From Spirochaetota bacterium (GTDB taxonomy: Bacteria; Spirochaetota; Spirochaetia; Treponematales; UBA12059): a stretch of DNA of 32,501 nt. Location: contig JAIFMD010000024.1 of assembly GCA_020048755.1 (NCBI GenBank), forward strand, positions 1 through 32,501, read 5' to 3'. A program made the position numbers and the translations under genes. Below the pieces are notes generated by a model. That model was given only the letters and a program-made list of their open reading frames with translations, was not told the DNA's origin and did no database searches. Positions 1-32,501 of the stretch are shown here, piece by piece (positions within the stretch are counted from its first letter, which is position 1; every line of letters begins with the position of its first letter).

Positions 1-1077
1 CCGAGCATCGAGGCGGCCCGGCGCGCGCCCATGCCGGCAGAGCTCATCTGCGACGCCGGTGCGCTGCCGATCGACGCGCTGCGCTCGCTCCGCAAGGGTT
101 CAGTCATTCCGGTACCTGAATACGACGAAGGCCGGGCCTGGCTCAGGCTCGGCGGAGCCAGAGTGGCTGAACTCATGGACACCCGCCGCGACGGTGACAC
201 GCTGACCGCGGCAATCGTCGGCGGAGGCTCACCTGAAAAGAGCCGGGAGGAAAAGGCCGCCGACCCCATGGCGCGACTTTCTGACGAGCTCCGCGGCGGT
301 CTGGACGCCATCAAGGACAGCGTCTCAGGCGCTATGAGCGCCATGGCCAGCCGCATCGACGAACTGAAAGGCGGCCAGGACGACCTCTCAGACCGCGTAC
401 TCTACGGGCAGGCCGATGCGGCGGGCATCCACGCTGCGGCCAAGCCGTTCGCGTCGCTGGCGGGCATCCAGCCGGAAGCCTTCGCGCTGTTCCTCGAAAG
501 CGAGCGACCGCAACTCTGCGCGCTCGTCCTGTCCTACCTCGACGACGCCGCCGGAGCCAGGCTCCTGTCGCTGCTGCCGGAAACCGCGCAGCCGGGCATA
601 GCGCCTGAAGTCATGGCCGACGTGGAGCGGATCCTGGGCAAGAAGCTGTCAGCGATAGACAGGACCGGCCCCGCGGCAGGCGGCATCCAGAAGGTCGTGG
701 GCATACTCAATTTCTCGCCGCGCGATACCGAGCGCCTGGTCATCACCGCACTGGACGCGAGCGACCCCGAACTGGCCGAGTCGATAAAGCGAAACATGTT
801 CGTCTTCGAAGACATCATTATCCTTGACGACGAGTCCATAGCGGCCGTGCTGGAACAGGCCGACGAACAGGACATCGTCGTCGCCATGAAACCGCTGGCT
901 GCCCAGGAGCGCGAACGCCTGCTCGGCCGCTTTCCCGCGGACAGGCGCGAGCGCATCGGCAAAACCCTTGCACAGGGTGGTGGAACTGATACGAGCCCTG
1001 GAGAAGGAAGGCCGGATAGGGATACTGCGGCAGGGAGAATAATAAGAAGATTACAAAGCCACCGCTGGCGCATGTGA
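1..1077 (+). CDS. fliG: FliN/SpoA-FliG fusion, flagellar motor switch-like protein (5' end probably outside window; frameshifted 3' end)
   Basis: The frame is open from base 1, and the first ATG (base 31) has no ribosome binding site, so the gene probably starts upstream. Numbered from that ATG, residues 1-66 look like a SpoA (FliN/FliM C-terminal) domain. A charged linker follows to about 135. Then comes a FliG middle domain with ERPQ at 158-161, matching the EHPQ motif, and a FliG C-terminal domain from about 217 with FEDI at 259-262 followed by LDD. FliG forms the rotor switch ring that contacts the stator; fusing the FliN-type fold to FliG is unusual. After Lys311 (961-963) the reading frame loses family resemblance, while the +1 frame reads VVELIRALEKEG...LRQGE and stops at 1040-1042, just before a terminator. 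That is the expected FliG tail. A single extra A in the AAAA run at 961-964 would explain it. As written, the protein runs into the terminator hairpin and stops at 1077. Confidence 0.75.
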   Translation, partial: PSIEAARRAPMPAELICDAGALPIDALRSLRKGSVIPVPEYDEGRAWLRLGGARVAELMDTRRDGDTLTAAIVGGGSPEKSREEKAADPMARLSDELRGGLDAIKDSVSGAMSAMASRIDELKGGQDDLSDRVLYGQADAAGIHAAAKPFASLAGIQPEAFALFLESERPQLCALVLSYLDDAAGARLLSLLPETAQPGIAPEVMADVERILGKKLSAIDRTGPAAGGIQKVVGILNFSPRDTERLVITALDASDPELAESIKRNMFVFEDIIILDDESIAAVLEQADEQDIVVAMKPLAAQERERLLGRFPADRRERIGKTLAQGGGTDTSPGEGRPDRDTAAGRIIRRLQSHRWRM

Positions 1078-1103
1078 TACGCGCGGGCGGTGGCCTTTTT
1101 TTT
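1058..1103 (+). terminator. Rho-independent terminator after the fliG-like gene
   Basis: An 8-bp perfect stem (GCCACCGC at 1058-1065, GCGGTGGC at 1087-1094) encloses an inner GCGC/GCGC pairing (1068-1071 with 1081-1084). It is followed by eight T residues (1096-1103). The expected stop of the fliG-like gene in the shifted frame (1042) lies just before the stem. On the opposite strand the hairpin is followed only by a weak T run, so it may end transcription of the leftward gene at 1141 less efficiently. Confidence 0.85.
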
Positions 1104-1140
1104 AGGGTAAAAGTGCAATTACTAGAGGAGGGTCAGATGG

Positions 1141-1719
1141 TTAGTCCCCTCGCGTATATCCAACACCTCTAAGGTCCAGACGGGGCTTGAGCTCGATAAT
1201 TTCAAGGGCATTATCTATGGCAGCCAGCACAGCCGGCCCCTTGTTGGACGCCAGGAACACAGGCTTGCTGATCGGGATGGATGGCACCGGCAATCCGGTC
1301 ATCACTACGAGTGACGATACCCCCTCAAACGATGCAGCAAGACCCGCCGCGAGAGGAATACAATCATCGCAGGAGACGACGCAGGCAGAGCAGATTCCCC
1401 TCTGCTCCAGAGCAATCTGTATCGGAACGATGAGTCCCTCGACGCCCCCGAGTTCTTCCAGTCTCTGGTCGTTTATCAGAAACGCGATGACCCGGGGCCT
1501 GGATGGGCTGGTCTGCAATACCGTCGGCTCGTACGGCTCGAACAAAGCCTTGCGGGCAACAATGACTGCTGCGGTATCACCGGATCCCTTGTCGACGATC
1601 TCGAAAATTGGCATCTGTTTTGAACTGGACGGCCTCGTCACATAGGCATCTTCAACCGGAACGGCCGACGCTGCCGCAACGAGAAACAGCGCGAGAAACA
1701 TGGCAAAAGCAGTCTTCAT
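1141..1719 (-). CDS. Exported cysteine-motif protein, paralog A (unknown function)
   Basis: This 192-residue protein has a clear signal peptide: Lys2, a hydrophobic core to about residue 17, and a likely cleavage after ASA. I do not recognise the family. The mature part has conserved blocks: GDTAAVIVARK near 47-57, RPRVIAFLIN near 74-83, and a cysteine cluster C110-x2-C113-x3-C117-x2-C120. The next leftward gene (2055-2636) encodes a close paralog that aligns almost without gaps through residue 150, with all four cysteines at identical positions. The start has a good ribosome binding site (GGGGAGG) eight bases upstream. The four cysteines could bind a metal or cluster or form disulphides; the sequence does not decide. 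The tandem pair lies beside a divergent SARP-type regulator, a possible controller. Confidence 0.8.
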   Translation of the reverse strand: MKTAFAMFLALFLVAAASAVPVEDAYVTRPSSSKQMPIFEIVDKGSGDTAAVIVARKALFEPYEPTVLQTSPSRPRVIAFLINDQRLEELGGVEGLIVPIQIALEQRGICSACVVSCDDCIPLAAGLAASFEGVSSLVVMTGLPVPSIPISKPVFLASNKGPAVLAAIDNALEIIELKPRLDLRGVGYTRGD

Positions 1720-1733
1720 ATAAGAACCTCCCC

Positions 1734-1746
1734 GGAAACGGTTTCC
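1734..1746. promoter_or_regulatory. Inverted repeat upstream of exported paralog A
   Basis: The 13-nt sequence GGAAAC-G-GTTTCC is a perfect inverted repeat 15 bases before the start of the gene ending at 1141, next to its ribosome binding site. It resembles LacI-type operators, but has an odd-length centre. Position and symmetry suggest an operator or a small hairpin in the 5' leader. No regulator is identified. Confidence 0.3.
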
Positions 1747-1963
1747 TCTGTTACTGAAAAATTCCCCGAAAAGTGCCTGTCTTTATGGATGCTCGATCAA
1801 GCCTCCACTCACTGGAACACGCATGAACTCCATGCTTGCTTCAGTGGACCGTTGATCGTATATTTATATGTATATCAAGATATCCATTCCGCCATAAAAC
1901 CATCTGCCTTCAGATATACATCCAGCGTCCCAGACCAGCGCGCATGCATACAAGGAGGTTGTC

Positions 1964-2044
1964 ATGAAAAACTGCGTGTATTCAGAACCGGAGCAGTCCG
2001 GGAAGAATTCCCGGACTGCTCCACCCCGATCACGTGTTTCATGA
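1964..2044 (+). CDS. Possible 26-residue small ORF overlapping a perfect hairpin
   Basis: An ATG at 1964 is preceded by AAGGAGG (1952-1958) at ideal spacing and opens a 26-codon frame beginning MKNCVYSEPEQSG and ending at TGA 2042-2044. The coding stretch contains the perfect 13-bp hairpin at 1990-2022, and its stop lies within a second hairpin. It runs rightward, against the flanking genes. It could be a small protein, a leader peptide, or chance beneath a structured RNA. No homolog is recognised. Confidence 0.3.
   Translation: MKNCVYSEPEQSGKNSRTAPPRSRVS
1990..2022. repeat. Perfect 13-bp inverted repeat with 7-nt loop
   Basis: GGAGCAGTCCGGG (1990-2002) pairs exactly with CCCGGACTGCTCC (2010-2022) around the loop AAGAATT. 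It lies 32 bases beyond the stop of the leftward gene at 2055, so it may end or stabilise that transcript. Neither strand has an immediate T run, so it is not a classic intrinsic terminator. Confidence 0.6.
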
Positions 2045-2054
2045 ACACGTTGAT

Positions 2055-2636
2055 TCATCTGGGAATGAACCCGCCCACCCTCCTTACAAAAGGTTCAGGC
2101 GATTCGAGTTCAATGATGTGCAATGCACTGTCAATCGACGCAAGGAGCGAGCCAGGTCCGCCGGATGCGATGAACACAGTCTTGGTGAAGGGTATAATCG
2201 GTGCGGGCAAGCTGGTCACCAGCACCAGTGAAGATACCATCTCGAGGGATTCAGCAAGCCTGGCAGCCACAGGGACGCAATCCTCACAGGAGACGACACA
2301 GGCCGTACAGAGGCCCTTCTGTTCCAATACCCCCGCTATGGGAACAGTCAACCCGTCAACACCTCCGAATGACTCAAGGGCCTGCCCATTGATCAGGAAC
2401 GCTATGACACGCGGTCTGGTTGCGCTGGTCGTCAGCACGGACTGCGCAAACGGTTTGAAAACCTCCTTGCGTGCGACAATCACCGCGGCAGTGTCACCCT
2501 CTCCAAGGTCGATAATCTCGACCGCAGATTCATCCTTGCTTCCTCGGTCGCTCGTCATGGGCCTGGCCTCGAAAGGCACGGCAACCACAGCAGAAACAAG
2601 GGCAAGCGCTACAAACAAAAACACCACCACCTTCAT
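2055..2636 (-). CDS. Exported cysteine-motif protein, paralog B (unknown function)
   Basis: This 193-residue paralog of the protein at 1141-1719 starts at the ATG at 2636. That start gives a signal peptide (Lys2, hydrophobic residues 3-19, likely cleavage after VVA) and a ribosome binding site, GGGAGG. The open frame continues further upstream, but that extension lacks family resemblance. Shared features are GDTAAVIVARK, RPRVIAFLIN, GGVDGL, and C110-x2-C113-x3-C117-x2-C120 within CTACVVSCEDC. The C-terminal 40 residues diverge most. The two genes form a tandem duplication, and retention of the cysteine spacing argues that the cluster is functional. The divergent BTAD regulator starts 120 bases away, so both may be controlled from the region 2637-2756. 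Confidence 0.8.
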   Translation of the reverse strand: MKVVVFLFVALALVSAVVAVPFEARPMTSDRGSKDESAVEIIDLGEGDTAAVIVARKEVFKPFAQSVLTTSATRPRVIAFLINGQALESFGGVDGLTVPIAGVLEQKGLCTACVVSCEDCVPVAARLAESLEMVSSLVLVTSLPAPIIPFTKTVFIASGGPGSLLASIDSALHIIELESPEPFVRRVGGFIPR

Positions 2637-2756
2637 CGATACACCTCCCGGGATCCATTCTCCCTCGTCCAATGATAGCGGTGGAACTGTTGCACAAACG
2701 TACCCCGACCGTGACGTCATCGTTACCTGCATACTATTCCGGAAAAAGCCGTGATC

Positions 2757-3554
2757 ATGAGTATCCTGCGTTTCAGGTTGCTTGGTGTTCCGTGCATGGA
2801 ACTCGACGACAAGCCGGTAAGGCCCGCACGCCGCAAGACCTCGGCGCTTCTGTACTATATTGCCGAGCATGGAACACCCTTGCAGCGGGGTTCTGCAGCG
2901 GGCCTCCTGTGGCCGGAATTCTCCCCGGAACAAGCCCGGGCAAACCTGCGCCGCTCGATCCAGGATGCCAACGAGGCAACCCAGTACCGGCTATTCGAGC
3001 CTGTCAGGGATGTGCTCAGGTTTTCCAGCCTGCTGACCGTGGAAGTAGACGTGCTCAGGTTCATGGAACTGGCGGCCCGAGGCCTTGGACGCCGCCTTGA
3101 GGAAGGCTTCGAGGAACTGCTCCAGGCGGCCAACCTCTACATGGGCGATTTCCTCTCCGGTTTCTACCTCAAGGACGCGCTGGAATTCGAGGACTGGCAG
3201 TTGGGACAGCTGGATTTTTATCGCCAGAAAGTGATCACCATTCTTGACAGGCTGGTCCGCGGCTACAGGGCAGAGGGCCGGTGGAACAGGGCGGAGGAAC
3301 TGGCAGAGCGCATGATCCGCTACGCCCCGCTTCACGAAGCGGGCCACAGGCACATCGTTGAAATGCTTGCGGACCGCGGAGAAACCAGTGCCGCGAGGGC
3401 TCATTTCAAAGTCTACGCAGCGACGCTTGAGAAGGAACTCGGAGCGAAACCCGAAGCGTCATTCGTAAATCTCTGCGAACAACTAAAAAACGGTATGTAT
3501 GTGCCGGTGCCACCACGGCTCTGGCCCGCTCGATTGACACCTCCCCGCCGCTGA
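2757..3554 (+). CDS. SARP/BTAD-family transcriptional regulator
   Basis: The first 75 residues look like the winged-helix DNA-binding domain of SARP/AfsR-type regulators: an LRFRLLG strand, an RRKTSALLYYIAEHG helix, LLWPEF and ARANLRR. The rest is a bacterial transcriptional activator domain of helical repeats, with DVLRF, YMGDFLSGFY, LEFEDW and a TPR-like HIVEMLADRGETSAARAHFKVYA region. There is no AAA+ or TPR extension, so this is the short stand-alone form. ATG 2757 is chosen; GTG 2751 in frame is an alternative. A TACTAT hexamer at 2732-2737 could be its -10 element. It is divergent from the exported paralogs and upstream of the solute-binding/kinase operon, either of which it might control. 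Confidence 0.75.
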   Translation: MSILRFRLLGVPCMELDDKPVRPARRKTSALLYYIAEHGTPLQRGSAAGLLWPEFSPEQARANLRRSIQDANEATQYRLFEPVRDVLRFSSLLTVEVDVLRFMELAARGLGRRLEEGFEELLQAANLYMGDFLSGFYLKDALEFEDWQLGQLDFYRQKVITILDRLVRGYRAEGRWNRAEELAERMIRYAPLHEAGHRHIVEMLADRGETSAARAHFKVYAATLEKELGAKPEASFVNLCEQLKNGMYVPVPPRLWPARLTPPRR

Positions 3555-3562
3555 CTTATGCT
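3534..3562 (+). promoter_or_regulatory. Sigma-70-type promoter of the solute-binding/kinase/HD-GYP operon
   Basis: TTGACA (3534-3539) and TATGCT (3557-3562) are separated by exactly 17 bases. They lie over the 3' end of the BTAD gene and 31 bases before the ATG at 3593, which has an AGGAGG ribosome binding site. The operon can therefore be transcribed independently of the upstream regulator. Confidence 0.7.
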
Positions 3563-3592
3563 CGTTCAAAGTACTGAAAACAGGAGGCCACG

Positions 3593-4348
3593 ATGGGCAG
3601 GATGGCGGAACGGACTATCTTCTGTGTCTTCATCGGGCTGTTTACCGTGCTCATGCCGGCCTACTCCCAGCCCCGCATCGTCATGGTTACCGAGTCCTGG
3701 CCCCCGTTCCGTATCGATGACGACAAGGCACCCCAGAAGTTCTCGGGCATAGATATTGAAATCATATCCCGGCTGGAATCGGAACTGGGCATACGCATAG
3801 AGCTCCAGCGGCACCCCTGGGCACGGTCGCTGGAAATGCTGAGGGACGGGCAGGTGGACATGATCACCGGGGTAGCCTATTCAAGCGAACGGGCAGTGTA
3901 CATGGCCTATGTCCCCACATCATACGCGGCGGTACAACCGGTATTCTACAGCAGAAAGGGCCGGGGCAGCCTCGTAAAAACCTATGAAGACCTGCGCGGA
4001 AAGTCCATAGGACAATCAATACGGTCGTTGTACTTTGAACCCTACAATTCAGATACCAGCCTGAATAAAGTAGACCTGAGCACGGAACCACAGATCATCA
4101 AGATGCTCGCACTCGGCCGGCTGGACCTGGCCATCGGCACCGACCCGAACATAGCATGGGACATAGCGCAGCTCGGACTGCGTGATTCGCTTGAACACAC
4201 GGCATATACTCCATCAGCCAAAACCGAGCTGTTCATAGCGTTTTCCAGAAAATCAAAAGCCCTCGGACTCATTGATGCCATGAATGCAGCGATAGTCAGA
4301 ATGAAAAAAGATGGCACGATAGACGCTATCATTGCCTCATACCGGTAA
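3593..4348 (+). CDS. Periplasmic solute-binding protein, family 3 (amino-acid type)
   Basis: This 251-residue protein has a signal peptide (cleavage probably after AYSQ near residue 26) and the family 3 fold. The mature start VMVTESWPPFRI is followed by FSGIDIEIISRLESELG, the first-lobe motif, then DGQVDMITG, YEDLRGKSIG and a final lobe ending KKDGTIDAI. Such proteins bind amino acids or similar small polar ligands. No permease or ATPase gene is adjacent. Instead it is followed nine bases later by a sensor kinase and a c-di-GMP-type output protein. The context therefore suggests a ligand sensor presenting its cargo to the kinase rather than a transport component. Ligand unknown. Confidence 0.85.
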   Translation: MGRMAERTIFCVFIGLFTVLMPAYSQPRIVMVTESWPPFRIDDDKAPQKFSGIDIEIISRLESELGIRIELQRHPWARSLEMLRDGQVDMITGVAYSSERAVYMAYVPTSYAAVQPVFYSRKGRGSLVKTYEDLRGKSIGQSIRSLYFEPYNSDTSLNKVDLSTEPQIIKMLALGRLDLAIGTDPNIAWDIAQLGLRDSLEHTAYTPSAKTELFIAFSRKSKALGLIDAMNAAIVRMKKDGTIDAIIASYR

Positions 4349-4356
4349 GGGGCAGC

Positions 4357-6093
4357 GTGGAACACACTCCGGCACTTCAAACCCGACGTCGGCGCAAACT
4401 ACTGACTGTAGTCCAGAACCTGACGCTCCTCATATCGACCGCCATCGTGCTGACCGTGCAGATAGCCATGCTTGCGATAACCTCCATGATAATGATCGAC
4501 GACCTCATCAAGAAATCAGTCGTAACGGCCGACGAGATGCAGGACCTGCTCGCTGAACCGCTGTACAACCTGGACGATTCACAGGTCATCCGCATAGGAG
4601 ACGCGCTCATATCCTCGGGCAGGATATCAGGCATGACGGTGGATTCAGCAGCATCCGGCATATTGTACGACAGGCAAACCCATGAAGGATCATCCTCCAT
4701 ACCCAGCCTTACCAGGAAAATAGAATACAAGGGATTCCACCTCGGTACCGTGGACCTGGTTTTCAGCGACATCGAGGTCATCCTGACCAGGCGGCGGTTG
4801 ATGACGGTCATGGCATTCATAGTCGCTGCGGTGGTCATTGCAAACCTGCTCGCGAACAGCCTGATAGTACGGAAACGGGTAGCTTCACCGATCGCCGCGA
4901 TAATACAGGGTATCGACGCCGTAGCAGCAGGAAAATATAATTCCGTGATTCCCGTGACAGGATTCACCGATGTTGATTCAATCATTATGCTTGTCAACGA
5001 CATGGCCAGCAAGGTTCAAACCAAGAACATCGAGCTGAAGACCCTGAACGACTCGCTCGAGCGCAGGGTGGAAGCACGCACGGCGGAACTCAAGGTATCA
5101 CTCGAAAACCTGGGACTTGCCCAGGACAGGCTCATTGAATCAAGCAGGCTTACGGCGCTGGGTAGACTCTCCGCCAGCATAGCCCATGAACTCAACACAC
5201 CGCTGGGAGCTATCCTTTCATCAACATCAGGGCTGTCGACCTATCTCGATGGTTCGCTCCAGGATGGCGTGACAACTGCCCGCGCACTGACTGACGACCA
5301 GGCGATACTGTACAATTCCGTCGTCGCTGCAGCAGCTCCGTTGAGTGTCAATCTGGAACTACCGCCTTCTGGTTATAAAATGCTTTCAAACGTACGGATG
5401 CAGGCAACGGAAGCCGGACTTGCTGACAGCAACTCCATCGCGGAAAGCCTGATGGATATGGGCATTGCGGCCCGCTTCTCCGACATCTCGGAAAGTCTGA
5501 AGATTCAAGGTGCGGCGGCTGTGCTGGACAGGGCCGCACGGGATATTGCTGCCCGCCGTATGGCGGAGATCATCGATGTCGCGGCACGCAAGGCGGCCAG
5601 CGTGGTAAGCGCACTCCGCTCGTATCTGAGCCCCGACAGCAACAACCTGAATCAGAGAATTGAAATAGACAGGGAACTCGACAAGGTCCTCGTGCTGATG
5701 AACAGCCTGCTCAGGCAAGGCGTTACCGTGCAGCGAGAATACTCCGCCGGTTTCATTCTGGGTTCACCGGAACAACTGTCGCAAGTCTGGATGAACCTCA
5801 TCCGCAACGCACTGCAGGCGATGGAGTACAGCGGCACACTGACGCTCCGCACGGTTTTCGATGACAAACATGCAACCGTTTCAATCATCGATACCGGCTC
5901 TGGCATTCCCGATGAAGTGCGGAACCGGATCTTTGACCCGTTCTTCTCAACGAAGCAGCATGGCGAAGGCATGGGGCTCGGACTCGATATATGCCTGAAG
6001 ATCGTTGAATCACACAAGGGTACAATAGTCGTGGACTCAAGGCCCGGACACACCGAATTTGCCGTCATACTGCCAGTAGCAGGGGCATCATGA
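4357..6093 (+). CDS. Membrane sensor histidine kinase with HAMP domain
   Basis: This 578-residue kinase uses a GTG start. Transmembrane segments at about 17-47 and 148-170 flank a roughly 100-residue periplasmic sensor. A HAMP domain (about 171-225) leads to a coiled coil (about 222-265). The H box is SIAHELNTPLG with His277. Residues 300-400 form an atypical insertion before the rest of the helical domain. The ATPase domain has N484 in the N box, DTGSGIP at 512-518 and GMGLGL at 538-543. It should autophosphorylate His277 and pass phosphate to the receiver encoded four bases into its own 3' end. The periplasmic part could dock the solute-binding protein encoded just upstream. Confidence 0.85.
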   Translation: MEHTPALQTRRRRKLLTVVQNLTLLISTAIVLTVQIAMLAITSMIMIDDLIKKSVVTADEMQDLLAEPLYNLDDSQVIRIGDALISSGRISGMTVDSAASGILYDRQTHEGSSSIPSLTRKIEYKGFHLGTVDLVFSDIEVILTRRRLMTVMAFIVAAVVIANLLANSLIVRKRVASPIAAIIQGIDAVAAGKYNSVIPVTGFTDVDSIIMLVNDMASKVQTKNIELKTLNDSLERRVEARTAELKVSLENLGLAQDRLIESSRLTALGRLSASIAHELNTPLGAILSSTSGLSTYLDGSLQDGVTTARALTDDQAILYNSVVAAAAPLSVNLELPPSGYKMLSNVRMQATEAGLADSNSIAESLMDMGIAARFSDISESLKIQGAAAVLDRAARDIAARRMAEIIDVAARKAASVVSALRSYLSPDSNNLNQRIEIDRELDKVLVLMNSLLRQGVTVQREYSAGFILGSPEQLSQVWMNLIRNALQAMEYSGTLTLRTVFDDKHATVSIIDTGSGIPDEVRNRIFDPFFSTKQHGEGMGLGLDICLKIVESHKGTIVVDSRPGHTEFAVILPVAGAS

Positions 6094-7115
6094 AAAGGGA
6101 ACATATAATCTGTGTCGACGATGAGGTCGTCGTATTGCAGAGCCTCAGGCAGGAGCTGAAGAACGACCCGTTCTTCAGAAATGTGGATGTAGACCTGGCC
6201 GACAACGGAACAAGAGCGCTGGATCTCGTACAGGAAATCATTGGCTCGGGTGATTCCGTTCCGCTTATCATAAGCGACCAGAGGATGCCCAGGATGACCG
6301 GCGACGCACTCCTGGCTGAAATCCACAGACTCCTGCCAGACTCCATGAATATATTGCTTACCGGCTATTCCGATATCGAGGCTGTGATAAAGCTCGTCAA
6401 CGCGGGAGCCCTCTACCGATACCTCTCCAAGCCGTGGGACAGGCACGACCTGCTCCTGACGGCTCGGGAAGCACTGTTTGCGAACCGCCAGAAACTACTC
6501 ATTCAGAGACTCAACAAGAAGATAGAAAACCTGACCCTGGCCATGGTATCCGCCCTTGAAAGCGCCAACCTCTACTTTGATGAGGAGACCGGAGCACACA
6601 TCAGGCGAATCGCGTCCATTTCAGGCTATATAGCCAGAAAGGCCGGTCTGGATGATGAGTTCGTACGGCTCATAGAGCTGTACTCTCCGCTTCATGATAT
6701 CGGCAAGATTGGCATTGCCAAGGAAATCCTGCTCAAACCTGCAAAACTGTCGGGGGAGGAGTTCGAACACATCAAGGAGCACGTGAACATTGGATACCGT
6801 ATCCTCGAAAACGATGGAATTGAACAAATGGCCAAGAACATCGTGCAGTACCACCATGAGAAGTGGGAAGGCTCAGGGTACACCAAGTCGCTTTCGGGTG
6901 AGGATATTCCCGTTGAAGCCAGGATAGTCTCCATAGCTGACGTGTTCGATGCATTGACACATAAACGGGTTTACAAGCCAGCGTACTCACAGACTGAAGC
7001 GATGTTCCTGCTCAAGGAAGGCCGCGGAACGAATTTTGACCCCCACCTCGTGGATATCTTCCTTGACGGGCTCGCATCCGCAGAATATCCAGGAAGCATG
7101 GCCGGAGCGCGCTGA
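6090..7115 (+). CDS. Response regulator with HD-GYP phosphodiesterase domain
   Basis: The start overlaps the kinase stop (ATGA), implying translational coupling. Residues 1-125 are a receiver domain: acidic pair D10/D11, phosphoacceptor D63 in SDQRMP, conserved Lys114. Residues 145-330 are an HD-GYP domain with H170, HD at 202-203 in LHDIGKIGI, HH at 255-256, GSGY at 261-264 and D284 in IADVFDALT. HD-GYP enzymes hydrolyse cyclic di-GMP using a two- or three-metal centre, lowering the messenger that favours sessile life. The GYP motif reads GYT here, a tolerated change. The output of the upstream binding protein and kinase is thus probably c-di-GMP breakdown, relevant to motility. Confidence 0.9.
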   Translation: MKREHIICVDDEVVVLQSLRQELKNDPFFRNVDVDLADNGTRALDLVQEIIGSGDSVPLIISDQRMPRMTGDALLAEIHRLLPDSMNILLTGYSDIEAVIKLVNAGALYRYLSKPWDRHDLLLTAREALFANRQKLLIQRLNKKIENLTLAMVSALESANLYFDEETGAHIRRIASISGYIARKAGLDDEFVRLIELYSPLHDIGKIGIAKEILLKPAKLSGEEFEHIKEHVNIGYRILENDGIEQMAKNIVQYHHEKWEGSGYTKSLSGEDIPVEARIVSIADVFDALTHKRVYKPAYSQTEAMFLLKEGRGTNFDPHLVDIFLDGLASAEYPGSMAGAR

Positions 7116-7130
7116 CAGGGAGTACGTAGA

Positions 7131-8594
7131 TCAGTCTACGGTTGTGGCAAAGCCTGGTTTTCGTCGTATCATCGTGGCTCCCTCGAAGGCTTGCGCCACG
7201 CGCAGCAACTGCGTCTCGGAATATGCCCCGCTGAATATTGACAAGCCAACGGGCAGCCCTTGGACAAAGCCAGCCGGCACACTGATGTTGGGATAGCCGG
7301 CTATGGCGGGCAAGGATGCGCTTCCACCCAGGAAATGGTCGCCCAGGATGTGGTCCGTCTTCCATGCCGGACTGCCTGAAGGTCCGATGAGGGCGTCCAG
7401 CCTGAACCGGCTCAGCACCCGGTCTATTCCCTGCTCGCGTGAGAGTTTGCGGCAGGTTTCCCTGGCCGAGATGTACGCAGGCTCGTCCAACCCGCCTTTT
7501 TTCGAGGCCTGCTCGAACAGTTCCTGTCCGAACCACTGCATGGAAATTGCAGCGTTTTCCTGGTTTGAACGGATGAGGTCATCGAGGGTCTTGATGGTAC
7601 CGGAGGCATTGTAGGTCTGCAGATACTGTTCAAGACCGGCTTTCAGCTCGTACAGCATCACTTCGAATTCGGCTTCAACCAGACTGGCAGGAAGCATCAG
7701 GTCAGTCTCGATGAGGACAGCACCGAGCCCTGCCAGCGTCTGCCGCGCGGATTCCATGATGCCGTCCACGGCTGGCAGGAAATCAGCCAGCGCCGGTGCG
7801 TACCCCAGACGCAGGCCTTGCAAGCTGTGCCCGAAGGCTGGCATTGGCTTGAAAAGGCCATCTGCGATGACAGCTAGCAACAATGCTGCATCGGCTACGG
7901 TACGAGCCAGAGGCCCGGCGGTATCCTGGCTGGCGGATATGGGTATGATCCCTTCACGGCTGACAAGTCCGACCGTCGGCTTCATGCCAACTACGCCGCA
8001 GGCTGAAGCGGGTGACACGATTGAACCATCGGTCTCCGTGCCGATCGCGAGGGCGCACAGATTTGCGGAGACCGCCACCGCGGATCCGGAACTCGAGCCG
8101 CTGGGGTTGCGGTCCAGAGCGTACGGGTTCCGGGTCTGGCCACCCTCGCCACTCCAGCCGGAGCTGGAATGCAGAGACCTGAAATTGGCCCATTCACTCA
8201 GGTTGGTCTTTCCAAGTATGACAGCTCCAGCCTTCCTGAGGCTGCGGACCAGCGCCGCATCATGCCCTGGCTGAAAGCCACGAAGGGCCAGCGAGCCGGC
8301 TGTAGTCGTCATATGGTCCGCGGTATTGATATTGCCCTTGAGCAGCACAGGCACGCCATGGAGCGCTCCACGTACCTGCCCGCAGGCGCGCTCGTCATCA
8401 AGCCGGCCTGCTAGCTCCTGGGCTTCATCGTTGAGTTGCAGCACCGCATGCAGTTCTGGCCCCTCCACATCCACCCTGGCAATCCGGTCAAGATAATATT
8501 CAACGAGGCCTCGAGACGAGAATTCTCCGCGCACCATGCCAGACTGAAAGTCGGCAAGGCAGTATTCGTCCCAGGCACCGTCACCTTCACTCAT
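7131..8594 (-). CDS. Amidase signature family amidohydrolase
   Basis: This 487-residue protein carries the amidase signature. Its catalytic triad is Lys86 (VLLKGN), cis-Ser167 in PSGSSSGSA and nucleophile Ser191 in TETDGSIVSPAS, followed by GMKPTVGLVSR. The family hydrolyses amides; relatives include GatA and 6-aminohexanoate-cyclic-dimer hydrolases. No GatB or GatC lies nearby, so tRNA amidation is unlikely. It is the last gene of the leftward operon: its ATG overlaps the preceding ATPase stop by four bases. The neighbouring C26 peptidase and peptide-type importer suggest it cleaves imported amides or small peptides. There is no signal peptide, so it acts in the cytoplasm. Confidence 0.9.
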   Translation of the reverse strand: MSEGDGAWDEYCLADFQSGMVRGEFSSRGLVEYYLDRIARVDVEGPELHAVLQLNDEAQELAGRLDDERACGQVRGALHGVPVLLKGNINTADHMTTTAGSLALRGFQPGHDAALVRSLRKAGAVILGKTNLSEWANFRSLHSSSGWSGEGGQTRNPYALDRNPSGSSSGSAVAVSANLCALAIGTETDGSIVSPASACGVVGMKPTVGLVSREGIIPISASQDTAGPLARTVADAALLLAVIADGLFKPMPAFGHSLQGLRLGYAPALADFLPAVDGIMESARQTLAGLGAVLIETDLMLPASLVEAEFEVMLYELKAGLEQYLQTYNASGTIKTLDDLIRSNQENAAISMQWFGQELFEQASKKGGLDEPAYISARETCRKLSREQGIDRVLSRFRLDALIGPSGSPAWKTDHILGDHFLGGSASLPAIAGYPNISVPAGFVQGLPVGLSIFSGAYSETQLLRVAQAFEGATMIRRKPGFATTVD

Positions 8595-9562
8595 GCCGTG
8601 ACGGCCCTGCGTTCAGAGAAAAGGTGGCAGGCTACCCTGTGGCCGGTCCCGACACTCCGCAGGAGCGGTTCCTCCTGGCTGCAAATTTCCCTGGCATAGC
8701 CACAGCGACTCGCGAAGCGGCAGCCCGGCTTGGGGTCGATGGGAGACGCAAGCTCGCCTTTCAGGATTATCTTCTTTCCTGTCCTGGTCATGGTAGGCTG
8801 TGGAATCGCTGAGAGCAGGGCTTCCGTGTAGGGATGGACAGGGTTAAGGAACAATTCTTCAGCTGGCGATTGTTCAACGATCTTGCCCAGGTACATGACG
8901 GCGATCTCATCGGAGAAATGGTTGACTACCGCTAGGTCATGGGTGATGAAAAGATACGTGAGACCAAGCTTTTCCTGCAGTTCGCCCATGAGGTTCAGGA
9001 CCTGCGCCCGGATCGACACGTCCAGGGCTGAAACCGGTTCGTCGCAGACGATGAATTTTGTATTCAGCGAGAGGGCTCTGGCTATGCCCACACGCTGAAG
9101 CCGCCCGCCGTCGAGCTCGTGGGGATACGAGTCGGCATAGCGATCCGCAAGACCAACCATCGCCATCAGCTCGAACACACGCTCCAGGCGCGCCTTCTTG
9201 TCTGTATACATGCGGTTTATCTTGAGCGGTTCCTCTATGGTCTCGCTGATGCTCATGCGCGGATCGATGGACGAAAACGGATCCTGAAAGATGATCTGCA
9301 TCTCTTTGCGCAGTTCACGCAACTCCATCGTGCCAAGCTTGAAGACATCTTTGCCCTCGAAGAATACTTCCCCGGAGCTCGGTTCCAGCAAGCGCAGGAG
9401 CAGCCTGCCAGTGGTTGACTTGCCGCAACCCGACTCACCTACGAGCCCCAGAGTCTTGCCCCTCGCCATGGAAAAGCTGATGTCGTCCACGGCATGGAGC
9501 AGGCCCTTGGGGGTCTTGAAATATTTTTTGAGGTTTGTAACCGTCAACAAATCATCAGGCAT
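8591..9562 (-). CDS. Peptide-type ABC transporter ATP-binding protein (OppF/DppF class)
   Basis: Starting at ATG 9562 gives 323 residues, the usual family length, and an eight-base overlap with the upstream ATPase gene. The open frame extends further 5' but only into that gene. The protein has Walker A GESGCGKST, Q-loop IIFQDPFSSIDPRMS, Walker B FIVCDEPVSALD, H-loop ITHDLAVV, and the C-terminal oligopeptide/dipeptide extension with HPYTEALLSAIP and a cysteine-containing PGCRFASRC segment. The ABC signature is unusual: ELDGGRLQR instead of the normal ELSGGQRQR, replacing the serine that contacts ATP gamma-phosphate. It should pair with the OppD-class ATPase (9555-10532); one of the two ATP sites may then be weakened. 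Confidence 0.9.
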   Translation of the reverse strand: MPDDLLTVTNLKKYFKTPKGLLHAVDDISFSMARGKTLGLVGESGCGKSTTGRLLLRLLEPSSGEVFFEGKDVFKLGTMELRELRKEMQIIFQDPFSSIDPRMSISETIEEPLKINRMYTDKKARLERVFELMAMVGLADRYADSYPHELDGGRLQRVGIARALSLNTKFIVCDEPVSALDVSIRAQVLNLMGELQEKLGLTYLFITHDLAVVNHFSDEIAVMYLGKIVEQSPAEELFLNPVHPYTEALLSAIPQPTMTRTGKKIILKGELASPIDPKPGCRFASRCGYAREICSQEEPLLRSVGTGHRVACHLFSERRAVTA

Positions 9563-10532
9563 GGTTTGGGGCCCCTTCAAGATGGCATTCAACATAGTGG
9601 CCGTTGCCACAGTCCCGGCGCACGGGCTTCTGGGTCGAACAGACAGCAAGGGCGTAGTCGCAACGGTCATGGAACGGACACCCGGTGGGCAGATTGAACG
9701 GGTCGGGCATCAGGCCGCGTATCGGCTTGAGCTGGGCATGCCGGTCGTCGATCCGGGGCAATGAGTTGAACAGCCCCTTGGTGTACGGATGCTGGTGATC
9801 GTTGAAAACGTCGGCTGTCTTTCCGGATTCCACAATCCTGCCGGCGTAGATGATGGCAACTTCGTCACAGAGATTGGCAACGATGCCCAGATCATGCGTG
9901 ATGAGCAGCATCGACATGCCAAGCCTGTTACGCAACTCTATGATCAGGTCGAGCACCTGTGCCTGGATGGTAACGTCAAGGGCCGTTGTTGGCTCGTCAG
10001 CGATGAGGAGCCTGGGATTGCAGGCCAGAGCCATGGCGATGCCCACCCGCTGCTTCATGCCGCCTGAAAACTGGTGGGGGTATTCGGCAAGGCGACCACC
10101 GTCGATGCCGACCATCTGAAGCATTTTTGCCGCCTGCGCCCAGGCGTCCTTCCGTGACAGTTTCTGGTGCAGGCTCATCACCTCGGCGATCTGCTCACCG
10201 ACGCTCAGCACCGGGTTCAAGGCCGTCATGGGATCCTGGAAAATCATCGAGACGAGGGCACCCCGGATCGGCCTCATTTCCTTGTCGGTCTTGCTCAATA
10301 TGTCCTGCCCGTCCAGTGTTATCCGGCCCTGGACTATGTGGCCCTGCGGCCTGGGGATAAGGTTCATAATTGACAGGGCGGTGGTAGTCTTGCCGGCTCC
10401 GGTTTCGCCGACTAGTCCGACTGTCTTGCCGGCGGACAGGTCGAGGTCCAGCCCGTTGACCGCCTTGGCCGTGCCGTCATCGGTGCGGTACTCGACGATC
10501 AGGTTCTCGATAGACAATACGTCGTTCTTCAT
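9555..10532 (-). CDS. Peptide-type ABC transporter ATP-binding protein (OppD/DppD class)
   Basis: This 325-residue ATPase has every canonical motif: Walker A GETGAGKTT, Q-loop MIFQDPMTALNPV, signature FSGGMKQR, Walker B LLIADEPTTALD and H-loop ITHDLGIV. The C-terminal oligopeptide-transport extension carries HPYTKGLFNSLP and the CPFHDRC cysteine segment, which in some homologs binds an iron-sulphur cluster. It powers import by the permease pair encoded just upstream (10545-12385) together with the OppF-class ATPase. Spacing to neighbours is tight (12 bases upstream, overlap downstream), typical of one operon. Confidence 0.92.
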   Translation of the reverse strand: MKNDVLSIENLIVEYRTDDGTAKAVNGLDLDLSAGKTVGLVGETGAGKTTTALSIMNLIPRPQGHIVQGRITLDGQDILSKTDKEMRPIRGALVSMIFQDPMTALNPVLSVGEQIAEVMSLHQKLSRKDAWAQAAKMLQMVGIDGGRLAEYPHQFSGGMKQRVGIAMALACNPRLLIADEPTTALDVTIQAQVLDLIIELRNRLGMSMLLITHDLGIVANLCDEVAIIYAGRIVESGKTADVFNDHQHPYTKGLFNSLPRIDDRHAQLKPIRGLMPDPFNLPTGCPFHDRCDYALAVCSTQKPVRRDCGNGHYVECHLEGAPNHA

Positions 10533-10544
10533 GGTTCCGGCTTC

Positions 10545-11444
10545 CTACTTGAGTCGTGGGTCGAGGGCATCGCGCAAGCCATCGCCGATCATGTTCAGAG
10601 ACAGGACTGAAAGCATGATGGCCAGACCCGGGAAGAGTACCTCGTGCATGTGGTCACGGATGAAGCCCCTGCCCGCGGCGAGCATGCTTCCCCACTCGGG
10701 CGTAGGCGGCTTGACGCCAAGGCCTATGAAACTCAAACCCGCCGTAGCCATGATGGCCGTGGCTACCTTGAGCGTGGCGTATACCATGATAGGCGCAAAA
10801 CAGTTGGGCAGCACATGGTTGAAGATGATCTTGTAGTTTGGTGATCCTATGGCGCGGGCGGCTTCAATGTACTCATTGCTCTTTACTCCGAGCACGGCAG
10901 CCCGGACAACGCGGGCAAAACCCGGTATGTTGGCAACGCCGACCGCTATCATCAGGTTGATGATGCTCGTGCCCAGAGCCGCCACTATCGTAATGGCCAG
11001 CAATATCACCGGTATTGCCAGCAATACGTCCAGCAGCCGCATTATCACCGTATCCACCCGTCCGCCATAGTAGCCAGCTATCGCGCCGAGGGTGCCTCCA
11101 AAGAACAGGGCTATGCTTACCGAGATGATGCCCACGAAAAGCGATATCCTGGTGCCGTGCACTACCCGCACGAAAATATCCCTGCCGAATTCGTCAGTAC
11201 CAAAAATATGGTCAAGGTTTGGGTGTATGTGCCGTTCCCTGACATTGATCTTGATGGCCTTGGTCCTGTAGTCGCCTATCACATCGGCAAAGACAGCCGC
11301 CAGCACCAGCGTGGCTATGATCGCCAGACCTACCACTGCGAGGCGGTTCCGCCGGAACCTGCGCCAGATGGCGCTTCCCCTGCTCTTCCGCCTGCGCCTC
11401 GGTATCAAGGGCTTGATTTCTGCATCAGTGCGTTCCATGGTCAT
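10545..11444 (-). CDS. Peptide-type ABC transporter permease (OppC/DppC class)
   Basis: This 299-residue inner-membrane protein has a basic N-terminus, a first membrane span at about 35-55, and the OppC-type N-terminal motif (NRLAVVGLAII). HIFGTDEFGRDIFVRVVHGTRISL is the usual block before the permease core, followed by GAIAGYYGG. The cytoplasmic EAA loop (EAARAIGSPNYKIIFNHVLPN) docks the ATPases. The end DALDPRLK is characteristic. The gene lies 14 bases after the OppB-class permease gene. Together they form the membrane channel. The substrate class cannot be read from the permease; context suggests peptides or gamma-glutamyl compounds. Confidence 0.92.
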   Translation of the reverse strand: MTMERTDAEIKPLIPRRRRKSRGSAIWRRFRRNRLAVVGLAIIATLVLAAVFADVIGDYRTKAIKINVRERHIHPNLDHIFGTDEFGRDIFVRVVHGTRISLFVGIISVSIALFFGGTLGAIAGYYGGRVDTVIMRLLDVLLAIPVILLAITIVAALGTSIINLMIAVGVANIPGFARVVRAAVLGVKSNEYIEAARAIGSPNYKIIFNHVLPNCFAPIMVYATLKVATAIMATAGLSFIGLGVKPPTPEWGSMLAAGRGFIRDHMHEVLFPGLAIMLSVLSLNMIGDGLRDALDPRLK

Positions 11445-11458
11445 ACGCCGGCCTTTCC

Positions 11459-12385
11459 CTAATACGTGGACTTGATTCTAGGATCGATGAACGTGTACAG
11501 GATATCGATCAACAGGTTGACGACGCTGAACGCGACGCTGAAAACAATGATGCAGCCAAGCACCATGGGCGTATCTTTCCGCTGTATCGACTCCACCATC
11601 AGGCGCCCTATACCTGGCCACGAGAACACAGTCTCGGTAAGGATGGCTCCACCAAGAAGTTCTCCGAACTCGAGCCCTATGACGGTGAGGGTAGGAATCA
11701 ATGCATTTCTGAGCGCATGCTTGAGTATGACCATGGTATTGCCCAGCCCCTTGGCCTTGGCTGTCCGGATGTAATCCTGCCGTATCACCTCAAGCATTGA
11801 TGATCGGGTCGTGCGGGCTATGCTGGCTGTGGATGCCACACCCAGTGTCAGGGCCGGCAGGACGATACTCCTGAGCTGATCGGCACCACCTGAAGGGAAC
11901 CATCCGAGCGTCAGGGAAAACACGATGATGAGAATCAATCCAAGCCAGAACGATGGCATGGAGATTCCTATCAGCGCGAATATCATACCCAGGTTGTCGA
12001 ACGAGGAATACTGCTTGACGGCGGAAATGACGCCGATCGGGATGGATATCAAAATCGATACAAGGATACTGAAGAACGCAAGGGTCAAGGTATTGGGAAA
12101 CCTGGACAGTATCTCTTCTACAACTGGTTTCTTGGTGGCATAGGATATGCCCATGTCGCCCCGGACCAGGTTGCCGAGGTACTTTCCATACTGCACGATG
12201 AGCGGCTCGTCGAGCCCCATCTCGGTACGCAGTTCAGCCACCGATTCCTGCGTGGCTCCCTGTCCCAGGATCATGGTTGCCACGTCACCGGGAGTAAGGC
12301 TGATTATCGAGAACACCAGGAACGTGACACCGAGGAGTACCGGCAGCAACATAACGTTCCTTTTGAAAATATATCGAAAAATCAT
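11459..12385 (-). CDS. Peptide-type ABC transporter permease (OppB/DppB class)
   Basis: From ATG 12385 (preceded by GGGGGTAG) the protein has 308 residues, the normal length, and begins MIFRYIFKRN, the typical start. An upstream in-frame start at 12424 would add 13 atypical residues. It shows the SLTPGD motif after span one, a conserved core (PSFWLGLILIIVFS), an EAA loop near RTAKAKGLGNTMVILKHALRN, and the usual C-terminus ILYTFIDPRIK. It forms the translocation channel with the OppC-class subunit. It follows the disrupted binding-protein gene by 63 bases. Confidence 0.92.
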   Translation of the reverse strand: MIFRYIFKRNVMLLPVLLGVTFLVFSIISLTPGDVATMILGQGATQESVAELRTEMGLDEPLIVQYGKYLGNLVRGDMGISYATKKPVVEEILSRFPNTLTLAFFSILVSILISIPIGVISAVKQYSSFDNLGMIFALIGISMPSFWLGLILIIVFSLTLGWFPSGGADQLRSIVLPALTLGVASTASIARTTRSSMLEVIRQDYIRTAKAKGLGNTMVILKHALRNALIPTLTVIGLEFGELLGGAILTETVFSWPGIGRLMVESIQRKDTPMVLGCIIVFSVAFSVVNLLIDILYTFIDPRIKSTY

Positions 12386-12448
12386 GCTACCCCCGCGGAA
12401 GGAAATGTCGGAAGCGCCTTGCATTGCGGCCAGGCGCTCCCGACAGGA

Positions 12449-13893
12449 TCAATAGTGCAGTTTCTCGAGGTTCCACAGACCCTGGGGGCTCAGCTCGACA
12501 CCCAGAAGCTTGCTGCTGGCGGCTACGATGTTGTTGCCCGTGTACAGGGGAACCCAGGTCGCGTCGGCCATGATGACATCGCTCATGTCATTGTAGATCT
12601 TCTGGCGCTTGGCCTGATCCAGTTCCACCCTGCCGGCGCACCGATGCTGCCCTTGCTGAAAAGCGGGGTAAGCATGGAATCCGGGTCGGGGTTGGAGCCC
12701 CAGCCGAGCAGGAATATGCCCTGGGTTCCGGAATTGGTAGCCTGGAGGTAAGCACCCCACTCGAACATCTCGATTTCGGCATTGACACCGATCTCACTCA
12801 GGTTGGCCTGTACGACTTCGGCAATTTTCTTCCTGGTGTCGCCTGAAGCCCACAGCTTGATGACCTGCTTGAAGTCGAATTTGGCTTCCTTGAGCAGGGC
12901 CTGTGCCTTTTTGGGGTCGTAGGAATAGGGACCGTCCTTGTGGCCAAAGATGGTGCTGGGGATGATGGAAGAAGCAACTTCACCGTAGCCGTTGAGTGCT
13001 ACGAGCACGACGGCATCCTTGTCTATGGCATAGTTGAAGGCCTGCCTGACCTTTATGTTGTCAAAGGGAGCTTTTTCAGCGTTCATGCCGATGTACTGGA
13101 TATCGGTGGAGGGCTTCTGGTACACCTTCAGCCTGGAATCCGCCGTGGCGCGTTTGACATCGTTGGAGTCGAGGCTGAGCACGACATCGACTTCTCCGGT
13201 CTCCAGGGCGATTGTCCTGCTGGTGGCCTCGGGGATGACCTTGAAAACCAGGCTGGAAGCCTGGGCCATGCCTGCCTTGTCATAATAGTTCGGGTTCTTC
13301 TTGAGGACAATCTTGTCGCCGGAGACCCACTGCACGAACTGGTAGGGACCAGAACCAATGGGATTCTTCCATTTGTCGGCGGAGCTGGCATATTTCTGGG
13401 GAACGATTGAAACACCGGCGTGGGCCAGGGTAAAGAGGAACGGCGCAAAAGCGACCTTGGTAGTCACCTTGACGGTATACTTGTCCACGACAGCGACGCT
13501 CTCGACTTCTGAAAGCACATGCTTGACCTTGGCAGATTCCCTGGAGCGGTCCATGCTGAATTTGACGTCGGCCGAGGTCATCTCGCTGCCATCATGGAAT
13601 TTTACGCCCTTCTTGATAGTGAACAACCACTCCTTGGCAGAAGGCTGTTTCCAGCTGGCAACGACATCCGGGACGACCTTGAAGCTCGTATCGAATTTGA
13701 ACAGGCGGTTGAACACCAGCAGCGATACCTTCTCTGAATAGATGTCGTTGTGGTCCATCGGGTCCAGGGACACAATGTCCGATGGAAGGGCAACAGTAAT
13801 CGTAGCAGGATCTGTTCCTGCAAACACGGGTGCTACCATTGCCATTGCAATGACAGCCAGGATCAAAGCCGCGTGAAGAATTTTCCTCTTCAT
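12449..13893 (-). pseudogene. Peptide ABC transporter substrate-binding protein (family 5), frame disrupted near the C-terminus
   Basis: The gene starts with an ideal AGGAGG site and a signal peptide ending VFA-GT. Family 5 features follow: ITVALPSDIVSLDPMDHND, WLFTIKKGVKFHDGSEMTSADVKFS, and GSGPYQFVQW. This frame stops at 12583 after GAPAGWNW, giving 436 residues. A second frame between about 12640 and 12449 carries the missing family C-terminus: QAKRQKIYNDMSDVIMADATWVPLY, then SPQGLWNLEKLHY. Compared with DppA-type proteins, roughly 15-20 residues are absent at the junction (about 12615-12640) as well as the frame change. So this is a small deletion, not just one base. The loss is either real inactivation or an assembly error. 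The protein would deliver peptides to the permeases encoded downstream. Confidence 0.85.
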
Positions 13894-13911
13894 AAAATGC
13901 CTCCTTAAAGA

Positions 13912-14676
13912 TTACGTGACAGCCTCCTTGGTAACCGCGATGAAATCCAGGAATATTCCGAGCATCTCGGGATGCTTCAGGTACATCATCTCGGGGTGCC
14001 ATTGAACTGCCATGACCGAAGCACCGCCAGAGCTCTCGATGCCCTCGATGACACCATCGGGAGCATACGCGTTGACCAGGAAGCCAGGGGCGACAACCCT
14101 GATGGCGAGATGATGAAAACTATTGGCCGCCATGCCCGCATCACCGAACACCGCTGATAGCCTGGTGCCCTTGACCAGCGAAACCTGGTGACCAAATGCA
14201 TACTTCAGGCTTTTCTGGTAATGCTGGATGTAACTGTCAGGCACCAGGGAAAGATCCTGGTACAGTGAACCACCAAACGCGATGTTTATCATCTGCAGGC
14301 CCCTGCAGATGCCAAGTATGGGTTTACCAAGTTCGTAAGCCACCCGTATGGCCTGGAGCTGATGCTGGTCCACTTCAGGATTGATGAATTCTATCCTGCG
14401 GTTGGGCTGTTCACCCCAGAGCATTGGATCGGGATCGTAACCACCTGTCGCGAGCACGGCATCTACAGCTTCAATCTGGCCACGTATGGTCTGCGGGTTG
14501 CCCACAACCGGGAGCATAACCGGAATGCCTCCGGCTGCTTCAACCGCGGCTACATAATCATGATTGACATACGACCGCTCAAGCCCCGGAAAGGGATTGG
14601 ACTCCACTACCAGCAGGTTGGCCAGGATTCCGATAAGAGGCCTTCTCGTATTCTCGTTGGTTCCGGTACGTTCCAT
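13912..14676 (-). CDS. Peptidase C26, gamma-glutamyl-gamma-aminobutyrate hydrolase-like (PuuD type)
   Basis: This 254-residue class I glutamine amidotransferase-like hydrolase has the nucleophile Cys124 in GICRGLQMINIAFGG, catalytic His227 and Glu229 in QWHPE, and the family N-terminus RPLIGI with HDYVAAVEAAGGIPVMLP and ATGGYD. The family cleaves gamma-glutamyl amide bonds, as PuuD does in putrescine breakdown. No other putrescine-pathway gene is present, so the substrate is open; gamma-glutamyl peptides brought in by the adjacent transporter are a reasonable guess. It is the first gene of the leftward operon, 25 bases or so after the predicted start of a sigma-54 transcript, with a GAAGGTGAG ribosome binding site. 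Confidence 0.88.
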   Translation of the reverse strand: MERTGTNENTRRPLIGILANLLVVESNPFPGLERSYVNHDYVAAVEAAGGIPVMLPVVGNPQTIRGQIEAVDAVLATGGYDPDPMLWGEQPNRRIEFINPEVDQHQLQAIRVAYELGKPILGICRGLQMINIAFGGSLYQDLSLVPDSYIQHYQKSLKYAFGHQVSLVKGTRLSAVFGDAGMAANSFHHLAIRVVAPGFLVNAYAPDGVIEGIESSGGASVMAVQWHPEMMYLKHPEMLGIFLDFIAVTKEAVT

Positions 14677-14711
14677 GGCTCACCTTCAGGCTTTGTCTAC
14701 AGCTACTCTAT

Positions 14712-14726
14712 GCAAGAAGCGGGCCA
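14712..14726 (-). promoter_or_regulatory. Sigma-54 promoter of the peptidase/transporter/amidase operon
   Basis: On the minus strand 14726 to 14712 reads TGGCCCGCTTCTTGC. It matches the sigma-54 consensus TGGCACG-N4-TTGC at every defined position except one, with the exact spacing between the GG (-24) and GC (-12) elements. It lies 36 bases upstream of the C26 peptidase start. The next upstream gene encodes a sigma-54 activator, as expected for local control. Confidence 0.8.
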
Positions 14727-14762
14727 GAAGACCGGAAATATTAAATTCATTCAGCATTGATT

Positions 14763-14812
14763 ATAGTTTCTTTTAATACTTGTACTTACAAAAATTTCAA
14801 AAAGAAAACTAT
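14763..14812. promoter_or_regulatory. Inverted repeat, candidate upstream activator site
   Basis: ATAGTTTCTTTT (14763-14774) and AAAAGAAAACTAT (14800-14812) form an inverted repeat, perfect but for one extra base. It lies about 40-90 bases upstream of the sigma-54 promoter, in the AT-rich gap between operon and activator gene. This is where an enhancer-binding activator could bind. An AT-only stem without a flanking T run makes a terminator less likely. Confidence 0.45.
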
Positions 14813-14865
14813 CACCAGCCCCGGAGACAGGCAACGAGCCAGCAACCACGATCAGGTTAATCTGG

Positions 14866-16917
14866 TTACACAACCAGCCTATTATCGAGCCAGTTTATCA
14901 AAGCACTTCCTTTTGGAGTTGCCCTGGTTCCAAGCCTGCCCGTTCCGGACTCTATGAGAGCTTCAGCGTGCAGGCTGCCCATGATGCCCCTGATCCTGCC
15001 TTCAGTAAGGTCCAGCCCCTGGCTCCGGAGCAACATTTGAATGGAAGCGCGCCCCAGGCTCCTGTCCGGGCTACCGCCTTGTACCAGAACCCTCAGCACG
15101 CTAAAACCCTGACCGACCAGATCACTGGCAGCGAGCCGTTCAAACTCCGACTCAAACCCCTGCGCCCTCCGCACGATGTATTCAGGCAGCGAGTCGATCG
15201 TTATGACCGCCTCTGCCAGGAAACTTGCGTAGGATGCTACATTCCACAACTCACGTATGTTTCCTGGCCATGTATACCCGAGCAGCACCTGCCTGGCCTC
15301 TTCTGATACCGGTAACTGGCCAGGCTTGGCGGCATGCCTGAAACGATCCATCAAGTACAGAATATCCTCGGGACGCTCCCGTAACGGGGGGATGCAGAGC
15401 GGAAGGACATTGAGCCTGTAGTACAGGTCCTCCCTGAATTGCCCGATCCGCATCTTTTCTTCAAGATTCTGGTTCGTCGCTGAAATCACACGGATATTGA
15501 CCGGTATGATGCGCTGGGATCCAATGCGCATGACTTTAAGTTCCTGCAGGACCCGGAGCAGTTTTGACTGCAGTACGTACGGCATGTCGCCAATTTCGTC
15601 CAGAAAGATGGTGCCATTGTTGGCCTGCTCGAACAGGCCTGGTTTGCCGCCCTTTGCCGCACCGGTGAAGGCACCGGCTTCGTATCCAAAAAGCTCACTC
15701 TCTATCAGGCTCTCCGGGACAGCGGCGCAGTTGAATGCAACAAACGGCTGCATGCGCCGGCTGGACCTGGAATGGATGGAATGGGAAAACAGCTCCTTGC
15801 CCGTGCCGCTTTCTCCGCTGATGAATACTGGCAGGTCCGATGCAGCGAACTTTTCAGCAAGCTGCATGCAGCGGCGCAGCGCTGGTGATTCGGTTAAAAT
15901 GTCATCAAAGGTATACCGTGAAAGAAAACCATTGCCCTGCAACTTCTTGTTGAGGTTTTGCTCGAGTTGTCTGATGTAGGTTATATCCTGAAAATTGAAG
16001 TACGTACCGGATCGCTGGCCATACTGTTCCATGATGCGGCCGGAAACGATGAAGGTATGGTCGTGGTATTGCACCAATTCGTTGTCCAGATGATCCTGCC
16101 GCAACAGGGATCTTACAGGTTCCTGTATTCTCGAATCGATGGAAGCGCCAACGATATCAGGCTCGGTACCCAGCATGACTGCCAATGCCTTGTTGTGCAG
16201 ACTGACGGTTCCCTCGTTGTTTATGAGGAGTATTCCTTCATGCGAGGCGTTCATTATTGAATCAAGCTCGAGGTTTTTTGTATAAAGTTGCCTGTACTGG
16301 CTGTTGAGGCCGCTCTCGAGCGGTATGAGGTCATCCGAGTAACGGAAAAGTCTTTTCTGAATTTCGCTGTCCGTCAGGTGCAGCATATCGATGATCTGGA
16401 TAAAGGTAGAGACATCGATGAACCGGTGCCCCGTATCTATGACCGTCCCGATATGCTTGGGAACATACAGGCGTTCACCGGGTGTGATGGCAATATGGAC
16501 ATCGGGGTAGTCGGCCGTTGGATCAAAGGGAACCATGTCCAGGTGATCGATTCCAAGTTTGTACAACAGGGCCATGAAATCCACGGTGGTCTCATGATTG
16601 TCGTTGACGACCAGCACCCTCGCATTTGCTGGAATCGAACAGATGCGGTAGATCTCATCCGAGCGTATGGTCCGGTTGACCAGTATTATTTTCTTCGCAT
16701 CATCCAGCCGGCTCTTTATCTCTACAGCTTTGTCCCTGGTCATGACCATCACCACGTCATCGGCGATGCGAAAATCCGGATCAAGGTCGTTCAGGTAATG
16801 GTTTGTTATGGAGATGAATCCAGACAGTACCGTTTCCAGGTTCTTCTTCAGGAATAGTCCCAGGGAATTGGTGGTGTGATCGGTTATGATGGCAACGCTT
16901 TGTACCGGTTTGAGCAT
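14866..16917 (-). CDS. Sigma-54-dependent transcriptional activator with PAS domain and atypical C-terminus
   Basis: This 683-residue activator has an N-terminal domain of about 200 residues that I do not recognise, a PAS domain (about 215-315: IMNASHEGILLINNEGTVSLHNKA) and an AAA+ domain (about 340-575). The AAA+ domain has Walker A GESGTGKE at 368-375, the sigma-54-contacting loop GAFTGA at 415-420, Walker B FLDEIGD at 438-444 and the sensor II region WPGNIREL. The C-terminus (about 600-683) is not the usual Fis-type helix-turn-helix; its pattern (VLRVLV, GRASIQMLL, TEGRIRGIMGSL, RATPKGSALINWL) suggests a winged helix. It lies next to the sigma-54 promoter of the operon at 14676-7131 and probably controls it in response to a cytoplasmic signal, perhaps an operon substrate. 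Confidence 0.9.
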   Translation of the reverse strand: MLKPVQSVAIITDHTTNSLGLFLKKNLETVLSGFISITNHYLNDLDPDFRIADDVVMVMTRDKAVEIKSRLDDAKKIILVNRTIRSDEIYRICSIPANARVLVVNDNHETTVDFMALLYKLGIDHLDMVPFDPTADYPDVHIAITPGERLYVPKHIGTVIDTGHRFIDVSTFIQIIDMLHLTDSEIQKRLFRYSDDLIPLESGLNSQYRQLYTKNLELDSIMNASHEGILLINNEGTVSLHNKALAVMLGTEPDIVGASIDSRIQEPVRSLLRQDHLDNELVQYHDHTFIVSGRIMEQYGQRSGTYFNFQDITYIRQLEQNLNKKLQGNGFLSRYTFDDILTESPALRRCMQLAEKFAASDLPVFISGESGTGKELFSHSIHSRSSRRMQPFVAFNCAAVPESLIESELFGYEAGAFTGAAKGGKPGLFEQANNGTIFLDEIGDMPYVLQSKLLRVLQELKVMRIGSQRIIPVNIRVISATNQNLEEKMRIGQFREDLYYRLNVLPLCIPPLRERPEDILYLMDRFRHAAKPGQLPVSEEARQVLLGYTWPGNIRELWNVASYASFLAEAVITIDSLPEYIVRRAQGFESEFERLAASDLVGQGFSVLRVLVQGGSPDRSLGRASIQMLLRSQGLDLTEGRIRGIMGSLHAEALIESGTGRLGTRATPKGSALINWLDNRLVV

Positions 16918-16922
16918 GAAAA

Positions 16923-16951
16923 AGTATATGCCTGTGCGGTGTTTTAGACAA
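16923..16951 (-). promoter_or_regulatory. Promoter of the sigma-54 activator gene, predicted leaderless
   Basis: TTGTCT (16951-16946) and TATACT (16928-16923) are 17 bases apart. The -10 hexamer ends five bases before the ATG, so transcription should start at or next to the start codon. No Shine-Dalgarno sequence fits in the space. Confidence 0.6.
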
Positions 16952-16959
16952 CTCAGCCC

Positions 16960-17688
16960 CTACGCTTGATCCCTCTCCACGAGCAACTCCTCCAGTCCGG
17001 TCAGGTCGCGTACCGCGGGCAGGTTCCACTTCTTCATGGAAACGCCACCCCGGCACATCACCACGACCTGCATACCCTTCTCTGCCGCTATCCTGCAGTT
17101 GACTATTGAATCGTCAACGAACAGGCACTCTGCCGGTTCCTCGTCGATGCTGCTCAAGGCAACATCGAACAGTGTCCGCTGCGCCTTGGTGGCTCCGTAC
17201 ATCGACGAAACGACGAAGGGATTGAAAGCCGCGTAGAGGCCGTGGGTCCGGTACATGCCGAAGATTGACGGCCAGGCGTCGGAGATTATGCCCAGGCTGT
17301 ACCTCGTCCCGAGCCGCGCGATCGCCCCGGCCACATCGGGGTAGAAGCTCGCCTGGGTGTAGTCACGGACCTTGGCGGTGGCGCAGGCACTGACGAACTC
17401 GTCGGACTGCAGCGCAGGCAAGCCGTCGAACAGTATGCGGTAATATTCAAGGAACTGCTCGTATTCGGCATCCTCGGTGAGTACCACGTGGTTGTGGTCG
17501 AGATACGCGCCAGCACGCATCCGGTTGAGCCCAAGCCGCAGGGAGCCGAAACCCGGCTCAGCCTGGTGGCAGGCCCACTGACTGGCGTGCCTGTCGGCGA
17601 GCACGGCGGGGATGAACCAGTCGCCCGAGACGGGATACACCAGCACTTTGCCCGAGTCGAAGAAGATGCGGCGGATGCGTTCTACCAT
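16960..17688 (-). CDS. HAD-superfamily hydrolase
   Basis: Using ATG 17688, this 242-residue protein has the HAD motifs: I, FFDSGKVL with nucleophile Asp11; II, Ser in IISDAW; III, Lys in GATKAQ; and IV, FVDDSIVN. Motif I has Gly two residues after the nucleophile in place of the second Asp of true phosphatases, as in the haloacid-dehalogenase-like branch, so a phosphatase role is uncertain. A helical cap lies between motifs I and II. The gene ends 43 bases before the sigma-54 activator, which has its own promoter. No metabolic context points to a substrate. No ribosome binding site precedes the start. Confidence 0.75.
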   Translation of the reverse strand: MVERIRRIFFDSGKVLVYPVSGDWFIPAVLADRHASQWACHQAEPGFGSLRLGLNRMRAGAYLDHNHVVLTEDAEYEQFLEYYRILFDGLPALQSDEFVSACATAKVRDYTQASFYPDVAGAIARLGTRYSLGIISDAWPSIFGMYRTHGLYAAFNPFVVSSMYGATKAQRTLFDVALSSIDEEPAECLFVDDSIVNCRIAAEKGMQVVVMCRGGVSMKKWNLPAVRDLTGLEELLVERDQA

Positions 17689-17697
17689 AGACAATCA

Positions 17698-17726
17698 AGT
17701 ATACGCGATCACTACCCCGGTTTCGA
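17698..17726 (-). promoter_or_regulatory. Promoter of the HAD hydrolase gene, predicted nearly leaderless
   Basis: TCGAAA (17726-17721) and TATACT (17703-17698) are 17 bases apart. The -10 element ends nine bases before ATG 17688, leaving a leader of two or three bases at most and no room for a Shine-Dalgarno sequence. Confidence 0.5.
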
Positions 17727-17763
17727 GGCCTTGTACAAACTGACACGATCTGGCATCTTGTCT

Positions 17764-17779
17764 TGCAACACGTGTTGCA
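17764..17779. promoter_or_regulatory. Perfect 16-bp palindrome, candidate operator of the gene at 17829
   Basis: TGCAACACGTGTTGCA is a perfect palindrome in the gap between the HAD gene and the rightward gene at 17829. Its right half overlaps a possible -35 element TTGCAC (17775-17780), which pairs with TATACC at 17797-17802 over a 16-base spacer. A protein bound here would block that promoter. The ribbon-helix-helix-like product of the downstream gene is an obvious candidate for autoregulation. Confidence 0.55.
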
Positions 17780-17828
17780 CTAACCTATACGTGTCATATA
17801 CCGAGCACGTACCGAGGTCACTTCCAGC

Positions 17829-18299
17829 ATGGCAAAGAAAATTACCCTGACAGTCAACGAAAACCTCTCCAAGCAGATCGATGCATGGCGTTCGTCATTC
17901 AACCTTTCCAGGCTATTCCAGGACGCGGTCTCCGAGGCTATCAGGCACAAGGAAGAGTTCCAGCGCATGCTTTCAGGCAGCGCGGACATACCCAGGATAG
18001 TGGAACGGCTGAAGCAGGAGAAACGGGGCCTGCTCGAAAAGGCAACAGCGGAAGGCAAGGCAGATGGCGGGGCCTGGGCAGGACGCGCCCACTACCGCGA
18101 ACTCATCGCCATCGTCGGATCGATAGCCGGAGCTACAGAGGCCGAGGACAGGGCAACCACCGCATGGGAGATCCGCCAGGGTCTGACCGGGATGGAAGGC
18201 GGGCCAAGGGAAGAAGCGCTCACCGCCTACCGCGAGGGCTGGAAGACGGGAGTCATCGGCCTGTGGGACCTCATCAAAGATCAACTGAACGACCAATAG
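17829..18299 (+). CDS. Ribbon-helix-helix-like small protein of unknown function
   Basis: This 156-residue protein starts with a pattern typical of ribbon-helix-helix (CopG/Arc-type) DNA-binding domains: a short beta strand (KITLTVNE) followed by two helices (LSKQIDAWRSS, SRLFQDAVSEAIRHKEEF). The remaining 110 residues are charged and helical, with a glycine-rich stretch (GKADGGAWAGRAHYRELIAIVG), and match nothing I know. No toxin gene follows, so this is not a standard toxin-antitoxin pair. Eighteen bases downstream begins the giant dehydratase activase. The shared orientation suggests co-transcription, and the palindrome upstream suggests self-control. Confidence 0.6.
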   Translation: MAKKITLTVNENLSKQIDAWRSSFNLSRLFQDAVSEAIRHKEEFQRMLSGSADIPRIVERLKQEKRGLLEKATAEGKADGGAWAGRAHYRELIAIVGSIAGATEAEDRATTAWEIRQGLTGMEGGPREEALTAYREGWKTGVIGLWDLIKDQLNDQ

Positions 18300-18317
18300 C
18301 CGCTGGAGGCGCATATC

Positions 18318-21300
18318 ATGAACAATGCAGATACATTCATACTAGGACTGGATATAGGTTCAGTTACCCTGGCTGCCGCCACCGTCGATGAGCACGGAAC
18401 GACGCGGGGCAGGCTGTACGTCACGCACGGCGGCGACCTAGCGTCGGCACTCGCCAGGGTGGACGCGGAGCTGGACCTGTCCGGGGTCCGCGCCGTAGCA
18501 CTGACAGGCAGGCAACTGGCCGAGCTCACCGCGGACGCGCGCTTCGAATCCCAGGTGGCATCCCTGGAATCAGTGCGCGCGCGCCATCCTGAGGCAGGCG
18601 CCGTGCTGATAGTAGGCGGCGAGAAGTACTCGCTGGCACGGTTCAACGCAAACGGTGAATACGAGGGCAGCCGCTCCAATTCGGGATGCGCCGCAGGCAC
18701 GGGCAGTTTCCTTGACCAGCAGGCCGGCCGCCTCGGTCTGGCCAGTTCCGCCGAGCTGTCTGCACTTGCGCTGGACAATCCCGGGGAGCCGCCCAGAGTG
18801 GCAACCCGTTGCGCCGTGTTCGCCAAGACAGACCTCATACACGCCCAGCAGGAAGGCTACTCCCTGGCAGCCATCAGCGACGGGCTCTGCCGAGGCCTCG
18901 CGCGCAACCTCGTAGACGCGCTCTTCAGCGGCGAACCGGTTCGCGGCCCGGTGGTGTTTTCAGGCGGCGTAGCCCTGAATGACGCGGTGCTGTCCCGGGT
19001 GCGCACCATCACGGGCCTCGAACTGGTACGCGACGAGGAAGCACCCTGGCACGGAGCCATCGGCGCGGCCCTGCTGTTCCTGCGCGAAGGCAAGGCCGGA
19101 CAGCCGTTCGTTTCCGCATCAGCCCTGCGCACGGAACTACCGCTGGACAGGGACGGCTTCTATCCACCGCTGGCCCTCACGCACTCCAGGTACCCGGATT
19201 TCGCCGCGCACGAGAGCTATCGCGAACCCACGCGTGAACGCGGCGGGCGGCCAGGCCTGGTCGTCGAGGTGGACGTGTACCAGAACGCTCCTGCAGCCCT
19301 CGACGCATGGCTGGGGATAGACATAGGTTCGACGAGCACCAAGGCCGCGCTTGTCGACTCCAGCGGCCGCATGGTGGCCGGCTTCTACACGCGCACCTCA
19401 GGCCGCCCCGTGGAGGCCTTCCAGTCGCTGCTCGAGTCAATGGAGAAACTCGGGGAACGCAAGGGCTTCAGCCTGAACATCCTTGGTTGCGCTACCACCG
19501 GCTCCGGACGCAAATTCGTGGGCGGCATAGCCGGCGCAGACCTGGTGCTCGACGAGATCAGCGCCCACGCCCGCGCAGCCGTGGAGCTGGACCCCAGGGT
19601 AGACACCATCATCGAGATAGGCGGGCAGGACTCCAAGTTCACTACGCTACGGGACGGCAGGGTTACCTCGTCGATAATGAACAATGTCTGCGCGGCAGGC
19701 ACCGGCAGCTTCATAGAGGAGCAGGCGCGCAAGCTCGGCATCGATGTGGGCGACTATGCGGCCCTCGCCGACGGTGTGCGGGCCCCACAGGTCAGCGACC
19801 GCTGCACCGTGTTCATGGAACGCGACATCAACCACCTGCTGGCCTCCGGCTGCACCGTCCCCGAGGTGCTCGCCGCGGCCCTGCACGCGGTGCGGGAAAA
19901 CTACCTCCGCAAGGTTGCCAGCGAGAAGAACATAGGCCGAGTCGTATTCTTCCAGGGAGCCACCGCCAAGAACCGTTCCCTCGTGGCTGCCTTTGAACAG
20001 AAACTCGGCCGACCCATACTCGTCTCGCCCTTCTGCCACCTGACCGGTGCCCTCGGCGCTGCGCTGACCCTGCGTGACGAAGTAGCCTTCCGCAGCGACA
20101 TCGCGCGCGGCGACGGCCCAACGACCGCCTTCCGCGGCACCGGGTTGCACCGCATCGAACTGCCCGTGCGCAGCGAGGTCTGCGACCTGTGCGGCAACCA
20201 CTGCAAGCTCTCGGTAGCAACGGTAGACGGCGAGGAGGTAGCCTTCGGCTTCCTCTGCGGCCGGGACTGGGCCACCAAATCGTTCGTGGCCAGAAAGCCA
20301 GGACCGCCCAGGCTGGCCGCCCTGCGCGCCGGTGCCGAGAACGCGGCACGAACGGCCCTGCCGGCCTTGGCCACCGCCACCATGGCCGCGGCAGGCAAGG
20401 CACCTGCACTTACTATAGGCCTGCCCTCGGCTCTGTCCCTGGTCGAGGATATGGGTTTCTGGAAGGTGTTCTTCAATGCGCTTGGACTGAAAACAGTCGA
20501 GAGCGAAAACCGCACCGACATGGTAGCCACCGGCAAGGAGCAGATGGGTGCAGAGTTCTGCGCCCCGATAGCGGCCTTCCACGGGCACGTGCTGTCCCTG
20601 CTGGACAAGGCGGATTTCGTGTTCGTGCCTGTGTACCTTGAAAAGAAGACGGAGAAGGACAAGGGCAGCCGGCTGTACTGCTATCAGACCCAGTTTGCCT
20701 CCACCCTCGTAGCAAAACTCGCTGACCGTAGCCGCTTCCTCCAGCCCATGGTGGAATCAAGCTATACGAGCTTCCGCGTCAAGGAAGAGCTTTTCCGCTG
20801 CCTGAACGGTACGGCGCAACTGCCACTGACCCGCAATGCCGTGTCTGAAGCCTGGGACCGTGCCGAGCGCTTCCGGGCCGAACGCGGGCTACGCCTCAAG
20901 GCCCTGTTCGCCGACAGGAAACCGGCCCTTTCCGGGAAAAAACCTGGCATTGAAGTCGTGCTCCTCGGAAGGCCCTATTCGGTGCTGCCATCAGGCATGA
21001 ACAAGGGCATACCCGACATGCTGGCCGACCGCGGCGTGCCGGCCTGGTACCAGGACATGCTCGAACCAACGCCTGAAGCCAGGTCAATGATACAGCCACT
21101 TCTCCGGGAGATCCCGTGGGAATACGGCAAGCGCATACTGGAGGCCGCAGAGACGGTGGCGCGGACCGAAGGCCTCTACCCCACCCTTGTCACCTCGTTC
21201 AAGTGCGGCCCGGACTCCTTCGTCGTAGACGCGTTCAAGTCGGTGATGGAGACCTACGGCAAGCCCTTCCTCATCCTGGAACTGGACGAACACGACAGTG

Positions 21301-22691
21301 CCGTGGGCTACGAGACGCGCATCGAGGCAGCCATCCGCGCGTTCCGCAACCACCACGAGCGTTCTGCCGCATTCAAACCGGCAACCGGGCTCACCATCAG
21401 GGATTTCTCCCGCGTCAACCCGCATTACAACACGACACTCAAGGGCAAGACCATGCTGATGCCCAACTGGGACGACCTTGCTGCCCCGCTGCTCGCCGCG
21501 ACGCTGCGTGCGGCCGGCGTCGATGCCGTCGTCATGGAGGAAACCGACGAGACCATCCGCCAGAGTGTGTCCACCAACAACGGCCAGTGCCTGCCCCTCA
21601 ACGCCATAGCCCAGTCGTTCGCGCATACGGTGCGCAAGCACGGCCTCGACCCGGCCAGGTGCGTGCTGTGGATGGCCCGGTCGACCCTGCCATGCAACAT
21701 CCCGCTTTACCCGCACCAGATAAAGACCATCTTCAACGGCATGGGTGGCGGCTTCGAGCACTCCCTGGTCTATGTCGGCCAGGTATCCTTCCTGGACATC
21801 TCGCCGCACGCCGCCATAGACGCCTACCTGTCATACCTGTTCGCAGGCCTCATCAGGCGGCTTTCGTGCCGGATACGGCCCTACGAACTGGTACCCGGCA
21901 GCACCGATGCCGCCACGACACGGGCCATGGAGATCCTCGTACCCGCGTTCGACGACAGGAAGCGCAACAAGGTCAAGGCGGCCGAGGACATCGTGGCCCT
22001 GTTCGAGGCCATAGCCTGGGACAGGAGCCGCCGCAATCCACTGGTCTCGCTGTTCGGGGATTTCTACGTGCGCGACAACAAGGTGATGAACCAGGACGCC
22101 ATCCGGTTCATAGAAGAGAACGGCGGAGAGGTTATTTCGATGCCGTACAACCAGTACGCCAAGATGATCTCCACCACCTACTTCTCGCGCTGGGTCAAAG
22201 AAGGCAAATACGGCATTTTCCTGACCACCTCGGCCCTCATGGCAGCCTCGAAGGTTTTGGAAAGAGCCTACTACCGCGCATTTGACCGCCTGCTCGAGGA
22301 AACCAATCCGGAGTTCGACGATCCGGCCAAAGACATCCTGGCCCGCTACGGCGTCCTCGAGGAGAACTCGGGTGAATCGGCCGAGAACCTGCTCAAGACC
22401 TGGTACATAAAGAAGCACTTTCCCGACGTGTCGCTGTTCGTGCAGCTCAGCCCCGTCTTCTGCTGCGCGGGCATGGTCACCGAGGCCATGAACGCCCAGA
22501 TCGAAGAGGTGACGGGCGTGCCGGTCCTCTCGCTGACCTACGACGGCGCGGGTGGATCAAAGAACGAGGCACTGGCACCCTATCTGCGTTACCCCAGGAA
22601 GCCGCGGCAGGCGGGTTCAGCCTTCCAGCCAGAACATCTCCATGGGACCGGCACCCTTGACCTCGATGGAGCCGCGGGGAACGCAAGCTAG
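18318..22691 (+). CDS. Giant CoA-substrate dehydratase activase (BadF/BcrA-HgdC ATPase repeats plus DUF2229 region)
   Basis: This 1457-residue protein has two ASKHA ATPase modules. The first begins GLDIGSVTLAA and has NSGCAAGTGSF with Cys124. The second begins GIDIGSTSTKAAL near residue 332 and has NNVCAAGTGSF with Cys458. The cysteines of such modules hold the [4Fe-4S] cluster shared across the dimer. A further CDLCGNHC motif at 622-629 precedes a DUF2229/HgdB-like C-terminal half. Activases of the 2-hydroxyacyl-CoA dehydratase and benzoyl-CoA reductase type use ATP hydrolysis to send an electron to a partner enzyme. No partner dehydratase is in the window; the fused half may serve or bind one. 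The start follows GGAGG. The last 28 residues after RYPRK look non-conserved and overlap the convergent cyclase gene. Confidence 0.9.
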   Translation: MNNADTFILGLDIGSVTLAAATVDEHGTTRGRLYVTHGGDLASALARVDAELDLSGVRAVALTGRQLAELTADARFESQVASLESVRARHPEAGAVLIVGGEKYSLARFNANGEYEGSRSNSGCAAGTGSFLDQQAGRLGLASSAELSALALDNPGEPPRVATRCAVFAKTDLIHAQQEGYSLAAISDGLCRGLARNLVDALFSGEPVRGPVVFSGGVALNDAVLSRVRTITGLELVRDEEAPWHGAIGAALLFLREGKAGQPFVSASALRTELPLDRDGFYPPLALTHSRYPDFAAHESYREPTRERGGRPGLVVEVDVYQNAPAALDAWLGIDIGSTSTKAALVDSSGRMVAGFYTRTSGRPVEAFQSLLESMEKLGERKGFSLNILGCATTGSGRKFVGGIAGADLVLDEISAHARAAVELDPRVDTIIEIGGQDSKFTTLRDGRVTSSIMNNVCAAGTGSFIEEQARKLGIDVGDYAALADGVRAPQVSDRCTVFMERDINHLLASGCTVPEVLAAALHAVRENYLRKVASEKNIGRVVFFQGATAKNRSLVAAFEQKLGRPILVSPFCHLTGALGAALTLRDEVAFRSDIARGDGPTTAFRGTGLHRIELPVRSEVCDLCGNHCKLSVATVDGEEVAFGFLCGRDWATKSFVARKPGPPRLAALRAGAENAARTALPALATATMAAAGKAPALTIGLPSALSLVEDMGFWKVFFNALGLKTVESENRTDMVATGKEQMGAEFCAPIAAFHGHVLSLLDKADFVFVPVYLEKKTEKDKGSRLYCYQTQFASTLVAKLADRSRFLQPMVESSYTSFRVKEELFRCLNGTAQLPLTRNAVSEAWDRAERFRAERGLRLKALFADRKPALSGKKPGIEVVLLGRPYSVLPSGMNKGIPDMLADRGVPAWYQDMLEPTPEARSMIQPLLREIPWEYGKRILEAAETVARTEGLYPTLVTSFKCGPDSFVVDAFKSVMETYGKPFLILELDEHDSAVGYETRIEAAIRAFRNHHERSAAFKPATGLTIRDFSRVNPHYNTTLKGKTMLMPNWDDLAAPLLAATLRAAGVDAVVMEETDETIRQSVSTNNGQCLPLNAIAQSFAHTVRKHGLDPARCVLWMARSTLPCNIPLYPHQIKTIFNGMGGGFEHSLVYVGQVSFLDISPHAAIDAYLSYLFAGLIRRLSCRIRPYELVPGSTDAATTRAMEILVPAFDDRKRNKVKAAEDIVALFEAIAWDRSRRNPLVSLFGDFYVRDNKVMNQDAIRFIEENGGEVISMPYNQYAKMISTTYFSRWVKEGKYGIFLTTSALMAASKVLERAYYRAFDRLLEETNPEFDDPAKDILARYGVLEENSGESAENLLKTWYIKKHFPDVSLFVQLSPVFCCAGMVTEAMNAQIEEVTGVPVLSLTYDGAGGSKNEALAPYLRYPRKPRQAGSAFQPEHLHGTGTLDLDGAAGNAS

Positions 22692-23645
22692 GCGACCGGC
22701 GAGGAGCCCCGCGGTGACGGCCGATATGTTGACGCGCATGGGTTCCGAGGCGGATTCCATGCGGCTGGCCATGTTCACCGTGTCGCCGAACACGTCGTAG
22801 ATGTAGCGCCGGGTACCCACGATGCCGGCGACAGCCTCGCCGGAATGTATGCCCAGGCGCATGGTCCAACGCACTGGCGCGCGGGTGTTCCGGTCCGTCA
22901 GCCAGTCGCGCATGGCCAGCGCGGCCCGGCACAGGTCGAGCGCATGGTCTGCGTTTGGCTCGGGCATGCCGCTGACGGCAAAGTACGCGTCGCCTATGGT
23001 CTTGATGCGCTCGCAGCCATGGGAGCGCATGATGGCGTCAAACGCGCCGACCAGGTCGTTGAGCTCGCCGATCAGTTCCCGGGGCGTCAGGGTAGCAGAA
23101 ATCCGGGTAAAATCGACCAGGTCGGTGAACAGCACGCTGACGTCCGGAAACGAGCGCGGTTCGCTCTTGCCCGTTTCCTTGAGTTCCGTGGCTATGCCCG
23201 CGGGCAGTATCGATTCCAGCAGCTGGTCTGATTTCTCCCGCTCGCGCTCCACGCTGCGGAGCGCCTGCCTGAGCCGAAGGTGCGTACCGACGCGCGCCAC
23301 AACCTCTTCCTTCTGGAAAGGCTTGGAGACGTAGTCCACGGCACCGGAGCGGAACCCCTGTACCTTGTCCTCTATCTGGTTGAGCGCTGAAATGAATATC
23401 ACCGGAATGTCGGCCGTGACCGGATCGGCCTTGAGCCGCTTGATCGTCTCAAAGCCATCCATGCCGGGCATCTTGATGTCCAGCAGTATCAGGTCGGGGT
23501 GGGCCTTGGCGGCAATCTGGAGCGCCCGCTCGCCGCTTTTGGCCTGCAGCGGGTGGAACCCGGCCTGCGTCAGCGTATCGCCGAGCACCTTGAGGTTTTC
23601 TTCTATGTCATCGACTATCAGTACCAGAGAGCCTTCATCTGCCAT
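22617..23645 (-). CDS. Response regulator with class III adenylate cyclase domain
   Basis: The second ATG (23645) sits five bases after GGAGG and gives 342 residues; ATG 23648 is immediately adjacent. Residues 1-125 form a receiver domain with D12/D13, phosphoacceptor D56 in LLDIKMPGMDG, and Lys108. A coiled coil leads to a class III cyclase domain (about 165-342) with metal ligands D175 (FTDLVDF) and D219 (GDAYF). The base-selecting Lys215 (IKTIGD) and Asp284 (YDVFGDTVN) predict ATP as substrate. The start overlaps the hybrid kinase stop by 11 bases, so the kinase probably phosphorylates this receiver to control cAMP output. The conserved C-terminus (EVKGAGPMEMFWLEG) overlaps the end of the convergent activase gene by 75 bases. 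Confidence 0.9.
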   Translation of the reverse strand: MADEGSLVLIVDDIEENLKVLGDTLTQAGFHPLQAKSGERALQIAAKAHPDLILLDIKMPGMDGFETIKRLKADPVTADIPVIFISALNQIEDKVQGFRSGAVDYVSKPFQKEEVVARVGTHLRLRQALRSVEREREKSDQLLESILPAGIATELKETGKSEPRSFPDVSVLFTDLVDFTRISATLTPRELIGELNDLVGAFDAIMRSHGCERIKTIGDAYFAVSGMPEPNADHALDLCRAALAMRDWLTDRNTRAPVRWTMRLGIHSGEAVAGIVGTRRYIYDVFGDTVNMASRMESASEPMRVNISAVTAGLLAGRLACVPRGSIEVKGAGPMEMFWLEG

Positions 23646-26415
23646 CATTGCCTCCAGTTTCCTGCCCAGCCGGGCTCTGTTCCATAGTTGCGCCGGGTGA
23701 CGAGCGGAGCGACGCAATGAGCACCTGCAGACCGTCCTCGTCAAAGGCTGCGGCGGCAGCGTGCAGAGCGGCAGCGAAGACCGGTGCCCGAGGGGCCAGC
23801 CCGGCTGCCATTGCCTGCAAAGCCGCAAAATCGTTTATGGCAGCCGCCGCATCCAGCCGGCCTGCGCCTTCGTTGCCCAGGACCACGGCCGCCATCGCTA
23901 CCGCGGCCGCATCCGGAGCGCCTGCGGGTACACCAGCCTGCCCGGTCTGCCGTCCCGGTGTTTCAGACCGGCTGGACAGCACCGGCACCCCGCCATGGTT
24001 GGCGACCAGCCGGTACAACGAACCCTGCTTGAACGGCTTGGCCATGAACCCGTCGAAGCCGGCGGCATCAATGCGCGCCCGGTCATGGCTGAACGCGGAA
24101 GCCGTCAGCGCGAACACACGACAGCCAGCGATTTCCGGATCGGCCTTTATCGCCGCAACGGCGTCGTAGCCGTCCATCACCGGCATCTTGATGTCCATGA
24201 ACACCAGTTCCGGATGCTCAGAGCCGGTACGCTCCACTGCCTCGCGGCCATTCCTGGCCTCTATCACCGCGAATCCAACACGTTCCAGCATCTCCTTGAG
24301 TACGATGCGGTTTGCTTCCTGGTCGTCCACCACGAGGGCCAGCGTGCCTGGCTCCACCGTTATGTCCAGGTCTCCGTCGTCGCGTTCCGCCGGAGCGGCC
24401 TCGGCTGGCGACAGGGGAATGGTGAACGAAAATTCACTGCCCTCACCAGGCGCGCTCTTCACGGAGAGCGTGCCGCCCATCATAGCCACGTAGCGGCTGG
24501 AAATGGCCAGACCCAGCCCCGTGCCGCCTTCGTGGTCGGTGGTGCTGGCCTGCACGAAGGGCTGCAGGATGGCCTCCTGCTCGTCCGTTGGTATGCCCCT
24601 GCCCGTGTCGCGCACCGCAAAACGGATGCCGGCTCCGTCGCGACCCACCAGGATGCCCACGCCACCCTCCGCGGTAAACTTGACCGCGTTGCCCAGCAGG
24701 TTGACCAGCACCTGCCTGAGCTTGCCCAGGTCGCCGCGCACGTGGCGCGGCAGATCTTCCACTGTGTCGAAGTACAGGCGCAGGCCCTTCTTGTTGCACT
24801 TGAGCTCGAACATGTCGCTCAGGTCGCCTATGAGTTCAGGCAGGTCGAAGACCGACTCGTGCAGCTCCATCTTGCCGGCCTCTATCTTGGAGATGTCGAG
24901 GATGTCGTTGATCAGGGCGAGCAGGTGTTCCCCGGACCGCGAAATGATACGCAGGCGCTCTCGCTGGGCGTCGGTCAGGTTGCGGTCGTTCTCGATAAGC
25001 TGGGTAAAGCCGAGCACCGCGTTGAGCGGCGTGCGGAGCTCGTGGCTCATGTTGGCCAGGAACTCGCTCTTCATCCTGCTGGCGTTCTCAGCTTCGGTCC
25101 GCGCGCGGCGCAGCGTCTCCTCGATCTCGGCCTGTCTGGAAATGTCGCGGAGTATCACCGTGGTCCAGGCGTCGTCACCCGAGCCCGTGCGCGCCAGGTG
25201 CGACTCCATCAGCACGCTGGATCCGTCAGCGCGCAACCACGGGAGCCGCGCCAGGCTTGCATCGCCGTCCGCCAAAACACCGGTTTCGCCACCGAGAAAG
25301 CGCTCCAGGCCAGAACCGAGCACCGTTCCGCGGCTCCAGCCGAACAGGCTCTCGGCCGCCGGATTGTACAGGACTATGCGCCTCGTACCATCGAACGCGA
25401 TGATGGGATCGGCAGCGCCTGTCACAAGATCATCGAGCCGCCGCTCCGATGCCTTGAGCTGCCCTTCCTGTTTGCCTATCAGGCCGTTGATCAGACGGAA
25501 CACGGCTGCGAATTCGTCGTTCTGGACTATGTCGATGACCTTGCCGGCTACCGGATCAGGCGAGTTGAGGGCCTTGAGCCTGTCAAGGATGGTTCCCAGC
25601 GGCCTGGCTATCAGCCGCTTGAGCTGGAAGATCAGCTGGACGACGAACGCGCCGAGCGCCAGGGCCTTGAAGAAGAACACCCCGAGCAGATCCTTGAGCC
25701 CCTCGTAACGCTTTGCTTGCGAGAGCAATTCAGGGGCGGAAAGGAAGCCCTGGTGCACCGCCGCTGGATCAGGCTTTGCCATCTGCGACAGCGATACGGC
25801 ACTACCCGCAAACGAGAAGGCCTGTAGCGTCATGAACAGCGCTATCGCCAGCAGTATCAGCGTCATTTTAGAATAGAGCGACGAGTAGCCGACCTGCTCG
25901 TCCGATCCCAGGTGCATGATCGTCTGCCGGGCCTTGTATAGCCGGTCTTCGGATTGCAGGGTAAGGATGGTACCTACAAAGAAGCCCGCTATCGCCGCCT
26001 CGAAGACGAACAGGAGGCGCACCGTCGCTGTGGATGCCACACCACCCGCATCGAGATACGACATGACGAGCCGTCCCGCGACGAATACTCCAACAGAGGC
26101 CGTGATCGTGAACAGCCGTACATGGTTGAGCCTCCGCATCGCCAGGTCAATCCGGGTGTGCGGCTCAAGACAGGAGGCAATGCAGCGGCGGTGCAGCTTG
26201 TAGACCGGCTGGAAATACAGGAACAGGAGCACGTCGAGAAGTACGACCTGGGCCCACAGTGCCACCGCCGTCCACCCGTGCGTAAAGAGCAGCTGGCTCC
26301 TGCGCATGGCCTCGCCGAGGCTCGGGCCGGAAAGCGAGGTGATGAACAGCACGAAGAGCGGTGCCAGTACGGTGAAGTCTGGCATGAGGCTACCGGAACG
26401 ATCGCGGAATTTCAT
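23635..26415 (-). CDS. Membrane hybrid sensor histidine kinase
   Basis: This 926-residue protein has about six predicted membrane segments in its first 280 residues, a HAMP-like segment (about 270-320) and a PAS domain (about 325-440: AADPIIAFDGTRRIVLYNPAAESLFGWS). The HisKA domain has His458 in ANMSHELRTPLNAVLGF. The ATPase domain has DTGRGIP and GGTGLGLAIS. A receiver domain follows with Asp741 in VFMDIKMPVMDG. The alanine-rich last 110 residues might be a degenerate Hpt-like domain but lack a clear phosphotransfer histidine. It probably relays to the receiver-cyclase encoded 3' and overlapping. The signal is unknown. The start has no ribosome binding site and a TATACT element seven bases upstream. 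Confidence 0.88.
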   Translation of the reverse strand: MKFRDRSGSLMPDFTVLAPLFVLFITSLSGPSLGEAMRRSQLLFTHGWTAVALWAQVVLLDVLLFLYFQPVYKLHRRCIASCLEPHTRIDLAMRRLNHVRLFTITASVGVFVAGRLVMSYLDAGGVASTATVRLLFVFEAAIAGFFVGTILTLQSEDRLYKARQTIMHLGSDEQVGYSSLYSKMTLILLAIALFMTLQAFSFAGSAVSLSQMAKPDPAAVHQGFLSAPELLSQAKRYEGLKDLLGVFFFKALALGAFVVQLIFQLKRLIARPLGTILDRLKALNSPDPVAGKVIDIVQNDEFAAVFRLINGLIGKQEGQLKASERRLDDLVTGAADPIIAFDGTRRIVLYNPAAESLFGWSRGTVLGSGLERFLGGETGVLADGDASLARLPWLRADGSSVLMESHLARTGSGDDAWTTVILRDISRQAEIEETLRRARTEAENASRMKSEFLANMSHELRTPLNAVLGFTQLIENDRNLTDAQRERLRIISRSGEHLLALINDILDISKIEAGKMELHESVFDLPELIGDLSDMFELKCNKKGLRLYFDTVEDLPRHVRGDLGKLRQVLVNLLGNAVKFTAEGGVGILVGRDGAGIRFAVRDTGRGIPTDEQEAILQPFVQASTTDHEGGTGLGLAISSRYVAMMGGTLSVKSAPGEGSEFSFTIPLSPAEAAPAERDDGDLDITVEPGTLALVVDDQEANRIVLKEMLERVGFAVIEARNGREAVERTGSEHPELVFMDIKMPVMDGYDAVAAIKADPEIAGCRVFALTASAFSHDRARIDAAGFDGFMAKPFKQGSLYRLVANHGGVPVLSSRSETPGRQTGQAGVPAGAPDAAAVAMAAVVLGNEGAGRLDAAAAINDFAALQAMAAGLAPRAPVFAAALHAAAAAFDEDGLQVLIASLRSSPGATMEQSPAGQETGGNDGR

Positions 26416-26422
26416 ACAGGTG

Positions 26423-26428
26423 AGTATA
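26423..26428 (-). promoter_or_regulatory. -10 element of the hybrid kinase gene, predicted leaderless
   Basis: TATACT (26428-26423) lies seven bases before ATG 26415, placing the expected transcript start on the start codon. There is no Shine-Dalgarno sequence. No convincing -35 hexamer is seen at 16-18 bases. Confidence 0.45.
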
Positions 26429-26525
26429 CGGAAGAGTACTGGACTCCGCCAGTCTGCCGGATATGCCGAGTCCTGTTCGATCCATGCTAATTCTGCGATA
26501 CTCGGGTCATACGTAAGGAGGCCCC

Positions 26526-27398
26526 ATGTACGGAGCCCTCGCGCCTCTGGTCGGAGCCCTCGTAACGATCATGAGCGGCATCAACAGCAGATTCTCTGAA
26601 ATTGCCGAACCTGTCGTGGCGGTGCTTGTCATCCACACCACGGGGCTCATCGCCATCATGATCATCTCGCTCGTACGGCGCGACAAGGAGCTGCCCGGCA
26701 AGATTCCGCTCTGGCATTACCTGGGTGGCCTCGTGGGTGTAAGCACTGTCTTCTCGAGCAACTACGCGTTCTCCGCTCTCGGCGCCTCGCTGACCATGGC
26801 CGTGGCCCTGCTCGGGCAGACCATCTTCTCCGTCATCACCGACGCGACAGGGATGCTGGGCCGCACGAAGTATCCGCTCTCTGTACGACGCTTGCCAGGT
26901 ATCGCGCTGGCCCTGGCTGGCGTGGCGGTCATGGGTGGCAACTGGCACCTGGCCGGACCGGCAGTGCTCGTGGCATTCGGAGCCGGGGTTACCTCAGGCC
27001 TCTCCACAGTGCTCAACGCAGGACTAGGCGCGACCAAGGGCGTGTTCTACAGCGTACGGGCCAATTATGCCGTAGGCCTGGTGACGACGGCGGTGCTTGC
27101 GCTCTTCATCCGCCCGTCATTTCAGGATGCGGCCGCGGCAGTCGTGGAGGCCGGCCCGTTCCTGGCCATGGGCGGAGGGCTCATCGGCATCATCGTCGTT
27201 TCTACCATAAATGTCATCGTCCCTCGCCTGTCGGTCTTCATGTTCACCATACTCATGTTCACAGGCCAGACCGTGGCCGGCATCATCATGGATGCCATCG
27301 GCGAAGGCGCCATCGATGTGCTCAAAATTGCGGGCACCGCCATACTCCTGTGCGGGCTCGCACTCGACACCCTGCTCTCGGGGCACGGAAAATCATGA
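26526..27398 (+). CDS. DMT-superfamily transporter, tandem YdcZ (DUF606) repeats
   Basis: This 290-residue integral membrane protein has about ten hydrophobic segments in two similar halves. The first begins LAPLVGALVTIMSGINSRFSE, the second AVLVAFGAGVTSGLSTVLNAGLG; each matches the YdcZ/DUF606 pattern in which a helix with NSRF- or NAxL-like motifs opens the repeat. Such proteins belong to the drug/metabolite transporter superfamily. Most DUF606 proteins are single-repeat, so this is the fused form. The substrate is unknown. An AAGGAGG site precedes the ATG. The stop overlaps the next gene's start (ATGA), so the downstream nucleotidase is co-translated. Confidence 0.8.
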   Translation: MYGALAPLVGALVTIMSGINSRFSEIAEPVVAVLVIHTTGLIAIMIISLVRRDKELPGKIPLWHYLGGLVGVSTVFSSNYAFSALGASLTMAVALLGQTIFSVITDATGMLGRTKYPLSVRRLPGIALALAGVAVMGGNWHLAGPAVLVAFGAGVTSGLSTVLNAGLGATKGVFYSVRANYAVGLVTTAVLALFIRPSFQDAAAAVVEAGPFLAMGGGLIGIIVVSTINVIVPRLSVFMFTILMFTGQTVAGIIMDAIGEGAIDVLKIAGTAILLCGLALDTLLSGHGKS

Positions 27399-28078
27399 AG
27401 CGATACGAGCTGGTGTTCATCGACCTGGACGAGACCCTGCTGGATTTCTACCAGGCCGAGAAGCAGGCGCTCAGGCTGTCGTTCGGGCAGTTCGGGCTGG
27501 AGTATTCGGAACGCGCGGTGCTCGAGTACGAGGAGATCAACGCGGGCGTGTGGCGGAAGCTGGAGCAGGGAGGAATCGACCAGGAGACGCTGAAGGTCGA
27601 GCGGTTCAGGCTGCTCTTCGAACGGATGCATGCGGAAGCCGACCCGGCCGCATTCAGTGCAGCATACCTCCAGGAACTCGGCAAGGGTGTATTCCTGCTG
27701 CCTGGCGCCGAAGAAACATGCGCCTACCTCCGCGGCAGATACATGCTCGTCGCCGTGACCAACGGCATCAAGGACGTGCAGCGCGCCAGGATCCACGGCT
27801 CGCCCCTGGAACAGTACTTCAGCGCGCTGATCATCTCCGAGGAAGCCGGCAGCAGCAAACCCTCGCCGGCCATCTTCGAGCACGCCTGCGCCGGGCTCGG
27901 CTTCACCGACAAGGCGGCGATGATCATGGTGGGAGACTCGCTGAGCTCCGACATCAGGGGCGGCATCAATTTCGGCATTGATACCTGCTGGTTCAACCCC
28001 GGTTCAAAGGCAAACGACTCCGGGCTGCAACCCACCTACGAGATCAAGGCGCTGCCGGAATTAAAGACCCTACTTTAG
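27395..28078 (+). CDS. yjjG: YjjG-family HAD pyrimidine nucleotidase
   Basis: ATG 27395 overlaps the transporter stop and gives 227 residues, the usual length. HAD motif I is FIDLDETLLDF with Asp10 and Asp12; motif II is VTNG; motif III is Lys in SSKPSPAIF; motif IV is VGDSLSSDIRGG. The cap has the YjjG signature EYEEINAGVWRKLEQGGID and ERFRLLF. YjjG enzymes dephosphorylate nucleoside monophosphates, including damaged or non-canonical pyrimidine nucleotides, protecting the nucleotide pool. Its coupling to a DMT transporter could mean nucleoside or drug efflux, but this is only context. Confidence 0.85.
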   Translation: MKRYELVFIDLDETLLDFYQAEKQALRLSFGQFGLEYSERAVLEYEEINAGVWRKLEQGGIDQETLKVERFRLLFERMHAEADPAAFSAAYLQELGKGVFLLPGAEETCAYLRGRYMLVAVTNGIKDVQRARIHGSPLEQYFSALIISEEAGSSKPSPAIFEHACAGLGFTDKAAMIMVGDSLSSDIRGGINFGIDTCWFNPGSKANDSGLQPTYEIKALPELKTLL

Positions 28079-28098
28079 CCTCAGGGCACAGGTACAGG

Positions 28099-28329
28099 AT
28101 GCAGTACAAGGGTTATTATGCCAAAACCTTCATTGACGAGGATGCCAAACTAATTCATGGAGAACTCAAGGGTCTTCGGGCCGTAGTCACCTTCCAGGGT
28201 CGATCGGTCGAAGAAGCAGAAGCAGCGTTCCATGATTCTGTTGATGATTACCTCGACTGGTGCGTTGCTCGCGGCAAGGAGCCGGAAAAAGCACTGGAGG
28301 ACGCGGCGATTTGCCAGCTTGGGGTCTGA
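28099..28329 (+). CDS. hicB: HicB-family antitoxin, apparently truncated and without HicA
   Basis: The 76 residues match the HicB N-terminal fold: MQYKGYYAKTFIDEDAKLIHGELKGLRAVVTFQGRSVEEAEAAFHDSVDDYLDWCVARGKEP. Normal proteins of this type continue about 35 more residues into a ribbon-helix-helix DNA-binding domain (usually YSGKF...). Here the frame ends with unrelated ALEDAAICQLGV, and the stop falls inside the palindrome GGGGTCTGACCCC. No HicA toxin gene is adjacent on either side. It is probably a remnant whose DNA-binding end was lost, or an orphan small protein. It lies at the left edge of an accessory stretch with the AbiE pair. Confidence 0.65.
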   Translation: MQYKGYYAKTFIDEDAKLIHGELKGLRAVVTFQGRSVEEAEAAFHDSVDDYLDWCVARGKEPEKALEDAAICQLGV

Positions 28330-28333
28330 CCCC
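28321..28333. repeat. REP-like palindrome GGGGTCTGACCCC
   Basis: This perfect 6-bp inverted repeat around a single T lies across the stop codon of the truncated hicB. Sequences of the form GGGGTC-N-GACCCC recur as REP-type repeats in many bacterial genomes, often near REP-associated transposases. A weaker relative, GGGGTTGACTCCC, is at 29850-29862, on the other side of the AbiE pair. No transposase is present in the window. Confidence 0.5.
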
Positions 28334-28357
28334 TTGTGATTGGCGACGCCAGAAAAT

Positions 28358-29167
28358 TCATGCCGGATTCAGCAGTTTTTTGATAATTTCATAGGAGACT
28401 AGCTCGATATCACGTTCCCGTTCAAGAAACGGCCGTACATCCGCACGGGCGCGCTCCCAGTCTAGGACTTCAAGCCTTTGCGCAAGCTCACCACGCCAGT
28501 TGCTGTCGCTCAAGGTCGGACCCTTCCATGCGGTTTGCGTCAGGGCCGCATTGAGCTGGACGAGATTCGGCTCGGGCCAGTTGCGGTCAGCCAAGTACCA
28601 GGCGAGGTCGTAGAGATCGCGACCTTTGGTCCATTGACGGCTCAGAATGGCATGAAGCTTGCCAGCGAGTAGAGATGATTTATCGTAATGGCACAAGTTG
28701 AGAGTGCAGTGACGTCGTACAATCGATGTTTCCAGGCGCGCTCCTGGAGGAGGTTGCGTATCAAGTTCGAGCTTGATTGAAAGTACTTGAGCCTGATGCG
28801 GTGACAGCCCGATTTCGTACGGAAGCCCCGGAAACTTGAGCCAGGCCGAGGCTACGGTCGTCCGCTCATTGACGATAATCTCGATCCGGTAGCCTTCACG
28901 TAAAAACACCCTCTGTACCTCGGCCAAGGCTTCGCGAAAACCAGTATTCTCCCCTGGAGTGATCGACGAGAAATCCAGATCTTCTGAAAAGCGTGGAATG
29001 GAAAACAGGAAACGCAAAGCGGTACCGCCCACAAATGCCCAGCGCATGAAACTTCCCGCTTCCTGAAGCGCTTCCAGAACACGGGCTTGAAGATATTCCC
29101 GCGCCAGAGCGTTGCGGGCCATCGGATTCGCAGCGCTTTCCGTCAACTGTCTCAGATACTCCTTCAC
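28358..29167 (-). CDS. abiEii: AbiEii-type nucleotidyltransferase toxin
   Basis: This 269-residue protein has the AbiEii/AbiGii nucleotidyltransferase signature: FVGGTALRFLF, then RFSEDLDF with the paired acidic residues, a conserved KLELDTQPP stretch, and LAGKLHAILSRQWTKGRDLYDLAWYL. In type IV toxin-antitoxin systems this enzyme modifies tRNA or related targets and stops growth, giving phage abortive infection. It starts with GTG overlapping the antitoxin stop by four bases, so the antitoxin is made first. All visible motifs are intact, so the pair may be active. Confidence 0.88.
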   Translation of the reverse strand: MKEYLRQLTESAANPMARNALAREYLQARVLEALQEAGSFMRWAFVGGTALRFLFSIPRFSEDLDFSSITPGENTGFREALAEVQRVFLREGYRIEIIVNERTTVASAWLKFPGLPYEIGLSPHQAQVLSIKLELDTQPPPGARLETSIVRRHCTLNLCHYDKSSLLAGKLHAILSRQWTKGRDLYDLAWYLADRNWPEPNLVQLNAALTQTAWKGPTLSDSNWRGELAQRLEVLDWERARADVRPFLERERDIELVSYEIIKKLLNPA

Positions 29168-29799
29168 AGGGCTTCGCCCTCGTCTTCGTCAAGCAGTGAG
29201 GATATCATGGCGGATGCCCGCATGAGCTTCGGCTTGCCGCTGCGTCGTGCCATTTTATCCAGAACCGTATTTTGGAATACAGACAGATTTTGCAAACGAA
29301 GCTCCCGCAAAAATCCTATGGAATCTCCTCGGGGTGTGAGATGAACCAGATCGAGCAAGGCCTTTTCAGGCGTTGCCACAAAAGCGCTCTGGCGGGGAGC
29401 CACTTCGATCCGTGTAAAGCCAAAGCACAGTGCATCGGAAATGTGCTGATTCTTGAACGTACCCAGTGCTGTGGTCGTCGTCTCGGGGCGCCCGGGTCCT
29501 ACGCTGGTCATGATATGCACCTGCTCGGGAATAGCCCCATGCCAAGCCAGCGCGGACTGCAGGCTCACATAGCTACCCGGATGCTGACGGTTGGCAACAA
29601 GAAACGGGTGCGGTTCGACCTTTCGCCAGGGAGTGGCCAAGGCATATAATCCACGGCGAAGCTGAACCAATTGCCCGGACTTAACCCAGCGCGACAGCTG
29701 TAGCCGTACTTGTCGATCATTCACGTTTCCAGACAACAGCAGACTGGATGAAAAAATCGGCTCATCAGCAACAAGATTGAGCAATTCGCTGAATTTCAT
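29164..29799 (-). CDS. abiEi: AbiEi-type antitoxin with winged-helix domain
   Basis: This 211-residue protein has an N-terminal winged-helix DNA-binding region (residues 1-55: LLLSGNVNDRQVRLQLSRWVKSGQLVQLRRGLYAL). The AbiEi effector part follows: SYVSLQSALAWHGAIPE, then ALCFGFTRIEVAPRQSAFVATPEKALLDLVHL. AbiEi proteins neutralise AbiEii without direct contact and repress their own promoter by binding inverted repeats. A perfect inverted repeat sits between the promoter elements just upstream (29804-29820). There is no ribosome binding site; the transcript is predicted to start at the ATG. Confidence 0.88.
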   Translation of the reverse strand: MKFSELLNLVADEPIFSSSLLLSGNVNDRQVRLQLSRWVKSGQLVQLRRGLYALATPWRKVEPHPFLVANRQHPGSYVSLQSALAWHGAIPEQVHIMTSVGPGRPETTTTALGTFKNQHISDALCFGFTRIEVAPRQSAFVATPEKALLDLVHLTPRGDSIGFLRELRLQNLSVFQNTVLDKMARRSGKPKLMRASAMISSLLDEDEGEAL

Positions 29800-29803
29800 A
29801 GCG

Positions 29804-29820
29804 CTAATATATCATATTAG
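29804..29820. promoter_or_regulatory. Candidate AbiEi operator
   Basis: CTAATAT-ATC-ATATTAG is a perfect 7-bp inverted repeat covering the -10 element of the abiE promoter. Known AbiEi antitoxins repress their operon by binding inverted repeats at the promoter, so occupancy here would exclude polymerase. Confidence 0.55.
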
Positions 29821-29834
29821 ATAATTTGACGCAA
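29806..29834 (-). promoter_or_regulatory. Promoter of the abiE pair, predicted leaderless
   Basis: TTGCGT (29834-29829) and TATATT (29811-29806) are 17 bases apart, and the -10 element ends six bases before ATG 29799. Transcription should therefore begin at or near the start codon. The -10 hexamer lies inside the inverted repeat 29804-29820. Confidence 0.6.
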
Positions 29835-29861
29835 TTTGTTTTTCGGCTCGGGGTTGACTCC

Positions 29862-30968
29862 CTAGACGTACACGCGTGGAACCCGCCTGCCCACCAGACA
29901 TGCTACCTCGTAGTTGATGGTACCAAGAGCCGCAGCTATCTCGTCCGCGGGCAATTCAGCGGTACCGTACAGCAACACCTCGTCACCGGCCAAAACGCCG
30001 GGTACGTCCGTTACATCGAGCATGCACTGGTCCATGCAGACGCTCCCGACCAGTGGTGCGCGTTTGCCCCGGACGAGGAGCGACACGCGGCCGGACAAGG
30101 CCCGCGGCCAGCCATCGGCGTAGCCCAGCGGTAGCGTCGCGATGCGGCTTTTCCTGGCGGCGGTGAACCTGCGCCCATACCCTACGGATTCGCCCGCGGC
30201 GATATCCTTGACCATGGACACGCGGGTACGGAGCGATAGCGCAGGCTTCAGTTCCACTTCCCATTCGCGGTCCGCCGAGGGTTTGAGGCCGTACATGGCG
30301 ATGCCGAGCCTGACCATGTCGAAACCAGCCTCGGGCAACCTGATGGCGGCCGCGCTGTTGGCGAGGTGCCTGATGCCAGGATCAATGCCCGCTGCACTGA
30401 TCGCGTCCAGTGCAGCCCTGTAGCGTGCCAGTTGCACCCTGGCAAAACCCAGGTCCTCCGCGTCCGCCGTCGCAAAATGCGAGAACACGCCGGCCAGCCT
30501 TGCCCCAGGCAGCGCAGCGATGGCGGTAGCCAGGCCGGCAGCATCAGAGGGCTCACAGCCTACCCGCCTCATCCCGGTGTCTATCTTGAGATGTATTGCG
30601 GCTTTTCCCTGCGCGTAAACCGCCGCATCGGACAGGGCCTGCGCCGCTGCCAGGTCGTAGACCGTCGCGTCCAGGCCATAGTCCACGATGCGCGCCGCAT
30701 CGCAGGCTTCAGCGGGGCCCATGACCAGTATCGGGCAAGTAAAACCGGCTACGCGCAGTTCCACAGCCTCGTTGACTATGGCCACAGCCAGCATGCTTGC
30801 TCCGGCCTCCAGGGCAACCCTTGAGACAGCGACCGCACCATGACCGTATCCGTCAGCCTTGACCACGGCGCAGATCCGCACCCCCGGGGAGAGTCGCGCG
30901 GCAATCCGCTGTATATTGCCCCGTATGGCGGCGGTGTCTACCGTTGCCCAGGTCGGTCGTTCGATCAT
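29862..30968 (-). CDS. alr: Alanine racemase
   Basis: This 368-residue PLP enzyme interconverts L- and D-alanine for peptidoglycan. It has the PLP lysine Lys37 in AVVKADGYGHG, the second catalytic base Tyr264 in SVGYGRRF, DTGMRRVG, the SHFATAD helix, HLANSAAAIR, and CMDQCMLDVT. Length is normal. The product should be cytoplasmic. It follows the XRE-cupin gene in the same direction by 132 bases, with its own promoter-like element in the gap. Confidence 0.95.
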   Translation of the reverse strand: MIERPTWATVDTAAIRGNIQRIAARLSPGVRICAVVKADGYGHGAVAVSRVALEAGASMLAVAIVNEAVELRVAGFTCPILVMGPAEACDAARIVDYGLDATVYDLAAAQALSDAAVYAQGKAAIHLKIDTGMRRVGCEPSDAAGLATAIAALPGARLAGVFSHFATADAEDLGFARVQLARYRAALDAISAAGIDPGIRHLANSAAAIRLPEAGFDMVRLGIAMYGLKPSADREWEVELKPALSLRTRVSMVKDIAAGESVGYGRRFTAARKSRIATLPLGYADGWPRALSGRVSLLVRGKRAPLVGSVCMDQCMLDVTDVPGVLAGDEVLLYGTAELPADEIAAALGTINYEVACLVGRRVPRVYV

Positions 30969-31029
30969 GATGACAGTCCTTCGCTGATGTCAGGTGTACG
31001 GTGCGGCCACGCAAGCCACTCCGCCCGCA

Positions 31030-31058
31030 AGGCTAGTACTGATTATTGTGTGTGTCAA
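31030..31058 (-). promoter_or_regulatory. Probable promoter of alr
   Basis: A perfect TTGACA (31058-31053) is followed after 17 bases by TAGCCT (31035-31030), a weak -10. The predicted transcript would have a leader of about 55 bases before the alr start at 30968. Confidence 0.45.
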
Positions 31059-31100
31059 CCTGCATCGTTCAATATTCTGATGGCAGTCAGGCAAACGGAC

Positions 31101-31652
31101 TCAGAACGAAGGAGGCGTCATGGCCCAGATGGAGACGCACTCGACATCGTCTATGTTCAGGTACCGGTGGGGTATGCTCGAGTCAAAGGTCATGGAATCA
31201 CCCTCGCCGAGGTAGTACTCTTCCTGCCCGAGTTTGATGAGCATGTGGCCCTTGAGTACATAGCCACATTCTTCGCCCTCGTGGGAGATCATATCCATGC
31301 GGGACGATTCACGGCCTTTGAGCGTTATGTGTATGAATTCGAGTCGCTTGCTGGCACTGGACGAGAGCAACTCGTAAATTCCGTTGATTCCATCAATGCT
31401 CAGGCGTTTTCGCTCGCTCTGGCGCACGACAGGGTCGTTGCGAACGGCTGGTCCTTCACCAAAGAAATAGCCGACGCTGGCACCCAGGGACATGGCAATC
31501 CGGTAAAGGACGGTGACGGAGGGTACGACCAGGTTCCGTTCGATCTGGCTTATGAGTCCGGTCGATACATCGGCCTTGGCTGCAAGATCCTTGATGCTCA
31601 ACCCGGCCGTATTGCGGAGTTCCTTTACTTTCTTCCCTATATCGATATCCAT
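31101..31652 (-). CDS. XRE-family regulator with C-terminal cupin domain
   Basis: ATG 31652 gives 183 residues; a further 18 codons are open upstream. Residues 1-65 form an XRE helix-turn-helix (IGKKVKELRNTAGLSIKDLAAKADVSTGLISQIERN). Residues 110-180 form a cupin-2 barrel with HEGEECGYVLKG, then GEGDSMTFDSSIPHRY. These two-domain proteins commonly bind a small ligand in the cupin and control nearby transport or amino-acid genes. The gene is divergent from the DUF819 permease and upstream of alr, so the permease is the likeliest target. The start is supported by a promoter ending six bases before it, with no ribosome binding site. Confidence 0.9.
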   Translation of the reverse strand: MDIDIGKKVKELRNTAGLSIKDLAAKADVSTGLISQIERNLVVPSVTVLYRIAMSLGASVGYFFGEGPAVRNDPVVRQSERKRLSIDGINGIYELLSSSASKRLEFIHITLKGRESSRMDMISHEGEECGYVLKGHMLIKLGQEEYYLGEGDSMTFDSSIPHRYLNIDDVECVSIWAMTPPSF

Positions 31653-31658
31653 TACGGT

Positions 31659-31687
31659 AGAGTACGCACGCGCCAGCGCTTGGTCAA
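31659..31687 (-). promoter_or_regulatory. Promoter of the XRE-cupin gene, predicted leaderless
   Basis: TTGACC (31687-31682) and TACTCT (31664-31659) are 17 bases apart; the -10 element ends six bases before ATG 31652. The arrangement matches those of the abiEi and sigma-54 activator genes. Confidence 0.55.
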
Positions 31688-31908
31688 GCCAGACTCGCCT
31701 GATCAATTCTTACCAGGTATTTCCATTGGCTGTTTTATAAACAATTCAATATGATGAATATTTTTATCAATCCATCAAATTCACAAGCCTGGAATGCCCA
31801 TCACATACACATTCCGTCTGAATAAATGCGGCAGCTCAACTCCATTACTACTGTAATTGCATATATTATAGTTAAATATAAATATTTCTAAAATATTGAA
31901 AATTTCGT

Positions 31909-31937
31909 TTGTGTTTTTTAAAAACCACCCGTATAGT
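31909..31937 (+). promoter_or_regulatory. Promoter of the DUF819 permease gene
   Basis: TTGTGT (31909-31914) and TATAGT (31932-31937) are 17 bases apart, giving a predicted transcript start near 31944. The upstream AT-rich tract could act as an UP element. Unlike the leftward regulator, this gene has a leader of about 35 bases with an AGGAGG ribosome binding site. Confidence 0.65.
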
Positions 31938-31949
31938 GAACTACGTTCA
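31937..31949. promoter_or_regulatory. Inverted repeat at the permease transcript start, candidate operator
   Basis: TGAAC-TAC-GTTCA is a perfect 5-bp inverted repeat spanning the predicted transcript start of the permease gene. It is a plausible binding site for the divergent XRE-cupin regulator; short repeats like this also arise by chance. Confidence 0.4.
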
Positions 31950-31978
31950 ATTTACTGAATACCAACAGGAGGTACTGA

Positions 31979-32501
31979 ATGACGTTCTTCAAAGCGGATG
32001 ACACCTGGGCACTCTGGACGATCCTGATCGGCTGGGCAGCCGTGAGCATCTACCTCGAGCAGAAGTTCAAATGGGCTTCGAAAGTCAGCGGTGCCATCAT
32101 CGCCCTGCTCGGTGCGCTCATACTCGCCAATCTCAAGATCATACCGACGGCCGTGCCACTGCTCCTCTTCAAGGCAGATGTCCGGAAAATCTGGAAGAGC
32201 AGCGGCCGCACCTTCCTGGCCTTCAACATCTCTTCAGTCGGCACCATGCTTGGTGCACTGGTAGCAGTGGCCCTCCTGGGCAAGCTCATACCCGAGCCGA
32301 ACAAGGTTGTCGGCATGATGACGGGCAGCTACATCGGCGGCGGTGTCAACTTCGTTGCCATGGCTGATGCCTTCAAGGCAGAGAAGAACACCGTCAACGC
32401 CCTGATCGTTGCCGACAACCTCAACATGGCCTTCTATTTCATGATACTCATCATGATTCCGACTCTGTCGTTCTTCAAGAAGCACTTCAAGCACCCGTAC
32501 G
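31979..32501 (+). CDS. DUF819 family membrane permease (3' end outside window)
   Basis: The ATG at 31979 follows AGGAGG, and the frame stays open to the end of the window (174 codons). The protein starts FFKADDTWALWTILIGWAAVSIYLEQK, then has helical spans VSGAIIALLGALILANLKIIPT and FLAFNISSVGTMLGALVAVALLG, and the conserved MTGSYIGGGVNFVAMADAF, all typical of DUF819 (YjcL-type) integral membrane proteins. After LKIIPT the family usually has about 15-17 residues with a YD-x-VW motif before the VPLLLF segment; here AVPLLLF follows directly, in frame. The function of DUF819 proteins is not established; transport is inferred from topology. Confidence 0.85.
   Translation, partial: MTFFKADDTWALWTILIGWAAVSIYLEQKFKWASKVSGAIIALLGALILANLKIIPTAVPLLLFKADVRKIWKSSGRTFLAFNISSVGTMLGALVAVALLGKLIPEPNKVVGMMTGSYIGGGVNFVAMADAFKAEKNTVNALIVADNLNMAFYFMILIMIPTLSFFKKHFKHPY

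Follow-up and report, generated by a model that had tools for sequence, protein, structure and literature searches.

Exported cysteine-bearing proteins of a spirochaete may be built on a lidless alpha/beta-hydrolase-like core

A stretch of 32,501 nucleotides from a Spirochaetota bacterium, the whole of which is called the window here, contains two adjacent genes for small exported proteins, P0001 and P0002, which adjoin a gene for a SARP-type regulator. We propose that these proteins, together with a third one (P0003) from the same genus, are cut-down alpha/beta-hydrolase-like cores that would have dispensed with the lid of this fold and would not act as conventional hydrolases. Their working site, situated outside the cytoplasm, would be the pair C117 and C120 with the invariant D119 that lies between them, and this C117-x-D-C120 element may be a thiol or a metal site. 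This reading leans on a predicted structure and we put its probability at about 0.5. A fuller version, in which an exported thiol or metal module sits on a lidless hydrolase scaffold that has no conserved histidine, with a CxxC in the place of the nucleophile, in a genus where neither DsbB nor VKOR was found and under SARP control, is unlikely. The features concerned are as follows.

1141..1719, minus strand: P0001, a 192-residue exported protein with cysteines at 110, 113, 117 and 120 and without histidine
1360..1392, minus strand: codons 110-120 of P0001, C-x2-C-x3-C-x2-C, on a predicted strand and the turn after it
1990..2022, no strand assigned: palindrome of 33 nt (perfect arms of 15 nt, spacer of 3 nt) between P0001 and P0002
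2055..2636, minus strand: P0002, a 193-residue exported paralog with cysteines at 110, 113, 117 and 120 and a single histidine (173)
2277..2309, minus strand: codons 110-120 of P0002, C-x2-C-x3-C-x2-C, from the sequence and the P0002 model
2751..3554, plus strand: SARP-type regulator of 267 residues with a BTAD domain, divergent from the pair and possibly its regulator

The two genes are arranged head to tail, separated by 335 bases that include the palindrome, and in both a GGGAGG stands shortly 5' of the ATG. Each product begins with a hydrophobic signal that ends, as judged by eye, in A-x-A followed by V-P. Aligned with a single gap, the two proteins share 57% identity across 188 columns, and neither has a cysteine other than the four given above. 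The original prediction, of tandem signal-peptide paralogs of 192 and 193 residues which align almost without gaps and have four cysteines at identical positions, thus agrees with what we find, including the coordinates and the order on one strand. Its wider suggestion of an exported cysteine-bearing family next to a SARP-type regulator is likewise supported: the product of 2751-3554 matches BTAD (PF03704) with an E of 5e-11 and 43.5 bits against a cut-off of 22.1.

Both genes look to be under purifying selection, an estimate that is rough and is drawn from dN 0.37 and dS 2.8 (NG86; dS is saturated) and from the excess of third-position changes (69, 43 and 119 differences at the three codon positions over 190 codons). 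The 33-nt palindrome is possibly a terminator or an operator; a terminator scan did not return it. Another palindrome, GGAAACGGTTTCC at 1735-1747, was noticed by eye just 5' of the ribosome site of P0001 and is possibly an operator. Searching the window for Rfam families and tRNAs yielded nothing useful. Convergent with P0001 is a FliG-like gene (31-1077), in whose product FliG_M and FliG_C are matched in residues 148-318 and the N-terminal part is unmatched.

P0003 (193 residues; L003:1408-1989, minus strand) is encoded in genome G057 and is 31-33% identical to P0001 and P0002. It has a glutamate at position 110, retains C113, C117, D119 and C120, and consequently has an odd number of cysteines. 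The four-cysteine motif, which had been called invariant, is therefore not so: in this sole further homolog the conservation looked for extends to three of the four cysteines and fails at C110. What is invariant across the three proteins is a three-cysteine core, in which C113 would be a buried core residue, whereas C110 may be an optional extra. Of the 188 ungapped columns in the three-protein alignment 44 are invariant, and these include D43-x-G-x-G-D48, V54-A-R-K57, P75-R-V77 and V115-x-C-x-D-C120, with C117, D119 and C120 the same in all three sequences. Histidine does not occur in P0001 or P0003 and the one in P0002 is hence not conserved. A bare CxxCxxxCxxC is weak evidence by itself, because the same pattern is also found in one other, out-of-frame reading frame of 67 residues in the window (2533-2733, minus strand); the weight rests instead on cysteines kept at identical places in diverged paralogs. 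By their titles, publications on the same motif spacing deal with surface and cyst proteins of Giardia, a metallothionein of Paramecium and a protein of mumps virus.

The only convincing carriers found are the window's own genome (G000), which is 65% complete and in which no copies besides P0001 and P0002 were found, and G057, both of the same genus. P0002 matched in 5 of the 390 genomes of the order and the three-protein profile in 4 of 390; P0001, with the loose limit of E <= 1, matched in 14 of 39 relatives. In the samples of the family (23 genomes), the class (394) and the phylum (392), matches were found in 2, 1 and 7 genomes respectively; these samples overlap with one another and with those of the order and the relatives, and G057 is without a match and is not listed in those of the class and the phylum. 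A scan of a genome collection returned one locus, JAHIWG010000014.1, from a Spirochaetes metagenome-assembled genome and of the same length (23,147) as the G057 contig, and P0002 had no match among plasmids and viral contigs. Everything that the samples of the order, the relatives and the phylum gave besides G000 and contig C114 of G057 was weak and was set aside: these matches had an E of 0.0016 or worse, were mostly short and in several cases had stop codons. Three of the weak matches were examined at the ORF level, and by eye the V-[ST]-C-x-D-C block was absent from the ORFs listed around them (G213, L073; G520, L057; G057:C100, L021). The pair thus consists of real, narrowly distributed exported proteins.

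The main support for a hydrolase-like fold is structural and not a matter of sequence. A trimmed model, made from residues 37-181 of P0002 plus two relatives (three sequences), had a pLDDT of 75.2 and a pTM of 0.74, with the cysteine-bearing blocks at 82-85; two of five such trimmed models had a pLDDT of at least 70 and the others lay between 45.6 and 50.2. The predicted succession of elements in P0002 is strand, strand, helix, strand, helix, strand, helix, strand, strand, helix, with only 12 residues at the position of the lid. This is the order of an alpha/beta-hydrolase core without its lid, and it is shared with AqdC, KAI2/D14, the haloperoxidase-type esterases and Pfam Abhydrolase_6. It comes from the trimmed predicted model; in the poor full-length model of P0001 (pLDDT 51.7) the succession is the same except that the opening strand and the closing helix are missing. 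Foldseek returned 80 PDB matches to the trimmed model at E <= 1e-3, the best 50 of which had a probability of 1.00 and an E of 4e-5 to 6e-4. From their titles we take these best 50 of the 80 to be alpha/beta-hydrolase proteins; three of them are designed cages, presumably bromoperoxidase fusions. With VIA-align the best Z was 11.7 (rmsd 3.0, 142 of 145 residues aligned).

This resemblance might be a side effect of a generic architecture, the proteins having a different fold of the three-layer alpha/beta class, be it Rossmann, DJ-1/PfpI or thioredoxin-like, in which the CxxC opens a helix. As many as 636 of the 1000 chains compared by VIA-align reach a Z of 8, and UPF0261 (Z 10.7) and PurE (Z 9.7), both of which we presume to be non-hydrolase folds, score near the best hydrolase chains with this better model. 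The full-length P0001 model had no Foldseek match at E <= 1e-3, its top matches being non-hydrolase, and its resemblance to Rossmann-like and other folds was weak, with a best Z of 4.3. The sequence support for a hydrolase is, moreover, weak or absent, as detailed below. On the other side are the best 50 of the 80 Foldseek matches, recognised by title as alpha/beta-hydrolases, and we consider a different fold doubtful, if still a serious competitor. Neither DJ-1/PfpI nor thioredoxin-like folds appear among those 50 or among the 50 VIA-align matches listed, which speaks neither for nor against these two folds. The placement of the invariant residues does not favour the hydrolase fold either: they occupy 9 of 26 strand-end positions against 38 of 142 positions, which is not a significant enrichment (p 0.22).

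At the level of sequence, searches of Pfam, NCBIfam and the PDB sequences gave nothing significant; the best E among PDB sequences, searched by single protein and by profile, was 0.54, and the sole hint was the alpha/beta-hydrolase model TIGR02427 of NCBIfam (E 0.032, residues 145-191 of P0002). The proteins had been said to belong to no recognisable family, and this holds for these three kinds of search, but the predicted fold is alpha/beta-hydrolase-like. Among the 172 long frames of 30 loci in the relatives' genomes, 20 had a GxSxG-like motif, and 19 of these (one duplicate being removed) formed a hydrolase HMM. Against this HMM P0002 scored above all 300 of its own shuffles, yet with an E of 0.55; 12 of 300 shuffles of P0003 and at least 146 of 300 of P0001 were equal to or better than the real protein. 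When the three proteins and the 900 shuffles were pooled, P0002 ranked 4, P0003 21 and P0001 504. These counts would slightly favour a hydrolase fold for P0002 and do not favour it for P0001. A second hydrolase profile, with the lid excised, consisted of eight frames after three of the 20 had been dropped for want of an HG motif, eight for want of a recognised beta7 motif and one as a duplicate. In profile-profile comparison with hydrolases the probabilities were 0.6% and 0.3%, and an equally high score was reached by 64 of 200 column shuffles; with three sequences such sequence tests have little power. Because the untrimmed model failed and the sequence-profile tests were weak or negative, we regard a hydrolase-like fold for P0001, P0002 and P0003 as likely, about two in three, and not as proven.

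Even if the fold is that of a hydrolase, the differences from the enzymes that share it are considerable. The chains of the 50 Foldseek matches listed have 226-441 residues, whereas the P0002 core has 145 and no lid; the pair is exported, has a cysteine block at the elbow and is similar to these enzymes in sequence weakly or not at all. In place of the GxSxG-type elbow of the catalytic members there is V-[ST]-C-[DEG]-D-C, and the catalytic histidine has no counterpart, since P0001 and P0003 have none and H173 of P0002 is not conserved. Ordinary hydrolysis by the three proteins is unlikely, given that no histidine is conserved. A precedent of a kind is offered by human NDRG1 and NDRG3, non-enzymatic alpha/beta-hydrolase proteins that kept the fold and lost the triad, and NDRG chains reach a Z of 10.0 in VIA-align; they are larger than the pair, and the portion of the literature on them that we drew upon describes no cysteine block.

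The catalytic nucleophile of the alpha/beta-hydrolase fold sits between a strand and the helix that follows it. In our model a strand is formed by residues 111-116 (block pLDDT 85) and a helix by 118-130, so that C117 falls between them. The old nucleophile elbow would then have become V-[ST]-C117-x-D119-C120, and its CxxC pair would open the helix after the strand. Either 117 or 118 may be the nucleophile's place: 117 is the only turn residue, which speaks for it, and the small neighbours speak for 118, which is D, E or G. Could C117 itself be a nucleophile, as in the cysteine hydrolases that we associate with dienelactone hydrolase? It is invariant and is the sole residue between the strand and the helix, just where that position rule would put it; nonetheless, the lack of any histidine in P0001 or P0003, together with the flanking residues that suit position 118 better, makes such an enzyme very unlikely.

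The original prediction had also entertained a single metal or Fe-S cluster held by CxxCxxxCxxC. Every cysteine of the three proteins does fall within one block, a glutamate in place of a cysteine may represent a change of ligand in P0003, and a genus in which DsbB and VKOR were not found would have room for free thiols or a metal. Against one centre for all four, the predicted strand 111-116 would part C110, at one of its ends, from C117 and C120 at the other, the first cysteine is lost in P0003, and neither Pfam nor NCBIfam has a metal or Fe-S family that matches. The x2-x3-x2 spacing of the pair differs, furthermore, from that of a ferredoxin-type 4Fe-4S or tetra-cysteine centre, for which the glutamate at 110 of P0003 is also out of place. 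We consequently disfavour this arrangement as unlikely.

A search for the two enzymes DsbB and VKOR found neither in eight genomes of the genus (five of them at least 90% complete, the window's own 65%), whereas among 14 control genomes DsbB was present in six and VKOR in three. Disulphides made by these enzymes are hence not indicated, and C117 and C120 could exist as free thiols, bind a metal or form a redox pair by another route; the site would serve as a thiol or redox switch, or hold a small ligand or a metal. The CxxC pairs and the narrow distribution would also suit a lineage-specific secreted protein with purely structural disulphides, C110-C113 and C117-C120, and no site function. With an odd number of cysteines in P0003 and no DsbB or VKOR found in any of the eight genomes, this seems to us improbable.

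A paper on clostridia (PMC12453122) states that obligate anaerobes tend to exclude cysteine from their exported proteins and that Leptospira spirochaetes use VKOR. By analogy, a cysteine block that is kept in exported proteins would be a pointer to function. Two substrate-binding proteins of the window, the other exported proteins examined, are free of cysteine past the signal region: one has a single cysteine at position 11 and the other has none as far as its frame runs. One gene for a substrate-binding protein (12583-13893, minus strand), beside oligopeptide-type ABC transporter genes, ends early; the likely C-terminal rest of its product is in another frame just downstream, which may be a frameshift, either real or due to the assembly. 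Farther on, 18318-22691 encodes 1457 residues that we take to be a fused protein of the acyl-CoA dehydratase activase/2-hydroxyglutaryl-CoA dehydratase type.

The regulator shares its BTAD domain with SARP and AfsR-like proteins, but at 267 residues it is without their ATPase and TPR parts. At E <= 1e-5 it has relatives in 5 of 39 genomes, its own included and G057 not; the other four matches fall near the N-terminus of AfsR-like frames that have 1,068-1,110 residues, and are 30-33% identical and of the same family. In the three of these four loci that were examined (G004, G015 and G026) the regulator is divergent from a gene for a small exported protein or lipoprotein of another family, which is DUF4440/SnoaL-like in G015, probably also in G026, where it resembles the G015 protein, and lipoprotein-like with no Pfam match in G004. 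This recurring layout with unrelated cargo supports by analogy, without proving it, a SARP control of the pair, and the divergent regulator probably governs both genes.

At L067 (about 5927-6993) and L068 (about 3793-4935), the AfsR-like regulator is divergent from an exported DUF4440/SnoaL-like protein (Pfam was run on L067 only), behind which is a second copy without a signal; the lipoprotein-like gene of G004 is at about 6721-7272 of L066. Next to P0003, a fragment of 36 residues (L022 7061-7168) outscored every one of 500 shuffles when compared with the regulators of L066 and L069, 499 of the 500 with that of L067 and 485 with that of L068, whereas for its region tblastn gave nothing below an E of 0.1 and Pfam nothing. 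We see in it a hint of an AfsR-type ATPase remnant. A search with the frame L022:7114-7704 brought up no useful relatives. A stretch at L022 7555-7701 (G057), upstream of a dehydrogenase-like gene, has 60% translated identity over about 49 residues to G045 C11:487852-487992 (E 2e-9); it may represent a conserved leader and not a coding sequence.

If the reading preferred here, that of a lidless and non-hydrolytic core with its site at C117 and C120, is true, an old enzyme scaffold would have been reused in exported proteins of bacteria in which DsbB and VKOR, the customary partners in disulphide formation, were not found, with cysteine standing where the catalytic residue had been.
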